Part shown: positions 1 through 64,000 of the stretch, piece by piece
Layout of the letters: each line of letters starts with the position of its first letter
How positions within the stretch are numbered: position 1 is the stretch's first letter
Source: an uncultured Dehalococcoidia bacterium
Lineage (GTDB): Bacteria > Chloroflexota > Dehalococcoidia > Lucifugimonadales > GCA-2712585
DNA length: 64,000 bases
Direction of reading: 5' to 3'
Assembly: GCA_958295715.1 (NCBI GenBank)
Contig: OY282371.1
Coordinates: 496,001 to 560,000 of the forward strand
The notes under the pieces: model-generated
The model's database searches: none
Seen by the model: the letters and a program-made list of their open reading frames with translations, nothing else
Told to the model about the DNA's origin: nothing
Made by a program: the position numbers and the translations under genes

Positions 1-716
1 CCGGGTTCATCGAAGGCCCCGACTTCACCTTCGACCGGGTCCGCACCCTGGCCATACAGCTGGAGTCGGGCAGCCTCCCCATAGCCTTGGACCTGGTGCG
101 GGAGAGCACGGTTGACTCCCTGCTGGGCGACGAGTCGCTGAGGGCCAGCCTCAACGCCGCATTCGTGGGCCTGGGCCTCATAATCCTGTTTATGATGGTC
201 TACTACCGGGCCGCCGGGGTGGTGGCCGCCTTCGCCCTCATCATCTACGCCGTTCTCATTCTGGCCGTCTTCAAGATGGTCCCGGTCACCCTCACCCTGT
301 CTGGACTGGCTGGACTCATCCTGTCCATAGGCATGGCCGTCGACGCCAACATCCTTATATTCGAGCGTCTGAAAGAGGAGCTGCGGGCGGGAAGGAGCCT
401 CCTCTCCTCCGTGGAGATAGGGTTCCGCCGCGCCTGGCCCGCCATTAGGGACAGCAACACCTCCACCTTCATCACCTGCGGGATACTCTTCTTCTTTGGC
501 CGCGAACTTGGGGAACCCCGCATCACCGGCTTCTCCATAACCCTGGCCATCGGCGTGGCGGTTAGCATGTTCACCGCCCTGATGGTGAGCCGCAACCTCC
601 TTCAGATGGTGGCCTTCACCGGGCTGGGCAGGCTGACCCATCTCTTCTCGCCGGAGGGGGCGCGCCGGACGCCCCTCGCAGAGGAAAGGAGGGACAGGCA
701 GTCATGGACATCGTAA
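1..716 (+). CDS. secD: Protein translocase subunit SecD, C-terminal part (5' end outside the window)
   Basis: Integral membrane part of the Sec accessory complex SecDF, which uses the proton gradient to help export proteins. The reading frame is open from base 3, giving 237 residues of the C-terminal membrane domain; the large periplasmic domain lies upstream of the window. The diagnostic motif GMAVDANILIFERLKEE is present, with the Asp thought to take part in proton coupling, followed by SNTSTFIT and several hydrophobic helices. The stop (714-716) overlaps the secF start by 13 bases, the usual secD-secF coupling. The identification is firm; only the N-terminus is missing. Confidence 0.95.
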   Translation, partial: GFIEGPDFTFDRVRTLAIQLESGSLPIALDLVRESTVDSLLGDESLRASLNAAFVGLGLIILFMMVYYRAAGVVAAFALIIYAVLILAVFKMVPVTLTLSGLAGLILSIGMAVDANILIFERLKEELRAGRSLLSSVEIGFRRAWPAIRDSNTSTFITCGILFFFGRELGEPRITGFSITLAIGVAVSMFTALMVSRNLLQMVAFTGLGRLTHLFSPEGARRTPLAEERRDRQSWTS

Positions 717-1633
717 GGAGGCGGCGCTGGTACTTCATCCTGTCGGCCATCGTGCTGATTCCGGGGATAATCTCGCTGATAATCCCACCGGCCATTAACA
801 CGGGCATAGACTTTTCCAGCGGCTCCGCCTTTGAGGTGACCTTCAGCCGCGCCGTTCAGGAGGACGAGGCGCGCCAGGGGTTGAGTGAGACCGGCCACGC
901 CAACGCGAGGATTCAGAAGCTATCCGCCGACACGGTTTTTATACGCACCAAGGAGTTGGGCGAGGGGGAGCGCGACAGGATTCAGGCCGCCCTAGAGCGG
1001 GCGGTGGCCCCCGTTACGGCCATTTCTAGGGTTGAGACCGTGTCGCCGGAGGTGGCGGGGGAGACGGTGCGTAACGCCATCATAGCCGTTTTGGTGGCCG
1101 CGGTGGGCATACTTATTTACATAACCTGGGCCTTTAGGAACATACCCGGCTCCTACCGCTACGGCGCGGCGGCCCTGCTGGCCTTGGCCCACGACATCCT
1201 GATAATCGTGGGGATATTTTCGCTCCTTGGAAAGGTCATCAACCTGGAGGTCAACGTGATGTTCGTCGTTGGCCTGTTGGCCGTGGCGGGATACAGCGTC
1301 AACGACACCATCGTGGTCTTCGACCGCATACGGGAGAACGTGGCCCGGAACATAGACCGGCCCCTGGCCGAGTCGGTGAACCTCAGCATCATGGAGAGCA
1401 TGGGCAGGTCCCTGGGCACCAGCTTGACCACCACCTTCGCCCTGCTGGCCCTCATCCTCATCGGCGGGCCTACCCTGCGGGAATTCCTGCTGGTGCTGCT
1501 CATCGGCGCGGCGGCGGGAACGTACAGCTCCATCTTCATAGCCAGCCAGTTCCTGGTCATGTGGGAACTGGGCGAGGTTGGCCGGTTCTTCCGGCTGCTG
1601 CGGCCCAGGAGGCCGTGGGCCGCCCGCGTCTGA
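704..1633 (+). CDS. secF: Protein translocase subunit SecF
   Basis: 309 residues, a normal length for SecF, the partner of SecD in the membrane translocation accessory complex. An N-terminal helix (about residues 9-28) is followed by a periplasmic P4-type domain starting near GIDFSSGSAFEVTF, then five more membrane helices. The conserved motif YSVNDTIVVFDRIREN is intact, and TSLTTTFALL follows. The ATG at 704 lies inside the end of secD, with GGAGG-type bases ahead of it (685-690), so translation is probably coupled. It is followed by a repeat-filled gap, so this is likely the last gene of the operon. Confidence 0.95.
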   Translation: MDIVRRRRWYFILSAIVLIPGIISLIIPPAINTGIDFSSGSAFEVTFSRAVQEDEARQGLSETGHANARIQKLSADTVFIRTKELGEGERDRIQAALERAVAPVTAISRVETVSPEVAGETVRNAIIAVLVAAVGILIYITWAFRNIPGSYRYGAAALLALAHDILIIVGIFSLLGKVINLEVNVMFVVGLLAVAGYSVNDTIVVFDRIRENVARNIDRPLAESVNLSIMESMGRSLGTSLTTTFALLALILIGGPTLREFLLVLLIGAAAGTYSSIFIASQFLVMWELGEVGRFFRLLRPRRPWAARV

Positions 1634-2191
1634 GCCCGCCGCCCTCTTATCCGTCATTCCCGTGAAAACGGGAATCCAGGAAGGCCCCAACACAGAACCA
1701 ACACCTCAAGTCCCGGCGTTGGGAGGGTACGTACCTTGTTGGCGCTCTCCGGCCCTTGCCCGCAGCCCTCTTATCCGTCATTCCCGCGCAGGCGGGAATC
1801 CATCTTTCCTACTCGCTTCTTCCGCTATCGCCCCCCTTTGACTGAAGGGCAGGTTGGGCCAGGGGGCATGAGCGCGACACACTGGCCGTTTTGCCGTGGG
1901 GCCTTCCTGGATTCCCGCCTGCGCGGGAATGACGGATGGGGAGGGCGGCTACGGCGGAAGGGGGAGGGCGGCGGTATGGCGGGAAGCCGGAGCTTCCAAC
2001 GCAGAACCAACGCCCCGCAAAACAAAAGTGGGCGCACGCGCCCTTCCCGCCTGCGCGGGAATGACGAATAGAAGCGATGGCAATGACGGATGGGGAGGGC
2101 GACGCGACGCGAAAGGCTCCCTAGGTAGCCTTTTGAGGGCTTTATTGCTAACATGGCCGCATCCCTCGTCGCGCCCCATGGAGGTGGCCAA
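1634..2191. repeat. Intergenic repeat island 1 (dRS3-like palindromes and mosaic spacers)
   Basis: No gene is seen in this 558-base gap. It holds full ATTCCC-N8-GGGAAT palindromes at 1656-1675, 1780-1799 and 1911-1930 and a decayed one near 2044-2062. The stretch 1772-1938 is a complete palindrome-spacer-palindrome unit, and a nearly identical inverted copy lies at about 3730-3895 beyond the amidase gene. A second spacer type, with the palindrome GGGCGCACGCGCCC (about 2032-2045), recurs in other islands on either strand. Open frames here are repeat by-products. Confidence 0.85.
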
Positions 2192-3607
2192 GTGAACAAA
2201 GCCGACATACCCTTTCTCAGCGTCGCCGAGTTGTCGGAGGGGATACGGGCCAAGGAGATATCCCCGGTGGAGACCGTCGAGGCCTACCTGGACCGCATCG
2301 AGGCGTTGAACCCCAAGCTCAACGCCTACATCACCGTCTTGGCCGACCAGTCCCTTGAACAGGCCAGGGAAGCGGAGGCCGCCATCGCCTCCGGTGGATA
2401 TATCGGCCCCATGCACGGCGTCCCGGTGGCCATAAAGGACCAGTTCCTTACCAAGGGGATACTCACCACCGCCGGCTCCGACATCCTGAAGGACTTCGTG
2501 CCCCAGGAGGACGCCACCGTGGTGACGCGGTTGAGGGAGGCCGGGGCCATTCTGATAGGCAAGACCAACCTAACGGAGTTCGCCATCACCACCAACCACC
2601 ACTTCCCCCACGGCATGATGTACAACCCGTGGGACCTGTCCAGGTTCGCAGGGTCGTCCAGCGGCGGCTCCGCGGCGGCCACCGCCGCGTTCCTCTGCGC
2701 CACGTCCCTGGGCGAGGACACCGGCGGCTCCGTCCGAGGCCCGGCCTCCCTGTGCGGCCTCGCCGGGTTCAGGGCCACCTACGGGCTGGTGAGCCGCCAC
2801 GGACTCCTGGGCGCCTGCTGGTCCAAAGACGTCATCGGCCCCATCTCGCGCACCGTGGCCGACTGCGCCATCACCCTTCAGGCCATCGCCGGCCATGACC
2901 CCAAGGACCGGTACACCAGCCACAGGCCCGTTCCCGATTACACCCGGGGCCTCAACGATGGCGTCAAGGGTCTGCGGGTGGGGGTGGTTGCCGAAAGGGT
3001 GGACTCCGACGACGTGATCCCCGAGATCCGCGGCGCGGTTCTCGACGCCGTGGCTGTCCTGAGGGAACTCGGCGTCTCGGCGCGGGAGATATCCCTGCCC
3101 ATGATACCCCAAACGGCGGCCTTCTCCCTGGTGGGGGAGTTGGTGGAGGCCGCGTCCATCCATCGCAGATACATCAGAGAGCGGCTGGATGAGTATCAGA
3201 AGGAGCTCAGGTTGACCATGCTAATGGCCAGCCTCATTCCCGCCCAGACCTACTACAAGGCCCTCCAACTGAAGGAGGTGTGGCGGGATATGATGCTGGC
3301 GGCCTTCGAGGACGTGGATATCATGGTCTTTCCGACCTCTCCGTCAGTGGCTCCCAAGGCCCCGCCGCCCACCGGCCTGGCCAGCCGCGCCGACATGAAC
3401 GCGAACTTCTTTGGACGGCGGAGCTTCACCCACCCGGCCAGTCTAGCCGGATGCCCGGCCCTGTCGGTGAACTGCGGCTTTAACGGCGAAGGGCTGCCCA
3501 TGGGCCTTCAGGTGATAGGCCGGCCCTTTGAGGATGAGACGGTCTTGAGGGTGGGGCACGCCTATGAGCAGGCCACCGGGTGGCATAAGCGGCGGCCCCC
3601 TATCTAA
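2192..3607 (+). CDS. Amidase (amidase signature family)
   Basis: 471-residue amidase-signature hydrolase, which cleaves carboxamides using a Ser-cisSer-Lys triad. Lys82 (VAIKDQF), cis-Ser156 in GSSSGGSAAA and nucleophile Ser180 in DTGGSVRGPA are all present, at spacings matching the family. The GTG at 2192 is preferred because GAGGTGG (2181-2187) sits just upstream and the resulting N-terminus (MNKADIPFLSVAEL) aligns with the paralogue at 5588-7003; an ATG at 2153 would add 13 unsupported residues. The two amidases share length and much sequence. GatA of the tRNA amidotransferase is an alternative, but no gatB is nearby. The substrate is unknown. The gene is bracketed by inverted copies of a 165-bp repeat. 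Confidence 0.9.
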   Translation: MNKADIPFLSVAELSEGIRAKEISPVETVEAYLDRIEALNPKLNAYITVLADQSLEQAREAEAAIASGGYIGPMHGVPVAIKDQFLTKGILTTAGSDILKDFVPQEDATVVTRLREAGAILIGKTNLTEFAITTNHHFPHGMMYNPWDLSRFAGSSSGGSAAATAAFLCATSLGEDTGGSVRGPASLCGLAGFRATYGLVSRHGLLGACWSKDVIGPISRTVADCAITLQAIAGHDPKDRYTSHRPVPDYTRGLNDGVKGLRVGVVAERVDSDDVIPEIRGAVLDAVAVLRELGVSAREISLPMIPQTAAFSLVGELVEAASIHRRYIRERLDEYQKELRLTMLMASLIPAQTYYKALQLKEVWRDMMLAAFEDVDIMVFPTSPSVAPKAPPPTGLASRADMNANFFGRRSFTHPASLAGCPALSVNCGFNGEGLPMGLQVIGRPFEDETVLRVGHAYEQATGWHKRRPPI

Positions 3608-3931
3608 GGCTAGACGCCTGGTTGCGTGGACGACTGCCAAGGCTGTTCTGAGCAGATCTGTTCACCCATACACCGGCCTCTTCGCCGCCTAACGGCCTGG
3701 CCAGCCACGCCGACATGAACGCGAACTTCTCCGTCATTCCCGCGCAGGCGGGAATCCAGGAAGGCCCCACGGCAAAACCGCCAGTGTGTCGCGCTCATGC
3801 CCCCTGGCCCAACCTGCCCTTCAGTCAAAGGGGGGCGATAGCGGAAGAAGTGAGTAGGAAAGATGGATTCCCGTTTTCACGGGAATGACGGATAAGAGGG
3901 ATACTGGCTCCCCGCTAGGCCGCCATCCCGC
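3608..3931. repeat. Intergenic repeat island 2, with an amidase gene fragment
   Basis: Non-coding gap between converging genes. Bases 3730-3895 are the inverted copy of the repeat unit at 1772-1938, ending in palindromes at 3736-3755 and about 3868-3887. Immediately before it, about 3683-3730 repeats roughly 48 bases of the amidase gene (about 3364-3411) with only a few mismatches, a short in-genome duplication joined to the repeat edge. Confidence 0.85.
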
Positions 3932-5509
3932 TTAGGCCAGGGGTGTGGGGAGCCACCACTCCTCGCCGCGGGGGGTCTGGACGTATTCGGGCCAGCGAAG
4001 GTCCACCGGCGGCGCGAAGTCCCTGGGCAGCAGCGGGGCCGTCCACCGGCTGCCCCCGACCCCGCCGCCCGTTCTGCGGCGGAACTCATCCTTCGCCTCG
4101 GTGAGCGCGTCGGGTTGGGTGAGCAGGTCAATCAGGGTGGCGGCGATGGTCTTGCCGGCCACCAGCATCCCCGGGTCGATGCAGTGGCTCACTCCTCCCA
4201 AGGCGTTGTGCGCCCAGGCGGGATACCGGAAGCCGGGCGTCGGCGGCTTCAGGGCGGGCCGGCTGGTGTGGAGCCGCACCGTTGGGGCGTGCCAGGTGTA
4301 GTCCACGTAGTCGTCGGAGGTGAAGTTTTTCTGCCACGGCGGGAGCTGCCGCCGCACCTGGCCCTCGTACTCCTCCGGCGGCGTCAGGCGTCGGCACTCC
4401 CCGGTGAAGGGTTCATCCATTGGCTCAATGCCGAGATTTCGCTGGATAGCCCGCGCGAACTCCCTCGCCTTCTCGTCGAAGGTGGGCGGGCCGACCAGGG
4501 CTAGGTTCCCGTAGGTCAGGGCTGCCATGGCGTGATTGGCCAGTCCCACCCGCGTTTTGGTGACCCACCTGACGGATAGTTGGCAGCCGGTCACCTGCGC
4601 GGCGCGGCGGGCGTTTTCCTCCAAAACGTCGAAGATGCGCTGCTGGATGTCAAGGGTGGGGGAGCGCCAGGCGTACTGTATTTGGCTGAAGCGTGGGGGC
4701 AGGTTGTCGGAGGTGCACTGGCCGCCGGCCATGATGAACTCGTTGAGGGTCCATGAGCCGGTGTGGGGATACATGGCCTCTTTGGCGTACTTGACGTTGG
4801 TGTACATGAGGCAGAGGGCGTCGATGGCCCCGGGGCATCGCGGGGCGGTGTGGGAGTGGAAGGGCCCGGCCAGCAGCGCGGGGTCAACCCAGTCCTCCGG
4901 GTCGTGGCACTCGAAGGTGAACACGGCGCTCCAGTAGGAGCCGCAATGGGTGTCCCATATGGTGGTGTTGGTGGGATGGGGATGGTAGGAGATGAAGGCG
5001 TCGTGGTCGTCGTAGTAGCCCTTAGCGGCGTGGACGGGCTTGGAACCGCACACCTTTTCCGCCGGCTCGCCAAAGATGGCCAGGGTTCCCTTTAGCCGGC
5101 CCCGCTCCATGGCGGCCTTGGCCCCCAGGACCCCTGCCAGGGCGGCGACTCCCAGGGAGGAGTGGGGGTCGGTGTGGCCGGCGGCCCAGGGATGCAGGCC
5201 GGGGCGAGGGGCCCGGTGGGGCGTCTGCTGCTGGGAGTTGCCGGGCACCGCGTCGTACTCCGCGTAGGTGGCCAGAACCGGCCCGCCGTCGCCGTAGACG
5301 GCCTTGAATGCCGTGGGCATACCGCCGGTCCCCTCCTCCACCTCAAAGCCTTGGGAGCGCAGCAGGTCGCAGTAGGCCTTGGCCGAGCGGTACTCCCGCC
5401 AAGCGGGTTCCGCGTAGTTCCAAATCTCCTGGTGGAAGGCCGAAAGCCAACTGCGACGCTCATCTATCCAGTTCAAGGCCCACTGCTTTTCGGGATACAT
5501 GGCGGTCAT
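3932..5509 (-). CDS. M20-family amidohydrolase, AbgB-like
   Basis: 525-residue protein resembling AbgB (aminobenzoyl-glutamate utilisation protein B) and other M20 amidohydrolases. Recognisable parts are ATYAEYDAVPG (about 80-90), the metal-site region GHTDPHSSLG (111-120), the catalytic-acid region FGEPAEKVCGSK (146-157), SYHPHP, and the AbgB-type C-terminus with WHAPTVRLHT and PGMLVAGKTIAATLI. The Cys seen in the GHxCGH motif of relatives is Asp114 here, and the usual second Glu of PAEE is Lys152, so metal binding may differ. The second ATG (5509) is chosen because AGGAGG lies 6 bases upstream of it but directly abuts the first ATG (5515). It lies between two amidase genes, so a shared amide-catabolism role is plausible but unproven. 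Confidence 0.85.
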   Translation of the reverse strand: MTAMYPEKQWALNWIDERRSWLSAFHQEIWNYAEPAWREYRSAKAYCDLLRSQGFEVEEGTGGMPTAFKAVYGDGGPVLATYAEYDAVPGNSQQQTPHRAPRPGLHPWAAGHTDPHSSLGVAALAGVLGAKAAMERGRLKGTLAIFGEPAEKVCGSKPVHAAKGYYDDHDAFISYHPHPTNTTIWDTHCGSYWSAVFTFECHDPEDWVDPALLAGPFHSHTAPRCPGAIDALCLMYTNVKYAKEAMYPHTGSWTLNEFIMAGGQCTSDNLPPRFSQIQYAWRSPTLDIQQRIFDVLEENARRAAQVTGCQLSVRWVTKTRVGLANHAMAALTYGNLALVGPPTFDEKAREFARAIQRNLGIEPMDEPFTGECRRLTPPEEYEGQVRRQLPPWQKNFTSDDYVDYTWHAPTVRLHTSRPALKPPTPGFRYPAWAHNALGGVSHCIDPGMLVAGKTIAATLIDLLTQPDALTEAKDEFRRRTGGGVGGSRWTAPLLPRDFAPPVDLRWPEYVQTPRGEEWWLPTPLA

Positions 5510-5587
5510 GGACATCCTCCTAGCCGGGTCTTTATGGAAAGGCCCTAGCCCTCTTCAAGGCCGGGGGCCGGTGGCGGGGCGCCGGTC

Positions 5588-7003
5588 TTAGACGGGCGGC
5601 CTTTCGGTGTGCCAGCCGGTGGCCTGCTGATAGGCGTGTCCCAGACGGAAGACCGTCCCCTCCTCCATGGGCCGGCCCAGAATCTGAAGCCCCAGGGGGA
5701 GGCCGTCCTTGAATCCGCAGGGCACGGAGAGGGCCGGGGCGCCGGTGATGTTGGACAGGGAGGTCAGGGTGCGGCGCGGGCTGAACATCTCGCTCTTGAA
5801 CTCCTCCTTGGTTCCCAGGCCGGGCCTGTCCACCAGGGGAGGCGCGACGTCGGCGGCGGTGGGGAAGATGAGCAGGTCCACGGCGCCCATCAGGTCCAGG
5901 AACTCCTGGCGCAGGACCGACCTCAGGCGCTGGGCCTTGTAGTAGGTGTGGGAGGGTATGAGGCTGCCGAGGAGCAGGGTAATCCGCATGTTGTGGTCGT
6001 ACTCGCTCAACCGCTCTCTAACGCGGCGGTGGTGAACGGTGGCCCCCTCCAGGTAGGTGATGGGGCTGGCGATGGCCCTGCCGTTTATGGCCCCGGGGAG
6101 GGACACCTCCTTGACCTCGGCTCCCTGGCCTTCGAAGATCTCGGCGGCCTTCAGGACGGCCTCCCGCATCTCCGGGACTATGTTGTCGCCGTGGACCTTT
6201 TCCTTCAGGACGCCTACCCTCAGCCCTTGGACGCCGTCGTTGAGGAGGCCGGGGTAGTTGGGCGTTGGAATCTTCCAGGTGTAGGCGTCCTTGGGGTCGT
6301 GGCCCGCGATGGCCTCTAGGGTCATGGCGCAGTCCTCCACGGAGCGGGACATGGGGCCGATGGTGTCCATGGACCAGCAGGAGCCCAGGAGTCCGTAGCG
6401 GCTGACCCGCCCTTGGCTGGGCCGCAGCCCCGTGATGCCGCAGTAGGCGGCCGGCCCCCGTATGGAGCCGCCGGTGTCCTCGCCCAGCGACGTGGCGCAC
6501 ATGAAGGCGGCGGTGGCGGAGCCGGACCCGGCGCTGGAGCCGCCCGGCATCCGGCTCAGGTCCCAGGGGTTGGCGGGCGTTCCGAAGGGGTAGTGGTAGG
6601 TGTAGGCCATGGCGAACTCGGTTAGGTTGGTCTTGCCTATGAGGATGGCCCCGGCCTCCTTGAGCTTGGTCATCACCGTGGCGTCCTCGTCGGGAACGAA
6701 GTCGCGGAGGATGTTGGAACCCGCCGTGGTCCGCACGCCCTTGGTCCACCACTGGTCCTTGACGGCGAAGGGGACGCCGTGCATGGGGCCGAGCCACCGG
6801 CCCGCGGCGATGGCCGCCTCCGACTCCTTGGCGTCTTGGAGGGCCTGCTCCCCGCATACGGTGATGTAGGAGTTGAGCTTGGGGTTCAACTCCTCAATGC
6901 GGGCCAGGTACGCCTCCACCGCCTCCACGGGGGAGACCTCCTTGGCCTTTATGCGATTGGACAGTTCCGTGGCGGTGAGGAAGGGGATGTCCCTCTTTTC
7001 CAT
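5588..7003 (-). CDS. Amidase (amidase signature family), second copy
   Basis: 471 residues, the same length as the amidase at 2192-3607 and clearly its paralogue. The catalytic Lys is in FAVKDQWWTKG, the cis-Ser in GSSAGSGSAT and the nucleophile in EDTGGSIRGPA. The ATG is one base after the stop of the small GatC-like gene (TAG-C-ATG), with GAGGAGG upstream inside that gene, so the two are translationally coupled. The pairing resembles amidases such as AtzE that need a small GatC-like partner. With no GatB present, it is unlikely to be the tRNA amidotransferase. The M20 gene follows on the same strand after about 80 bases. Confidence 0.9.
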   Translation of the reverse strand: MEKRDIPFLTATELSNRIKAKEVSPVEAVEAYLARIEELNPKLNSYITVCGEQALQDAKESEAAIAAGRWLGPMHGVPFAVKDQWWTKGVRTTAGSNILRDFVPDEDATVMTKLKEAGAILIGKTNLTEFAMAYTYHYPFGTPANPWDLSRMPGGSSAGSGSATAAFMCATSLGEDTGGSIRGPAAYCGITGLRPSQGRVSRYGLLGSCWSMDTIGPMSRSVEDCAMTLEAIAGHDPKDAYTWKIPTPNYPGLLNDGVQGLRVGVLKEKVHGDNIVPEMREAVLKAAEIFEGQGAEVKEVSLPGAINGRAIASPITYLEGATVHHRRVRERLSEYDHNMRITLLLGSLIPSHTYYKAQRLRSVLRQEFLDLMGAVDLLIFPTAADVAPPLVDRPGLGTKEEFKSEMFSPRRTLTSLSNITGAPALSVPCGFKDGLPLGLQILGRPMEEGTVFRLGHAYQQATGWHTERPPV

Positions 7004-7004
7004 G

Positions 7005-7193
7005 CTAACCCTCCTCTTTGGGAAGGATGATGGGCAGGGGCTCCACGGACTCCAGGCCCGGCGGGTTTATCTCGTCTATCGACTCGATGATGGCGTTGAG
7101 GACTTCCGTCACCTCGGCCAGGTCCTCCTCGGCGATGTCCAGGTTCACCGCCTTGCCCATGGCTTTAACGTCGTCCTTGGATAGGTCTGTCAT
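7005..7193 (-). CDS. GatC-like small amidase subunit (AtzG-like)
   Basis: 62-residue acidic protein of the GatC type: an N-terminal helical stretch (SKDDVKAMGKAVNLDIAEED), a second helix (EVTEVLNAIIESIDEI) and a Pro-rich tail, VEPLPIILPKEEG. GatC and AtzG proteins stabilise their partner amidase by wrapping around it. It is shorter than a typical GatC of about 95 residues, closer to AtzG. It is the first gene of the run with the amidase at 5588-7003 and has a likely promoter at 7230-7258. Confidence 0.8.
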   Translation of the reverse strand: MTDLSKDDVKAMGKAVNLDIAEEDLAEVTEVLNAIIESIDEINPPGLESVEPLPIILPKEEG

Positions 7194-7229
7194 GGCAGCC
7201 TCCCTCGCGCCTTTGGTGGGAATAGGGCG

Positions 7230-7258
7230 ATTTTGTCCCCTTGGCCTGGGAATGTCAA
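7230..7258 (-). promoter_or_regulatory. Sigma-70-type promoter for the GatC-like/amidase/M20 run
   Basis: On the minus strand TTGACA (7253-7258) is followed after 17 bases by CAAAAT (7230-7235). The -35 box is perfect and the -10 box matches 4 of 6. Predicted transcription starts near 7223, about 30 bases upstream of the GatC-like start. It is divergent from the vapBC-type promoter. Confidence 0.6.
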
Positions 7259-7276
7259 CGGGTTCCCGCGTTCATC

Positions 7277-7305
7277 TTGACATCAGGATAGTATGGCGCT
7301 ATGAT
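7277..7305 (+). promoter_or_regulatory. Near-consensus promoter of the VapBC-type module
   Basis: TTGACA (7277-7282), a 17-base spacer and TATGAT (7300-7305). Only six bases separate the -10 box from the ATG at 7312, so transcription should start at or next to the A of the start codon, giving a leaderless mRNA. No ribosome binding site is present between them. Confidence 0.75.
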
Positions 7306-7311
7306 GCTTCC

Positions 7312-7569
7312 ATGAGAACTACACTGACCCTAGACGAAGACATTGCCCACTACCTGAAGGAGCGCGCCCGGCTGCTGAGCAGGCCCTTTAAGGAGGTGGT
7401 GAACGAGACCCTGCGCCGGGGCATGTCCCCCGCGGTGAGGGAGGCCCCGGCCGTTTACCGGGTGACCCCCAACCCCAGCGGCCTGGCCCCCGGCGTCGAC
7501 CCGCTGAAGCTGAACCAGCTTAACGACCAGCTTGAGGCCGAGGAGTTCACCGGCCCAGGGGCGGCTTGA
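7312..7569 (+). CDS. vapB: VapB-type antitoxin
   Basis: 85-residue protein whose N-terminus (MRTTLTLDEDIAHYLKERAR) and the following RPFKEVVNETLRRGM form the ribbon-helix-helix seen in VapB-type antitoxins, which bind DNA as dimers and autoregulate the operon. The C-terminal half is polar and would wrap the toxin. The ATG at 7312 is chosen over upstream in-frame codons because the promoter -10 box ends at 7305 and homology starts here. The stop overlaps the toxin start (TTGA). The upstream promoter is the expected target of autorepression. Confidence 0.85.
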   Translation: MRTTLTLDEDIAHYLKERARLLSRPFKEVVNETLRRGMSPAVREAPAVYRVTPNPSGLAPGVDPLKLNQLNDQLEAEEFTGPGAA

Positions 7570-8003
7570 TAGTCCCGGACGTTAATCTGCTGGTGTATGC
7601 CCACAACGACGGGACGCCCTTTCACGACCCGGCCCGGCGTTGGTGGGAGGGGCTGGTCAACGGCGGGGAAAGGGTTGGTGTGCCCTGGGTGGTGTCGGCG
7701 GGATTCGTTAGGCTGATGACCCATCCCAAGGTCCTTGACCGTCCCGTTAGCCCCGCCGAGGCCGTTGACTACGTGCGCGGCTGGTTCCGGTTCCCCCACG
7801 TAGCCCCCATAAACCCCGGCTTTGAGCACCTGGCCCACTTCCGGCGCAGCCTGGTGGCCGCGGGGGTGGGCGCGAACCTGGTCACCGACGCCCACGTGGC
7901 CGCCTTGGCCATGGAGTTTCAGGCGGAAGTCCACTCCAACGACACCGACTTCAGCCGCTTCCCCGGCCTCCGGTGGCGCAACCCCCTCAACGCGGCGCCC
8001 TAA
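7566..8003 (+). CDS. vapC: VapC-type PIN-domain toxin ribonuclease
   Basis: 145-residue PIN-domain protein, probably the endoribonuclease toxin of the pair. The first catalytic Asp is in VPDVNLLVYAHN; the region VSAGFVRLMTH carries the second-motif helix, and TDAHVAALAMEF plus SNDTDFSRFPGL supply the remaining acidic residues. Translation starts at TTG 7566, overlapping the antitoxin stop by four bases, so toxin synthesis should depend on antitoxin translation. It ends 16 bases inside the 3' end of the convergent GTPase gene. Members of this family cleave tRNA, rRNA or mRNA; the target here is unknown. Confidence 0.85.
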   Translation: MIVPDVNLLVYAHNDGTPFHDPARRWWEGLVNGGERVGVPWVVSAGFVRLMTHPKVLDRPVSPAEAVDYVRGWFRFPHVAPINPGFEHLAHFRRSLVAAGVGANLVTDAHVAALAMEFQAEVHSNDTDFSRFPGLRWRNPLNAAP

Positions 8004-9081
8004 ACAGGAAGGTGATGACGTCGCCGTCCTGCACCCGGTAGCCCTTGCCCTCGGAGCGCAGGGCGCCGCGCCTGCGGGCCTCGGCGATGGAGCCGCAGGC
8101 CACCATGTCGTCGAAGCTCACCACTTCGGCGCGGATGAACCCCCGTTCCATGTCGGAGTGGATTTTGCCCGCCGCCGCCGGGGCCGGGGCGTCTTGGGGC
8201 ACGGTCCACCCGCGCGCCTCCTCCGATACGAAGGTGAAGAAGGCGACCATCCTGAGCAGCGACAGCGACTCCTTAATGAGGAGGTCTACGCCCGGCTCCG
8301 TCACGCCCAGGGCCTCGCGGAACTCCTGCTGTCCCTCCGGCGGCAGTTGGGCAAGCTCCCACTCCAGCTTCCCGCAGAGGACGACCTCCTTCAGCCCGCC
8401 TTGGCCCGCCCTTTCGCGGGACGCGGGCAGGAATCCCTCGCCCCCGGGCAGGCCCTCCTCCCCTATGTTGTAGGCCGCCAGGGTGGGTTTGGCCGTGAGC
8501 AGATTGTAGTTTGACAGGAGGTTGGACTCCTCCCCGGTGAGGGACTGGTACGCGATGGGTCGCCCCTCCTCAAGGGCCTGCTGAACGCGATGCAGGAGGG
8601 TCTGCTCGCGCAGGAGCAGGTCCCTGTCGCGTCCACGCGCGCCCTTCATGCCGTCGGCGACGCGTTGGAGCCTTCCCTCCAGAATCACCATGTCGGCGAG
8701 GGCCAGCTCCGAGGCCATGGCCTTGACGTCCCGCATGGGGTCAACGCTGCCGCTGGGGTGGGGCGCCGCCGGGTTATCAAAGGCCCGCACCACGTGAATG
8801 AAGGCGTCGGCCTGCTGCAACAGGTTTAGAACGCGCCCCTCAATGCCGCCGCCCGTCACGGTGGAGGGCGTGTCCCAGTAGGTTATCTCGGCGGGAGTCA
8901 CCTTTTTGGGGCTGAAGATGGCGGCCAAGGCGTCAAGCCGGGCGTCGGGTATCTTGGTCACGCCCACCCGCCCTTGGCCGACGCTCCCCGGCGACGGTTC
9001 CCCCTTGCGGGATGCGCCGGTCAGGGCGTCGAACAGGGTGGTCTTGCCGCTGCCGCTAAGGCCGATGAGGGCAATCTCCAT
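7987..9081 (-). CDS. ychF: YchF/Obg-family GTPase/ATPase
   Basis: 364-residue P-loop protein of the OLA1/YchF branch of the Obg family. Walker A reads GLSGSGKTTLFDALTG, unlike the GLPNVGKSTLF of typical YchF. A switch region with YWDTP, a helical insertion and the nucleotide-base motif AYNIGEE (YchF-type NxxE rather than NKxD) follow. The C-terminal TGS domain is clear (HSDMERGFIRAEVVSFDD, then KGYRVQDGDVITFLF). YchF proteins bind ATP and associate with ribosomes. The ATG at 9081 is chosen because the P-loop strand begins directly after it. The unusual P-loop means it may be a YchF-like sub-family rather than the orthologue. Confidence 0.8.
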   Translation of the reverse strand: MEIALIGLSGSGKTTLFDALTGASRKGEPSPGSVGQGRVGVTKIPDARLDALAAIFSPKKVTPAEITYWDTPSTVTGGGIEGRVLNLLQQADAFIHVVRAFDNPAAPHPSGSVDPMRDVKAMASELALADMVILEGRLQRVADGMKGARGRDRDLLLREQTLLHRVQQALEEGRPIAYQSLTGEESNLLSNYNLLTAKPTLAAYNIGEEGLPGGEGFLPASRERAGQGGLKEVVLCGKLEWELAQLPPEGQQEFREALGVTEPGVDLLIKESLSLLRMVAFFTFVSEEARGWTVPQDAPAPAAAGKIHSDMERGFIRAEVVSFDDMVACGSIAEARRRGALRSEGKGYRVQDGDVITFLFRAPR

Positions 9082-9263
9082 GTCGGCCTCAGAATACCCC
9101 GTCGCGCGCCCCTTTGCCAAACGTTGCGGACGCGCGGCGGGAGCGCCGGTTACGCGATGGCGTCTTGGCGGGTGGCGCGGACGAGCGGCCCCGTCGCTGA
9201 CCCCCCTCTCGCTGGAAGGGGGCGGGTATGCTATTTTGGAGTCACGGAGGTCTACCCGCTCAG

Positions 9264-10259
9264 ATGCCGGCGTTCATCTTTCACGGCGACCCCTTTCTAG
9301 TCGAGGAGGCCCTCAGGCCCCTCCGCGGCCAGGTGGGGCCCGCGGACCTGTTGGAAAGCAACAGCCACCGCCTCCTGGCCGGTGAAACAGACCTCGGCGC
9401 CCTCCGGGCCACGTGCGACGCCCTGCCCTTCCTCGCCCAAAACCGGTTGGTCATAGTGGAGGGGCTGCTCGCGTCCTTCGAGTCGCGGGAACCCCGGCGG
9501 CGCGGCGGCCGGGGCGCGGCCTCACGGCTGGCCAAGTGGGACGGCCTGGACGCCTATATCGACGAGATGCCTCCCACAACCCTGCTGGCCTTCGCCGACG
9601 GGCCAATCCGCGGCGGCAACTCCATGCTGTCGCGCCTAAGCGCCAAGGCCCAGGTGAAGCGGTTCACGGCGCCGCGGGGCGAGGAGTTGGCCCGGTGGAC
9701 CCGCGGCAGGGCGGAGATGAAGGGCGCCAGGATATCGGCGGGGGCGTTGCGGCTCCTGGGTCAGTACATCGGAGGCGACCTGCGAGTCCTCGACACCGAG
9801 TTGGAGAAGCTGGCCCTTTACGCCGCGGGGGGAATTATTGAGGAGGGCCACGTCGCCAACCTGGCGCCACAGGTGAGGGAGGCCAGCGTCTTTGCCGCGG
9901 TGGACGCGATTTTGGAGGGCAGGTCCGCGGCGGCCCTGCGGGACCTGCGCAAGCTGCGGCGCGACGGGGCCAGCCTCTCCTACCTTCAGGCCATGATAGC
10001 CCGCCAACTCAGGCTGGTGACCCTGGCCAAAGACCTGGTGGAACGGGGCGTCCCGCCCTCGGAAATGGGCGTGCGGCTGTCCCTCCGGGCCGAGTTCGCC
10101 GTGCGGAAGACGGTGGGCCAGGCCAGGCGGTTCTCCTGGGACCGGCTCAAGGCCCTTTACGGACGCCTCCTGGCCATGGACTTGGCGGTGAAAGAGGGAC
10201 GCCTTGACGAGGAGCTGGCCCTGGATATCCTGGTGGCCGAGGCCGCCGCGACGCGTTAG
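9264..10259 (+). CDS. holA: DNA polymerase III subunit delta
   Basis: 331-residue HolA-like clamp-loader subunit; delta opens the beta sliding clamp. Seen are the N-terminal FIFHGDPFLVEEAL, ALPFLAQNRLVIVEGL, the middle AAA-like domain (EELARWTRGRAEMKGARIS, then LRLLGQYIGGDLRVLDTELEKLA) and a C-terminal helical collar. The ATG at 9264 is preferred over 9228 because family homology begins there; GGAGG at 9246-9250 is somewhat distant. The stop overlaps the convergent PHP gene by four bases. The gamma/tau subunit gene is at 49049-50719. Confidence 0.88.
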   Translation: MPAFIFHGDPFLVEEALRPLRGQVGPADLLESNSHRLLAGETDLGALRATCDALPFLAQNRLVIVEGLLASFESREPRRRGGRGAASRLAKWDGLDAYIDEMPPTTLLAFADGPIRGGNSMLSRLSAKAQVKRFTAPRGEELARWTRGRAEMKGARISAGALRLLGQYIGGDLRVLDTELEKLALYAAGGIIEEGHVANLAPQVREASVFAAVDAILEGRSAAALRDLRKLRRDGASLSYLQAMIARQLRLVTLAKDLVERGVPPSEMGVRLSLRAEFAVRKTVGQARRFSWDRLKALYGRLLAMDLAVKEGRLDEELALDILVAEAAATR

Positions 10260-10900
10260 ACCCCCGCGTCCTTCAAGCAGACGGGGGAGAACCGGCCAGC
10301 CTTCAGTTCCCCTATCAGGTCGTCCACCGACTGGACCCTGGCTGTGAACCGGGTGGCGCAGACGCCGAGGTCCCCGCGCCGGTGGCTGTCGCTGCCCGCC
10401 GTGGTCTTGAGGCCCAGGCGCCGGGCCAAATTCGCAGAGAACCGGTTCTCCTCCCGTGTCCCTCTGCCGTTCAGCCCCTCTATGGCGTGACATAATCGGA
10501 TGCCCTCTTCTTGGGCGGCGCGGCTCAGCTTCAACTCCACCTGTTCGGGAGAGGCCTCGCCTATGCCCCGCCTCCGGTAGGGATGAGCCGCCACCAGCGC
10601 CCCGCCGGCCTCCTCCACCAGTCGCCGCAGGAAGGGGAGGCGGTGCATCCCGAAGCGGTACTCCCTCAGACCGAAGGCCAGGAAGTGTCCCTCGTCGGTG
10701 TTGACCTCGCAGCCGGGCAGCAGGAGGAGGCCGTGGCGCCGCGACAGTTCAGCCAACTCGGCCTGGTTCCAAAAGGCGTCGTGCTCCGTAAGGCAAAGGG
10801 CGTCCAGACCCAACCCCTTGGCCTCAAGGACAAGCTCCTCGGGGCTTTGGAGGGCGTCGTAAGACCTGGGCGCGGTGTGGGTGTGGAGGTCTATCAGCAT
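10256..10900 (-). CDS. PHP-domain phosphoesterase
   Basis: 214-residue PHP-superfamily metal-dependent hydrolase. Metal-binding motifs occur in order: DLHTHT (residues 3-8), CLTEHD, PGCEVNTDEGHFLAFG, VAAHPYRRRG and AGSDSHRRGDLG. It matches stand-alone PHP proteins such as the YciV/RNase AM-like group and differs from full-length PHP histidinol phosphatases, although that role cannot be excluded in a genome with his genes. The ATG at 10900 is chosen because the PHP fold begins right after it. Confidence 0.82.
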   Translation of the reverse strand: MLIDLHTHTAPRSYDALQSPEELVLEAKGLGLDALCLTEHDAFWNQAELAELSRRHGLLLLPGCEVNTDEGHFLAFGLREYRFGMHRLPFLRRLVEEAGGALVAAHPYRRRGIGEASPEQVELKLSRAAQEEGIRLCHAIEGLNGRGTREENRFSANLARRLGLKTTAGSDSHRRGDLGVCATRFTARVQSVDDLIGELKAGRFSPVCLKDAGV

Positions 10901-11759
10901 CGTGGCTCGTCGCTTGTTCAGGCTGCGGCGATTATACACCCGGCCCCTCACCGGTGGCTTTGCGCCGGGCCTTGGCTGCTCCCCCCGTCGTTGCCCCTCC
11001 CATCCGTCATTCCCGCGCAGGCGGGAATGGCACGTGCGCCCACTTAGTTTTGAAGAGCCGTTGGTCGCCCCCCCTTCCCGTCATTCCCGCGCAGGCGGGA
11101 ATCCATCTTTCTTACTACGGCTGCGGCAATGCAAGAGAGCCGGTAAGAACCGGCGCCGTCACTCCCTGACCCGCGTTTAGGGGACCACCTGCGGGTGGCT
11201 CCGGAGTTTGGGACGCTGCCCTGCGGCGTGGGGTTCCTGGATTCCCGCCTGCGCGGGAATGACGAAAAGGGAGGGGCGGGAATGATGAGAGGTGGGCGCC
11301 AATGAGGGCCACGGCGCCCCGCGCCGGTAAGGGCCGGCGCCGTCACTCCCTGACCCGCGTTAGGGGAGCGTCCTTACGGGTGACGCTATGGATTGGGGCG
11401 TTGGCCCTGTGGCGTGGGGTTCCTGGATTCCCGCCTGCGCGGGAATGACGGGAGGGGGAAAGAGGGAATAGACGAGAGGTGAGGGCCGATGGGCGCCGAT
11501 GAGGGCCACGGCGCCCCGCGCCGGTAAGAGCCGGCGCCGTCACTCCCTGACCCGCGTTAGGGGACCATCTGCGGGTGGCTCCGGAGTTTGGGACGCTATT
11601 CTGTGGCGTGGGGTTCCTGGATTCCCGCCTGCGCGGGAATGACGAAATGGGGAAAGCGGGAAGGATGAGAGGGGAGGGGGATCCAGGGGTGGGTAGGGCC
11701 GGTGGGCGCCGATGAGGGCCACGGCGCCCCGCGGTTGGGGGCCTGCCCGCCGCCCGCCC
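10901..11759. repeat. Intergenic repeat island 3, a roughly 190-bp unit in three tandem copies
   Basis: No gene is seen here. After dRS3-like palindromes near 11011 and 11082, a unit starting with CCGGTAAG repeats at 11140, 11324 and 11521 (periods 184 and 197). Each unit contains GGCGCCGTCACTCCCTGACC, a variable middle, GGCGTGGGGTTCCTGG, a dRS3 palindrome (about 11243, 11428, 11623) and a purine-rich tail ending in GGGCCACGGCGCCCCGCG. The third copy ends about 30 bases before the nuo promoter. Confidence 0.85.
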
Positions 11760-11788
11760 TTGCGATGGGGTGGGCCGTATGCTATATT
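11760..11788 (+). promoter_or_regulatory. Promoter of the nuo operon
   Basis: TTGCGA (11760-11765), 17 bases, TATATT (11783-11788). The match is 4 of 6 and 5 of 6 to the sigma-70 consensus. The predicted start near 11795 leaves a leader of about 22 bases containing GGGTAGGG before the TTG start of nuoA. Confidence 0.55.
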
Positions 11789-11816
11789 TCCTTATCCACC
11801 GTGGGGTAGGGACGCC

Positions 11817-12200
11817 TTGCTAGAAGACTATTTTCGTCAGTATGGCCTCATAGCCGTTTTCACCCTGGTGGCCTTCATTGTCCCTACCAGTCTACTTGCC
11901 CTGTCCTTCCTCCTCTCCCGTCTGGGCGTCCGGCCCCAGAAGCCCAACCCGGTTAAGCAGGAGATCTACGAGTGCGGCATGGAGACCATCGGCGGGCGGT
12001 GGGCACAGTTCAACTTCCGCTACTACATGTACGCCCTCCTGTTCGTCATCTTCGACGTCGCGGTGGTGTTCCTGTACCCGTGGGCCGTTCGTATGGGGAA
12101 ACTGGGCCTGTTCGCCCTCATCCAGATGGCGGCCTTCCTAACCATCCTCGGGTTCGCCTGGGTCTACGCGTGGCGAAAGCGCGACCTGGAATGGAGATGA
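11817..12200 (+). CDS. nuoA: NADH-quinone oxidoreductase subunit A
   Basis: 127-residue membrane subunit at the junction of the peripheral and membrane arms of complex I. Three hydrophobic helices (about residues 11-32, 66-85, 92-112) and the loop motif [16 protein letters not shown] (the ECG Cys reports the active/deactive state in relatives) identify it; [20 protein letters not shown] follows. It starts with TTG at 11817, with GGGTAGGG five bases upstream. An upstream in-frame ATG lies within repeat DNA and is rejected. First gene of an eleven-subunit nuo operon. Confidence 0.92.
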
Positions 12201-12204
12201 CCCC

Positions 12205-12813
12205 ATGACTGAATCGGAACAGGGCTTCCTCGCCTCCCAAGCCCTCCGGCTGGACCGGGAGGAAGGCGCGGTTATCGAGAACATGCGCCACACCCACTCC
12301 AGCCCCTTCCCGGAGCCGCTCCTCCATACGCCCGACGACCTCAAGCGCAACCTGATGGTCACCTCGGTTGACGCCCTTCTCAACTGGGGACGCAAGTCGG
12401 CCCTGTGGCCCGTGGCCTTCGGCTTGGCCTGCTGCGCCTTCGAGATGATGGCCACCGCCATGTCGCGGTTCGACATCGCCCGCTTCGGCATGGAGGCCTT
12501 CCGCGCCACCCCCCGCCAGGCCGACCTGATGATTGTCGCGGGCACCGTCACTTGGAAGATGGCCCCGGCCATCCGGCGCATCTACGACCAGATGGGCGAG
12601 CCCAAGTGGGTGATATCCATGGGCGTGTGCGCCACCAGCGGCGGCCCCTACTACTCATCCTACAGCGTGGTTCCCGGGGTCAACCACATCGTCCCGGTGG
12701 ACGTTTACGTGCCCGGCTGCCCCCCCAGACCCGACGCCCTCTTGTTCGGCATCATGCAGCTTCACGACAAGATCAAGAGGTACAGCCTAAAGGGACGACC
12801 CGCAGGGGGCTGA
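12205..12813 (+). CDS. nuoB: NADH-quinone oxidoreductase subunit B
   Basis: 202-residue peripheral subunit carrying cluster N2, the terminal [4Fe-4S] centre that reduces quinone. The four expected Cys are in GLACCAFEM (two adjacent), [10 protein letters not shown] and VPGCPPRPD. The N-terminal extension of about 50 residues is common in this branch. The ATG at 12205 has GGAGATGA seven bases upstream and follows nuoA by four bases; the stop overlaps the nuoC start (TGATG). Confidence 0.95.
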
Positions 12814-13268
12814 TGACCAGGGCCTTTCAGGGGCAGGAGTTGGCCGGGTTCCTCCGGCAGGGGTTCCCCGACGCCGTGACCGGGTGGGCGGGGGACTGCC
12901 TTTGGATAGACGCGCCCCGCCTGCTGGACGTGGCCCGGTTCCTGAAGGATGAGCCGTCGCTGGCCTTCAACTTCCTGAGCTCCGTGTCAGCCGTGGACTA
13001 CATCGACCACTTTGAGTTGGTGTACCACCTGACGTCAATGACCCACAACCACAGCGCCGTGCTGAAGACGCGGGTCTACACCAGGGACGACCCGTCGGTT
13101 CCCTCGGTGGTGGCCGTGTGGCCGGGGGCCGACTTCCAGGAGCGGGAGGTGTGGGACCTGATGGGCGTCGCCTTTGAGGGGCACCCCAACCTTAAGCGAA
13201 TTATGCTTTGGGACGGCTTCCCGGGCCATCCCCATCGCAAGGACTTTGAAGACGTGGTCAGCTACTGA
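12813..13268 (+). CDS. nuoC: NADH-quinone oxidoreductase subunit C
   Basis: 151-residue 30-kDa-type subunit of the peripheral arm. The signature REVWDLMGVAFEGHPNLKRI is followed by GHPHRKDFE. It is a separate protein, not fused to NuoD as in some bacteria. The ATG at 12813 shares one base with the nuoB stop. Confidence 0.93.
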   Translation: MTRAFQGQELAGFLRQGFPDAVTGWAGDCLWIDAPRLLDVARFLKDEPSLAFNFLSSVSAVDYIDHFELVYHLTSMTHNHSAVLKTRVYTRDDPSVPSVVAVWPGADFQEREVWDLMGVAFEGHPNLKRIMLWDGFPGHPHRKDFEDVVSY

Positions 13269-13275
13269 GCGGCCC

Positions 13276-14382
13276 ATGCCCATTCGCACCGAACCGGTAA
13301 CGGTCAACATCGGGCCGCAGCATCCCAGCACCCACGGCGTGCTGCGCCTGCGCGTGACTTTTGACGGCGAGGTCATCGTGGACGTTGAACCCATCTTTGG
13401 CTACCTCCACCGGGGGTCTGAGAAGCTGGCGGAGGAGCGCAACTACGTTCAGGTCCTCACCCTGACCGACCGGTTGGACTACGTGGCGTCCATGACCAAC
13501 AACCAGGCCTACTGCCTGGCGGTGGAGAAGCTGATGGGGGTGGAGGTCCCCCTGCGCGGTCAGTATCTGAGGGTTCTGGCCGCCGAGCTCCAGCGGGTGG
13601 CCAGTCACCTGGTGGCCGTGGGATTCCTGCTCCAGGACCTGGGCGCCCTGGCGACCCCCCTCATGTACTGCTTCCGCTTTCGCGAGAAGATTCTGGACCT
13701 GTTTGAGATGTTGTGCGGCGCGCGGATAACCGTGAGCTACATGCGGCCCGGCGGCGTGTTCGCCGACGCGCCACCGGACTTTTGGCCCGCCCTCGACGTC
13801 CTCCTGGCCGAGGCGTCGGAGCTGGTGGCCGAGTTGGAGCAGCTTCTCATGCAGAACGAAATCGTTCTCATCAGGACCAAGAACGTGGGCGTTCTGCCCC
13901 TGGAAACGGCCATCGCCCACTCCGTCAGCGGCCCCGTCCTCAAGGCCAGCGGCCTGGCCTGGGACTGGCGCAAGATGGATCCCTACGACGTTTACGACCG
14001 GGTGCGTTTCGACGTCCCGGTGGGCGACCGGGGCGACAACTACGACCGCCTGCGTGTTCGCATCGAGGAGGTGAAGCAGAGCCTCGGCATCGTGTCCCAG
14101 TGCGTGGAGCAGATAGAGCCGGGGCCGGCCCGCGCTGAACTGCCCTTTGTGCTGCGGCCTCCCGCCGGGGCCGAGGCCTACGGCCGAGTCGAGGCCCCCA
14201 AGGGGGAGTTGGGCTTTTATCTGGTCAGCGATGGCAGTATTGCCCCCTATCGCTGTAAAATACGCTCCCCCTCCCTGATAAACCTCACGGTTCTTAGGGA
14301 ACTGCTTATCGGCTGGAAGCTGGCGGACATGATAGTCACCCTTGGCAGCATTGACATAAACATGGGAGAGGTCGACCGCTGA
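13276..14382 (+). CDS. nuoD: NADH-quinone oxidoreductase subunit D
   Basis: 368-residue 49-kDa-type subunit, which forms the quinone pocket with NuoB and descends from the NiFe hydrogenase large subunit. It has the N-terminal GPQHPSTHGVLRL (the His of HPSTHG lines the quinone site), EPIFGYLHRGSEKLAEERNY, ELQRVASHL and the C-terminal CKIRSPSLINL and GSIDINMGEVDR. The hydrogenase Ni-binding Cys are absent, as expected. The ATG at 13276 follows nuoC by seven bases. Confidence 0.95.
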   Translation: MPIRTEPVTVNIGPQHPSTHGVLRLRVTFDGEVIVDVEPIFGYLHRGSEKLAEERNYVQVLTLTDRLDYVASMTNNQAYCLAVEKLMGVEVPLRGQYLRVLAAELQRVASHLVAVGFLLQDLGALATPLMYCFRFREKILDLFEMLCGARITVSYMRPGGVFADAPPDFWPALDVLLAEASELVAELEQLLMQNEIVLIRTKNVGVLPLETAIAHSVSGPVLKASGLAWDWRKMDPYDVYDRVRFDVPVGDRGDNYDRLRVRIEEVKQSLGIVSQCVEQIEPGPARAELPFVLRPPAGAEAYGRVEAPKGELGFYLVSDGSIAPYRCKIRSPSLINLTVLRELLIGWKLADMIVTLGSIDINMGEVDR

Positions 14383-15647
14383 TGGGGCCCTTCCTGCGGG
14401 ACAACGTGGTCTTTCGCGAGGTGTACTGCTGGCTGGGCGGCAGCGAGTCCAACGCCGGGTTGTGCGGCGGCGCCGACGGACTTCTGCCCGCCGGTTTCGA
14501 GTGGGCCGCCTACTTCGCGGCCGGCTTCGCCATCATCCTGATACTGGTCAACGGAGCGCTTTTGGGGGCCGCGGCCTTCGTCTGGGCCGAGCGTCGGCTG
14601 TTAGCCCGGTTCCAGTCCAGGAGAGGCCCCAACCGGTGGGGGCCGTGGGGCGTCCTCCAGCCCATCGCCGACCTGCTGAAGCTCCTCATCAAGGAAGACA
14701 TCATCCCCCACGCCGCCGACAGGGTAGCCTTCACCCTGGTGCCGATAATCATGCTAATGGCCCTGCTGCTGAGCCTGGCCGTCCTTCCCTTCGCCAAAAG
14801 CGCCTACCTGGTGAACCTCAACATAGGTGTCCTCTACATAGTGGCGGTAAGCTCAATAACAACCATAGCCATATTCATGGCGGGGTGGTCATCGGCCAAC
14901 AAGTACGCCATGTTCGGGGCCATGCGGGGCGTGGCCATGCTCATCAGCTACGAGATACCCCTGGTCCTGTCGCTGGTGGGGGTGGTTCTCATAGCGGGGT
15001 CAATGTCGCTGGTCAGCGTGGTGGAGGCCCAGACCATCCCCTTCATTATCGTTCAGCCCCTGGGCGCGCTGATTTTCATGCTTGGAATCTCCGCCGAGCT
15101 CAACCGCACGCCCTTCGACATCCTTGAGGCGGAGTCGGAGATTATCGCCGGCTACCACACGGAGTACAGCGGCATAAAGTTCGCCCTGATACAGGCGGCG
15201 GAGATGGCCGGGGTGCTGGCGGCATCCGGCTTCCTGGCCACCCTCTTTCTGGGTGGATGGTCAGGCCCCTTCCTGTCGGGCCAGCTTGGGGCCTTGTGGT
15301 TCCTTGCCAAGCTGGGCTTCTTCGTCTTCCTGTTCATCTGGATACGGGCCACCTTCCCCCGGCTGCGCATCGACCAGATAATGGCCTTCGCCTGGAAGTT
15401 CCTGCTGCCCCTGGCCCTCATAAACATCGCAGTCACGGCGGTGCAGGTGTACTTCTTCGGCTTCTACCAGGCCGAGGTTCCCGGCGAGATAACCCGGGGC
15501 GAGCTGCTGATAATGGCCGCCATCAACATACCCCTGGCCCTGGTCTCCATAGCGGCCTTCGGCCGCGTCACCAGGGAGAAGATACGGGTGCCGGCGCCCA
15601 GATTCGAGGGCCTGGCCCCCATACCACGGACGGCGGAGGTCGACTAA
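14382..15647 (+). CDS. nuoH: NADH-quinone oxidoreductase subunit H
   Basis: 421-residue membrane subunit that couples the quinone site to the proton channels. Conserved stretches are WAERRLLARFQSRRGPNRWG, QPIADLLKLLIKEDI, GISAELNRTPFDILEAESE and YHTEYSGIKFALIQAAEM, with eight hydrophobic helices. The start overlaps the nuoD stop (TGATG). The N-terminal 40 residues, with three Cys, precede the first helix and look extended compared with E. coli NuoH. Confidence 0.95.
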   Translation: MGPFLRDNVVFREVYCWLGGSESNAGLCGGADGLLPAGFEWAAYFAAGFAIILILVNGALLGAAAFVWAERRLLARFQSRRGPNRWGPWGVLQPIADLLKLLIKEDIIPHAADRVAFTLVPIIMLMALLLSLAVLPFAKSAYLVNLNIGVLYIVAVSSITTIAIFMAGWSSANKYAMFGAMRGVAMLISYEIPLVLSLVGVVLIAGSMSLVSVVEAQTIPFIIVQPLGALIFMLGISAELNRTPFDILEAESEIIAGYHTEYSGIKFALIQAAEMAGVLAASGFLATLFLGGWSGPFLSGQLGALWFLAKLGFFVFLFIWIRATFPRLRIDQIMAFAWKFLLPLALINIAVTAVQVYFFGFYQAEVPGEITRGELLIMAAINIPLALVSIAAFGRVTREKIRVPAPRFEGLAPIPRTAEVD

Positions 15648-16240
15648 TGTACGGTTTTGGACTGGCAAAGGGTCTGATGGTCACCCTGAAGAACTTCATC
15701 AACCCGCCCTTCACCACCCAGTACCCGGAGGAGCGGCTGCCCCAACATCCGCGCTTTCGCGGCGAGGAGTTCGCCTGGTACGAGGAGCGGTGCACGGGCT
15801 GCGCATCCTGCGCCAAGTACTGTCCCCTGGGCATCATCAAGATAGTCACCAGCCCCAGCGAGACCGCCATTTTGGAGGGCGACAAGTACAACATCGACGT
15901 GTTCGACATAGACATCGGTCGCTGCATGTTCTGCGGCCTGTGCGTTGAGGCCTGTCCCTACGACGCCCTTTTCATGGGCAGCGGCTTCGAGCGGGGCAGA
16001 TACCAGCGCGAGGAGCTTGTCATCGGCGTGGACGAACTCCGCGAGGCCGTGAAGAGGCCCAGTTCCTGGTTCCGGCCCCAACTGGAGGAGGCCCAGTACG
16101 ACCCCCACACGGGCGAGCCTCTGGCGTGGGAGGAGGTGGGCCGGGAGCAGTGGCCTTGGCACCAGGGTGAAAAGGCCGGCGCGCGCATTGACTGGCGGCC
16201 CCGGCGCGGTGGCGGGGAGCCGCCGGAGGACGGAGCGTAG
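15647..16240 (+). CDS. nuoI: NADH-quinone oxidoreductase subunit I
   Basis: 197-residue iron-sulfur subunit with two [4Fe-4S] motifs, CTGCASCAKYCP and CMFCGLCVEACP (clusters N6a and N6b), which lead electrons to NuoB. The ATG at 15647 overlaps the nuoH stop. A C-terminal tail of about 70 residues, rich in Trp, Pro and Arg, is longer than in E. coli and could help seal or dock the peripheral arm in an enzyme that lacks NuoEFG; that is speculation. Confidence 0.94.
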   Translation: MYGFGLAKGLMVTLKNFINPPFTTQYPEERLPQHPRFRGEEFAWYEERCTGCASCAKYCPLGIIKIVTSPSETAILEGDKYNIDVFDIDIGRCMFCGLCVEACPYDALFMGSGFERGRYQREELVIGVDELREAVKRPSSWFRPQLEEAQYDPHTGEPLAWEEVGREQWPWHQGEKAGARIDWRPRRGGGEPPEDGA

Positions 16241-16248
16241 CCGCCTCC

Positions 16249-16767
16249 ATGCTGTTTCAGGACGTTATCTTCTGGCTCCTGGCCGCCGTCGGCGTCGCCG
16301 CGGCCCTGGGCGTCGTGCTGCTGAGGGACATATTCAGGGCGGCCCTTCTCCTGGTGGTGGTCTTCCTCACCATCGCGGGCCATTTCTTCCTGCTGGCCGC
16401 CGAGTTCGTCGGGGTGGTCCAGGTGCTCATATACGCGGGGGCCATAAGCATACTCATCATCTTCGCCCTCATGCTCACCCAGAACGTGCAGCAGGGGAAC
16501 CTCCCCAACCGCCTCCAGATACCCGCCGTCATGATATCCGTTCTGTTGCTGACGGTCCTGGCCGCCGTCTTCATGGACACCGACTGGCGGCTCCTGTCGG
16601 ACCTCCCCGGCCCCCTTGGCGCCGGCCTGGTGGACGTGGCCTTCAGGGACACGACCTTCAGCCTGGCCAAGCTCCTCCTAGAGAGCTACGCCCTGGCCTT
16701 CGCCGCCGCCGCCGTCCTGCTGCTGGCCTCAATCATAGGCGCCCTGTCCCTGGTGAGGGAGCGGTAG
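16249..16767 (+). CDS. nuoJ: NADH-quinone oxidoreductase subunit J
   Basis: 172-residue membrane subunit with five predicted helices. The conserved region EFVGVVQVLIYAGAISILII contains the pi-bulge helix important for coupling. It starts at ATG 16249, eight bases after nuoI, with GGAG at 16231-16234 as a weak distant site. Confidence 0.93.
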   Translation: MLFQDVIFWLLAAVGVAAALGVVLLRDIFRAALLLVVVFLTIAGHFFLLAAEFVGVVQVLIYAGAISILIIFALMLTQNVQQGNLPNRLQIPAVMISVLLLTVLAAVFMDTDWRLLSDLPGPLGAGLVDVAFRDTTFSLAKLLLESYALAFAAAAVLLLASIIGALSLVRER

Positions 16768-16769
16768 CC

Positions 16770-17123
16770 GTGGACCTGGAAAAATTCCTCATCCTATCCG
16801 CCGTCCTTTTCTGCATTGGAATCTACGGCGTGCTGGCGCGCCGGAACGCCATAACCGTCTTCATGTCCTTGGAGTTGATGTTCACCGCCGTCACCCTGGC
16901 CGCCGTAGCCATGTCTCGATACGTGGCCAGCCGGCAGGTCTTGGCCAATCCCGGCGACGCGTCGGAAGCCGTCCTGCAAACCCTGCTCACCGGCCAGGTC
17001 TTCGCCCTCTTCATCATCGTGGTCGCGGCGGCTGAGATAGCCCTGGGCCTGGGCATAGTCATCGCCTTCTACCGCAGCCGGGAGACGGTGGACATCAGCC
17101 AAGCCAACCTGATGAGCCGGTAG
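16770..17123 (+). CDS. nuoK: NADH-quinone oxidoreductase subunit K
   Basis: 117-residue three-helix subunit of the Mrp-like antiporter type. The membrane Glu in MSLELMFTAV and the second Glu in VVAAAEIALGLGI are the conserved proton-path residues. The start is GTG 16770, two bases after the nuoJ stop; the helix pattern begins right after it. Confidence 0.93.
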   Translation: MDLEKFLILSAVLFCIGIYGVLARRNAITVFMSLELMFTAVTLAAVAMSRYVASRQVLANPGDASEAVLQTLLTGQVFALFIIVVAAAEIALGLGIVIAFYRSRETVDISQANLMSR

Positions 17124-17132
17124 GTCTTTGGC

Positions 17133-17327
17133 ATGTGGGTCGATTTCAAGAAAGCCCCCAATCTGATGGTGGCGGAGATGTGGAAGGAGATAATCGAGGC
17201 CGAGGGCCTTCCCGTCCGGCTCCTCCCGGAGGGCGACATCCTCGACTGGGGGGAACGGGTCCCCTTCCGCGTCATGGTGCCGCGGGGCAGGGAGCACGTC
17301 GCCGAGGAGATACTGAGGAAGCTATAG
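17133..17327 (+). CDS. Small DUF2007-like protein inside the nuo operon
   Basis: 64-residue soluble protein between nuoK and nuoL. It reads as an alpha/beta unit: NLMVAEMWKEIIEAEGLPVRL, then FRVMVPRGREHVAEEIL. This fits the DUF2007-type 'putative signal transducing protein' pattern (a helix sensing position, E-A-E-G-hydrophobic, then R-V-x-V-P). It has no Cys and no membrane segment, so it is not a missing complex I core subunit. Spacing (nine bases after nuoK, 56 before nuoL) and strand put it in the operon. Its function is unknown; an assembly or regulatory role is only an inference. Confidence 0.75.
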   Translation: MWVDFKKAPNLMVAEMWKEIIEAEGLPVRLLPEGDILDWGERVPFRVMVPRGREHVAEEILRKL

Positions 17328-17383
17328 GATGAACCAGCCCGCCGCCAGCCGCCAACCCTCCCCGCCCGCGATGGGGGCGTAGG

Positions 17384-19384
17384 TTGATATCCGAGGCCGG
17401 CATATGGGGCATTTTCCTAATCCCCGTGGGGGCCTTGGCCATCATCGCCCTGGTAATCCGGCCCCTCCTGCGTCACCACCGGACGCCCGTAATCGCCGGC
17501 CTGATAACCATGGGGGCCCTTGCCGCCTCCCTTGTCCTGTCGGTCTGGGCGCTGGTGTCCGTCATGGAGGACGGCCCCCTGATCTACGACGGCGTCACGT
17601 GGCTGACCGTGGCGGGCATGGAGATGCGGGTCGGGTTAATGGTGGACTCCCTCACGGCCATTATGCTGGTGGTCGTGACCGGGGTCAGCCTGACGGTCCA
17701 GGTCTACTCTCACGCCTACATGAAGGGGGATACCGGCTACGTAAGGTACTTCGCCTTCATGTCCCTGTTCTCCGCGGCGATGATTGGGCTGGTCATAGCC
17801 GGGAACATCATACAGCTTTACGTCATGTGGGAGTTGGTGGGGTTGGGTTCCTACCTGCTCATCGGCTTCTGGTTCCACCGGCCCGCCGCGGCGGCCGCCG
17901 CGAAGAAGGCATTTCTGGTCACCCGCATAGGGGACTTCGGCTTTCTGCTGGCCATCCTGTACCTGTTCTTTAACCGGGGAGCCTTCATCGAACAGGGGCT
18001 GAACCCGTTGAACATAGTCGACATCCAGGCGGCGGCGCCCCTCATCGCGGCCGGGACCTTCGCCGCCCTGGGCGGTCTTGGCGTCACCTGGGTGGCGGTG
18101 GGCATCTTCGCGGGGGCCGTCGGCAAGTCCGCCCAGTTCCCCCTTCACGTTTGGCTGCCCGACGCCATGGAAGGCCCCACGCCGGTGAGCGCCCTCATCC
18201 ACGCCGCCACCATGGTGGCCGCCGGCGTCTTCCTCATAGCGCGCTTCTTCCCCATCTTCCAGGCGTCGGAGGAGGCAATGGCCGCCGTTGCCCTGGTGGG
18301 GGCCTTCACCGCCGTTTTCGCCGCGACCATGGCCCTCACGTCCAACGACATCAAGCGGGTCCTGGCCTTCTCCACCGTCAGCCAGTTGGGTTACATGGTG
18401 GCGGCCCTGGGCATCGGGGCCTACGGGCCGGCCATCTTCCACCTGTTCACCCACGCCTTCTTCAAGGCCCTCCTCTTTCTGGGGGCCGGCAGCGTGAACC
18501 ACGCCACCGGCGTCTTCGACATGCGATACATGGGAGGGTTGAGGAAGGTCATGCCCTGGACCTACGGCCTCATGCTGATAGGCTCCTTGAGTCTAGCCGG
18601 AATTTTCCCCTTCGCCGGGTTCTGGAGCAAGGATGAGATTCTGGGCCACGCTTGGCGCGGCCCCGACGGTTTGGACGCCATCGTCTTCGCCCTCCTCATC
18701 GCGGGGGTGGCCCTCACCGCCTTCTACACCTTCCGGATGTTCTACATGACCTTCCACGGGGAGTTCCGGGGCGGCGCCGAGGCGGAACAAAAGGCTCAGG
18801 GCGACGCGGCCGTTGGGAACCCGGCCCCCAAGCCCCACTTGGCCGAGTCGTCCCTGGTCATGCTCCTGCCCATGGGGGCGCTGGCCCTTGGCGCCGCGGC
18901 CGCCGGGTATCTGGTAAATCCGCAGGTGGACCTGCTCGACATTCCCGCCCACTGGTTCTCCTACTTCGTGGGGCCCGAAGGGGCCAAGGCTCCGCCCCTG
19001 AACAGCGGGCTGGCCGCGTTCGCCATGGGCCTTTCCGTCCTATTCATTGGCATCGCCAGCCTGACGCACCTCAAGGGACGGGGCGCGGGCAAGAGGGTGG
19101 AGCGTGCCGTTCAGCCGGCCGTCACCGCCCTCAACCGGCGGTACTACATAGACGACCTCTACGAGGGCAAGGTGGTGAAAACGGGCTTCTATCGCTACCT
19201 CGGCGGGTTCCTGGACTGGTTCGACCAGCAGATTGTGGACGCGCTGGTGGACGCCGCCGGCTGGCTCTCCCGGAACCTGGGTTGGGCCGTGGGCAGGGTG
19301 CAAACGGGCCAGGCCCAGTTCTACGCCATAGGCGCCTCCCTGGGCGCGCTGGCCATCCTTGTCACCTATCTGATTTGGAGTTAG
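17384..19384 (+). CDS. nuoL: NADH-quinone oxidoreductase subunit L
   Basis: 666-residue antiporter-like proton-pumping subunit. Key stretches are MWELVGLGSYLLIGFW, the Lys-containing GAVGKSAQFPLHVWLPDAME and HAATMVAAGVFLIAR, then HLFTHAFFKALLFLGAGS. The C-terminus has the NuoL-specific NRRYYIDDLYEG and a final helix after VGRVQTGQAQFYA, where the lateral helix lies in E. coli. It starts at TTG 17384. The stop is two bases before the nuoM start. Confidence 0.94.
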   Translation: MISEAGIWGIFLIPVGALAIIALVIRPLLRHHRTPVIAGLITMGALAASLVLSVWALVSVMEDGPLIYDGVTWLTVAGMEMRVGLMVDSLTAIMLVVVTGVSLTVQVYSHAYMKGDTGYVRYFAFMSLFSAAMIGLVIAGNIIQLYVMWELVGLGSYLLIGFWFHRPAAAAAAKKAFLVTRIGDFGFLLAILYLFFNRGAFIEQGLNPLNIVDIQAAAPLIAAGTFAALGGLGVTWVAVGIFAGAVGKSAQFPLHVWLPDAMEGPTPVSALIHAATMVAAGVFLIARFFPIFQASEEAMAAVALVGAFTAVFAATMALTSNDIKRVLAFSTVSQLGYMVAALGIGAYGPAIFHLFTHAFFKALLFLGAGSVNHATGVFDMRYMGGLRKVMPWTYGLMLIGSLSLAGIFPFAGFWSKDEILGHAWRGPDGLDAIVFALLIAGVALTAFYTFRMFYMTFHGEFRGGAEAEQKAQGDAAVGNPAPKPHLAESSLVMLLPMGALALGAAAAGYLVNPQVDLLDIPAHWFSYFVGPEGAKAPPLNSGLAAFAMGLSVLFIGIASLTHLKGRGAGKRVERAVQPAVTALNRRYYIDDLYEGKVVKTGFYRYLGGFLDWFDQQIVDALVDAAGWLSRNLGWAVGRVQTGQAQFYAIGASLGALAILVTYLIWS

Positions 19385-19385
19385 C

Positions 19386-20900
19386 TTGAACGCCTTTGAC
19401 GGCATCCTAACGGCGGTGGTGTTCCTGCCCTTGGCGGGGGCGTTCCTCATACTGCTCGCCGTTAGGGGAGACGGGAACGCGCGCGTAGCCCGCCTCATCG
19501 CCGCCGCCGTGGCTCTAGCCGACTTCGCGCTGGCCGTCATAGTGTTCACGCGCTTCGACGCGGCCTCCTCGGAGCGGTTCCAACTCCTCGACCGGTTCGA
19601 GTGGTTCTCGGCCTCGGCCTTCACCGCCCAGTACCAGCTTGGCGTGGACGGCCTGAGCGCCCCGCTGGTCCTTCTCACCGGCATGTTGGGGTTCTGCGCC
19701 GTCCTGGCCTCTTGGGGGATATCCAAGCGGGTCAAGGAGTACTTCGTGTGGCTCCTGGTCCTCCAGACCTCCGTCATGGGCGTGTTCGTCTCCCTCGACT
19801 TCCTGCTGTTCTTCCTGTTCTGGGAGTTGGAACTCATACCCATGTACTTCCTCATATCCATCTGGGGGTCGGGACGCCGGCAGTACTCGGCCATGAAGTT
19901 CCTCATATTCACCTTCTTGGGCAGCGCCTTCATGCTGGTGGCGATACTGGCCCTGCTCTTGGCTGACAACGTGGGTCACCTGGACATGATAAAGCTGGCG
20001 GAGCAGGGGGCCGACGCGGTGAGAACGATAATCCCCCTGAGCGTGGTCTTCTGGTTCTTCTTCATCGCCTTCGCCATAAAGCTGCCCCTTCTGCCCGTTC
20101 ACACCTGGCTGCCGGACGCCCACACCGACGCCCCGACGGCCGTCAGCGTCATGCTGGCGGGGGTCCTGCTGAAGATGGGTGGCTACGGCCTGCTGCGGAT
20201 AACCGTGGGCATGTTCCCCAACATGGCGGTGGACCACGCCTTGGCCTTCACCATCCTAGCCGTCGTCACCATCCTGTACGCCGCCGTGATCACCGTGCGC
20301 CAAACGGACCTGAAGCGGCTCATCGCCTACAGCAGCATCAGCCACATGGGGCTTGTGCTCCTGGGGATAGGCTCCATCGGCCTGGCCGGTGGGGGCTTCG
20401 CCGCGGTGGGGCTTACCGGGGCCTCCATGCAGCTATTCACCCACGGGGCCATCACCGGGCTGCTGTTTTTGGGCGTGGGGCTGATATACGACAGGGTTCA
20501 CACCAGATACATCCCCGACCTGGGCGGGCTGGCCCACCGGATGCCCCTGGTGGCCGTGGCCTTCATCATTGCGGGTCTGGCCTCCCTGGGATTGCCGGGA
20601 CTGAGCGGGTTCGTGTCCGAAATCCTGGTGTTCCTCGGCGCATTCAAGGCCTATCCCCTCCTCACCGCCTTGGGGGCCTTCGGCATAGTGATTACCGCCG
20701 GGTACATCCTGTGGATGATGGAACGCGCCCTCTTCGGCCCCCAGCGGAGCCGCTTCTCCCACGTGAAGGACGCCGGCTTGATTGACGCCGCGCCTCTGGC
20801 CATTCTTGTCATAAGCGTTATCGTCATTGGGGTGTATCCGGCCTTCCTGACCGACGTCTTCAAGGCGGGAATCGAACCCATTTTGGCCCTGATGAGTTAG
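19386..20900 (+). CDS. nuoM: NADH-quinone oxidoreductase subunit M
   Basis: 504-residue antiporter-like subunit. FWELELIPMYFLISIWG carries the membrane Glu, and KLPLLPVHTWLPDAHTDAPT with the following KMGGYGLLR carry the channel Lys residues; SSISHMGLVLLGI and LFTHGAITGLLFL are also typical. The TTG at 19386 directly follows the nuoL stop, an arrangement that suggests translational coupling. Confidence 0.94.
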   Translation: MNAFDGILTAVVFLPLAGAFLILLAVRGDGNARVARLIAAAVALADFALAVIVFTRFDAASSERFQLLDRFEWFSASAFTAQYQLGVDGLSAPLVLLTGMLGFCAVLASWGISKRVKEYFVWLLVLQTSVMGVFVSLDFLLFFLFWELELIPMYFLISIWGSGRRQYSAMKFLIFTFLGSAFMLVAILALLLADNVGHLDMIKLAEQGADAVRTIIPLSVVFWFFFIAFAIKLPLLPVHTWLPDAHTDAPTAVSVMLAGVLLKMGGYGLLRITVGMFPNMAVDHALAFTILAVVTILYAAVITVRQTDLKRLIAYSSISHMGLVLLGIGSIGLAGGGFAAVGLTGASMQLFTHGAITGLLFLGVGLIYDRVHTRYIPDLGGLAHRMPLVAVAFIIAGLASLGLPGLSGFVSEILVFLGAFKAYPLLTALGAFGIVITAGYILWMMERALFGPQRSRFSHVKDAGLIDAAPLAILVISVIVIGVYPAFLTDVFKAGIEPILALMS

Positions 20901-20902
20901 CC

Positions 20903-22393
20903 ATGACCGTTCAAGACGTATATCTCCTCTCGCCCGAGATAAGCCTGGTGGGGCTTGCCCTCCTGGTCATGGCCATGGACCTATTCGTGAAGCGGAAGGC
21001 CGTCCTCTTTCTGATGGCGGTTGTGGGGCTTGCCCTGCCCGTGGCCCTCAGCGTCATGCTCTGGATGGACGTTCAGGCGGAACCCGGCGGCCGGCTGGTC
21101 GGGGTGTACGGCGCCCTCACCGTGGACAAGTTCGCCCTATTCTTCAAGTTCCTCGTGCTTGGCTCAGCCGCCCTCCTGCTCGCCGCCTCCCTGGACTACG
21201 CCAAGCGGCTGACGCGGCTTCAGGGGGAGTTCGTTGGCCTCATCCTGCTCTCGGCCACGGGGATGACGCTGTTGGCCGCCGCCACGGAGTTGATATCCAT
21301 CTACGTCTCCCTGGAGTTGACCGCCCTGCCCCTCATAGCCATGTGCGCCTTCCTCGGCTCCTCCCGCTCCGGCGAGGCGGGGCTGAAGTTCCTGATCCTG
21401 AGCGGCCTCAGTTCCGCGCTGCTGCTCTACGGGATGACGCTGGTCTACGGGTTCACCGGCTCCACCTATCTGACGGAGATCGGCGAGGCGATGAAGAATC
21501 CCCTCGACCCGTCTGTGCCCTTTGGCGGCCTCGTAATTCTGGTTGGGGTCGTCCTCATGGTCGCGGGCTTCGGCTTCAAGATATCGTCGGTTCCCTTCCA
21601 GATGTGGGTCCCCGACGTTTACCAGGGCGCGCCCACGCCGGTGGTCGCCTTCCTCTCCGTGGCCAGCAAGGCGGCGGGTTTCGCAGTCCTCCTCAGGGTA
21701 TTCTACGTCGCCTTTCCCTCCCTCGAGATGGACTGGGCCCTACTGTTCGCCGTTCTCGCCGCCATCTCCATGACCTTTGGAAACCTGGTGGCCATGGTGC
21801 AGACCAACGTTAAGCGGCTGTTGGGCTATAGCTCCATCGCCCACGCGGGCTACCTGATGGTTGGACTGGCGGCGGTGGCCTCCCGCATCCCCAACGGCGG
21901 CGAGACGTCGGCCCTCGGGAGCCTCCTCTTCTACCTGGGAGCCTACACGGTAACCAACCTGGCCGCCTTCTTCGCCATCATCGGCATAGCCAACAAGATA
22001 GGCGGCCACAAGATTGACGACTTCGCGGGCATGGCCAAGAGGTCGCCCCTTCTGGCCGCGGGCCTCACCGTCGCCCTGGTGTCCCTCATCGGCATACCGC
22101 CCACGGGTCTGTTCATTGGGAAGATATTCCTGTTCAGCGCCGCCGTTGAAAGCGACCTGGCGTGGCTTGCGGTGGTGGGCGTGGTCAACAGCGTGGTATC
22201 CGCCTACTACTATCTGAAGGTGGCGCGGCTCATGTACATGGCGGAACCGGCCTCCGACGAGGAGACGCCGGCCTCGTCCATTTCCCTGCGCCTCGCCCTC
22301 ATCGTCAGCGCCTTGGCGGTGGTGGCCGTAGGGGTTGCCCCGCGCATCCTCACCTGGGCGACGGACGCGGCCGCTTCCCCCCTTCTCCCCTGA
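20903..22393 (+). CDS. nuoN: NADH-quinone oxidoreductase subunit N
   Basis: 496-residue third antiporter-like subunit, ending the nuo operon. Typical stretches are ISIYVSLELTALPLIAM (membrane Glu), FKISSVPFQMWVPDVYQGAP (channel Lys) and GYSSIAHAGYLMVGL, then GIPPTGLFIGKIFLF. The ATG at 20903 is two bases after the nuoM stop. NuoE, NuoF and NuoG are not encoded anywhere in the operon. Confidence 0.94.
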   Translation: MTVQDVYLLSPEISLVGLALLVMAMDLFVKRKAVLFLMAVVGLALPVALSVMLWMDVQAEPGGRLVGVYGALTVDKFALFFKFLVLGSAALLLAASLDYAKRLTRLQGEFVGLILLSATGMTLLAAATELISIYVSLELTALPLIAMCAFLGSSRSGEAGLKFLILSGLSSALLLYGMTLVYGFTGSTYLTEIGEAMKNPLDPSVPFGGLVILVGVVLMVAGFGFKISSVPFQMWVPDVYQGAPTPVVAFLSVASKAAGFAVLLRVFYVAFPSLEMDWALLFAVLAAISMTFGNLVAMVQTNVKRLLGYSSIAHAGYLMVGLAAVASRIPNGGETSALGSLLFYLGAYTVTNLAAFFAIIGIANKIGGHKIDDFAGMAKRSPLLAAGLTVALVSLIGIPPTGLFIGKIFLFSAAVESDLAWLAVVGVVNSVVSAYYYLKVARLMYMAEPASDEETPASSISLRLALIVSALAVVAVGVAPRILTWATDAAASPLLP

Positions 22394-22432
22394 CCCGCGC
22401 GCTCGGGACTCTTACCTTGACGGGAGGTTGAC

Positions 22433-23194
22433 ATGATGGAACCATGCGGCAAGGTTGCCGTGGTTACGGGAGGCGGGACCGGCATCGGCAGGCACACCGT
22501 CCTGGCCCTGCTGCGAAGCGGATACTCCGTAGCGCTGGCAGGACGACGGCTTGAGCCTTTGGAAGCCGTGGTGGAGGAGGCCGGGCCCCTGGGACATCGC
22601 GCGCTGGCGGTACAGACCGACGTGGGCGACCCGGCCGCGGTCCGGGGGCTGTTCAGACAGACCGTCGACGCCTTTGGCCGCTTGGACCTGCTGTTCAACA
22701 ACGCTGGCTCCAGCGCCCCGGCCATTCCCCTTGAAGACCTGACCTATGAGCAGTGGCAATCGGTGGTGGACGCCAATCTGACGGGGGCCTTTCTGTGCAC
22801 CCAGGAGGCCTTCAGGATTATGAAGAACCAGAGTCCCAAAGGCGGCCGCGTCATCAACAACGGCTCCATATCGGCCCAGACGCCCCGGCCCAACTCGGCC
22901 CCCTACACGGCCACCAAGCACGCCCTGACCGGCCTCACCAAGGCCACGGCCTTGGACGGGCGCAAGCACAATATCGCCTGCGGCCAGATAGACGTGGGCA
23001 ACGCCGACACCCGCATGGCCGCCAAGATGAAGGAGGGCATTGAGCAGCCCGGCGGCTCGCTGCTTGTTGAGCCTGTGATGGACGCGGAGCACGTGGCCGA
23101 GGCCGTCCTCCACATGGCCGGCCTGCCCTTGGACGCCAACGTGCTCTTCATGACGATTATGGCCACCAAGATGCCCTACGTGGGCAGGGGCTGA
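22433..23194 (+). CDS. Short-chain dehydrogenase/reductase (SDR)
   Basis: 253-residue classical SDR. The cofactor loop is TGGGTGIGR, followed by an AGRR motif after beta-2 that favours NADP(H); NNAG and the catalytic Tyr-Lys in YTATK are present, with the Ser in NNGSISAQ. The substrate cannot be told from sequence. The ATG at 22433 (or 22436) has GGGAGG 5-8 bases upstream. It follows nuoN by 39 bases and could be read through from the operon, but no functional link is evident. Confidence 0.88.
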
Positions 23195-24003
23195 CCGGGG
23201 GCCGCGCTTCAGGGAGCCGCGCCCCGCGCCCGTCCGGCGGCGTCTCCTATGACGCCGCGGAGATGGGAGAGGCGACGCCCGCGCCCCCATCCGTCATTCC
23301 CGCGCAGGCGGGAAGGGCACGTGTGCCCACTTAGTTTTGAAGAGCGATGGTTCTGCGTTGTGGGCTTTTAGATTCCCGCCCCCATCCGTCATTCCCGCGC
23401 AGGCGGGAAGGGCACGTGTGCCCACTTAGTTTTGAAGAGCGGTGGTTCTGCGTTGCGGGCTTTTGGATTCCCGCCCCCATCCGTCATTCCCGCGCAGGCG
23501 GGAATCCATCCCTTCCCTCCTCCCATCGGATGACCCGACCGTCCAACCATTACGGATATTAACGGCGGGCTAGGGCCGGAGGGAGGCCATAGGAGACGTT
23601 CCTACGGATGACGCTGGGACATGGGGCGTTGGTTTGCTATGTAGGCTTCCTGGATTCCCGCCTGCGCGGGAATGACGGAAAGGGGGCACAGATGACCAGA
23701 CCATCCAACCATTACGGATATTAACGGCGGGCTAGGGCCGGAGGGAGGCCATAGGGGACGTTCCTACGGATGACGTGCGGGCGGGAGGGTGTTGGTTTGC
23801 TATGTAGGCTTCCTGGATTCCCGCCTGCGCGGGAAGGGCACGCGTGCCCACTTAGTTTTGAGAAGCGCTGGTTTTGGGATGAAGGTTTCCTGGATTCCCG
23901 CCTGCGCGGGAATGACGGAAAGGAGGATGCGGGAATGACGGATAAAGGATGCGGCGGTGACGGAGGGAAGGCGTGGGGACGCGGCGGTAACCGCCGCCGG
24001 GCC
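23195..24003. repeat. Intergenic repeat island 4
   Basis: An 809-base gene-free gap between convergent genes. It starts with a GC-rich stretch, then three consecutive units with dRS3 sequence at about 23294, 23390 and 23485; the first two run into the spacer with GGGCACGTGTGCCC and CTTAGTTTTGAAGAGCG. Two tandem copies of another unit follow (about 23545-23670 and 23705-23835) that share CCAACCATTACGGATATTAA and GGAGGCCATAGG and end in TAGGCTTCCTGGATTCCC. A further palindrome is near 23897. Confidence 0.85.
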
Positions 24004-24729
24004 TTAGAACGCGCGGCGTGGCGTCCGTTGGCGGGCGAAGCCGGCCCTGGACCGCTGCTCCGCCTCCCGTGGCGACAGGTGGAACCGCCCCAGCTGCTCG
24101 GCGCTCCCCGCCACTATCAGGATGTCCCCAGGCATCACCTGCTCATCCTTGGAGGGCAGCAGGACGCATTCGCGGCCCCTTCTAATGGCCAGAATCGCCA
24201 GGCCGTACTTGTCGCGGGGGCCGCTGACCCCCGCCTCCTCCAGGGTGCGCTTCATCATGTGGTCCGGCGGGCGCATCTTGGTTATCCCGTAGTCGGAGGA
24301 CACGTCTATGTAGTCGATGACCCCCGGGTGGAAGTCCACGTGGGCCAGCCGCTTGCCCATCTCCTGCTCCGGATACACCACCTTGTCGGCGCCTATGCGC
24401 TCCAGCGTGTCGCCGTGGAGTTGGCTGGATGACCGGGCGATGATGAACGGTATGTTCAGGCTCTTCAGCAGCACCGTGACCAGGATGCTGGCCTGGATGT
24501 CGGAGCCGATGGCCACAACGGCCACGTCCGAGTTCTGCACTCCCAACTCCAAAAGAAGGCTCCGGCTGGTGGCGTCTCCCCGCACGGCGTAAGTAACCGT
24601 GCCCATGGCGTCCTGAACGTTCTTCTCGTCCTGGTCCATGGCCAACACGTCGTGGCCCACCTGGTAAAGCTCCTGAGCCATGCTGGAGCCGAACCGGCCC
24701 AACCCTATCACAACCGCCTGCTTCTTCAT
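24004..24729 (-). CDS. TrkA/KtrA-type potassium uptake regulatory protein
   Basis: 241-residue cytoplasmic RCK protein that gates its TrkH/KtrB partner. The RCK-N Rossmann motif GLGRFGSSMAQEL (residues 9-21) with an acidic residue after beta-2 (AMDQDEKN) binds nucleotides. An RCK-C (TrkA-C) domain follows from about residue 140 to 220 (DYGITKMRPP, VMPGDILIVAG), then a basic Arg-rich tail. The ATG directly follows the stop of the upstream channel gene (TAG-ATG), so both subunits are co-translated. Confidence 0.9.
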   Translation of the reverse strand: MKKQAVVIGLGRFGSSMAQELYQVGHDVLAMDQDEKNVQDAMGTVTYAVRGDATSRSLLLELGVQNSDVAVVAIGSDIQASILVTVLLKSLNIPFIIARSSSQLHGDTLERIGADKVVYPEQEMGKRLAHVDFHPGVIDYIDVSSDYGITKMRPPDHMMKRTLEEAGVSGPRDKYGLAILAIRRGRECVLLPSKDEQVMPGDILIVAGSAEQLGRFHLSPREAEQRSRAGFARQRTPRRAF

Positions 24730-26169
24730 CTAACCAATCCTGATGCTTTCTTCAGCGTATCTGTAGACGACGCCCTCCTCCTGTGGGATCAGGGCCAAGG
24801 CCAGGGCCAAGGGGCCCAGCCTTCCCAGTATCATAAGGGCCATCAGCATTATTTTACCCCATAAGGTCAAGATAGGCGCAATCCCCATAGAAAGCCCCGT
24901 AGTCCCAAAGGCGGAGACGGCCTCGAAGAGCATGTCTAGAAAGGCGAAGTGGCCGGCTTCCTCGGTGAAGGTGAGGGCGAGGGAGATGATGAAGATAAGC
25001 CCGCCGCCGAGAATGGCCACCGTCACGGCCCTGTACACCTGGGCGCGGGGTATCTCCCGCCCGAAGGCCTCCGTCTGGGACCTGCCCCTTATAGAGGAAA
25101 GGACCGTGGCCGCTATCACCGCGAAGGTTCCCACCTTAATTCCCCCGGCCACGGACCCGGCCCCGCCGCCGATGAACATGAGGCCAATGAAGAACAGCTT
25201 GGTGAAGTCCCGAATCTCGCTGAAGTTGGTGGAGGTCAGCCCCGCGGTCCTGCCGCTTACGGAGTGGAACAGGGCGATACCGGACTTTTCCGGGATGTCG
25301 AGGGACCCGATGGTGGCGTTGTTGGAGTACTCGGCGAGGAAAAAGACCAGCCCGCCGGCTATCCACAAGAAAATGCTTGTGGTAATTATCATCTTGGTGT
25401 CCAGGGTGAACCTGCTGAACCGCCTGCGCCGGTACATGTCCACAATCACCGACCAGCCGATGCCCCCCAGGATGATGAGGCCCCCCACGAAGACCAGTAT
25501 GGGGAACTTGGAGTTTATCCCCTCCAGGCTATCGGTGTGGGGGAGGATGGTGAGGCCGGCGTTGTTGAAGCTGGACACCGACAGGAAGGCCGACTGCCAG
25601 AGGGCGTCACCCGTTGAGAACTCCGAGGACATCTGCCAGAAGATTAGGGCCATGCCCAGGGCGTAGATGCCGATGACCACTATCACGATGCGGCGCAGCA
25701 GGGCCACCACGCCGCCAATCCTGTCACCGCCCAGGGTGTCGCGAATGAGCATTTGGCCGGAAAGGGTGGTCCTCTGTCCCACCAGGGTCAGCAGGAAGGT
25801 GGCGAAACCCATGAACCCGATGCCGCCCATGAGCATGAGGGCGAAGATAACCCCCTTGCCAAAGGCGCTCCAGTGGTCGGCGGTGGACACCACCGTCAAC
25901 CCGGTAACCGTGGCCGCGGAGGTGGAGGTGAAGAAGGCGTCTCGCCAGGGCGTGAACTCGCCCCCGGCGCTGGACACGGGCAGGGCCAGCAGCAACCCCC
26001 CAAGGCCAATGAGGGCCGCGAAGCCGTAGAGCAGCAGCAACGGCGTGGCGAACAGCCGCAGGGGACGCTGGCGGCGGCCCCGCAGCTTGAGAACCGTGGG
26101 GCGCATCTCCCGCAGCCGGGAGCGGCGGATTACCGGTTCATTGAAACCTCTCGGCTCGTTGCTTGCCAA
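24730..26169 (-). CDS. TrkH/KtrB-type potassium transporter
   Basis: 479-residue potassium-translocating membrane subunit with four repeated M1-P-M2 units. Selectivity-filter regions can be seen in AATVTGLTVVST, SSFNNAGLTI, SGRTAGLTSTNF and SAFGTTGLSMGI. An Arg-rich N-terminal tail precedes helix 1. Translation appears to start at TTG 26169, with AGAGGAGGG just upstream. The operon partner is the RCK gene following it. A perfect -35 box lies far upstream (26389-26394), predicting a leader of about 190 bases. Confidence 0.9.
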   Translation of the reverse strand: MASNEPRGFNEPVIRRSRLREMRPTVLKLRGRRQRPLRLFATPLLLLYGFAALIGLGGLLLALPVSSAGGEFTPWRDAFFTSTSAATVTGLTVVSTADHWSAFGKGVIFALMLMGGIGFMGFATFLLTLVGQRTTLSGQMLIRDTLGGDRIGGVVALLRRIVIVVIGIYALGMALIFWQMSSEFSTGDALWQSAFLSVSSFNNAGLTILPHTDSLEGINSKFPILVFVGGLIILGGIGWSVIVDMYRRRRFSRFTLDTKMIITTSIFLWIAGGLVFFLAEYSNNATIGSLDIPEKSGIALFHSVSGRTAGLTSTNFSEIRDFTKLFFIGLMFIGGGAGSVAGGIKVGTFAVIAATVLSSIRGRSQTEAFGREIPRAQVYRAVTVAILGGGLIFIISLALTFTEEAGHFAFLDMLFEAVSAFGTTGLSMGIAPILTLWGKIMLMALMILGRLGPLALALALIPQEEGVVYRYAEESIRIG

Positions 26170-26743
26170 AGCCCTCCTCTAGGAAGAGGCCCCCGGTCGC
26201 GCCCGGCATCGCCCCGGCTGCCTCAAGTCCGGTTTATCCGCCATCCCGCGCGTCGCAATTCGTAAAGGATAGTGGGAAACGCGCCCGTTTGAGGACCGCC
26301 GCCAGCGTCGCCCCCCGTCGGTTCCAGGGCCTCCGTCCGCCGTTAATCGGCGAAAATGAAACGGAATTCTATGGCGCGTCAAAGGGAGTGTCAACCATAC
26401 TATATTGGCCCTTGGGACGGCCCGGGGATGGCGCGTCGCCGCTTCCCCCCTTCCGCCCCACAGACCCCCTGAGAGGGCGGATACGAGTTTGGGAGCCTCG
26501 CTTTGGCGGTGGTCCCGTCCGTTCCCTCAGTCATTCCTACAGAAGGGAGGTGAAACGGCTTTTAACCCGTTTTGGTGGAACAATAACGCCCCTCCCCTGC
26601 CATCCTGATAACCGACGCGAGGGTAATTCATTCCCGTTCCACTGTCAAACGGGGCTTGTTTATGAAGAGGGCAGGGCTTTATAAGTCGTAACGGACCCGA
26701 AGCACTTTTATTCATACTTTTTGCCCCTTGGAGAACAGCAACC
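26170..26743. other. Gene-free region: trkH leader and upstream of a small zinc-ribbon gene
   Basis: No convincing gene. On the minus strand 26170-26360 is the predicted 5' leader of the TrkH gene, including a small hairpin (CCTCT-TCCT-AGAGG, 26173-26187) that overlaps its ribosome binding site. Bases 26400-26743 show no recognisable repeat or RNA family and are somewhat AT-richer near 26565-26735. Confidence 0.5.
26366..26394 (-). promoter_or_regulatory. Strong promoter for the TrkH-TrkA operon
   Basis: On the minus strand TTGACA (26389-26394), 17 bases, TAGAAT (26366-26371): 6 of 6 and 5 of 6 consensus matches. Transcription is expected near 26359, leaving an untranslated leader of about 190 bases before the TTG at 26169. 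Confidence 0.65.
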
Positions 26744-26989
26744 ATGACAACAAGAGAACTTTCTGCCACGTCGCCAAGTCCCGTGACGGAAGCCCTGGCT
26801 TGCCGTCATCACTGGGTCATAGAGGCCCCCACCGGCCCCATAAGCCGCGGAAGCTGCCGCCGGTGCGGGCAGACCCAGGAGTTCAACAACATCATAGAGA
26901 CCGCCCCGTGGGTGGAGGAGGGGGGCGGCGCCCCGGGTGAGGACCCCATGGAGATGGCCATGTACGGGGAGGCCCCGGATCTCATGTAG
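26744..26989 (+). CDS. Small zinc-ribbon-like protein
   Basis: 81-residue protein with one motif: CRHHWVIEAP followed by GSCRRCGQTQEFNNII. One Cys, two His and a CxxC pair are placed to bind one zinc ion. Short proteins with an HHWxI...G-x-CxxCG-x-x-x-x-F-x-N pattern recur in this kind of genome, which supports a real gene; this is recalled family knowledge, not a search. The C-terminal 30 residues are acidic and probably disordered. The function is unknown. Confidence 0.7.
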   Translation: MTTRELSATSPSPVTEALACRHHWVIEAPTGPISRGSCRRCGQTQEFNNIIETAPWVEEGGGAPGEDPMEMAMYGEAPDLM

Positions 26990-27001
26990 TCCACCGGCCA
27001 A

Positions 27002-27766
27002 TCAGCGGAACAGGTCCCGCTCCGGCGGCCTGATGAGGGGGCCTATCCCCGAAGGGCCGGCGTCGTAACGGGCGCCCCTTATGAGGGCCGCCGGACGCTG
27101 GGCCGCCTTGCCCATGACCAGTTCCGCCGCCGAGGCCAACTCGTCGGCCACCGCTATGGTGGTGGTCCGCAGGGGCCGTCCGTAAGCGTCCTCTTGGCCG
27201 CGGTAGTCGAGGAGGGGGTTGATTCCGGCCGCGCCTATGGCCACGTTCACCGCGCCCTCGCGCCAGGGCCTGCCGAAGGTGTCGGAGATGATAACGCCTA
27301 TCTCGACGCCCAGGACTGCCCGCGCCCGTTTCATCACGGCCCTGGCCGAGGCGTCCGGGTCCAAGGGCAGCAGGGCCACGACGTCGCGGCCTTCTACGCC
27401 TCCCACGTTAGACGCGTCCACCCCGGCGTTGGCGCACCGGAATCCGTGGCGGGTCTCCGCTATGATGACGCCCCGGTCCATCCGCACAATGCGCTTGGAC
27501 TCCCGCAGGACCACCTCCGTGTGCCGCGGGTCCCTGCCGTGCTCTGAGGCTATCTCCACGGCCAGGGGGGATGGCTCCACCGTCGCCAGGTCGACAATGC
27601 GCCCCTCGGCCTTGGACACCACCTTCTGGGCAATCACCAGCAGGTCGCCATTCGCTATGGCCGTTCCCTGGGCGGAGGCGGCCTCCAAGAGGAGCGCGGC
27701 CAGGTCGTCCCCCGGCCTGACCTCCGGGATTCCATCAATGGCTATTACGCTTATCTCCGGCGGCAT
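27002..27766 (-). CDS. cofE: Coenzyme F420-0:L-glutamate ligase
   Basis: 254-residue CofE/FbiB-N-type enzyme that adds glutamate to F420-0 using GTP. Conserved parts are DLLVIAQKVVSKAEGRIVDL near the N-terminus, VRMDRGVIIAETRHGFRCANAG, IGVIISDTFGRPWREGAVN and DYRGQEDAYGRPLRTT. A tandem 33-base duplication gives two in-frame starts; the ATG at 27766, preceded by GAAGGGG, fits the family N-terminus better than 27799. It implies that the organism makes F420, consistent with the LLM-type gene at 60480. It is divergent from the cobalamin gene. Confidence 0.9.
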   Translation of the reverse strand: MPPEISVIAIDGIPEVRPGDDLAALLLEAASAQGTAIANGDLLVIAQKVVSKAEGRIVDLATVEPSPLAVEIASEHGRDPRHTEVVLRESKRIVRMDRGVIIAETRHGFRCANAGVDASNVGGVEGRDVVALLPLDPDASARAVMKRARAVLGVEIGVIISDTFGRPWREGAVNVAIGAAGINPLLDYRGQEDAYGRPLRTTTIAVADELASAAELVMGKAAQRPAALIRGARYDAGPSGIGPLIRPPERDLFR

Positions 27767-27833
27767 GGCCCCTTCAGCGACTTGGCCCTTTGGCGGCATG
27801 GATACTTCAGCGACTTAGATACTCGCCGCGTAG

Positions 27834-27839
27834 TATAAT
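27834..27839 (+). promoter_or_regulatory. Consensus -10 box for the adenosyltransferase-hisH-hisA run
   Basis: TATAAT at 27834-27839, a perfect -10 hexamer in the divergent gap. No good -35 hexamer is seen 16-18 bases upstream, so activity may need an activator or be weak. Confidence 0.4.
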
Positions 27840-27895
27840 GGCTAGCGCGGGAGGACGCCACGCGTCCCCATCAACAAGCCGGGGGTGAGCTTACG

Positions 27896-28465
27896 GTGAC
27901 CGGCGGCAAGCGTTTGTACACGAAGTTCGGCGACGAGGGCGAGACCGGCCTCCTCTATGGAGGAAGGGTGTCCAAGGCCAACCTCCACTGCGAGGCCTAC
28001 GGGGCCACCGACGAGACCGTCTCGGCCCTTGGGCTGGCCAGGGCCCTATCCCAGGATGCCCGCGTGCGGGAGATGCTGAAGACCTTGGAGCGGGAACTCT
28101 TTACCGTGGGCGCGGAGTTGGCCACGGACCCCGAAAAGTACGACGCCTTCAACCGCCACTTCACCCCCCTATCGCCGGAGATGACCTCCCGCTTGGAGGG
28201 CCTCATCGACTCCCTCCAGGCCGCTGTCACCCTTCCACGCTCCTTCATACTGCCCGGGGCCTCCCCCGCCTCCGCCGCCGTGGACCTGGCCCGCACCAGC
28301 GCGCGCCGGGCCGAAAGGGAGGCCGTTAGGCTCAAGGAGGCGGGACGCCTGGCCAACCCGGAGGTCCTGCGCTATCTGAACCGCCTCGGCGACCTGCTGT
28401 TCATCGTCGCCCGCTATGAAGACCGCCACCTCCCCATGGAGAAGCTGACCGGCGATGACGACTGA
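27896..28465 (+). CDS. PduO-type ATP:cob(I)alamin adenosyltransferase
   Basis: 189-residue five-helix-bundle enzyme that transfers adenosyl from ATP to cob(I)alamin. The N-terminal ATP-binding motif KRLYTKFGDEGETGLLYGGR is diagnostic, DETVSALGLAR follows, and the C-terminus has PGASPASAAVDLARTSARRAER and RYLNRLGDLLFIVAR. GTG 27896 is the first codon compatible with the motif; GGGGGTGAG (27881-27889) upstream acts as the ribosome binding site. It overlaps hisH by 11 bases. Confidence 0.92.
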   Translation: MTGGKRLYTKFGDEGETGLLYGGRVSKANLHCEAYGATDETVSALGLARALSQDARVREMLKTLERELFTVGAELATDPEKYDAFNRHFTPLSPEMTSRLEGLIDSLQAAVTLPRSFILPGASPASAAVDLARTSARRAEREAVRLKEAGRLANPEVLRYLNRLGDLLFIVARYEDRHLPMEKLTGDDD

Positions 28466-29120
28466 ACAAGACCTCTCGAGCGCGGTCTTGAGGGGTCTGA
28501 AGGTGGTGGTGGTTGACTACGAGTCCGGCAATCTCCGGAGCGTGGCCAAGGCCTTGGAGCGGGCCGGCGTCTGCCCCGTGGTGTCGGGAGACCCGGCCGA
28601 GCTGTCCAACGCCGACGCCGTGGTCCTGCCGGGCGTTGGCGCCGCAGGCTCGGCCATGAAAACCCTCCACCGGCGCGGCCTCATCGACCCGCTGCGAGGC
28701 TTCATAGAGTCGGGGAAACCCTTCCTCGGCCTCTGCCTGGGTCTTCAACTCCTCATGGAGCGCGCCGAGGAGGGGGACGTCGCCTGCCTCGGAGTTGCCC
28801 CCGGCCGGGCGCGTCGGCTTCCTTCCAACCTCAAAGTCCCCCACATGGGTTGGAATCTGGTGGAGTTCACAGGCTCCCATCCCGCCCTCCGGGAGATGCC
28901 GCCCAAGGGCTACTTCTACTTTGTGCACAGCTACTACGTAGACCCCGAAGACGCGGGCCTGGCCGTGGGGTTCACGGAGTACGGGCTGCGGTTTTGCAGC
29001 GTGCTGGCCAAGGGCGGCCTTCTGGCGACCCAGTTCCACCCCGAAAAGAGCGGCCCCCTGGGGTTGAAGCTCTACCGCGGCTTTGCGCGCCACGCCGCCG
29101 CCTTGGCCGGAGGCGGGTAA
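28455..29120 (+). CDS. hisH: Imidazole glycerol phosphate synthase subunit HisH
   Basis: 221-residue class I glutamine amidotransferase; it supplies ammonia to HisF in histidine synthesis. VVDYESGNLRSVAKAL starts the fold, the nucleophile Cys is in FLGLCLGLQLL, and the His-Glu pair is in TQFHPEKS. About 14 extra N-terminal residues precede the fold; a start closer to the fold is possible. hisA follows five bases later. Confidence 0.93.
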   Translation: MTTEQDLSSAVLRGLKVVVVDYESGNLRSVAKALERAGVCPVVSGDPAELSNADAVVLPGVGAAGSAMKTLHRRGLIDPLRGFIESGKPFLGLCLGLQLLMERAEEGDVACLGVAPGRARRLPSNLKVPHMGWNLVEFTGSHPALREMPPKGYFYFVHSYYVDPEDAGLAVGFTEYGLRFCSVLAKGGLLATQFHPEKSGPLGLKLYRGFARHAAALAGGG

Positions 29121-29125
29121 GGGTC

Positions 29126-29848
29126 GTGGAGGTCATCCCCGCCATCGACCTCATGGACGGCGCCTGCGTCCGACTCTACCAGGGCGACTTCCAACGGGCG
29201 ACGGTCTTCTCCACAAGCCCCGTGGACACGGCCTTGCGCTGGCAGGAGGCCGGGGCGCCCCGGCTCCACGTGGTTGACCTGGACGGCTCAAGGCTCGGCT
29301 CCCCCGCCAACCTGGAGTCTATTCAGGCCATACAAGCCGCCGTGGACGCGCCAATTCAGGTGGGCGGCGGCATAAGGAGCCACGGCGCCGCCTGCCGCCT
29401 GCTGGAGTCCGGGGTAGACCGCGTCATCATCGGCACGGCGGCGGTCAAGGACCCCGGCATGTTGGAGCGGCTGTGCCGCGACTGGGGGCCGGAGCGGGTC
29501 GTCGTGGCCGTGGACGCGCGCGACCGGCGGGTGGCCGTCGGTGGCTGGCTGGAGGAGACGTCCATTGACGCCCTCGACCTGCTCGCCAGGACGGCCAAGC
29601 TGGGGCCTAGACGCTTCCTCTACACCGACATCACCCGCGACGGCGCCATGACCTCCCCCAACTTTGAGGCCGTTAGGGAGATGGCCCAAAGCGGCCAAGG
29701 CGTCATCATCGCCTCCGGCGGCGTCTCCTCCCTTGAGGACATTCGCCGTCTGGCCGCGACGGGGGCCGAGGCCGTAGTGGTGGGGAGCGCCCTCTATCGG
29801 AACTCCATCGACCTGGCGGAGGCCATACAAGTGGCCGGGGGTGGCTGA
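29126..29848 (+). CDS. hisA: Phosphoribosyl-formimino-AICAR ribotide isomerase HisA
   Basis: 240-residue TIM barrel. The first catalytic Asp is in IPAIDLMDGACVRL; HVVDLDGSRLG, QVGGGIRS and the second catalytic Asp in LYTDITRDGAM are as in HisA. The phosphate site GSALYRN closes the barrel. Start GTG 29126, six bases after the hisH stop. Confidence 0.93.
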   Translation: MEVIPAIDLMDGACVRLYQGDFQRATVFSTSPVDTALRWQEAGAPRLHVVDLDGSRLGSPANLESIQAIQAAVDAPIQVGGGIRSHGAACRLLESGVDRVIIGTAAVKDPGMLERLCRDWGPERVVVAVDARDRRVAVGGWLEETSIDALDLLARTAKLGPRRFLYTDITRDGAMTSPNFEAVREMAQSGQGVIIASGGVSSLEDIRRLAATGAEAVVVGSALYRNSIDLAEAIQVAGGG

Positions 29849-30040
29849 GCCGGGACACAAGCCGCTTGTGCCCCCTGCGCCAGCCTAGTAAAATCAGGCA
29901 AAAATCCCTCACTCAGTCGTCTCGTGGAGGCGGGAATCCGGCGGCCGCGACGCGCGGGTTGCGATGGCGTAGTCCCTCTCGACCGGATAGGGCCGGCGCG
30001 ACGGGCGCAGATGTAAAGCTGGGCGAGGCGTAGGCGGCGG

Positions 30041-31285
30041 ATGGACCTATCCCTTCAAAACTACATAGTAATCGGAGTCACCGCGGCCCTAACGGTGGCC
30101 CTGCTGCTCCTGTTCCACTGGATGATCCCCCGCTGGCTGGGCCGGCTCATCCGGCGGGTGGACGACGTAATCCCCGCCGAGCTCTCCAGCCTGGTGACGC
30201 CCGTGGCCAGGCTCATCCGCGTCCTGCTGGCCCTTCTCCTCTTAATCCCCGCCGGGTTCACCATCGCCAGCCAGCTGGGGGTCGACGTCAGCGGCGTCCT
30301 CAACTTCTCCGAGGCCGAGGGGGCCGCCGTGGGGCGGTGGCTGGCCGCCAGGTTCCTTGTCATCGTAATAATCGTCGCGGTGGCCTTTCTGGGCATACGG
30401 ATAATCAGCCGCGTGACGACGCCCCTCATCGCGCAGTACCTTACCAAGCGCGGGGACGCGGACGAGGACCCGGATGAGGTGGAGAAGCGCGCCCGCACCC
30501 TCCAAGGCGTCGTGTCCAACACCCTGAACGTGGTTGTGGCGGCCATGGCCTTCTTCATGATACTGGCTCAGCTTGGCATCAACATCACCCCCATACTGGC
30601 GGGGGCGGGCGTGGTGGGAATAGCCGTCGGCCTGGGGGCGCAGAGCCTCATCAAGGACATCATCGCCGGCGTCCTCATAATGCTGGAGGACCAGTACCGG
30701 GTGGGCGACGTGGCCACCATCGCCGGGGTGTCGGGCATGGTGGAGGACATCAACCTGCGCCGCACCACCCTGCGCGACTGGGACTACACCCAGCACGTGG
30801 TGCCCAACGGCGAGATACGCATCGCCAGCAACTTCACCAAGGAGCGGTCGGGGGTGAACCTGAACATCGAAGTCGCCTACAAAGAAGACCTGGACCGGGT
30901 GATGGCCGTCATCGCAAAGGTGGGACAGGACCTGTCCGACGACCGGCGCTTCGGCCCCCTCATCACCAGCCCACTAAGGCCCATGCGGGTCCACGAGTTC
31001 GGCGGGTCGGGCATTGCCATTAAGGTGATGGGTGAGACTAAGCCCATGCAGCAGTGGGACGTGGCGGGGGAGTTCCGGCGCCGCATCAAGCGGGTCTTTG
31101 ATGAGGAGGGAATCGAAATCCCCTTCCCCCACGTCACCCTCTACTGGGGGGCCGACGCGGAGCCTTCCCCACCCCGACCGCCGGACGCCATCAAAAAGGA
31201 CCATGGCCAAAGGGACTACGGGCAGCCCCCCGGAGGGGAGGGCCCCTCCTTTGGCGACGGCCCCGATGGCCCGGACGGTCCATAG
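30041..31285 (+). CDS. MscS-family mechanosensitive channel
   Basis: 414-residue membrane protein. Helices lie at about 6-26, 55-80, 103-125 and 165-185, followed by the pore helix GAGVVGIAVGLGAQSLIKD (Gly/Ala-packed TM3) and the beta domain (DQYRVGDVATIAGVSG). The cytoplasmic alpha/beta domain ends at PFPHVTLYW, then a polar Pro/Gly/Asp-rich tail of about 45 residues that looks disordered. MscS channels release solutes on hypo-osmotic shock. It sits between hisA and hisF with no evident metabolic link. Confidence 0.9.
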   Translation: MDLSLQNYIVIGVTAALTVALLLLFHWMIPRWLGRLIRRVDDVIPAELSSLVTPVARLIRVLLALLLLIPAGFTIASQLGVDVSGVLNFSEAEGAAVGRWLAARFLVIVIIVAVAFLGIRIISRVTTPLIAQYLTKRGDADEDPDEVEKRARTLQGVVSNTLNVVVAAMAFFMILAQLGINITPILAGAGVVGIAVGLGAQSLIKDIIAGVLIMLEDQYRVGDVATIAGVSGMVEDINLRRTTLRDWDYTQHVVPNGEIRIASNFTKERSGVNLNIEVAYKEDLDRVMAVIAKVGQDLSDDRRFGPLITSPLRPMRVHEFGGSGIAIKVMGETKPMQQWDVAGEFRRRIKRVFDEEGIEIPFPHVTLYWGADAEPSPPRPPDAIKKDHGQRDYGQPPGGEGPSFGDGPDGPDGP

Positions 31286-31289
31286 CCCC

Positions 31290-31871
31290 ATGGCCGGTTC
31301 CCACATGTCACAGGACGAGTTCATCGAGGCCCTTCTCTCGCCGGACCGGGCCTTGGACCCCTACGAACTGCTGACCCGGCTGCCCATTGACCCCTACCAA
31401 ACCGTCGCCGACCTGGGCTGCGGCCCCGGCTACTATTCCCTGCCCTTGGCCAAGCACCTGTCCCACGGCAAGCTCTACGCCCTGGACGTTGACGACCTCA
31501 TGCTCGACGCCCTGCGCCGCCGCCTATCGGACGCCCGCCTTGGCAACGTTGAGGCGCTGAAGACTGGCGGGCTGGACTTTCCCATACCCCCTTCCTCCCT
31601 GGATGGGCTGCTCGTGGCCTACGTCGTTCACCACAGCCCCGACGCGCCCGCCTTTATGAGGGCCGCCGCCCGGCTGCTGAAGCCCTCCGGGTGGGCCTGT
31701 GTGTTAGAATGGCATCGCGTGGAGACGGAGGACGGCCCTCCTCTGGAGGAACGCATCGGCCCGGCGGAGATGGCGTCCTTGGGCAGGGACGCGGGGTTAA
31801 TCCCGCTGCGACGGCATGACCTGAAGGACTCCCAATACATGATGCTGTTCAAGGGGCCGGCAGCCCCGTGA
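31290..31871 (+). CDS. Class I SAM-dependent methyltransferase
   Basis: 193-residue Rossmann methyltransferase. The SAM motif I is VADLGCGPGYYSLPLAKHL, with motif II acidic DVDDLMLDALRRRL, then DGLLVAYVVHHSPD and ARLLKPSGWACVLEWHR. It resembles UbiE/Methyltransf_11 proteins; the substrate is unknown. The ATG at 31290 follows mscS by four bases, so it is probably co-transcribed; ATG 31305 is an alternative. Confidence 0.85.
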   Translation: MAGSHMSQDEFIEALLSPDRALDPYELLTRLPIDPYQTVADLGCGPGYYSLPLAKHLSHGKLYALDVDDLMLDALRRRLSDARLGNVEALKTGGLDFPIPPSSLDGLLVAYVVHHSPDAPAFMRAAARLLKPSGWACVLEWHRVETEDGPPLEERIGPAEMASLGRDAGLIPLRRHDLKDSQYMMLFKGPAAP

Positions 31872-31923
31872 CTAGGCTAAAAAATCCCCGCCGCGCCCGC
31901 ATATCCAAGGGAAAAGCGCCGCC

Positions 31924-32703
31924 ATGCTCACCAAACGGATAATCCCGTGCCTGGACGTGAAGGATGGCCGCGTGGTCAAGGGCGTCCGGTTCCTTGACCA
32001 CCGGGACGCCGGGGACCCGGTGGCCCTGGCCGCCTTCTACGACGTGGAGGGCGCCGATGAACTGGTCTTCTACGACATCACCGCCTCCGCCGACGAGCGA
32101 GGCATCATGCTTAACGTGGTGTCCCGCGCCGCCGAGCAGGTCTTCATACCCCTCACCGTGGGCGGCGGCATTAGAACGGTGGAGGACGTGCGGACGATGC
32201 TGAAGGCCGGCGCCGACAAGGTTTCCATCAACACCGCCGCCGTGGAGAACCCCCGGCTCATTCAGGAGGCCGCCTACGCCTTCGGCAGCCAGTGCGTCGT
32301 CTTGGGCCTCGATGCCCGGCGGGTTCCCGACGCCCGGCCGCCGAGGTGGGAGGTCCGGGTGCGGACAGGACGCGGCGGCGGCCAGCCGACGGCCCTTGAC
32401 GCCGTGGAGTGGGCCGCGAAGGCCGCGGAGTTGGGCGCAGGGGAGATTGTGGTCAACAGCATGGACAGCGACGGCGCCCGGACGGGTTACGACCTGGCGT
32501 TGAACCGGGCCGTGGCCGAGGCTACGCCCGTGCCGGTGGTGGCCAGCGGCGGGGCCGGGAACCTGTGCCATCTGCGTCAGGTCCTCCAAGAGGGCAAGGC
32601 CGACGCGGCCCTGGCCGCCAGCATCTTCCATTTCGGCGTCTACTCCATAAGGCAGGCCAAGGAGCATCTGGCTCGCCACGGCATCCCCGTCAGGCCGGTT
32701 TGA
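31924..32703 (+). CDS. hisF: Imidazole glycerol phosphate synthase subunit HisF
   Basis: 259-residue TIM-barrel cyclase that works with HisH. The catalytic Asp11 is in [34 protein letters not shown], the Asp130 region [10 protein letters not shown] and [19 protein letters not shown] follow. AAGGGAAAAG lies upstream as the ribosome binding site. It is separated from hisH-hisA by two unrelated genes. Confidence 0.93.
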
Positions 32704-33102
32704 AGGGGGAATTGGGCAACGTGAGCGGTGCGACAACTATCCTCTCACGCCGCGCGTCTGCCCTTCCCGCGCAGGCGGGAATCCAGGAAGCCCACGATAG
32801 AGAACCGGCGCTCTTCAAACCTAAAACGGGCGCACGCGCCCTTCCAGCGCAGGCGGGAATCCAGGAAGCCCACGACAGAGAACCAGCGCTCTTCAAACCT
32901 AAAACGGGCGCACGCGCCCTTCCAGCGCAGGCGGGAATCCAGGAAGCCCACGACAGAGAACCAGCGCTCTTCAAACCTAAAACGGGCGCACGCGCCCTTC
33001 CCGCGCAGGCGGGAATCCAGGAAGCCGTGGGGCCGGGGTTGGCGGCGCCTAACATACGCGCCAAGGCGCCCACGTATCTAAACAGTCAGGAGGTGAACAG
33101 CC
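32704..33102. repeat. 78-bp tandem repeat array (repeat island 5)
   Basis: GCAGGCGGGAAT recurs at 32771, 32849, 32927 and 33005, an exact 78-base period. Each unit joins half of the dRS3 palindrome to the spacer CCAGGAAGCCCACGA...CAGCGCTCTTCAAACCTAAAAC and the palindrome GGGCGCACGCGCCC. The units are nearly identical. Because 78 is a multiple of three, open frames appear on both strands, but they are judged non-coding. AGGAGG for the next gene is at 33089-33094. Confidence 0.9.
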
Positions 33103-33819
33103 TTGTCTCCCGTTAAGGCGGTGGTCTTCGACATGTACGAGACCCTGGTGTCCAACCCCGAGGAGTCCTGGATAGACCTGTTCGGCGTCATCTGCCGCGC
33201 TCAGTCCCTGCCCGTGGACCCGCCCACCCTCTACCGGCGATGGAAGGCCTTGGAGGTCAACTTCCGCCGGGTCAGGCTCAACCTGGAGGAGCCGGAGAAG
33301 AGTCCCCCCTTCAAGAGCTACGAGACAGCGTGGCGGGACTGCTTCGTCCAGGTCTTCTCCGACATGGGGTTGACGGGCGACCCAGGGGCCGCGGCCAAGG
33401 CGGCGATTGGTTCCATGGGCGTCAGGGAACCCTTTGAGGAGACGGTCTCGTCGGTGGACGCCCTCCAGCGTCGTTGGGTCACCGCCGTGCTATCCAACGC
33501 CGACGACGACTACCTCCTTCCCCAACTGGAGCGGTTGGGCCTGAGCTTTCCCGTCGTCCTATCCTCGGAGATGGTGGCGGCCTACAAGCCTCATCCCGGC
33601 CCCTTCCGGCGCGTCCTGAAGGAGTTGGGGATGACTTCCAACCAAGTGGTTTACGTGGGGGACAACCCTTTCGACGACGTGAAGGGGGCCAAGGGCGTCG
33701 GCATGGGGGCCGTGTGGATAAACCGGCACGGCAAGGAGTTGGGCCAAGGCGTTCCGCCGCCGGACTATGAGATTAGGAGCCTGACGGAACTGGAGCAGAT
33801 TTTGGAGAGGTGGAACTGA
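33103..33819 (+). CDS. HAD-superfamily hydrolase
   Basis: 238-residue haloacid-dehalogenase-type phosphatase. Motif I is VVFDMYETLVSN (nucleophile Asp; the second acid position is Tyr-Glu, as in several HAD branches), motif II LSNADDD, motif III the Lys in VAAYKPHPGPF and motif IV VYVGDNPFDDVKGAK. The cap is alpha-helical. It starts with TTG 33103, eight bases after AGGAGG. It lies between hisF and hisIE with a stop-start overlap to hisIE, so a histidinol-phosphatase role is a reasonable hypothesis, untested here. Confidence 0.85.
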   Translation: MSPVKAVVFDMYETLVSNPEESWIDLFGVICRAQSLPVDPPTLYRRWKALEVNFRRVRLNLEEPEKSPPFKSYETAWRDCFVQVFSDMGLTGDPGAAAKAAIGSMGVREPFEETVSSVDALQRRWVTAVLSNADDDYLLPQLERLGLSFPVVLSSEMVAAYKPHPGPFRRVLKELGMTSNQVVYVGDNPFDDVKGAKGVGMGAVWINRHGKELGQGVPPPDYEIRSLTELEQILERWN

Positions 33820-34445
33820 TGGAATTGAAGCTGGACAAGCAGGGCCTATTGCCCGCCATAGCTCAGGACGTGAACACCGGCCAGGTGCTCATGCTGGGGT
33901 ACATGAACCCCGGCTCCCTCAAGCGCACCGTTGAGGGGGTGCAGGTGTGGTTCTACAGCCGCAGCAGGGAGGACCTTTGGCACAAGGGCGAGGTCTCCGG
34001 CAACTACCTGAACCTGAAGGAGGCTTGGGTGGACTGCGACGGCGATACCCTCCTACTCAAGGTCGTGCCCGACGGCCCCGCCTGCCACACCCAAAACACC
34101 TCCTGCTTTTTCACGCCTTTGGAGGGACTCCCGGAGCCGGAGGACTATCTCCGAACGGACCCCGGCTCCGGCGTTCTGGACGAACTCTACGCCGTGATTC
34201 AGGACCGGATGCGGAGGATGCCCGAGGGCAGCTACACGGCGGACCTGCTGAGGCAGGGCATCGGACGGGTGGCTCAGAAGGTGACGGAGGAGGCCGGGGA
34301 GGCCGCCATTGCCGCCGCTATGGGCGACACCGAGAACCTGCCCTCCGAGGTCGCCGACCTGCTGTACCACACCCTGGCCCTCATGGCCGCCTCCGGCGTC
34401 AAGCCTCAACAGGTGTGGGACGCCCTCCAAGAGCGGCGCAGGTAG
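33819..34445 (+). CDS. hisIE: Bifunctional phosphoribosyl-AMP cyclohydrolase / phosphoribosyl-ATP pyrophosphatase
   Basis: 208-residue fusion. The HisI domain (about 1-105) has VLMLGYMN, FYSRSREDLWHKGEVSGN and the zinc site around DCDGDTLL and CHTQNTSCF. The HisE domain (about 115-205) has DELYAVIQDRM, KVTEEAGEAAIAA and SEVADLLYHTLALM. The ATG at 33819 overlaps the HAD stop (TGATG) and has GGAGAGG eight bases upstream; GTG 33810 is an alternative. These are steps 2 and 3 of histidine synthesis. Confidence 0.92.
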   Translation: MELKLDKQGLLPAIAQDVNTGQVLMLGYMNPGSLKRTVEGVQVWFYSRSREDLWHKGEVSGNYLNLKEAWVDCDGDTLLLKVVPDGPACHTQNTSCFFTPLEGLPEPEDYLRTDPGSGVLDELYAVIQDRMRRMPEGSYTADLLRQGIGRVAQKVTEEAGEAAIAAAMGDTENLPSEVADLLYHTLALMAASGVKPQQVWDALQERRR

Positions 34446-34507
34446 CCAACTCGCGGGTGGGAGCCGCTTAGGAGACGGCCGCGTCCTTCTTATCCGCTTG
34501 GGGCCGT

Positions 34508-35461
34508 CTATGCGGCGGGGATTGTGGGACTTGCCGGAGGAACGTCCTCCTCATCAGCTTGGGGCTGTCCCTCGTCGGCCCTCAGGGCCGCGTTCATGGC
34601 GTGGATGGCCACCTCAATCTGGTCGTCGTCGGGCTGGCGGGTCGTCAGCCGTTGCAGGGCCAGTCCGGGGGCGGCCATCACCTTGGATAGCCGGCTGTTT
34701 TGGCGGAGGCCGCTGAACCGTATAATCTCGTAGCTGACCCCCGCGATTACGGGAACCAGCATAATCCGGGAGAGAACGGCCCAGTGGAGGTCGGGCCGTC
34801 CAATGAAGGCGAAGACGAAAATGGCCACCACCGCTACCGTCAGCAGAAACGCGGTGCCGCAGCGGGGATGGGCCGTGGAAAACTGCCGCACGTTGTCCAC
34901 CTTCAGGGGCAGGTCCCGCTCGTAGGCGTGAATGGTCATGTGCTCGGCGCCGTGGTAGGCGAAAACCCGGCGGATGTCCTTCATCCGGCCGATGGCGGCG
35001 ATGTACCCAACCAGAATGCCCAGGCGCAGGCCCCCTTCCAAAAGGTTGCTGACGAAGTGGCCCCAGGCCCCGGACCACAACCACGGGTCCAGGGACCGGG
35101 CGGCGTATAGCGGGATGAGGAAGAAGAAGGCCACGCCCAGGGACAGCGACACGGCCAGCGAGACGAACACCACCCACCCCGACATCTCCGTCTGCTCGCC
35201 CTCGGTCTGGTCCTCCATGGCGATGTTGGCGGAACGGGTCAGGGCCTTTATCCCCAGGACCAGGGTCTCCAGGAGCACGGCCACGCCCCGGACAAGGGGG
35301 ATGCGCCGTAGCTTGCCCGCGTATACTTGGTTGAGCGGCTCCGCGCTCCGGTACACCGAGCCGTCCAGCCGCCGCACCGCCAGGCTGAAGTGGCGCTGCC
35401 CCCGGATCATCACCCCTTCGATGACGGCCTGACCGCCGTATATGAGGCGCTCCCTACTCAT
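34508..35461 (-). CDS. DUF1385 (YqhQ-like) membrane protein
   Basis: 317-residue protein of the DUF1385 family. The N-terminus has IYGGQAVIEGVMIRGQRHFSLAVRR in two family-typical blocks and RGVAVLLETLVLGIKAL; membrane helices follow; the core FAYHGAEHMTIHAYE and STAHPRCGTAFLL carry conserved His and Cys residues that could bind metal. The C-terminus is acidic. The family function is not established. The ATG at 35461 is chosen because homology starts there. It lies near the rplU-rpmA-rpmE run on the same strand. Confidence 0.85.
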   Translation of the reverse strand: MSRERLIYGGQAVIEGVMIRGQRHFSLAVRRLDGSVYRSAEPLNQVYAGKLRRIPLVRGVAVLLETLVLGIKALTRSANIAMEDQTEGEQTEMSGWVVFVSLAVSLSLGVAFFFLIPLYAARSLDPWLWSGAWGHFVSNLLEGGLRLGILVGYIAAIGRMKDIRRVFAYHGAEHMTIHAYERDLPLKVDNVRQFSTAHPRCGTAFLLTVAVVAIFVFAFIGRPDLHWAVLSRIMLVPVIAGVSYEIIRFSGLRQNSRLSKVMAAPGLALQRLTTRQPDDDQIEVAIHAMNAALRADEGQPQADEEDVPPASPTIPAA

Positions 35462-35978
35462 GAGGGATACCCCACCGCGCCTCGGATGCGGCCATTGCAT
35501 AATCGGCATTCCCGCGAAAGGGGGGACCCGGAAGCCGTGACATCAGGTTGCCGACAGCCGCTTGCGGCTCAATGCGCCGGCCGGCATGGAGGGTCTTGTT
35601 AAGACGCCGTGGCGCGGCAACTGCGTAATCGGCATTCCCGCGAAGGTGGGAAACCGGAAGCGGTGACATCAGGTTGCCGGCAGCCGCTTCCGGCTCAATG
35701 CGCCGGTTGGCATGGATGGTTTCGCTAAGATGTCGTGGCGCGGCCATTGCGCGCTCGGCATTCCCGCGAAAGGGGGAAACCGAGAGCGGCGCCGTCAGGT
35801 TGCGGATGGCCGCTCCCCACTCAATGCGCCGGTCGGCATGGAGGGTCTTGGTAGGACGCTGTGGCGGGTAAGGGTGAGCAAGCCGGGGCCGATGGCGCGT
35901 CGGGATGCTGTCCAAGGCCATCGCTGCGTGGAAAGAGGGACTCGCAAGCCGCGCCCCCGCCGTTCCAATCATGGCCGT
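35462..35978. repeat. 126-bp tandem repeat array
   Basis: CATTCCCGCGAA starts units at 35507, 35633 and 35759, an exact 126-base period, with a partial unit before (about 35480) and the last ending near 35872. Units share CATCAGGTTGC, CAATGCGCCGG and GGCATGGA. The start of each unit looks like half a dRS3 palindrome. A 172-codon frame runs through on the minus strand because 126 is a multiple of three, but nothing supports a protein. Confidence 0.85.
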
Positions 35979-36185
35979 CTAGGCTTTCAGTCCAAAGCGA
36001 CGCCGGAGCCGCTCGACCCGCCCCTCCGTGTCCACAATCCGCTGCTCTCCGGTGTAAAAGGGGTGGCACTTGCTGCAAAGCTCCACCCGCATGGCCGACT
36101 TCGTGGCCCCCGTGGTGAAGGTGTTTCCGCAGGAACAGGTGACGACGGCGTCCCGGAAGAACCGGGGGTGAATCTTCTTCTTCAC
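35979..36185 (-). CDS. rpmE: 50S ribosomal protein L31 (zinc-binding type)
   Basis: 68-residue L31. It begins MKKKIHPRF, with CSCGNTF and [14 protein letters not shown] supplying four zinc-binding Cys (C-x-C and CxxC), so this is the zinc-containing form. It lies seven bases after rpmA on the same strand and is the last of the three ribosomal genes. Confidence 0.96.
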
Positions 36186-36192
36186 GGAGCGC

Positions 36193-36459
36193 TTACCCCT
36201 GGCCCTGAGCCGGGTACACGCTGGCCCGGCGCTTCCCCTTTGAGGCCCACTCGAACTGCACCCGCCCCTCTATGAGGGAAAAGAGGGTGTGGTCGCGGCC
36301 CATGCCGACGTTGCGCCCGGGCATTATCTTGGTGCCCCGCTGCCGCATGATGATGTTTCCGGCCAGGACGCTTTCGCCCCCAAACTTCTTCACGCCCAGC
36401 CGCTGGCCGGGGCTATTCCGTCCGTTGCGAGAGCTTCCCCCCGCCTTCTTATGCGCCAT
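36193..36459 (-). CDS. rpmA: 50S ribosomal protein L27
   Basis: 88-residue L27 with the standard N-terminus [16 protein letters not shown], which reaches the peptidyl-transferase centre, and [15 protein letters not shown]. There is no cleavable N-terminal extension of the Firmicutes type. It overlaps the end of rplU by 11 bases. Confidence 0.97.
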
Positions 36460-36781
36460 TGCCCTTCTCCTGAACTATCTCCACAATCTGAATTCTGGTG
36501 TAGGGCTGGCGGTGCCCTCTCATCCTCCGGTAGCGGGTCTTGGGCTTGTACTTGAAGACCCGTATCTTCTTGTCCCTGGCCTGCTGGAGGGCCTGGGCGA
36601 TGACGCTTGCCCCCTCAATGGTGGGCTGGCCAACCGTCAGATCCCCGTCCTTTGACAGGGCCAAGACTTCGCGCAACTCTATCTCCGCCCCCGGCTCCAC
36701 TGGGAGCTTCTCAACGTCGATAACGTCTCCCGGAGATACGCGGTACTGCTTGCCGCCCGTTCTGAAGATAGCGTGCTCCAT
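36449..36781 (-). CDS. rplU: 50S ribosomal protein L21
   Basis: 110-residue L21: [19 protein letters not shown], then [22 protein letters not shown]. First gene of rplU-rpmA-rpmE. A promoter at 36791-36820 is so close that the leader would be only a few bases, with AGGCAGG just upstream of the ATG. Confidence 0.97.
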
Positions 36782-36790
36782 AACCTGCCT

Positions 36791-36820
36791 AGTTTACGGT
36801 TTCCCAGGCGCCGCTGTCAA
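36791..36820 (-). promoter_or_regulatory. Promoter of the rplU-rpmA-rpmE operon
   Basis: Minus strand TTGACA (36815-36820), 18 bases, TAAACT (36791-36796). The -35 box is perfect and the -10 box matches 4 of 6. The ATG is nine bases downstream of the -10 box, so the leader would be about three bases. Confidence 0.5.
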
Positions 36821-36936
36821 TATCATGGCCCTGCTTCTCTGAGGGCCGCGAGCCGCCAGCGTCCGGCGGGGCCGCTTTGAGGGATAGCGGCCTCAGACCC
36901 TTGGGGCGTTAGCGTCCGAGGACCCGCGCGGTTGGC

Positions 36937-37189
36937 TCACTTATCCTTCATGGATGGCGGCGGCTCATCAAAGGGCCTATTCTCGGCGAGGGCCTCCTCC
37001 CTGCGCCGGTTCCATTCTTCCCACTTGGCTTGCATTTCGGTGCGGCCCTCAGTGCGGCCCTCATCAAACCTTCGTTTCAGATACCTTTCCGCCAGCATTG
37101 CTCCTCCTTCAATAATGACGAACGTCTCGGCGGTGACGACGATGACAAAGGGCGCGATTCCCTGCCCAATGGCGATGGTCGTCGCCAGC
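36937..37189 (-). pseudogene. 5'-truncated tandem duplicate of the neighbouring membrane/coiled-coil gene
   Basis: Encodes the C-terminal part of the protein at 37271-37720 (from IAIGQGIAPFVIVVTAETF to PPPSMKD), but lacks the start and first helix. The duplicated unit including 3' flank is about 36861-37189, directly followed by the homologous 37190-37595. This copy has only two EGRx tetrapeptides, while the intact gene has eight. No start codon or promoter is evident. Confidence 0.75.
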
Positions 37190-37270
37190 GTCCGGCAGCG
37201 TCTTAAAGGACAACGGCCTCAGACCCTTGGGGCGTTCCGGGGTTCGCGCCCGGGGACCCGCGCGGTTGCC

Positions 37271-37720
37271 TCACTCATCCTTCATGGATGGCGGCGGCTC
37301 ATCAAAGGGCCTATTCTGCGCGAGGGCTTCCTCCCTGCGCCGGTTCCACTCCTCCCACCTGGCCTGCATTTCGGCGCGGCCCTCAGTACGGCCTTCAGTG
37401 CGGCCCTCTGCTCGGCCTTCAGTGCGACCCTCGGCGCGGCCCTCAGTGCGACCCTCGGCGCGGCCCTCATCAAACCTTCGTTTCAGATACCTTTCCGCCA
37501 GCATTGCCCCTCCTTCAATAATGACGAACGTCTCGGCGGTGACGACGATGACAAAGGGCGCGATTCCCTGCCCAATGGCGATGGTCGTCGCCAGCATCCC
37601 GTCCATTGTTACATTGGCAACCTCATGCCAGCTCAATAAAGCGAGGCATATCAGCATCTGAACGGAGAAGAGGAGTATGTATCGCCCTTCTCGCGATTTG
37701 GCTATATTGAGCGGGTTCAC
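37271..37720 (-). CDS. Small membrane protein with an EGR-repeat coiled tail
   Basis: 149 residues, not recognised as a named family. Two hydrophobic helices (about 14-33 and 41-68) are followed by LAERYLKRRFDEGR and eight EGR(A/T) tetrapeptides (about 87-118), then EMQARWEEWNRRREEAL. Such alternating acidic/basic repeats form extended single helices or coiled coils. The 12-base repeat underlying them varies between this gene (eight) and its truncated duplicate (two), pointing to slippage. Start GTG 37720 follows directly on a TAA of a possible upstream small gene. Role unknown. Confidence 0.65.
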   Translation of the reverse strand: MNPLNIAKSREGRYILLFSVQMLICLALLSWHEVANVTMDGMLATTIAIGQGIAPFVIVVTAETFVIIEGGAMLAERYLKRRFDEGRAEGRTEGRAEGRTEGRAEGRTEGRTEGRAEMQARWEEWNRRREEALAQNRPFDEPPPSMKDE

Positions 37721-37906
37721 TTATGACTCTTCGGCCCACCTCGTCCTTAAGGGTGTAAGCGCTGTTCTCCAAGGCTTCTTGGGTTCAGACACTACTGCCG
37801 CCGGAGCGGGGCTTTCACTTCCTAATCCGCGTAAGCCTATAACCCTTGTATCAACTGTATCAGCCTTTACGTAAAACCTAACTACATCTTCATTCAACAG
37901 CGTCAC
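37721..37906 (-). CDS. Possible small hypothetical protein upstream of the EGR-repeat gene
   Basis: Up to 61 codons (GTG 37906) ending in TAA that touches the GTG of the next gene. The first half (LLNEDVVRFYVKADTVDTRV) looks like a regular strand-helix mix, and the region is less GC-rich than its neighbours. No family is recognised; support is only frame length and stop-start contact. Confidence 0.3.
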   Translation of the reverse strand: MTLLNEDVVRFYVKADTVDTRVIGLRGLGSESPAPAAVVSEPKKPWRTALTPLRTRWAEES

Positions 37907-37994
37907 GGATGTCAACCGCGTTCCCCCTTCCTGCCGCCCTTTCCGCGACACGGGAGACCAGCGACCCTCACCTCCAACCCCGCCCGGCGGCGTC

Positions 37995-38534
37995 TTGTGG
38001 CTCAGGCCATTTAAGGCTAAGATACTTGTTGACCGGCGCCTCCTCATCTCAGCGGTGGTCAAAGAGACCGACTTGCAGTACGCTAACAACATCCTCCTCC
38101 CCGTCAGCAGAGGGCGCGGCTACCGGAACGCCTTCCGCATGGCCCACTCCCTGGTCAGGGAGGGCAGGGGCAAGATATACGCCATATACGTCATAGAGGT
38201 GGAGTTGGCCCTCTCCCTCGACGCGGAGATTGAGGAGGAGACCAGCCGCGGGGAGGAGGCCCTCTCCTACATTGAGGAGTTGGCCAAGGAGGAGAAGTGT
38301 TCCCTGGAGGCGGAGATACTCCAGGCCCGGCAGGCAGGCCCCGCCATTGTGCAGGAGGCGGCGAACATACCGGCGAGTTTGATAGCCTTGGAGGTTGAGC
38401 ACAGGAGCGCCATGATGGAATTCCGGGTGGGCAGGACCACCGACTACATACTCAGGCGTTCCCGCTGCCCCGTGCTCCTCTGGCGCGGAGGCCCCGGGGC
38501 CGACTCCTCCGGCGCTAGGGGCGCGAGGGAGTAG
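37995..38534 (+). CDS. Universal stress protein (UspA-like) domain protein
   Basis: Up to 179 residues. The USP fold begins near residue 31 with NNILLPVSRGRGYRNAFRMAH; later parts include KIYAIYVIEVELAL, IVQEAANIPASLIALEV and the C-terminal TTDYILRRSRCPVLLWRGG, where ATP-binding USPs have G-x2-G-x9-G(S/T), here only partly kept. The true start is uncertain; codons at 38055 or 38073 would remove the odd N-terminus. It precedes two TrkA-type genes, as USP and RCK genes often do. Confidence 0.75.
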   Translation: MWLRPFKAKILVDRRLLISAVVKETDLQYANNILLPVSRGRGYRNAFRMAHSLVREGRGKIYAIYVIEVELALSLDAEIEEETSRGEEALSYIEELAKEEKCSLEAEILQARQAGPAIVQEAANIPASLIALEVEHRSAMMEFRVGRTTDYILRRSRCPVLLWRGGPGADSSGARGARE

Positions 38535-38538
38535 AACA

Positions 38539-38943
38539 ATGCAGGCCCTTATATTCGGATGCGGCCCCGCGGTGCGACACATCGCGGCGGCCCTCGTGGA
38601 GCAGCGCCAGCGGGTAACCGTGCTGGACGAGCATCGCAACTGCCCCAGGGTGGATGGCTCCTACCTGAACGCCGCCGTCGTTCCCTCGTCCGGCGCCCTC
38701 ATAGATGACATGCGCCGCTGCGACGTCGACCACACCGACATCCTGCTGGCCCTGTCCTCCAACGACAACCGGAACGCCATGGCCGCTCAGATAGCCGACC
38801 GCATCTACAACGTCCCGAAGGTCATCTGCCACGTCGCCGACGCGTCCAAGTACATGGCCTACAAAGACATGGGGCTAAAGGTGGTAAGCTCCACCCAGGT
38901 CCTTTCCGAAGACATCCTCGAAGACATCCGGGACCTGCGCTGA
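38539..38943 (+). CDS. TrkA-N-like single-domain protein
   Basis: 134 residues covering one Rossmann domain of the TrkA-N/RCK type and nothing else. The Gly loop is altered (GCGPAVRHIAAAL in place of GxGxxG), but the Asp after beta-2 (VTVLDEHRNC) and the later DILLALSSNDNRNAMAAQIA and HVADASKYMAYKDMGL are family-like. The stop overlaps the start of a full TrkA gene (TGATG), so the two may form a hetero-oligomer. Confidence 0.75.
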   Translation: MQALIFGCGPAVRHIAAALVEQRQRVTVLDEHRNCPRVDGSYLNAAVVPSSGALIDDMRRCDVDHTDILLALSSNDNRNAMAAQIADRIYNVPKVICHVADASKYMAYKDMGLKVVSSTQVLSEDILEDIRDLR

Positions 38944-39605
38944 TGTACATAATCATTGCGGGCTGCGGGCGCGTGGGCTTCGGTCTGGCCAAGGCGTTGC
39001 TGGCCGGCGGGCACGAGGTCACGGTCATCGAGCAGTCCCACATCCAGGCCGACAACGCCGCGCGGGAGTTGGGAAACGTGGCCTTGCGGGGCGACGGCTC
39101 ATCCCTTGAAACCCTAAGAGAGGCGGGAGCCAGCCGCGCGGATCTGGTCATCGCCGTCACCGGCGACGACGCGTCCAACCTGGCCGTCTGCCAAATGGCC
39201 AAGCAGTCCTTCCAGACCCCCACCACCATGGCCGTGGTGAAGAACCCGTCCCACTCCGCCCTCTTCACCCTTTTGGGGGTGGACAAGGTGATAAACAGCA
39301 CCCACCTTATACTGTCCAACGTTGAGGAGGCCGTGCCCAGCCGCGCCCTGATTCACCTGCTGGACCTTCACCCTCACGAAATGGACATCGTGGCCCTTTC
39401 CATACCCGGCGACGCCGCGGTGGTGGGCAAGCCCATGAGCGCGGTGGAGATGCCCCCCAACAGCTTTGTGACCCTGGTGATAAACGCCGAAGGCCCCACG
39501 CTGCCCCACCAGGACCTGGCCCTCCAGGCGGGGGACGACGTTATCGCCGTCACCATTCCCGACGAGGAGCAGGCCCTGTACGAGGCCCTTACGGGAGTGG
39601 TCTAG
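38943..39605 (+). CDS. TrkA-type potassium uptake regulator
   Basis: 220 residues: RCK-N (1-130) with AGCGRVGFGLAKALL and VTVIEQSHIQADNA, then RCK-C (about 145-215). Its transport partner is not adjacent; the only TrkH-like gene in this window is at 24730-26169, which has its own RCK subunit. The stop TAG overlaps the GTG of pheA. Confidence 0.85.
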   Translation: MYIIIAGCGRVGFGLAKALLAGGHEVTVIEQSHIQADNAARELGNVALRGDGSSLETLREAGASRADLVIAVTGDDASNLAVCQMAKQSFQTPTTMAVVKNPSHSALFTLLGVDKVINSTHLILSNVEEAVPSRALIHLLDLHPHEMDIVALSIPGDAAVVGKPMSAVEMPPNSFVTLVINAEGPTLPHQDLALQAGDDVIAVTIPDEEQALYEALTGVV

Positions 39606-40444
39606 TGGCGCGGCCCGTCGCATACCTGGGGCCTCCGGGAACCTTTACCGAGCAGGCGGCGCGAAAGGACAACCCCCAGGCCGACCTGGAGTCCTTTCCC
39701 AGCATTCAGGGGGTGGCCCTAGCCGTGGCGTCGGGCATCGCCGACGAAGGCGTGGCCCCCATCGAAAACAGCCTGGAAGGCTCCGTAAACGACACCCTGG
39801 ACATCCTTATCCGGCAGCCGGCCCTGTTCATCCGCCGGGAACTTGTCCTGCCCATAGCCCACTGCCTCCTGGCAGCCTCCGGGGCCGGGGCCGGCGACCT
39901 GGAGATCATCTACTCCCACCCCCAGGCCCTGGGCCAGTGCCGCGACTTCCTGGAGCGATGCTTTCCCAAGGTCCAGCTGGTGGCCTCCCTCAGCACCGCC
40001 GCCGCGGTGGAGGATATGATGGAAAGCGGGCCCAAGGCCGCCGCCATTGCCCCCGGCCAGGCCGCCCGGCTCCACGGCGTTGAGATACTGGCCACGGGAA
40101 TTCAGGACAACAACTCCAACATGACCCGGTTCGTGGTCCTCTCCGGCAGCGACAGCCCGCCTACCGGCGACGACAAGACCTCCCTATGCTTCTCCTTTGG
40201 CGAAGACAGGCCCGGACTCCTGCACGAGGTTCTGGGCGAGTTTGCCCGGCGCGACATAAACCTGGCCAAGGTGGAGTCCCGGCCCTCCAAGCAGTTCCTC
40301 GGCGACTACGTCTTTCTGATGGACGTTCACGGCCACAGAGAGGAGCCGGCGGTGAAGGAGGCGTTGCGCTCCCTAAAGGGCCGCTCCTCCATGTTCAGGG
40401 TATTCGGCTCCTATCCCCGATGGCGAGGGTCGACCCATCCCTGA
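39605..40444 (+). CDS. pheA: Prephenate dehydratase
   Basis: 279-residue monofunctional enzyme that converts prephenate to phenylpyruvate. Seen are AYLGPPGTFTEQAA, the APIENSLEGSVNDTLD catalytic region, YSHPQALGQCRDFL and the NSNMTRFVVL Thr-Arg-Phe motif, then an ACT domain (about 190-275) with DRPGLLHEVL and the Phe-binding ESRPSK. The ACT domain implies feedback control by phenylalanine. No chorismate mutase domain is fused. GTG 39605 overlaps the previous stop. Confidence 0.94.
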   Translation: MARPVAYLGPPGTFTEQAARKDNPQADLESFPSIQGVALAVASGIADEGVAPIENSLEGSVNDTLDILIRQPALFIRRELVLPIAHCLLAASGAGAGDLEIIYSHPQALGQCRDFLERCFPKVQLVASLSTAAAVEDMMESGPKAAAIAPGQAARLHGVEILATGIQDNNSNMTRFVVLSGSDSPPTGDDKTSLCFSFGEDRPGLLHEVLGEFARRDINLAKVESRPSKQFLGDYVFLMDVHGHREEPAVKEALRSLKGRSSMFRVFGSYPRWRGSTHP

Positions 40445-40475
40445 CCTCGAGCCTTTGGACATCCGTAATGCGCGG

Positions 40476-40546
40476 TGCCCGGTGGTGCAGCGGTAGCACA
40501 GCGGACTTTGAATCCGCTGACCCTGGTTCGAATCCAGGCCGGGCAG
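40476..40546 (+). tRNA. tRNA-Gln (anticodon TTG)
   Basis: 71-nt cloverleaf. Acceptor TGCCCGG pairs with CCGGGCA (40539-40545); D arm GTGC-AGCGGTA-GCAC; anticodon stem GCGGA/TCCGC with loop CTTTGAA (anticodon TTG); T arm CCTGG-TTCGAAT-CCAGG. The discriminator is G and the CCA is not encoded (GCCC follows). It lies just after pheA. Confidence 0.95.
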
Positions 40547-41258
40547 CCCCTCGCTCCCTCAGCCACCCGCTGCCCCGCCATCCCCGCCCACTCCCTCCCC
40601 ACTCCGTCATTCCCGCGCAGGCGGGAATCCAGGAAGGCCCCAACCAAAACCAACGCCCCGAACTCCAGTGCCGCCTGTAGGGACACCCCTCCACGGCTGA
40701 GCCGTAGCCCCGTCCCTGCGCATCGTTACGCGGTTGCTCTGTCGCAACGGGGGCAAGAAAGATGGATTCCCGCCTGCGCGGGAATGACGGATAGGAGAGG
40801 CGGTAATGGCGGGAGGGTTGACGCCGGGGTTTAGGACGGCGGTCTTGGGGATGAGGGTTCCTGGATTCCCGCCTGCGCGGGAATGACGGATAAGAGGGGC
40901 GAGAGTAACTGGTGTAGAGGCGCAGGGCGGGAATCCATCCCCCCTCCGTTGCATCCCAAAGCCAACGCCCCGAACTCCAGCGCCGCCTGTGGGGACACCC
41001 CTCCACGGCTTGAGCCGCAGCCCCCGTCCCTGCGCATCGTTACGCGGTTCTCTGTCGCAACGGGGGCAAGAAAGATGGATTCCCGCCTGCGCGGGAATGA
41101 CGGAAAAGGGAGGCCGGAAGGACGGATGGGGAGGCGGGAATCCAGGAAGGCCCCAACGCAGAACCGACGCCCCGAATCCCGGCTTCACCCATAGGGGCGC
41201 CACCGTCCGTTACCCCTTAACGAGGCGCGTAGCCTTCGGAGTCTGGCCGTGGGAGTCC
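40547..41258. repeat. Intergenic repeat island 6
   Basis: No gene. Palindromes near 40606, 40766, 40866 and 41082 bound two copies of a spacer sharing GCCCCGAACTCCAG, GCCGCCTGT, GGGACACCCCTCCACGGCT, GCGCATCGTTACGCGGTT and CTGTCGCAACGGGGGCAAG (about 40650-40760 and 40968-41075). A short spacer with GGCCCCAACxxAGAACC-type sequence recurs near 41150. Confidence 0.85.
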
Positions 41259-41288
41259 TTGACCGCGCGCCTGGGCCAAGCCTAGAAT
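41259..41288 (+). promoter_or_regulatory. Promoter of ffh
   Basis: TTGACC (41259-41264), 18 bases, TAGAAT (41283-41288), each 5 of 6. The ATG is 11 bases beyond the -10 box, so the leader would be about five bases with no Shine-Dalgarno sequence. Confidence 0.6.
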
Positions 41289-41299
41289 TAACCTCTGCC

Positions 41300-42631
41300 A
41301 TGTTTGATTCCCTTACCGATAAGCTAACCGCCGTCTTTGACCGCCTCACCAGCCGCGGCCGCCTTACGGAGCGCGAGGTGGACCAGGCCCTTAGGCAGGT
41401 GCGCTTGGCCCTCCTGGAGGCTGACGTTAACTTCAAGGTGGCCCGCGAGTTTGTGACCAGGGTTAAGGAGCGTTCCGTTGGCGCCGAGGTCATGGAGTCC
41501 CTCAACCCGGGGCAGCAGGTGGTCAAGATCGTTCATGACGAGCTTACGGCCATTCTCAGCGCCGGCGACCACAAGCTGACCCGCTCCTCTCAATCGCCGA
41601 GCATCCTAATGCTGGTGGGCCTCCAGGGGTCGGGCAAGACCACCACGGCGGCCAAGCTGGCCACTCAGATGAGGCGTCAAGGGCAGTCGTCCCTGCTGGT
41701 GGCCGCCGACCTGCGCCGCCCCGCCGCCGTTCAACAACTGGTGGCCCTCGGCAAGCAGGCGTCCATCCCGGTGCACGCGGCGGATGCCCCGTCAACCCCT
41801 CTCCGGGTAGCCTCAGATGGCGTGGAGAAGGCCAGGGAGTTGGGCGTGGCGTGGGCCATTATCGACACCGGCGGCCGCCTCCACGTTGATGAGGAGATGA
41901 TGGAGGAGATGGCCGAGCTCCGCAGCCGCATCGCCCCCCACGAAGTCATCCTGGTTCTTGACGCCATGACGGGCCAGGACGCTGTCCAAACGGCCCAGGA
42001 GTTCCACAGCCGCGCGCCTCTCACGGGCATTATTTTGACCAAGTTGGATGGAGACGCCCGTGGGGGGGCCGCCCTGTCAGTCACCCGCGTCACGGGGGTT
42101 CCCATCAAGTTCCTGGGCATGGGCGAGAGGGCCGACGCGCTGGACCCCTTCTATCCCGACCGCCTGGCATCCCGGATACTGGGTATGGGGGACGTTTCCA
42201 CCCTGGTGGAAAAGGCCCAGCAGGTGGTGGACAGGAAGCGGGCCGTGGAGTTGGAGAAGAAGCTCCGCAAGGCCGCCTTCGACCTGGAGGACTTCTTGGA
42301 GCAGCTTCAGGGCGTGAAGCGCATGGGGTCTATAGGCCAGTTTATGGATATGATCCCGGGCTTCTCCCAGTTGAGCAAACGCCTACCCCAAAGCGTCTTG
42401 GATGGCGACGAGTTGAAGCGGGTGGAGGCTATGATTCGCTCTATGACCCCTCAGGAGCGCCGCAGTCCCGCCATTATCAACGGCAGCCGGCGTCGCCGGA
42501 TAGCCTTGGGCAGCGGCGTGAAGCCCCAGGACGTGAACCGGCTCCTGAACCAGTTCGGCCAAGCCCAGAAGGTGATGCGTCAGATGGCCCGTAGGCGCGG
42601 CCCCAAGGACCTAACCCGCCTATTCGGGTAG
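41300..42631 (+). CDS. ffh: Signal recognition particle protein Ffh
   Basis: 443-residue SRP GTPase. N domain 1-90; G domain with Walker A GLQGSGKTTTAAKLA, AADLRRPAAVQQL, DTGGRLHVDEEMM, TKLDGDARGGAALS; M domain with KRMGSIGQFMDMIPGF and the RNA-binding RRRRIALGSGV, where the usual RIARGSG is slightly altered. It targets membrane proteins co-translationally. The ATG at 41300 fits the family N-terminus MFDSLTDKL. Confidence 0.96.
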   Translation: MFDSLTDKLTAVFDRLTSRGRLTEREVDQALRQVRLALLEADVNFKVAREFVTRVKERSVGAEVMESLNPGQQVVKIVHDELTAILSAGDHKLTRSSQSPSILMLVGLQGSGKTTTAAKLATQMRRQGQSSLLVAADLRRPAAVQQLVALGKQASIPVHAADAPSTPLRVASDGVEKARELGVAWAIIDTGGRLHVDEEMMEEMAELRSRIAPHEVILVLDAMTGQDAVQTAQEFHSRAPLTGIILTKLDGDARGGAALSVTRVTGVPIKFLGMGERADALDPFYPDRLASRILGMGDVSTLVEKAQQVVDRKRAVELEKKLRKAAFDLEDFLEQLQGVKRMGSIGQFMDMIPGFSQLSKRLPQSVLDGDELKRVEAMIRSMTPQERRSPAIINGSRRRRIALGSGVKPQDVNRLLNQFGQAQKVMRQMARRRGPKDLTRLFG

Positions 42632-42943
42632 CACCCTCACCCGCCGGCACTGCCATGTGGGAAGCTGTGCGCCAAGGCCGGGATTAACCGGCGCCGCGCC
42701 ACTCCTCCCGCATTCCCGCCCCCCATTCCGTCATTCCCGTGAAAACGGGAATCCAGGAAGTCTCCATCGCAAAACCAACGCCTCAAGCCCCAAGGCCACC
42801 CATAGAGGTGTCTGCCAGGGACGCCCGCCCCCCGCCTCCCCCCGTGACGAGGGATGGGGGTCTGGCCGTAACCGGACTATCTCTTACCGGTGATTTCCCC
42901 CGGCGCAATAGAGGGGGAGGGATGGATTCCCGCCTTCGCGGGA
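42632..42943. repeat. Repeat island 7, ending in the half palindrome split by the IS110 element
   Basis: Gene-free. A full palindrome with GTGAAAAC loop is at about 42735-42754, followed by a CCAGGAAGTCTCCA spacer. GATGGATTCCCGCCTTCGCG (42921-42940) is the left part of another palindrome, interrupted after GCGGGA at 42943; its missing part, ATGACGG, resumes at 44134. Confidence 0.85.
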
Positions 42944-42969
42944 GTATCCCTGTTAGAAGTCAAGGGGGG

Positions 42970-43911
42970 TTAGGTGGTTGAGGAGCGCTGTTCCGTCCAG
43001 GGGGCGCCCCGCCGGGCCACCGCGTTGAGTTGCAGCAGCAGCTTGCGCATGGCCGCCACTATGGCCACCTTGCCCGGCTTACCCCCTCGCTTCAGACGCT
43101 CGTAGAACCTCTTCAGTTCCCCCTCCCACCGGACCCCCGACAGCGCGGCCATGTACAGGGCCCGGCGCACCCACCAACGCCCCCCACGGATGCTCCGCCG
43201 CCCCTGCTGTCGCCCACTGTCCCGGGACCAGGGGGCCAGCCCCACCAGGGAGGTCAGGGCCCGCCCGTTTATCACTCCCAACTCCGGCAGGTGGGCTATC
43301 AGGACGCAGGCCGTCAGTTCTCCCACCCCACGCACGCTCTGATACAGGGCCGCCCGCTCCCCCAGACTGGCGTGGCTCGAAAGCATCCTGCCCCGCTCCC
43401 GGTCCAGTTCAGTTATCTCCTCCTCCAGCCATCCAATGTGCCGCCTCACCGACCTCTTCATCCTCTCGTTCAGCCCCTTCTCCAGCCGGTTCCGTTCCTG
43501 CACCCTCTGTTCCACCAACTGCCGGCGGCGGACCATCAGCTCTTTCAAGGCCTCAGTCTCCTCATCCAGCCCGCCGGCGCCGGTCAACTCAAAGGCCATC
43601 CCATACCGGCTCAACACCTTGGCGTCGAGTCCGTCGGTCTTGGCCTCCTTCCCCAAGGCTCGCGCCAAGGCCCGCACCCGGTTGGGGTGGGCCACTTCCA
43701 CCTCCACGCCACCCTTCCTCAGCCCTTTCACCATCCCGCGCTCGTATCCACCGGTGGCCTCGCAGACCGCCCGGGAGCATTCCTGGGTCCTCAGCCATTC
43801 CAGCAGTTCCTCCATCCCCTCCGGGGTGTTGGCGAATCCCTTCACCGCCCCCTCGCACACCGACACCGCCAATTCCCTCTTGCTCACGTCTATTCCCGCC
43901 GCCACTCTCAT
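42970..43911 (-). CDS. IS110-family transposase (DEDD/serine recombinase)
   Basis: 313 residues. The N-terminal RuvC-like DEDD domain has Asp8 (GIDVSK), Glu51 (CEATGGYE), Asp93 and Asp96 (KTDGLDAK). A coiled-coil region spans about 120-175. The C-terminal Tnp domain (Transposase_20-like) has RGVGELTACVLIA and the conserved SLVGLAPWSRDSG, whose Ser232 (SG) is the likely nucleophile. The length is slightly below the usual 320-340, but all motifs are intact, so it is probably functional. AGAGGAGG precedes the ATG at 43911. Confidence 0.95.
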   Translation of the reverse strand: MRVAAGIDVSKRELAVSVCEGAVKGFANTPEGMEELLEWLRTQECSRAVCEATGGYERGMVKGLRKGGVEVEVAHPNRVRALARALGKEAKTDGLDAKVLSRYGMAFELTGAGGLDEETEALKELMVRRRQLVEQRVQERNRLEKGLNERMKRSVRRHIGWLEEEITELDRERGRMLSSHASLGERAALYQSVRGVGELTACVLIAHLPELGVINGRALTSLVGLAPWSRDSGRQQGRRSIRGGRWWVRRALYMAALSGVRWEGELKRFYERLKRGGKPGKVAIVAAMRKLLLQLNAVARRGAPWTEQRSSTT

Positions 43912-43931
43912 CTCCCGGCCTCCTCTGCTAT

Positions 43932-44119
43932 ACTGTCGTCGCCCTCCGCACTTGCAAATGCGGGCCTCTACGCCCGTGTATCCCTTCGGAGCGGCTTGAC
44001 GATGGCGCGGGGGGTGTCTTACTCCCGCACGGCGCAGCGGAACCTCAGGGGACCGCTCGCCCTATGACGGCCGACGCGCCCCCCGCGCCAGTCTTGTAGA
44101 TTGGCCTCCCTACAAGACT
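43932..44119 (-). ncRNA. Candidate bridge RNA of the IS110 element
   Basis: Transcribed in the transposase sense, this stretch folds as three hairpins. First, a 10-bp stem AGTCTTGTAG/CTACAAGACT (44090-44119). Second, a large loop closed by the 11-bp stem GGCGCGGGGGG/CCCCCCGCGCC (44079-44089 with 44004-44014). Third, a loop closed by TCGTC/GACGA and GCC-CTCCG/CGGAG-GGC (about 43987-44002 with 43935-43948). The second loop carries CCGTCAT (44064-44070), identical to the left target, and GCGGGAGT (44021-44028), complementary to the right target ATTCCCGC with one G-T wobble. The third carries AGGGATAC (43978-43985), identical to the element's right end, and TGCAAGT (43950-43956), complementary to the left end ACTTGTA with one wobble. 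This is the guide layout known for IS621. Exact RNA ends are unknown. Confidence 0.85.
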
Positions 44120-44135
44120 TTTTCAACATACAAAT

Positions 44136-44449
44136 GACGGAAGGGAGGAGGGAATCCATCTTTCCCTATTCCCTGCTAACAACATCGCCCTCCTTTGACA
44201 GCGCTCCGGGTTGAGCCGGCAGGCTGGGCCGAGGGCGTGAGAGCGACACATTGGCCGGTTTGGGTTGGAGTCTTCCTGGATTCCCGCCTACGCGGGAATG
44301 ACGGATAAGAGGGATGGGAATGCCGGGTGTGGAAACGGGAATCCATCCCTTCTGGCGCGCGCCAAGGCTGGGGTTAACCGGCGCTGGACTGACCTCGCCG
44401 CGGCGTACCGCGCGCACAGCTAAGGGAGGCGTTTCTGCTCCAGCCTGTC
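44136..44449. repeat. Repeat island 8, a diverged copy of the 165-bp mosaic unit
   Basis: Gene-free. Begins with GACGG of the split palindrome. Bases about 44185-44300 resemble the spacer at 1830-1935 (CGCCCTCCTTTGACAGCG, GGGCGTGAGAGCGACACATT, GTCTTCCTGGATTCCC) and end in a palindrome with a GCCTACGC loop near 44280-44299. No further recognisable feature up to 44449. Confidence 0.75.
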
Positions 44450-45037
44450 CTATCCTCCCAGAGGCGCGGCGGCCAGCTCGCGGTACACGGCCCCCTCCGG
44501 GGTCAGGACGCTGTGGATTAGGGACACGCGCCGCGCCTCCCAGGAGTCACCGGGCGCGCCCGCCCCCGTCACCGCGGCCATCGTTCCTGCCGCCTTCATA
44601 ACGTCAAGGCTCTTGGCGTAGAGAGGGCCGCTTTTCACCCTTCCCAGGGTTAGATGCGGCGCAAACCTTCTCCGGTCCCGCGCGAACCCCAAGGCCGCCA
44701 TCCGGTCTTCAACGGACTCTTGCAGGCGGCGCAGTCCATCCAGGTCTCCCTCCACCCCCACCCAGATAACCCGCGGGTTCCCGGCCGTGGGGAAGACGCC
44801 CAGGGGTCCCAGGCTCAGCCGTATGGGACCGGCTTCTTGGGCCGCCTCGCTCATCCCCCCGGCTATTCCGTCCACCAGGTTGGGGTTCACGTCTCCCAGG
44901 AACCGGAGGGTCAGGTGGACGCCTTCGGGTCTGACCCACCGTATTCCCTGCGCCCCCGCCTCTCGCAGGCCGCCGGTCAGGGCGGCCAGGGACTCCCGGA
45001 CGCGGGCGGGCGGTTCTATTGCTATGAAGGTTCGCAT
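44450..45037 (-). CDS. thpR: RNA 2',3'-cyclic phosphodiesterase (2'-5' RNA ligase family)
   Basis: 195-residue 2H phosphoesterase. The two HxTx motifs are HLTLRFLGDV and HLTLGRVKSG; FIAIEPPARVRESL starts the fold. The family hydrolyses 2',3'-cyclic phosphates and can join 2'-5' ends in vitro; its natural role is uncertain. The start lies 16 bases inside the upstream glycosylase gene, so it is the third gene of a coupled run. Confidence 0.9.
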   Translation of the reverse strand: MRTFIAIEPPARVRESLAALTGGLREAGAQGIRWVRPEGVHLTLRFLGDVNPNLVDGIAGGMSEAAQEAGPIRLSLGPLGVFPTAGNPRVIWVGVEGDLDGLRRLQESVEDRMAALGFARDRRRFAPHLTLGRVKSGPLYAKSLDVMKAAGTMAAVTGAGAPGDSWEARRVSLIHSVLTPEGAVYRELAAAPLGG

Positions 45038-45579
45038 TGGGGACTCGGCCCATCCTTCAAGCAGTCTCGCAGCTCCTTGAGGCTGCGGAGCCAACCCGCC
45101 AGCGCATCCAGTGAGTACTGGGCGTTGGCGGGGCTGGGGTTGGGCACGACGAAGACGGTGGAGGAACCAATGGGCCGTTCCTGAAGGCCGAGCCTGGGCT
45201 TCGCCGGCGCTCCCTCGGCGTGGCGCAGGTACTGCGAGTAGGCCATGACCCCGTGGAAGCAGACTATCAGGGGCTGGAAACGCTCCAGCTTCTCTTTGAG
45301 GACAGGCGCCCATTGGCGGAAGTCCTGGGCCTTAAGCCCGGAGGCCTGCTTGGAGGGACGCTTCACCACGTCGGTGAAGCCGACGCCGTCCTCAAGGAGG
45401 GTGTGGTCGTCCTCGGGGGACACGGGGCGGCTCACCAGCCCGGAGCGGTTGAGGGCGGCCCAAAACCTGTTGCGCGGATTGGCGAAGTAGCGCCCCCGCT
45501 CCACCGAATACTGGGATGGGTTCAGTCCCACCATGGCTATGTCCAGCCCACGGCGCAGGTAGTCGGGCAGGGTTTTCAT
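45022..45579 (-). CDS. mug: G/U mismatch-specific DNA glycosylase (Mug/TDG family)
   Basis: 185-residue uracil-DNA-glycosylase-fold protein. Motif 1 VGLNPSQYSVERGRYFANP with NRFWAALNRSG matches Mug/TDG (family 2), and motif 2 VVPNPSPANAQYS matches the NPSG-type intercalation loop. Between them, GFTDVVKRPSKQASGL is also typical. It removes uracil or alkylated bases. The ATG overlaps the stop of the amidohydrolase by four bases. Confidence 0.9.
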   Translation of the reverse strand: MKTLPDYLRRGLDIAMVGLNPSQYSVERGRYFANPRNRFWAALNRSGLVSRPVSPEDDHTLLEDGVGFTDVVKRPSKQASGLKAQDFRQWAPVLKEKLERFQPLIVCFHGVMAYSQYLRHAEGAPAKPRLGLQERPIGSSTVFVVPNPSPANAQYSLDALAGWLRSLKELRDCLKDGPSPQCEPS

Positions 45580-46430
45580 TCCGGCGCGTCGCCAAGGCCC
45601 AGGAGCCGCTTGGCGTTTCCCCCGAGGATGGCCGCCTTCTGCGCCCCGGTCAGGGAGCTTTCCCTCACCTGCTTTATGACCCGTCGCTGGGGGAGGAGCG
45701 GGTAGTCGACGCCCAGCAGGATTCGTTCCGCTCCCACCAGTCCCGCCACCGTTTCGAACACCTTGGGGCCGTAGAGGAAGGGCGAGGCGGCGCAGTCGAA
45801 GTAGACGTTTTCCAACCCCCGCGCCACCTCCGGCATCAGCCCGTAGAAGGGGAGGCCGCCGCCCCAGTGGGCGCATACGATGACGTTGTTGGGGAAGTTT
45901 TGTATGAAGGCCCACAGCCTGCCGGGGGTGGTCGCGCCCTTGCCGGGGTAGAGGTGTCCCGCCGGCTCGGAGCCGTGGACGAGGGTAATGAGGTTAAGCT
46001 CCTTGGCGGCGTCCATGAGGGGCGCCATCCCCTTGTAACCGGTGATGTCGAAGCCCTGGCTGTCGGGGTGGAGCTCGCCGATTCCCACGGCCCCTTCAGC
46101 CGCGCATCGTTCCACCTCGCGGAGGGCGGCGGCTCCCCAGGCGGGATTCACCGAGCAGAAGGGGATGATTCGTCCCGGATGCTCCTTGGCGGCGCTGAGG
46201 ATGTAGTCGTTGGCCTCTTGAGCCGTCGGCAAGTCCGACCAGCCTATGCCCATGGCCACGGTGACATCCACCCCGGCCCGCTCCATGGCATCCAGCAGGT
46301 CCGGGGCGTCGGCCAGCTTCGCCGCGGGGTTGGAGAAGAGTTCGGCGAAGGTGGCGTCGGCCTTCCTAATCTCACCGCGCCGGTCCTTGAAGGAGGGCGG
46401 GTGCAGGTGTGAGTGAAAGTCAATTATCAT
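45576..46430 (-). CDS. Amidohydrolase 2 family metal-dependent hydrolase
   Basis: 284-residue TIM-barrel protein of the ACMSD/amidohydrolase-2 type. Metal ligands: IIDFHSHLHPP at the N-terminus, VHGSEPAGH, CAHWGGGLPF and the final Asp in LLGVDYPLLP. The reaction is unknown (decarboxylase or hydrolase). It heads a run with mug and thpR, with four-base and 16-base overlaps. A -10-like TACTAT/TATACT lies 10-12 bases before the ATG. Confidence 0.85.
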   Translation of the reverse strand: MIIDFHSHLHPPSFKDRRGEIRKADATFAELFSNPAAKLADAPDLLDAMERAGVDVTVAMGIGWSDLPTAQEANDYILSAAKEHPGRIIPFCSVNPAWGAAALREVERCAAEGAVGIGELHPDSQGFDITGYKGMAPLMDAAKELNLITLVHGSEPAGHLYPGKGATTPGRLWAFIQNFPNNVIVCAHWGGGLPFYGLMPEVARGLENVYFDCAASPFLYGPKVFETVAGLVGAERILLGVDYPLLPQRRVIKQVRESSLTGAQKAAILGGNAKRLLGLGDAPE

Positions 46431-46470
46431 GGTGGCCGCTATAGTATAGGCGTCGTTTTGGTTCCTACGC

Positions 46471-46499
46471 TAGACACCCCCAAGGGCCGTTGATATAAT
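46471..46499 (+). promoter_or_regulatory. Promoter of the split transketolase genes
   Basis: TAGACA (46471-46476), 17 bases, TATAAT (46494-46499), with TGA before the -10 box giving an extended -10 (TGATATAAT). Predicted start near 46506, about 25 bases before the GTG at 46531. Confidence 0.7.
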
Positions 46500-46530
46500 G
46501 CGCCATCGAAACCCCCTAGCCTGATGTGGA

Positions 46531-47388
46531 GTGACGGGAATTTTGGACGACCACGGGGCCATTCGCGCCGGTGAAGCGCGGCCAAGCGTTGAGGAGATGG
46601 AGGCCATCGCCAAGGGATTGCGGCGAAACATCCTTAGGATGATATTCACCGCCGGCAGCGGTCACCCCGGCGGCTCCCTCTCCGAGATAGACCTTCTCAC
46701 CGCCCTGTACTTCGGCGTTATGAAGACGGACCCCGGGAACCCACGGTGGGAGGGCAGGGACCGCTTCATCCTGAGCAAGGCCCACGCCTGCCCCGGCCTA
46801 TACGCGGTTCTGGCGCGAAAGGGGTTCTTCCCCGAGGAGGAGTTGTTGAGCTTCCGGCAGATTGACAGCCGCCTTCAGGGGCACGCCCACGTGATGACCC
46901 CCGGCGTCGAGATGAGCTCCGGCTCCCTGGGCCAGGGGTTGTCCTTCGGCGTCGGCTGCGCCTTGGCGGCCCGGGCCGACGGCGCGCGGCGCCGCGTCTA
47001 CGTCATGCTGGGCGACGGCGAGTGCGACGAGGGGCAGGTGTGGGAGGCGGCCATGTCTGCCGCCCACTACGGCTTGGACAACCTCACCGCCATCGTTGAC
47101 CGCAACCGCATTCAGAATGACCGCTTCACCGACGACGTTATGAAGTTGGAGCCTCTGGCCGACAAGTGGCTCGCCTTCGGCTGGCGAGTCCTGGAGGTCG
47201 ACGGCCACCGGATGGGAGATATCCTGTCCACCTTCAAGCAGGCCGCGGAGTCCCAAGGGCGTCCCTCGGTCATCATAGCCAGTACCGTCAAGGGGAAGGG
47301 CGTAAGTTTCATGGAGAACAACCCCGCCTTTCACGGGGCCGCTCCCAGCCGGGAGGAGTACGATAAGGCCATGCTGGAGTTGGCCTGA
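46531..47388 (+). CDS. Transketolase, N-terminal subunit
   Basis: 285 residues with the thiamine-diphosphate and metal-binding half of transketolase: GSGHPGGSLSEIDLLTALY, SKAHACPGLYA, SSGSLGQGLSFGVG and the ThDP motif MLGDGECDEGQVWEA with IVDRNRIQND. Split transketolases are common in archaea and Chloroflexota. GTG 46531 is used as start; a TTG at 46543 is possible. The C-terminal subunit follows nine bases later. The related sugar-transfer step or pathway cannot be specified. Confidence 0.9.
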   Translation: MTGILDDHGAIRAGEARPSVEEMEAIAKGLRRNILRMIFTAGSGHPGGSLSEIDLLTALYFGVMKTDPGNPRWEGRDRFILSKAHACPGLYAVLARKGFFPEEELLSFRQIDSRLQGHAHVMTPGVEMSSGSLGQGLSFGVGCALAARADGARRRVYVMLGDGECDEGQVWEAAMSAAHYGLDNLTAIVDRNRIQNDRFTDDVMKLEPLADKWLAFGWRVLEVDGHRMGDILSTFKQAAESQGRPSVIIASTVKGKGVSFMENNPAFHGAAPSREEYDKAMLELA

Positions 47389-47396
47389 GGCGCGCC

Positions 47397-48347
47397 GTGG
47401 CTATATCCTTTTCCAACGCATCCACACGGGAGACCTACGGCAAGGTATTGGTGGAGTTGGGCCGCGAGAACCCCGACATCGTGGTCTTGGGCGGCGACCT
47501 GAACAAGTCCACCTTCGTGCATCTCTTCGCCCAGGAGTTCCCCGACCGCTTTTACGACTTCGGCCCCGCCGAGCAGAACATTATGGGCGTGGCGGCGGGG
47601 ATGGCGGCGTCGGGCAAGACCCCCTTCGTGAGCACCTTCGCCGTCTTCGGCATGTGCCGCCCCTTCGACCAGGTGCGGATTAGCGTGGCTCAGCCGCGCC
47701 TGAACGTGAAGATAGTGTGCACCCACGCCGGCATCCTCACCGGCGAGGACGGCATGTCGGCCCACGGCATCGAGGACCTGTCCCTGGCCTGCTCCCTTCC
47801 GGGGTTCAACGTGTTGGCCCCCTGCGACGCCGTGGAGACTCGCGAGGCGGTGAGGACCGCCGCCCAGACCCCGGGCCCCTTCTACGTGCGCCTCTACAGG
47901 CCCGCCACGCCGGTGGTGCACCCGGACGGCTGCGACTTCGCCCTGGGCAGGGGCGAGGTTATGCGCCAGGGCTTGGACGCTTCCATCTTCGCCACCGGGG
48001 TGATGGTGGCCACGGCCCTCCAAGCCGCCGAGTCCCTGGTTCAGGAGGGTGTCCAGTGCCGCGTGGTCAACATCCACACCCTCAGCCCCCTTGACGAGGA
48101 GGTCATCGCCGAGGCGTCCAGGGACACGGGGGCGGTGGTCACCGTCGAGGAGCACCTGGCCCACGGCGGGTTGGGCAGCCGCGTCGCCCAGGCCCTGGGG
48201 CGCAAGGCCCCGGCCCCCCTGGAGATGGTGGCCTTGGAGGGCTACACCGAATCGGGCGCCCCGGACCTGCTCATGGAGAAGTACCGTCTGTCGCAGCGGG
48301 ACGTTGAGGCGGCGGTCAGGAAGGCGATAGGGCGAAAGGCCGGCTAG
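47397..48347 (+). CDS. Transketolase, C-terminal subunit
   Basis: 316 residues: pyrimidine-binding domain with FYDFGPAEQNIMGVAAGMA (catalytic Glu in AEQN), AVFGMCRPFDQVR, GEDGMSAHGIEDL, and the C-terminal transketolase domain (FATGVMVATALQAAE, VVNIHTLSPLD, VEEHLAHGGLGS). Starts with GTG 47397. The last 11 codons (AVRKAIGRKAG) are the founder of the downstream 76-bp tandem array. Confidence 0.9.
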   Translation: MAISFSNASTRETYGKVLVELGRENPDIVVLGGDLNKSTFVHLFAQEFPDRFYDFGPAEQNIMGVAAGMAASGKTPFVSTFAVFGMCRPFDQVRISVAQPRLNVKIVCTHAGILTGEDGMSAHGIEDLSLACSLPGFNVLAPCDAVETREAVRTAAQTPGPFYVRLYRPATPVVHPDGCDFALGRGEVMRQGLDASIFATGVMVATALQAAESLVQEGVQCRVVNIHTLSPLDEEVIAEASRDTGAVVTVEEHLAHGGLGSRVAQALGRKAPAPLEMVALEGYTESGAPDLLMEKYRLSQRDVEAAVRKAIGRKAG

Positions 48348-48756
48348 ACCCCAGCGCCGCGCATGAGACGCGGCTCAAATAGGGGCGGTGGTCAGGAAGG
48401 CCATAGGGCGAAAGGCCGGCTGACTCCGGGGGCCGCGCATGAGATGCGGCTCAAATGGGAGCGGCGGTCAGGAAGGCGATAGGGCGCAAGGCCGGCTGAC
48501 CCCGGGGGCCGCGCATGAGATGCGGCTTAAATAGGAGCGGCGGTCAGGAATGCGATAGGGCGAAAGGCCGGCTGACCCCGGGGGCCGCGCATGAGACGCG
48601 GCCCAAATAGGAGCGGCGGTCAGGAAGGCGATAGAGCGAAAGGCCGGCTAGACCCCAGGCGCCGCGCTTCAGATGCGGCTCAAATAGTAGCGGCGGTCAG
48701 GAAGGCGATAGGGCGAAAGGCCGGCTAGACCCTGGGGGCCGCGCTTGAGGGGCGGC
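48303..48756. repeat. 76-bp tandem array derived from the transketolase 3' end
   Basis: GTCAGG marks six copies at 48315 (inside the gene), 48391, 48467, 48543, 48619 and 48696 (period 76, last 77). Each unit has the 3' coding end (GCGGCGGTCAGGAAGGCGAT and following bases to CGGCTAG or CGGCTGA) plus about 36 bases of 3' flank with an inverted repeat GCCGC...GCGGC. The first stop codon is kept or changed to TGA in the copies. It fills the gap to the convergent ybaB stop. Confidence 0.92.
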
Positions 48757-49056
48757 TCACATAAGCCCCGGAATCTTCATGCCGCCCGTCAACGCCCCCA
48801 ACTTCTTGCCCGTCATGTCCTGGGCCTTGGCGGCGGCGTCGTTGAAGGCCGCGGCCACCATGTCCTGAAGCAGTTCGACATCCTCAGCCGCTTCGGGGGC
48901 AATCTCCACCGATTCCACCGTGTGCTTGCCCGTCATCACCACCCTAACCGCCCCGCCGCCGGCGCTGCCCTCCACCGTGGCCGACTCCAACTCCTCCTGG
49001 GCCTTCTGGAGCCGCGCCTGAAGCTGTTGGGCCTGCTTTATCATATTCCTATTCAT
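48757..49056 (-). CDS. ybaB: YbaB/EbfC-family nucleoid-associated protein
   Basis: 99-residue DNA-binding protein: MNRNMIKQAQQLQARLQKAQEE helix, VEGSAGGGAVRVVMTGKHTVESVEI beta-hairpin (in two parts), and AAFNDAAAKAQDMTGKK. It overlaps the dnaX end by eight bases, the common dnaX-ybaB pair; recR, usually next, is not here. Confidence 0.93.
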   Translation of the reverse strand: MNRNMIKQAQQLQARLQKAQEELESATVEGSAGGGAVRVVMTGKHTVESVEIAPEAAEDVELLQDMVAAAFNDAAAKAQDMTGKKLGALTGGMKIPGLM

Positions 49057-50719
49057 GGATATCCCTCTCCTCTATAATTCGCCCGCCCATCTGCTTGGCC
49101 GTTCTCACCAGCACGCTGTTAGACGCGGCGGCGCGGCTGTTGTTGGCGTCGCCGTGGAGGGTCAGCCGGATGGGGTAGGACTTGCCTAGGAACCGCTCCA
49201 AGGCCTTCGCCAGCGTCTCCCGGCCCCCCACCTCCGCCAACTCCTCCTCCATTCGCTCCATGTTGGACCGGTGGCTGAAGGGAAGGACGAGGTCGCCGTT
49301 TTCAAACTGGGGCGTTTTGCAGTCCTTCAAGAGGGCGCCCAGGAAGAACCGCTTGCCCTTCTGCCGCCTCAGGGCTTGGACGACGCGGCCCCACGCCTCA
49401 AGGGGAGCCTGGGCCCCCTCCTCCAACGGCGGAGGGACAGCGGGCGGCGGCCCCGGAGCCCTGGTCGGGTTGGCGGCCCTCCCGCCTGCCGGGGAGCCAC
49501 GGGCGGGGGGATTCCCGGCGGGGGCCGGGGTCCTTCCGGGGGGACTCGGCTGGCGTTCCCTGCCCCGGGCCGGCGGCGCGGTGGAGCCGGCGGCGGGCGC
49601 GGGAGATGGCCTTGTGGCGGCCGGCGGTTGGCTGGGCGCGGCGGCCTCGGCCAGAGACGCCTCCACCACGGCCAGCTCCAAGGGCAGGGCGGCCCCGGAG
49701 TTGGCGCGCATGTTCACCCCGCCCAGGGCCTTAAGGCAGCGCATGGTCTTGCTGAAATGGGCCTTCTTGGCCAGCCCTTCCACCTCTCTAAGGGTCTCCG
49801 CCTCCATGTCCAGGGTGTCGCCCGCCCCCGACTGCACCATCAGCACGGCCCTAAGGAGTTCCACCGCCTGACGGTGCACCTGCCGCACGTCCACCCCATC
49901 CCTGGCGGCGCGCCCGATGACACCCAGGGCCGATGGCGTGTTGCCCATTAGAAAGTGGGAAACCAGGTCCCGCGCCTCCTGGCTGTGGCCGAGTCCCAGG
50001 ATATCCTTGAGGGCGTCGAAGTTCACCTTCTGCCCAAAGGACACGACCACCTGCTCCAACAGGTTCTCCGCGTCCCTCAGGCTCCCGCCCGCGGCCCTGG
50101 CCAGGGCCTCCAAGGCCTTGGCGTCGGCCTCGATGCCCTCCTCGTTGCAGAGGAACCGCAGCCTTCCCACGATAGTCTCCGAGGCCAGCCGCCGGAAGTC
50201 GAACCGTTGGCACCGGGATATGATGGTCGGCAGTATCTTGTGCGGCTCCGTGGTGCACAGGATGAATATCACGTGGGGCGGCGGCTCCTCCAGGGTCTTG
50301 AGGAAGGCGTTGGAGGCCGCCTCCGTGAGCATGTGGGCCTCGTCGACGATGTAGACCTTGTAACGCCCCTCAACGGGGGAGAAGTTCACCTTGTCCCGGA
50401 TGCTTCGCACCTCGTCGATGCCCCGGTTGCTGGCGGCGTCCATCTCGATGAGGTCTAGGGCGCGGCCCTGGTCCAGGTTCCGGCACTGGGAGCACTGGTT
50501 GTCCGGCTCCCCGTCCTGGGATTGGAGGCAGTTGAGGGTCCTGGCCAGCACCCGGGCGGTGGTGGTCTTGCCGGTGCCCCGTGGCCCGCTGAAGAGGTAG
50601 GCGTGAGACACCCGGTTCTGCAAGACCGCCTGCCTCAGGACGGTGGTCACGTGCTCCTGCCCCGCCAGGTCTTTGAACCTGCGGGGGCGCCATTTGCGAT
50701 ACAAAACCTCGGTGGTCAT
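49049..50719 (-). CDS. dnaX: DNA polymerase III subunit gamma/tau
   Basis: 556 residues. AAA+ clamp-loader ATPase: YRKWRPRRFKDLAGQEHV, Walker A SGPRGTGKTTTARVLA, a zinc module with four Cys (CLQSQDGEPDNQCSQCRN), Walker B VYIVDEAHML, sensor TTEPHKILPTIISRCQRFDFR. A Pro/Ala/Gly-rich linker (about 365-445) precedes a C-terminal domain. No slippery poly-A frameshift site is evident at the gamma/tau boundary. A -10-like TAAAAT (50726-50731) lies six bases from the ATG, suggesting a leaderless mRNA. Confidence 0.95.
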   Translation of the reverse strand: MTTEVLYRKWRPRRFKDLAGQEHVTTVLRQAVLQNRVSHAYLFSGPRGTGKTTTARVLARTLNCLQSQDGEPDNQCSQCRNLDQGRALDLIEMDAASNRGIDEVRSIRDKVNFSPVEGRYKVYIVDEAHMLTEAASNAFLKTLEEPPPHVIFILCTTEPHKILPTIISRCQRFDFRRLASETIVGRLRFLCNEEGIEADAKALEALARAAGGSLRDAENLLEQVVVSFGQKVNFDALKDILGLGHSQEARDLVSHFLMGNTPSALGVIGRAARDGVDVRQVHRQAVELLRAVLMVQSGAGDTLDMEAETLREVEGLAKKAHFSKTMRCLKALGGVNMRANSGAALPLELAVVEASLAEAAAPSQPPAATRPSPAPAAGSTAPPARGRERQPSPPGRTPAPAGNPPARGSPAGGRAANPTRAPGPPPAVPPPLEEGAQAPLEAWGRVVQALRRQKGKRFFLGALLKDCKTPQFENGDLVLPFSHRSNMERMEEELAEVGGRETLAKALERFLGKSYPIRLTLHGDANNSRAAASNSVLVRTAKQMGGRIIEERDIHE

Positions 50720-50792
50720 GGTCTGATTTTACCAGTTATCCGGGGCCTCTGCCTGCCTGACCGCCGGGAAAATCCTGGGACGGCCGGCCCTT

Positions 50793-51320
50793 TCAGACGC
50801 CTTTGGATCCTTCCGAGAACAGGGCCGACAGCGCCCTGTCTTGAAGGCCCCACATGAGCGCCCTTTCATCCTCCCGCTGGTGGTCGAGGCCCAGGAGGTG
50901 CAGGACGCCGTGGACTACCAGCAAGGCCAGTTCCCGCTCCACGCCGCCCTCCGATTCGCCGGCCTGCCGCTTTGCCTGGTCGCAGCAGACGACCACCTCT
51001 CCCAGGTGGCGTTCCTCCCCCGGCGGGGCTGGAAACCACCCCTGGTCATCGGTTGGCGCAGGGCGCAGACGCTCATCGCCCTCCCACTGGCCGGGGTGGT
51101 CGCTGGAAAAGGCCAGGACGTCCGTCACCTCGTCGAGGCCGCGGTACTGCCGGTTGAGGCGCCGGATGACCTCGTCGTCGCACAGGGCCAGGCTCACCAG
51201 ACAGGGCTGGCCGGGGAGGGCGGCGTCCAGGGTCCGGAGAACGGCCCTCCTGAGCATGACGCGGGGCAGAGGGACATCCAGCCCCTGCTGAACGGTTATC
51301 TCCACCCGTCGTTTTGCCAT
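50793..51320 (-). CDS. ybeY: Endoribonuclease YbeY (rRNA maturation factor)
   Basis: 175 residues. The zinc motif HGVLHLLGLDH (H-x3-H-x5-H) is intact, preceded by DEVTDVLAFSSD and the LGEVVVCCDQA strand. YbeY matures 16S rRNA ends and takes part in ribosome quality control. About 30 residues with extra Pro/Glu (near 75-100) enlarge the loop before LGEV. The ATG at 51320 matches the family start. Upstream on the other strand is the sdh operon. Confidence 0.92.
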   Translation of the reverse strand: MAKRRVEITVQQGLDVPLPRVMLRRAVLRTLDAALPGQPCLVSLALCDDEVIRRLNRQYRGLDEVTDVLAFSSDHPGQWEGDERLRPAPTDDQGWFPAPPGEERHLGEVVVCCDQAKRQAGESEGGVERELALLVVHGVLHLLGLDHQREDERALMWGLQDRALSALFSEGSKGV

Positions 51321-51397
51321 CAGCCCCCTGCCCGCCGATGGTATCACGGAAGCCCGTGGAGGGGGAAGGAAGGTTTGGCGGCGCCCCGTTTCCTAAA

Positions 51398-51426
51398 TTG
51401 ACACCCCGCTTGCCCCTGATTACAAT
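51398..51426 (+). promoter_or_regulatory. Promoter of the sdh operon
   Basis: TTGACA (51398-51403), 17 bases, TACAAT (51421-51426): perfect -35, 5 of 6 -10. The predicted start near 51433 leaves a leader of about 64 bases, unusually AT-rich for this genome, ending with AGGAGG (51487-51492) and the TTG at 51497. Confidence 0.75.
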
Positions 51427-51496
51427 TCAACCTTAGATATAGGCCTTAAATATAGAATAGATGCCGAACCCTTTAGGGGCGTTGAGAGGAGGACCC

Positions 51497-53176
51497 TTGC
51501 CACAGCACGACGTAATCGTAATCGGCGGCGGCTTCGCCGGGCTACGCGCCGCCTTGGAGGCCCGCGCGTCGAGCGCCGACGTGGCCGTGCTCTCCAAGGT
51601 CCACCCCATGCGCAGCCACTCCTCCGGCGCCCATAGCGGGGTCAACGCCGCCCTCAAGTCCGGCGACTCCTGGCAGGACCACGCCAAGGACACCATCGAG
51701 GCCGGGGCCTACCTCTGCGACCAGAAGGCCGTTGAGGTCCTGTGCAAGAACGCCTCGGAGGACGTTGTCGCCCTGGAGCGTATGGGGGTCATCTTCAACC
51801 GCGACAGCGACGGCCGCATAGACGTCATGCCCTTCGCCGGCTCCTCCCATCCCCGCACCTGCTACGCCGGCGACTCCGCGGGCCACGTCATCCTACAGGT
51901 GCTATACGAGCAGGTCCTCCGTTCCCAAATACCCACTTACGACGAGTGGTTCGTTTCCTCCATACTGGTGGAAGACGGCATGTGCAAGGGGGTGGTGGCC
52001 CGGGAGTTGAAGACGGGGCAGAACCACGCCTTTTACGCCAAGGCGGTGATTCTCGCCACCGGCGGCCTGGGCCGCGTCTACTCGCCCAGCACCTGTTCCC
52101 TCACCGGCACCGCCGACGGCCCGGCCTTGGCCTACCGCGCGGGCGCGCCCCTTGTAGACATGGAGATGGTCCAGTACCACCCAACGACCCTCAGCGACAG
52201 GGGCATACTCATTACCGAGGCGGCCCGCGGCGAGGGCGGGCGCCTGGTCAACAAGGACGGCGACCGGTTTATGGCCGCCAGCGACGCCGGGGCCATGGAG
52301 ATGGCCGCCAGAGACGTTTGCTCCCGGGCCGTTCACGCCGAGATACAGGAGGGACGCGGCGAGAACGGCAACGTTTACCTGGACCTGCGCCACCTGGACA
52401 AGGGGCGCATCTCCGACAGGCTGCGGGAGACCCTGTGGCTGCTGGAGGACCTGGAGGACCTGGACCCATCCAAGGACCTGATACCCGTGCGGCCCGCCAT
52501 GCACAGGCCCATCGGCGGCGTTAGGGTAGACACCTTTGGGGCCACCGGCCTGCCGGGTCTCTACGCCGCCGGGGAGTGCGCCTCCACCGGGGCTCACGGC
52601 GCCAACCGGTTGGGGGGAAACTCCCTGCTGGATTGCGTGGTCTTTGGCAGGCGGGCCGGGGAGGCCGCGGCCAGGCACTCCAGGGGCGCGACGTGGCATC
52701 CGCCCCAAGAATCCCTGGCCATCGCCGAGACCGCCGGCTTCAACGAGATAGCCTCCCGGGCGCCGGGCAAGGACACCCCCGGCATCATCCGCCGAGAGTT
52801 GGGTTCCCTTATGAACAGAAAGGTTGGAATACTCAGGGACGAGGCCGGCTTGAAGGACGCCGCTTCCGTCCTGAGGAATCTTAAGGAGCGCCACTCGCGC
52901 CTGGGCCTGCGGGACAAGGACGCGGCTTACAACACGGACATAATCTCGGCGGCGGAACTGGGCAACATGCTCGACGTGGCCGAGATAATAATCGCCGCGG
53001 CCCTGGCCCGGCGGGAGAGCCGCGGCTGCCACTACCGGACCGATTTCCCACAGCGGGACGACGTGAAGTGGCTCAGGCGCTCCGTGGCCACCCGGTCCAC
53101 CCGCGGCCCCATCATCAACAGCGCCCCCGTGGTCGTCACCCAGTGGAATCCTGCCGAGCGGAATCCTGCCCGGTGA
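51497..53176 (+). CDS. sdhA: Succinate dehydrogenase/fumarate reductase flavoprotein subunit
   Basis: 559 residues. FAD site VIGGGFAGLRAALEA; the His for covalent FAD lies in MRSHSSGAHSGVNAAL; FAD-domain ILATGGLGRVYSPST; active site HPTTLSDRGILITEAARGEGG; GLYAAGECASTGAHGANRLGGN (in two blocks). TTG 51497 is chosen because AGGAGG lies four bases upstream; ATG 51461 has none. It oxidises succinate in the TCA cycle, or reduces fumarate. The extreme C-terminus (VTQWNPAERNPAR) is built from short WNP/RNP repeats that continue into the following 38 bases. Confidence 0.94.
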   Translation: MPQHDVIVIGGGFAGLRAALEARASSADVAVLSKVHPMRSHSSGAHSGVNAALKSGDSWQDHAKDTIEAGAYLCDQKAVEVLCKNASEDVVALERMGVIFNRDSDGRIDVMPFAGSSHPRTCYAGDSAGHVILQVLYEQVLRSQIPTYDEWFVSSILVEDGMCKGVVARELKTGQNHAFYAKAVILATGGLGRVYSPSTCSLTGTADGPALAYRAGAPLVDMEMVQYHPTTLSDRGILITEAARGEGGRLVNKDGDRFMAASDAGAMEMAARDVCSRAVHAEIQEGRGENGNVYLDLRHLDKGRISDRLRETLWLLEDLEDLDPSKDLIPVRPAMHRPIGGVRVDTFGATGLPGLYAAGECASTGAHGANRLGGNSLLDCVVFGRRAGEAAARHSRGATWHPPQESLAIAETAGFNEIASRAPGKDTPGIIRRELGSLMNRKVGILRDEAGLKDAASVLRNLKERHSRLGLRDKDAAYNTDIISAAELGNMLDVAEIIIAAALARRESRGCHYRTDFPQRDDVKWLRRSVATRSTRGPIINSAPVVVTQWNPAERNPAR

Positions 53177-53214
53177 AACCCTGCCCAGCGGAATCCTGAA
53201 GGAGGAACCTAGAG

Positions 53215-54183
53215 ATGGAAGTAAAGATAGCCATAAAGCGCTCCAACGCCCAGACCAACGGCAAGGCCATCTCCCAGGCCTACAGCATCGAAATGGATGG
53301 GAACCGCACCCTCTTGGACGGGCTCATCCGCATCCGGGAGGAGCAGGACCCGACCCTTGCCTTCAGGGGCAGCTGCGGAACGGGGTTCTGCGGCGACTGC
53401 ACCATGACGGTGAATGGCAAGGGGGCCGTCGCCTGCCGCACCAAGTTGGGCAAGGCCCTCAAGAAGGCCGACGACGGGATTATCGAGGTCGGCCCCCTGA
53501 AGCTGGCCAAGGTCGCCAAGGACCTGATGTACGACGCCGAGAACTTCCACTGGCAGAAGTTCAAGGCCGTGGAGCCGTGGGTTGACCCCGTGGCTCCCCC
53601 CGCCAAGGGAGAGAACGTGGTCGCGAACGACGAGGTCCAGGACCTGCGCGCCGTGATGAGCTGCACCCAGTGCGGCCTCTGCGACCAGGGTTGCACCGTG
53701 CTGGTGGTGGACAAGACCTTCCTCGGCCCGGCGGCCCTCACCAAGGCCTACCGCGCGGTTTTCGACTCCAGGGACAGCCGCACGGCGGAGCGCCTCCAAA
53801 AGCTGAGTATGCGCCGGGGCATGTGGGACTGCACCCACTGCTTCGAGGCCAGCGAGCACTGCCCCAAGCGCATTGAGCCCACCGACCGCATCTTCGCCCT
53901 TCACGACAAGGCCATTAAGGCCGAGGCCGGCCCTCCCAAAGTGGTGCACCACTACAAGAGCTTTGCCGCCTCCGTCAAGGCCCACGGGTGGCTTGACGAG
54001 GCCCGCTTGGCCGTTGAAACCGAGGGCTTTACCAACGTTAGAGGACTTATGAAGCTGCTGCCCTTCGCCGTCAAGGCCGGCATAAAGGGCAAGCACCCCC
54101 TGCCCTACATGCTGCACAAGAAGAGGCCGGGGGCCGAACACATCAAGCGAATCTTTGAGAAATGGGAGGATAACGGCAAATGA
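53215..54183 (+). CDS. sdhB: Succinate dehydrogenase/fumarate reductase iron-sulfur subunit
   Basis: 322 residues. [2Fe-2S] motif GSCGTGFCGDCTMTVNG with a fourth Cys in VACRTK; the ferredoxin-like second half has CTQCGLCDQGC and CTHCFEASEHCPK for the remaining clusters. The C-terminal 80 residues are longer than in E. coli SdhB. GGAGGAACC precedes ATG 53215. It overlaps the next gene (ATGA). Confidence 0.92.
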   Translation: MEVKIAIKRSNAQTNGKAISQAYSIEMDGNRTLLDGLIRIREEQDPTLAFRGSCGTGFCGDCTMTVNGKGAVACRTKLGKALKKADDGIIEVGPLKLAKVAKDLMYDAENFHWQKFKAVEPWVDPVAPPAKGENVVANDEVQDLRAVMSCTQCGLCDQGCTVLVVDKTFLGPAALTKAYRAVFDSRDSRTAERLQKLSMRRGMWDCTHCFEASEHCPKRIEPTDRIFALHDKAIKAEAGPPKVVHHYKSFAASVKAHGWLDEARLAVETEGFTNVRGLMKLLPFAVKAGIKGKHPLPYMLHKKRPGAEHIKRIFEKWEDNGK

Positions 54184-55064
54184 AGTACGCGTTTTATCCC
54201 GGGTGCGTGTCCAAGGGCGGCTGCCCCGAACTGTATCCCGCCGTTTTGAAGGTGGCGGACAAGCTGGGCCTGGAACTGGTGGAGATGGAGGACGCCGGCT
54301 GCACCGGCGCGGGTATCCTCAGCCGCGAGGTGTCGGACCCCATCAACGCCCGCACCTTCGCCAAGGCCGAGGCCATGGGCCTCCCCATTATGACCATTTG
54401 CAGCACCTGCCAAGGCGTGATGACTCAGGCCAACCACCGGCTCAAGGACGACGAGTATCGTCAGATGATTAACCGGGAGTATCTGTCGGAGGAAGGGTTG
54501 GAGTACAAGGGCACGACGGACGTGCGGCACATGCTCTGGGCCATCGTCGAGGACTACGGCCTGGATAAGCTGCGTGACCTGGTGGTGCGCCCCCTCAACG
54601 GCCTGCCCGTGGCCCAGTTCTACGGCTGCTACCTGAAGCGGCCACCGGAGCTTATGGTTCCCAAGGAGTTCGCCAAGACCAGGAAGACCGCCCTTGAAGA
54701 CGTTATCGAGGCCCTCGGCGGCGTGGCCGTTAAGAGCTCCGGCAGGGGCAAGTGCTGCGGCTTCCCCATCCTCACCTCCAACGAGGAGAACTCCCTGTCC
54801 ATGTGCGGCGACCATACCCTAGACGCCAAGGCCAAGGGCGCCGTGGCCATGGTCACGCCGTGCCCCCTGTGTCACCTGGAATTGGATGGGAAGCAGGCCG
54901 ACGCCGCGGCGCACAAGGGCCAGGAGATAAACATCCCCGTTTTCCACCTGCCCCAACTGGTGGGACTGGCCATGGGCTTCAGCCCCAAGGAGATGAACCT
55001 GCAACGGCACCTGGTGTCCACCAAGCCCATAGAGCAGCGTCTTGGCGTTGAGGTGAAGGCATAG
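54180..55064 (+). CDS. CCG-domain subunit (SdhE-like / HdrB-like) of a type-E succinate dehydrogenase
   Basis: 294 residues with two CCG (cysteine-rich) domains: YPGCVSKGG and CSTCQGVM in the first, FYGCYLKRP, GRGKCCGFPIL and CPLCHLELD in the second. This is the HdrB fold, also found as SdhE in SdhABE enzymes and MfrE in methylmenaquinol:fumarate reductases. No classical membrane anchors SdhC/SdhD follow, so this protein probably provides quinone contact or an amphipathic anchor. Coupled to sdhB by a four-base overlap. Confidence 0.85.
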   Translation: MKYAFYPGCVSKGGCPELYPAVLKVADKLGLELVEMEDAGCTGAGILSREVSDPINARTFAKAEAMGLPIMTICSTCQGVMTQANHRLKDDEYRQMINREYLSEEGLEYKGTTDVRHMLWAIVEDYGLDKLRDLVVRPLNGLPVAQFYGCYLKRPPELMVPKEFAKTRKTALEDVIEALGGVAVKSSGRGKCCGFPILTSNEENSLSMCGDHTLDAKAKGAVAMVTPCPLCHLELDGKQADAAAHKGQEINIPVFHLPQLVGLAMGFSPKEMNLQRHLVSTKPIEQRLGVEVKA

Positions 55065-55534
55065 CCGCAGCGTCCAAGAGATACTGGCTCTTCAAGTCCG
55101 AGCCATCCGCCTACTCTTACGACGACCTGGTTGAGGACGGCGTGGCCGAGTGGGACGGCGTCCGCAACTACCAGGCCCGCAACATGCTGAGGGACGACAT
55201 CAAGGAGGGCGACGGCGTTCTCTTCTACCACAGCAGCAGCAAGCCGTTGGCGGTTATCGGCTCTGCGACGGTTGTTTGTGGCGGCTATCCCGACTTCACC
55301 GCCTGGGACCCGGCCTCCCAGCATCCCGACCCCAAAAGCTCCCCGGACAACCCCATCTGGTACATGGTTGACATAAAGGCCGACCGGCGCTTTGCCCGCC
55401 CCGTGACCCGCGACATGATGAAGGACGTTCCGGAGCTCAAGGACATGATGCTGCTCCGCAGGGGGTCGCGGCTGTCCATTCAGCCGGTGTCCCGGCAGGA
55501 GTGGGACGCCGTCCTAAAGATGGCCGCCGCCTAG
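55061..55534 (+). CDS. EVE-domain protein
   Basis: 157 residues if read from the stop-start overlap. YWLFKSEPSAYSYDDLVE at the N-terminus and VRNYQARNMLRDDIKEGD, VLFYHSSSKPLAVIG, then VDIKADRRFARPV are the EVE (PUA-like) fold that binds modified bases. No ATG, GTG or TTG precedes the conserved N-terminus; the frame opens at 55052. ATA at 55061, overlapping the previous TAG and five bases after GAGGTG, is the most likely start. The first standard codon (GTG 55142) would delete the first strand of the domain. Good family call, uncertain start. Confidence 0.8.
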   Translation: MAAASKRYWLFKSEPSAYSYDDLVEDGVAEWDGVRNYQARNMLRDDIKEGDGVLFYHSSSKPLAVIGSATVVCGGYPDFTAWDPASQHPDPKSSPDNPIWYMVDIKADRRFARPVTRDMMKDVPELKDMMLLRRGSRLSIQPVSRQEWDAVLKMAAA

Positions 55535-55602
55535 GGTTCGCCCCCGCCGCCGTTCCCGACTTCCTGACCCGGCGGGCAGAACGGGGCCGCGCGCGTTCCT
55601 CC

Positions 55603-56997
55603 CTAGCCGTCTTCCTTGGGTTCATCCGCGGGCTTGTGTTCGGGCCTGTGCCTGCGGCCAAGGGCGCGGCGATGTCCAAGCCTGATGCCGTGCCGCCGCC
55701 GCGTCTCCTTGGCTTCGGCCTTTCCCTTCTCAGACGGCGGCGGCGGCGGGATGTCCGGCGGGTCATCCACCCGCTCTATAGGCCCGCGCAGGGCCGGCAT
55801 TATAATCGCTATCAGGATAAGCAGGACTATGCCCACGCCGGCGTTGATAGCCAACGCGGTTCCTATGCTCAAGACCGCGGCCAGCGCCCCGATCTCCACG
55901 TTCCCCATCTGCCCCGCGCCAACGGCCATCCCCTGGGCGCCGAAAACCCTGCTGTGCAGGCTGGATGGCGTGCTGGTGAGCAGTATGCCGCTCTGCATTG
56001 TGGCGAACCCGACTTGGAACACCCCTATGGTTATCAGCAGCAGCAGGGACAGCAGGAACCAGGGCGAGAGGGCGAAGCCCAGCAGCAGGATGGTGACGCC
56101 AAGGCATCCCGTTAGAAACACCTTGCCGTGAATCTTCACCCGGCTTCCCAACAGCCCGATTATCAGGGATCCGACCACGAAGCCTATCCCGTCGGCCGCG
56201 GCCAGGAGTCCCATCAGCCCCGGGCCGACTCCCAGGTGCTCCTGGGCTATTACGGGAATGAACAGGTGGTACTGGAACATGGCGTTCATCACCACCGTGG
56301 CCGTGAGCACCCCCGCGATGGCAGGCGTGGAGTAGGCGTACTTGAGTCCCTCGCCGATGCTCCTCAGCACCGGACGCCGTGGCAGGGACGACGACATCGG
56401 CTCCACCTTGGCCAACAGTATGCTGGTCAGGGCTATCAGGTAGAATCCCGCAAGGAGGGAGTAGACGCTTACGGCCGTTCCGGTAATCTGTAGCAGCGCC
56501 CCAATGGCGAGGGGGCCGGCTATCCTGCCGATGCTGAAGCCGATCTGCTCGAGGGATATGGCCTGCACCAGGTTTCCGGGTCCCACCACGTGGAAAATCA
56601 GCGCTCGGCGGCTGGTGTTGTCGAAGGAGCGGGAGGCCCCCCGCACGGCGGCGACGATGAACAGGTAGTAGGGCTCCAGGTTCCCCAAAATCAGCATGAC
56701 CAGCACCGCCACCGCCGTTATGACGTTGATGGTGTTGGACGCCATTATTATGTGGCGGCGGTCCTTGCGGTCGCCGATGGCCCCCGCCAGCAGGGTGAAG
56801 GAGAACATGGCGACGGTGCGGCTGAGACCCACCAGGGCCACCTGCCAGGGCGACCCGGTTATCTGGTGGACTATCCAACCCATGGCCAGAAGCTCCGACA
56901 TGTCCCCGGTGCCGGAGATGCTGCCGTTGCACCAGAGCAGCCGGAAGGTCCGGTTCTTCAGAACGTTGACCAGGGGGTTGTTTATTCTGGGGCGCAC
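55603..56997 (-). CDS. MFS transporter (EntS-like, MFS_3)
   Basis: 464-residue transporter with about 11-12 helices, then a charged Pro/Arg/His-rich tail of about 60 residues. The loop motif between helices 2 and 3 is GAIGDRKDRRHIIM. WVIHQITGSPWQVALVG-like sequence near helix 1-2 and FDNTSRRALIFHVVG are typical of EntS-like exporters. The substrate is unknown. Start GTG 56997. Confidence 0.85.
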   Translation of the reverse strand: MRPRINNPLVNVLKNRTFRLLWCNGSISGTGDMSELLAMGWIVHQITGSPWQVALVGLSRTVAMFSFTLLAGAIGDRKDRRHIIMASNTINVITAVAVLVMLILGNLEPYYLFIVAAVRGASRSFDNTSRRALIFHVVGPGNLVQAISLEQIGFSIGRIAGPLAIGALLQITGTAVSVYSLLAGFYLIALTSILLAKVEPMSSSLPRRPVLRSIGEGLKYAYSTPAIAGVLTATVVMNAMFQYHLFIPVIAQEHLGVGPGLMGLLAAADGIGFVVGSLIIGLLGSRVKIHGKVFLTGCLGVTILLLGFALSPWFLLSLLLLITIGVFQVGFATMQSGILLTSTPSSLHSRVFGAQGMAVGAGQMGNVEIGALAAVLSIGTALAINAGVGIVLLILIAIIMPALRGPIERVDDPPDIPPPPPSEKGKAEAKETRRRHGIRLGHRRALGRRHRPEHKPADEPKEDG

Positions 56998-57724
56998 GGG
57001 TTCCGGCTCAGGTGGGCGTAGGGATGTATGGAGGGGTCGAGGGTTTTGTCACCCCCCTATTTTATCCCCGCGAAGACCCTCGCCACTAGGCGAACGGACT
57101 ACGGGCTTTGACGGAACAGGGGTTGAGGGGCGGCTTTACCCTTACCCCTCTCCGTCATTCCCGCGCAGGCGGGAAGGGCACGTGTGCCCACTTAGTTTTG
57201 GAGAGCGTTGAGGGCTTCTCGACTCTCGCCCCGATCCGTTATTCCCCCTCTCTTATCCGTCATTCCCGCGCAGGCGGGAATCCATCCCCCGCCTGCCGAT
57301 TCAGGCCGGTGAGCCATACGCCGCCATCCGTCACTCTTATCCGTCATTCCCGCGCAGGCGGGAATCCATCCCCTCCCCTCCGTTACACCAAGGGAACAGC
57401 GCGAGTCCCCGGTGAGAGCCGGCCCCATACGGCCAGACTGGCTTGAGGTCTCCATCCCTTATTGGAGGGAGAGGCGGGGGTGGCACTCGTAGACGTCCCT
57501 ACGGGTGGGCTTGGGGTCTTGGCTTTGGGGTGTAAGGTTCCTGGATTCCCGCCTACGCGGGAAGGGCACGTGTGCCCATTTTTGTTTTGCGGAGCGTTGG
57601 TTCTGCTTTGTGGCCCTCCTGGATTCCCGTTTTCACGGGAATGACGGGAGAGGGAGCCGGGAATGACGGAAAGGGGGGAGGGAATGACGGATAAGAGAGG
57701 CGGGAATTACCAGAAGGGTCGTAC
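56998..57724. repeat. Intergenic repeat island 9
   Basis: No gene in 727 bases. Full palindromes near 57265, 57350 and 57625, half copies running into GGGCACGTGTGCCC at about 57165-57185 and 57555-57575. Spacers repeat those of islands 1, 4 and 10 (CTTAGTTTTGGAGAGCG; TTTTTGTTTTGCGGAGCG). Confidence 0.85.
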
Positions 57725-60190
57725 TCAGGCGACCACGATGTTTATCAGCCGCCCCTCTACGTACACCATGTTGCGTATCGTTTTGTTCTGCGTGTGCCGC
57801 TGCACCTTGGGGCTGGCCAAGGCCATCTCCTTCACCGCCTCCTCGGACGCGACGGCGGGGGCCTCCAACCGGTCTCTGAGCCGCCCGTTCACCTGCACCA
57901 CCAGGGTCACCGTCTCCTCAACGGTCAGGGCCGGGTCCCACTTGGGGAACGCGCGGTTGTGGATGCTGTAGCCGTGGCCGGCCCGTTCCCACAACTCCTC
58001 CGCGACGTGGGGGGCCAGGGGCGCCAGCATCAGCAGGAACTTCTCCACGCATTCCCGCCACTGCCCGGCCTCCACCTCCCCCCTGTCCCACGCCTGGGAG
58101 AGGTGGTTGGTGAGCTCCATGAGGGCGGCGATGGCCGTGTTGAACTTGAACCGGTCCAGGTCAGTGTGCACCTTCTCGATGGTCTGGTGGAGCTTGCGCC
58201 GGGTCTGGGCCGGGCCGCCGCCATCCTCCACCCGTTCGGGCAGTTGGGCGGGGTCCCGTTGTAGGAGGTCCCAGACGCGGTTCATCCACCGGGCTATGCC
58301 GTTTATGCCGGTGTCCGTCCAGTCGCCGCCCTGGTCCCAAGGGCCGAGGAACATCAGGTAGGCCCGCACCGCGTCGGCCCCGAGGACCTTCACGTAGTCG
58401 TCGGGGTTGATGACGTTGCCCCGGGACTTGCTCATCTTGGCGCCGCTGGCGATGATAATCCCCTGGTTGAAGAGCCGCAGGAAGGGTTCGCCGAACTTCA
58501 ACAACCCCATGTCCCTCAGGGCCTTGGTGAAAAAGCGGGCGTAGAGCAGGTGCATAACGGCGTGCTCGGCCCCGCCGGTGTACTGGTCCACGGGCAGCCA
58601 CTCCTCGGCCAGGGACATGTCGAATGGCCCGCCCTCGTGCCTGGGGCTGGTGAACCGGAACATGTACCAAGACGAGTCCACAAAGGTGTCCATGGTGTCC
58701 GTCTCGCGCCGGCCCTCGCCCTGGCAGGAGGGACACGCGGCCTGCACGAACTCCGGGCTTGCCGCCAAGGGCGACTCCCCGGTGGGCCTGAACTCGGCGT
58801 TGGGCGGCAGCAGGACGGGCAGGTCCTCCTCCGGAACGGGCGTGGCGCCGCAGTCGTCGCAATAGATTATGGGTATGGGGGTGCCCCAGTACCTTTGCCG
58901 GGAGATGAGCCAGTCCCTAACGCGATAGGCCACCGCCCTTTCCCCCCAACCCCGCTCCTCTATGAGGTCGGCGATGGACTCTATGGCGTCGGCGCTGGCC
59001 ATTCCGTTGAAGCGGTTGGAATTGGTCATCACCCCCTGGCCGGTGAACGCCCTTGGTTCCCTCCACTCCGCGCCGGCGGGGCTGATAACCGTTCTAATGG
59101 GCAGGCCGTGCTCTTTAGCGAACTCGTAGTCCCGCTGGTCGTGGGCCGGCACCCCCATCACCGCGCCGGAGCCGTAGGTGGTCAGCACGTAGTCGGCGAT
59201 GAAGAGGGGGACCCGTTCGCCGTTGGTCGGGTTGACGGCGTAGGAACCGAGGGGAACGCCGGTCTTGTCCCTTTCCGTGGACATCCGCTCAATCTCCGTC
59301 TGGCGTTTGGTCTTCTCCACGTAGGCCAGGACCTCGGCCCGCCGCTCCGGGGCGGCGAGGCCTTCCACCAGTGGATGCTCCGGGGCCAGGGCCATGAAGG
59401 TGACGCCGTAGATGGTGTCTATCCGGGTTGTAAAGGTGCGGAGCTCCCCCTCGGCGAGGCCGCAATGGGAGATGTCGAAGGCAATGTCCACCCCTTCGCT
59501 GCGGCCTATCCAGTTCCGCTGCATGGTTAGAATCTTCTCCGGCCAGTCGGTGAGGCCGCTAAAGTCCAGCAGCTCCTCGGCGTAGTCGGTGATGCGGAAG
59601 AACCACTGTTGGAGGGCGCGGCGGCTCACCGGGGCGTCGCACCGCTCGCATCCCCCGTTAACCACCTGTTCGTTGGCCAGGACCGTTTGGCACGACGGGC
59701 ACCAGACCACCGGGGCCTCGGCGCGGTAGGCCAGGCCCTTCTTGTATAGCTGTAGGAAGAGCCACTGGTTCCACCGGTAATACTCCGGCAGGCAGCAAAT
59801 TATCTCCCGCTCCCAGTCGTACATAGGCCCCATTGAGCGCAGCTGCCGCCGCATGTTGTCTATGTTGCCCATGGTCCACGACTGGGGATGGATGCCCCGG
59901 CTTATGGCCGCGTTCTCCGCCGGCAGGCCGAAGGCGTCGAACCCCATGGGATGCATCACGTTGTAGCCCTGCATTCGCCGGAACCGGGCGTGGCAGTCGG
60001 CGGGGGCCATGGCGTACCAGTGGCCAACGTGCAGGTCCCCCGACGGGTAGGGGTACATGGTCAGTTCGTACCACTTGGGGCGGGGGTCGTCGTCCTTGGC
60101 CCGGTGGACGCCATCCCGTTCCCACCGTTCCTGCCACTTCCGGTCAATCTCGGTGGCCGGATATCGTATCTCTACGCGCCTTGTGGTCAT
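57725..60190 (-). CDS. leuS: Leucyl-tRNA synthetase
   Basis: 821 residues, normal for bacterial LeuRS. HIGH-type motif in PYPSGDLHVGHWYAM, HPMGFDAFGLPAENAA, a zinc-like CPSCQTVLANEQV/CERCDAPVSRR module, the CP1 editing domain with TTRIDTIYGVTFMALAPEHP and GVPAHDQRDYEFA, and KMSKS in GAKMSKSRGNVINPDDY. ATG 60190 with AGGAAGTGAG upstream is preferred; GTG 60196 is also in frame. Confidence 0.96.
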   Translation of the reverse strand: MTTRRVEIRYPATEIDRKWQERWERDGVHRAKDDDPRPKWYELTMYPYPSGDLHVGHWYAMAPADCHARFRRMQGYNVMHPMGFDAFGLPAENAAISRGIHPQSWTMGNIDNMRRQLRSMGPMYDWEREIICCLPEYYRWNQWLFLQLYKKGLAYRAEAPVVWCPSCQTVLANEQVVNGGCERCDAPVSRRALQQWFFRITDYAEELLDFSGLTDWPEKILTMQRNWIGRSEGVDIAFDISHCGLAEGELRTFTTRIDTIYGVTFMALAPEHPLVEGLAAPERRAEVLAYVEKTKRQTEIERMSTERDKTGVPLGSYAVNPTNGERVPLFIADYVLTTYGSGAVMGVPAHDQRDYEFAKEHGLPIRTVISPAGAEWREPRAFTGQGVMTNSNRFNGMASADAIESIADLIEERGWGERAVAYRVRDWLISRQRYWGTPIPIIYCDDCGATPVPEEDLPVLLPPNAEFRPTGESPLAASPEFVQAACPSCQGEGRRETDTMDTFVDSSWYMFRFTSPRHEGGPFDMSLAEEWLPVDQYTGGAEHAVMHLLYARFFTKALRDMGLLKFGEPFLRLFNQGIIIASGAKMSKSRGNVINPDDYVKVLGADAVRAYLMFLGPWDQGGDWTDTGINGIARWMNRVWDLLQRDPAQLPERVEDGGGPAQTRRKLHQTIEKVHTDLDRFKFNTAIAALMELTNHLSQAWDRGEVEAGQWRECVEKFLLMLAPLAPHVAEELWERAGHGYSIHNRAFPKWDPALTVEETVTLVVQVNGRLRDRLEAPAVASEEAVKEMALASPKVQRHTQNKTIRNMVYVEGRLINIVVA

Positions 60191-60479
60191 GCTCACTTCC
60201 TAGCTCTCGTCTTTGGCGCCCATTATACACCCATACGGCGGCGCTTTCTCCCAACGGCCCCCGTCGCTTGGGGAAACGGCCCATCCTGCCCCCTTGCCGT
60301 TGACATGGAATCCTTATGGCCCATCCTGCCGCTTGCCGTTGACATGGAATCCGTATGGCCCATCCTGCCCCCCTGCCGTTGACATGGAATCCGTATGGCC
60401 CAGTCCGCCTCCCTGCCGTTGACATGGAATCCTTATAGAAGGATACTTGCGCTAACGAACCCCGAACTAGGAGGCGTTT
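60191..60479. repeat. Divergent gap with a four-copy 40-bp array carrying TTGACA
   Basis: TTGACATGGAATCC starts copies at 60300, 60339, 60379 and 60419 (periods 39-40). Units share CCTGCC, TGCCGTTGACATGGAATCC and TATGGCCCA. Every copy offers a perfect -35 hexamer, but only the last has a -10 box at the right distance. The first part (60191-60270) holds the leuS upstream region with no recognised site. Confidence 0.85.
60419..60447 (+). promoter_or_regulatory. Promoter of the LLM/hydrolase/LLM run
   Basis: TTGACA (60419-60424), 17 bases, GATACT (60442-60447; 4 of 6). The predicted start is near 60454, giving a 26-base leader with AGGAGG at 60469-60474, six bases before the ATG. It is the last copy of the 40-bp array. 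Confidence 0.6.
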
Positions 60480-61352
60480 ATGAAGCTGGGCGTGGTGTTT
60501 CCCCAAACGGAGATTGGAGCGGACCCGGGAGCGGTGAAGGAGTACGCTCAGGCGGCGGAGTCCCTGGGATACGACCACCTCCTGGCCTACGACCACGTGC
60601 TGGGGGCCGACGCGGGCCACTATCCCAACTGGGGTGGCGCCTACAGGCTGGAGGACCAGTTCCACGAGCCCTTTGTCCTCTTCGGCTATCTCGCGGGCCT
60701 CACCAAGCGCATAGGGCTAACCACCGGCATAATAATTCTCCCCCAGCGTCAGACCGTGTTGGTGGCCAAGCAGGCCGCCGAGGTGGACGTGCTCACCGGC
60801 GGGCGTCTGCGCTTGGGCATCGGCATCGGTTGGAACCACGTGGAGTATGAAGCCTTGGGCGAGAACTTCCGCGACCGCGGACGCCGCAGCGAGGAGCAGA
60901 TAGCCCTACTGAGGGAGTTGTGGACCAAGGAGGTTATCGACTTCAAGGGGAAGTGGCACCGCGTCACCCACGCCGGCCTCAACCCCCTGCCGGCGCAGCG
61001 TCCCATACCCATCTGGTTCGGCGGCGGCTCCGAGCAGGTCCTCCGGCGCATCGGGACCATTGGCGACGGCTGGATAGCCACCACCCGCAACACGGGCCTT
61101 AACGACTCCTTCCGCGACCGCATCGAAACGATACGCCAGCACGCCCGGGAGGCGGGCCGCGACCCCGCGGCTATTGGCGTCGAGGGGCCTATTCAGGCGG
61201 CTGAAGGTTCCCCCGACGACTGGGCCGGATATCTGGCCCAGTGGAAGTCCTACGGGGCCACCCACGTCACCTTCAACACCATGAACGCCGGGTTCACCTC
61301 GCCGGAGCAGCATATAGACGCCATTCGCCGCTTCAAAGAGGCCGTGTCCTGA
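60480..61352 (+). CDS. LLM-class F420-dependent oxidoreductase
   Basis: 290-residue bacterial-luciferase-like barrel. MKLGVVFPQTEIGADPG, GYDHLLAYDHVLGAD, GLTTGIIILPQRQTVLVAKQ and GRLRLGIGIGWNHVEYEALG match the F420-dependent group (TIGR03619-like) better than FMN monooxygenases; IWFGGGSEQVLRR is also typical. cofE in this window makes F420 use plausible. Substrate unknown. Confidence 0.85.
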   Translation: MKLGVVFPQTEIGADPGAVKEYAQAAESLGYDHLLAYDHVLGADAGHYPNWGGAYRLEDQFHEPFVLFGYLAGLTKRIGLTTGIIILPQRQTVLVAKQAAEVDVLTGGRLRLGIGIGWNHVEYEALGENFRDRGRRSEEQIALLRELWTKEVIDFKGKWHRVTHAGLNPLPAQRPIPIWFGGGSEQVLRRIGTIGDGWIATTRNTGLNDSFRDRIETIRQHAREAGRDPAAIGVEGPIQAAEGSPDDWAGYLAQWKSYGATHVTFNTMNAGFTSPEQHIDAIRRFKEAVS

Positions 61353-61394
61353 CTTGTGGGGTTAGAATAGGATGAGCGACGACGGGAGAGAGCG

Positions 61395-62195
61395 ATGACC
61401 CAAAGTCACACGGAAGAGGTCTTGAGCTACGCGGGGGTCGACCTTCAGATGCTTAAAGCGGGCAACGGCCCGCCCCTGCTGGTCCTCCACGGGGCCGGCG
61501 GGAACCCCGGCTTCACGCCTTATCATCACGCCTTGGCCGAGCGGTTCACCGTCTACGCGCCATCCCACCCCGGCTTCGACGGGTCGTCTAGGCCGCCGTG
61601 GATAGATTCCATCGTGGCCGTCTCCCACTTCTACCTCGGCCTGGTTGACGAGATGGGCCTGGACCGGTTCTCCCTCATGGGCTTCTCTATGGGCGGGTGG
61701 ATAGCCGCCGAGATGGCGGCCATGGCCCCGGCGCGTCTGGACCGCCTGGTCCTCGTCGCCGCGGTGGGCGTCAAGCCCGGTAACGGCCGCATAGCCGAAC
61801 TCTTCAACGTGTCGAGGGATGACGTGAGCAAGCTGCGCTTCTTCGACACGGCTCAGGTTCCAAACTACGATGAGACCTACGGCAGGGAGATGACCCGGGC
61901 CGAGGCCGACGTGGAGCGGCGCAACCGGGAGACCGCGGCCCGTTGGTGCTGGCAGCCCTACATGCACAACCCAAACCTGCCCCACTACCTGACCAAGGTC
62001 CGCGCCCCCACCCTGGTTGTCTGGGGCAGGGAGGACGCCATCGCCCCCGTGGAGTGCGCCGAAGCCTACGGCCAGGCCATCCCCAACTCCCGGCTCCGCG
62101 TCATAGACCGCTGCGGCCACATTCCCCAGGTGGAGAAGCCGCGGGAGTTTCTAGACGCGGTCATTCCCTTCCTCTCAGACCCTCAGCCCGCCTAG
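61395..62195 (+). CDS. Alpha/beta hydrolase
   Basis: 266 residues. Oxyanion region VLHGAGGNPG, nucleophile Ser98 in GFSMGGW, Asp in VVWGREDAIAP and His in DRCGHIPQVEKP complete the triad. The cap region is helical. The substrate is not evident. It sits between two luciferase-like genes, so it may process their product or substrate. ATG 61395 follows GGGAGAGAG. Confidence 0.88.
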   Translation: MTQSHTEEVLSYAGVDLQMLKAGNGPPLLVLHGAGGNPGFTPYHHALAERFTVYAPSHPGFDGSSRPPWIDSIVAVSHFYLGLVDEMGLDRFSLMGFSMGGWIAAEMAAMAPARLDRLVLVAAVGVKPGNGRIAELFNVSRDDVSKLRFFDTAQVPNYDETYGREMTRAEADVERRNRETAARWCWQPYMHNPNLPHYLTKVRAPTLVVWGREDAIAPVECAEAYGQAIPNSRLRVIDRCGHIPQVEKPREFLDAVIPFLSDPQPA

Positions 62196-62225
62196 CCCTC
62201 GCCACCCTCGCCAAAGGAGGCCCCC

Positions 62226-63365
62226 ATGTCGGTACAGGTCTACTGGTTCACGGAGCAGCCCTACAGCCACACCTCCGAGGAGGAGCTCGCCGAGCATCAG
62301 AGGGAGTCTTACTTCACCCTCAGCAACAGGTTCTTCGACCCGGTGAAGGCCCACCGGCTCTACAGCCAATACCATGAGCAGTACGCCCGCGCCGACGAGG
62401 TGGGCTTCGACGGCATTATGACCAACGAGCACCATAACGCTTGGTGGTGCATGAAGCCATCGGCCAACATCGACGCCACGGCCATAGCAATGGTCACCAG
62501 CCGCTGCAAGATAGCCATCCTCGGCAACGTCATACCGGTCACCGACAACCCGGTGCGCATCGCCGAGGAGATAGCCATGGTGGACGTCATATCCGGCGGC
62601 AGGGTCATATCGGGGTTCGTCCGGGGCACCCCGGTGGAAAGCATCCAGGCCAACGTCAACCCCGCCGACAACATGGAGCGGTTCCAGGAGGCCCACGACC
62701 TCATCATCAAGACGTGGACGTCCGACGGCCCCTTCCGGTGGGAAGGCAAGCACTTCCACAACCGCATAGTCAACCCGTGGATGAAGCCCATCCAGAAGCC
62801 CCACCCGCCCATCTGGTATCCCGGCACCTCCAGCGTGGAGAGCGTCGTTTGGGCCGCCGAGCGCGGCTACGCCTACATGAGCTTGGGAAGCCTTCTCGAC
62901 GTGGCCGTTAAGACCAACCAACTGTATCACGAGACGGCCCAAGCCGCCGGGTTCGACACGGGGCCGGAGCAGTACGGATACCTGGTGCGCGCCTTTGTGG
63001 CCGACACCGACGAGCGGGCCTACGAGATGGGCAAGCACTTCATGTGGAACGAGAAGTACCGCTTCAAGTCCATAGAGGAACACGCCGACCCGCCCGGCTA
63101 CCGGAGCCGCGACGCCGCCAAGATAGCCTCGAACCGCGTCCAACCCGGCTTCGGCGGCTGGACCTACGACCAGCTTATCGAGATGGACAACCTCATCGTC
63201 GGGAACCCCGACACCGTCATCCGCAAGCTGAGGGGCATCCGGGACGAGCTGAAGGCCGGGCACATCCTGATTTACGGGCACGAAGGCCCCATGCCCCACG
63301 CCGACGTGATGCGCTCCATAGAGCTGTGGGGAACCAAGGTCATCCCCGCCCTCAAAGAGCCGTAA
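62226..63365 (+). CDS. LLM-class flavin-dependent monooxygenase-like protein
   Basis: 379 residues, longer than the first LLM gene and of the bacterial luciferase/alkanal monooxygenase type: DEVGFDGIMTNEHHNAWWCM, ISGGRVISGFVRGTP, IWYPGTSSVESV. EHH at the active site is typical of luciferase-like flavin monooxygenases. AAAGGAGG precedes ATG 62226. Probably uses reduced FMN; F420 is possible. Confidence 0.85.
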   Translation: MSVQVYWFTEQPYSHTSEEELAEHQRESYFTLSNRFFDPVKAHRLYSQYHEQYARADEVGFDGIMTNEHHNAWWCMKPSANIDATAIAMVTSRCKIAILGNVIPVTDNPVRIAEEIAMVDVISGGRVISGFVRGTPVESIQANVNPADNMERFQEAHDLIIKTWTSDGPFRWEGKHFHNRIVNPWMKPIQKPHPPIWYPGTSSVESVVWAAERGYAYMSLGSLLDVAVKTNQLYHETAQAAGFDTGPEQYGYLVRAFVADTDERAYEMGKHFMWNEKYRFKSIEEHADPPGYRSRDAAKIASNRVQPGFGGWTYDQLIEMDNLIVGNPDTVIRKLRGIRDELKAGHILIYGHEGPMPHADVMRSIELWGTKVIPALKEP

Positions 63366-64000
63366 CCCGGCCGCCGCCCCATCCGTCATTCCCGCCGCCC
63401 CTCCTTTCCGTCATTCCCGCGAAGGCGGGAATCCATCCCCCGCCACGTCGCAGGACCAACGCCATGGGCCGCGGCGCATCTCCCCACTCCGTCATTCCCG
63501 TGAAAACGGGAATCCAGGAAGGCCCCAACCCCTAACGGCCAATGTGTCGCTCTCACGCCTTCTGGCCCTCTCCCCGCCGTGGTTATCCGTAATGGTTGGG
63601 CGGTTCGCGTTCGTATAGTAGGAGGAGAGAAGATGGATTCCCGCCTACGCGGGAAGGGCACGCGCGCCCATTTTGGTTTTGCGGAGCGTCGGTCTTGGGA
63701 TGAAGGGGGGATGGATTCCCGCCTGCGCGGGAAGGGCACGTGTGCCCATTTAAGTTTTGAAGAGGGTTGGTTCTGCGTTGGAAGCTCCGGCTTCCCGCCT
63801 GCGCGGGAATGACGGATAAGAGGGCGCCGGAATGCCGGTGGGTTGAGGCCGGAGTTCGGGGCGTTGGTTTTGCGATGGGACCTTCCTGGATTCCCGTTTT
63901 CACGGGAATGACGGATAAGAAAAGACGGGAATGACGGATAGGAGAGGGGAGGCGCAGCCAAGAGCCGCCAGCGCAGAATCAGCCCTCTTCAAAACAGAAG
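63366..64000. repeat. Repeat island 10 (runs off the window end)
   Basis: No gene. Palindromes at about 63411-63430, 63496-63515 and 63893-63912, half copies near 63637, 63716 and 63796. Spacer types seen elsewhere recur: the GGCCCCAACC...CGGCCAATGTGTCGCTCTCAC unit (63520-63570, related to 1830-1935), and the GGGCACGTGTGCCC/TTTTGAAGAG unit (63650-63690 and 63730-63775). A reversed copy (CCCTCTTCAAAAC) begins at about 63980. Confidence 0.85.

Follow-up and report, generated by a model that had tools for sequence, protein, structure and literature searches.

What fills the gap between two convergent genes when it has grown to several times the length found in relatives, and does the added sequence do anything? 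This question is raised by a locus in the window analysed here, a stretch of 64,000 nucleotides from an uncultured Dehalococcoidia bacterium, in which the gene for a transketolase C-terminal subunit (47397-48347, plus strand; Pfam Transket_pyr, 2.2e-41, and Transketolase_C, 1.7e-27) faces ybaB/ebfC (48757-49056, minus strand; YbaB_DNA_bd, 9.8e-30), with dnaX (DNA polymerase III gamma/tau; 49049-50719, minus strand; DNA_pol3_delta2, 3.7e-50, and DNA_pol3_gamma3, 3.2e-08) upstream of ybaB. The transketolase subunit has a relative of 77% identity within the same genus. TRF placed an array between the two genes at 48309-48763 (period 76, 6.0 copies, 89% matches, score 677), so the six-copy tandem repeat described in the initial annotation is real, with one copy of 77 instead of 76 bp. 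Copies start at 48309, 48385, 48461, 48537, 48613 and 48690, with lengths of 76, 76, 76, 76, 77 and 76 bp, and differ pairwise at 5-14 of 77 alignment columns. The annotation had described the unit as a transketolase tail and stop codon with a GCCGC/GCGGC hairpin, and the tail, a stop and the hairpin are indeed present in each copy; however, the ybaB stop is part of the unit as well. What is repeated is the complete convergent junction, made up of the last 12 transketolase codons and their stop, a 28 bp spacer holding the short GC hairpin, the stop of ybaB and a few bases more.

Read along the plus strand, copy 1 (48309-48384) carries the genuine last 12 codons of transketolase with the TAG stop at 48345-48347, followed by the hairpin spacer and a copied ybaB stop, which bears out the claim that the first copy is the true 3' end of the gene. 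Copy 6 (48690-48763) has a copied transketolase tail, the spacer and the genuine ybaB stop at 48757-48759. Transketolase is thus the donor of the tail, the 3' end of its convergent partner lies inside the unit, and both flanking genes are whole despite the array. With head-to-tail units well above about 10 bp (76 bp x 6.0) the array is a minisatellite, and with the transketolase TAG (copy 1) and the ybaB stop (copy 6) inside the repeat it is a candidate for the kind of VNTR that overlaps stop codons. When the whole array was used as a query, one match was found in the genome, and a core of 20 bases, allowing for up to 3 mismatches, hit six genome sites, all within the array (1 and 1 for the reversed control). 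Since the core is confined to these six sites, the unit does not belong to a dispersed repeat family such as MIRU. Neither is the array a CRISPR, as the whole unit is conserved and there is no variable spacer block.

The last-12-codon tail, AAVRKAIGRKAG, is present in every copy, followed by TAG in copies 1, 5 (48613-48689, 77 bp) and 6 and by TGA in copies 2 (48385-48460), 3 (48461-48536) and 4 (48537-48612). Because each copy still encodes a tail plus stop, readthrough or frameshifting at the first stop could be imagined to append repeats of the C-terminus to transketolase, as the initial annotation had proposed. However, 76 is not a multiple of 3 and the copied tails lie in frames 0, 1, 2, 0, 1 and 0. 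Copy 2 is therefore out of frame with the gene: in frame 0 the ribosome would meet 44 unrelated residues and then a stop past the first transketolase stop, and in the other two frames stops come before any copied tail is in frame. Single readthrough or frameshift events are already refuted by these frames, and we give such a coding device practically no credence. The copied tails of copies 2, 4 and 5 have one amino-acid change apiece, and these three changes together with the changed stop give no sign of coding constraint on the copied tails, as judged from their sequence.

To see the junction in other genomes, 59 relatives were searched, and loci were returned for 29; most of those recovered belong to Dehalococcoidia, the SAR202 cluster or Chloroflexi/Chloroflexota. 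None of these 29 has an array within 1 kb 3' of the gene, the sole other TRF match being 17 bp x 2 in locus L025. The convergent transketolase/ybaB pair is kept, array-free, in two genomes of one sister genus (G003 and G006, with 49 and 52 bp between coding matches) and in one of another genus of the same family (G005, 87 bp), compared with 415 bp here. In G001 and G004 the junction holds other sequence with ORFs (723 and 1053 bp), and in G002 transketolase and ybaB are 12 kb apart on one strand; G001 and G002 were treated as other species, and their sequence at the junction differs; a second strain of the species was not among the loci found. The short gaps of the relatives are too diverged to be aligned with the unit. 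By this comparison, the ancestral state was likely a short gap with no array, and the growth of a repeat out of gene sequence, as the annotation had it, is supported by the genuine gene end in copy 1 and by the lack of an array in 29 of 29 relatives. Two further observations were made at these loci. The G004 junction (L136:1270-1906) contains two small ORFs that by eye resemble a BrnT/BrnA-type toxin-antitoxin pair. In the G001 bin, transketolase pieces on two contigs (L055 and L056) are 77% and 92% identical to that of the window and overlap on the query (residues 87-316 and 1-132), hence this metagenome bin may mix two species.

The reading that we prefer, with a probability of about 0.75, is that the array is a minisatellite, and a candidate VNTR, that arose from a tandemly duplicated and expanded convergent junction and has been tolerated there. 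An ancestral single junction (transketolase stop, 28 bp, ybaB stop) would have been duplicated in tandem and then expanded to six units, presumably by replication slippage or unequal exchange. As the unit would run from one gene tail to the other, both genes would remain complete at any copy number, and the array would be tolerated for that reason. Such an array should be close to neutral and its copy number may vary among present-day strains. The same process presumably operated at further sites of what would be a duplication-prone genome and left similar arrays at other 3' ends, mostly convergent ones, where no promoter or operon link is disturbed.

We surveyed 1.264 Mb of the 2.405 Mb genome (53%, two contigs) in 20 kb stretches, with genes called by an in-house codon-usage script rather than a published caller and arrays defined by a TRF period of at least 40 and a score of at least 150. 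ORFs under 600 bp with 75% or more of their length inside an array were dropped, and arrays at stretch ends or wholly within genes were left unassigned to gaps. Of the 129 convergent gaps, 11 had an array overlapping or touching a gene 3' end, as did 3 of the 687 tandem gaps and none of the 135 divergent ones, that is, 11/129 convergent versus 3/822 other gaps (Fisher 4.9e-8). The annotation had called such repeats uncommon, which does not hold for this genome: 14 gaps, the transketolase one included, carry a gene-end array in the 53% sampled. The first sample, which includes the window that prompted the survey, gave 7/44 convergent versus 1/327 other gaps (p 1.5e-6); the second alone gave 2/37 versus 2/259, which is below significance (p 0.08), and the third alone 2/48 versus 0/236 (p 0.028). 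Taken together, the second and third samples, both drawn after the pattern had been seen, gave 4/85 versus 2/495 (p 0.005). Arrays touching a gene 5' end numbered 0 in convergent, 5 in tandem and 0 in divergent gaps. Tandem gaps thus have 5 with an array at the 5' end versus 3 at the 3' end (two gaps being in both counts), so gaps that are not convergent show no bias towards 3' ends.

Genes involved, identified by eye from translations, include rplT/ctaB, hflX, gatC/gatA, sufB/sufC and those for a ribosome hibernation factor, a uracil-DNA glycosylase and an aldo-keto reductase. Unit lengths range from 65 to 219 bp, and for 8 of the first 9 convergent cases the distance between the two stops at the length of one unit could be given, as -4, -4, -4, 9, 13, 24, 28 and about 109 bp, the last value depending on the chosen cut point of the unit. 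The L110:12806 array has three identical copies alongside diverged ones, as ongoing expansion would give. No full-length match of the 14 units was found elsewhere in the 1.264 Mb, apart from further copies at their own junctions, namely one 92 bp on from the L155 array and those of the irregular L232 array itself. Weak short matches outside were obtained for the transketolase unit (31 bases at 87%, E 0.005) and for the amidase unit (25 bases, E 5e-4), and the L232 array had several of 22-31 bases. This last array (L232:1762-2332) is an irregular one of an ABC-permease-like gene tail, identified by eye, whose units of several lengths suggest repeated rearrangement. The window itself holds a second, small repeated gene tail, a 15 bp repeat in four copies (53139-53198; 75% matches by TRF) across the 3' end of a gene that ends at 53176 and whose product looks like the flavoprotein of a succinate dehydrogenase/fumarate reductase.

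Gene-end arrays were absent from all 138 convergent gaps sampled in seven relatives (G002, G009, G016, G045, G038, G001 and G004), the samples being small at 9 to 55 convergent gaps each; the nine arrays known at that point in 81 gaps of this genome differ from G002 alone with p 0.011. Arrays elsewhere in gaps occurred in G009 (4), G001 (2) and G045 (1). At individual junctions, the rplT array was absent at 5 of 5 places found in relatives and the gatC array at 5 of 5, one of the latter being a match of just 39% identity. At hpf, 2 of 2 places have no array at the gene end; in one of them the available sequence runs out about 400 bp downstream, and in the other an unrelated repeat of 33 bp follows at a distance of about 420 bp. 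Loss of MutS, SbcD or RecJ repair gave no lead as a cause of the array load, since all three are present in this genome; all 8 genomes searched have MutS and RecJ, and 7 of the 8 have SbcD.

The count of 11/129 convergent versus 3/822 other gaps might also be explained if convergent transcription itself caused the duplications, through polymerase or replisome collisions or through supercoiling, in which case the enrichment would reflect mutation and not selection. The excess is indeed larger than the factor of two expected from the two 3' ends of a convergent gap. However, when arrays confined to the gap itself are counted, tandem gaps (39 per 112.6 kb) come close to convergent ones (15 per 34.0 kb) in density and divergent gaps have fewer (6 per 71.3 kb), which fits removal near promoters better than attraction to convergence. 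Tolerance accounts for the same pattern and is favoured by these densities over a mechanism driven by convergence, which we regard as decidedly unlikely.

We then considered whether the repeated hairpins might be useful. The arms GCCGC/GCGGC are identical across the six copies: these 10 columns are constant while 25 of 77 columns vary, with a chance of 0.014 (uncorrected, and chosen after looking), which is a weak hint of constraint. Since the arms never vary, no covariation could be counted. A reinforced two-way terminator or polymerase roadblock, with its copies kept by selection, would agree with these invariant arms and with the enrichment of arrays at convergent gaps, and the annotation had suggested that the hairpins act as a two-way transcription block. 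The short hairpin with its invariant arms stands, but further support for the block was not obtained. There is no T-run after the stem, as an intrinsic terminator with stem and U-tract would have; a scan for terminator-like sites gave none within the array and a single one in the rest of the region, versus 0.8 expected; and Rfam, searched up to E 1, yielded no hit. Simple shuffles of the first transketolase unit have nearly the same fold energy as the unit itself (z -1.1 and -0.8), and in none of the 12 gene-end arrays known at the time does the first unit fold better than mononucleotide shuffles (z -1.3 to +1.6). In addition, the stops at L110:12806 and L094:4821 overlap by 4 bp in one unit, the unit there is coding sequence of both genes, and relatives manage with array-free junctions. 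A selected terminator or roadblock is therefore quite unlikely in our view, and the transketolase array is most likely harmless, a stutter of the DNA and not a functional device.

Plain slippage does not describe every array equally well. Five of the 14 gene-end arrays close with a half copy: a gene-end target of 33-40 bp comes first, then a filler measuring 33-39 bp, then the target once more, and by eye the fillers could be placed in neither flanking gene. Two operon-internal arrays, L154:18983-19158 (gatC/gatA-like) and L145:306-491 (sufB/sufC-like), each have a target in which a stop plus a start codon is repeated, followed by a filler of 33-34 bp. Half copies with fillers in 5/14 arrays go beyond simple slippage, and the duplication of a 33-40 bp target around such a filler raises the idea of an active, lineage-specific process with a distinct duplication mechanism that makes arrays of gene ends, above all of stop-to-stop junctions; we consider this reading tentative and on the whole improbable.

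On the idea of a neo-CRISPR, an integrase such as Cas1-Cas2 might have placed a spacer-like stretch at gene ends and duplicated the target there, the pair being amplified later by unequal exchange. The target-filler-target layout of the five arrays would agree with such an insertion, and the genome does have a CRISPR array with a period of 61 bp (L095:15-6084; type I-E-like by eye over bases 1-700, in part with identical units, at 1605-1815, 100% matches). Its repeat, however, measures 28 bp and not 33-40 bp, so it was dismissed as a relative of the half-copy arrays; the transketolase array has no half copy; and a search of 864 kb gave no clear source for the five fillers, since the best match outside their own arrays was 16 bases (E 0.004) and the best for a shuffled filler, among the matches listed, 15 bases (E 0.019). 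We consider an insertion of this type very improbable. Another array, L112:49-2386 (period 72), was likewise discarded as CRISPR-related, for it reads as an LRR-like coding repeat.

A dispersed palindrome, TTCCCGCGCAGGCGGGAA, or one of its relatives is found in many other arrays of this genome, which lie in longer gaps; a palindrome of this type could serve as the seed of direct repeats. Within the window, the arrays at 23282-23835, 32760-33026, 57637-57718 and 63366-63419 contain the TTCCCGCGCAGGCGGGAA palindrome or the GGGAATGACGG motif. The test for REP-like GGGAATGACGG / CCGTCATTCCC sequence, run with GGGAATGACGG only, detected this motif neither in the transketolase array nor in the other 13 gene-end arrays.

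According to the available excerpts of published accounts, repeats of this kind are already known, as VNTRs at stop codons (PMC3689786) and as Borg repeats that can start within the end of an ORF (PMC9879509). In Yersinia pestis, 10 of 88 VNTRs overlap stops and 6 overlap starts, and the authors noted that at stop codons the number of copies might matter less to the ORF (PMC3689786). The units here likewise take in a gene's stop codon, but they measure 65-219 bp compared with motifs of 1-60 bp, and convergent pairs or units with two stops are not mentioned in the excerpts of that account. Borg elements also have many independent, locus-specific arrays per replicon while the genomes of their hosts are virtually free of them; their repeats are perfect and enriched in A, have units of 18-36 nt in the excerpted cases and lie inside ORFs in about half of all cases, whereas the arrays of the present genome have diverged copies, are rich in GC and sit at gene ends (PMC9879509). 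MIRU are minisatellite units at gene boundaries that spare the gene, too, overlapping the start codon and used for typing by their copy number; as excerpted, they form a dispersed family, apparently mobile, whose insertion sites are start codons, unlike the units here, which are local sequence with the stop pair as their commonest site (PMC12548453, PMC3635867). In freshwater Planctomycetota, structural variants often fall in intergenic tandem repeats and are ascribed to polymerase slippage, which resembles the present case as a lineage trait, a gene-end location not being described in the part available (PMC9426551). Minisatellites make up 2% of the variable loci of E. coli, in an account whose excerpts do not mention convergent genes or stop codons (PMC2884548). 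A literature search with subscription journals mostly outside its scope found nothing on SAR202 intergenic tandem repeats or on tandem repeats in convergent intergenic gaps. What looks unusual here is the stop-to-stop unit and the frequency of the arrays, which was not found described in the literature searched.

Taken alone, the transketolase locus is an unexceptional minisatellite that might serve as a strain marker. In this lineage, about one convergent junction in twelve is expanded, compared with none in the samples of seven relatives, and 14 gaps in half a genome offer a natural system for the origin of tandem repeats in bacteria. The lineage also suits the question of why repeats survive at gene ends, and the further question of whether added spacing between convergent genes alters termination.
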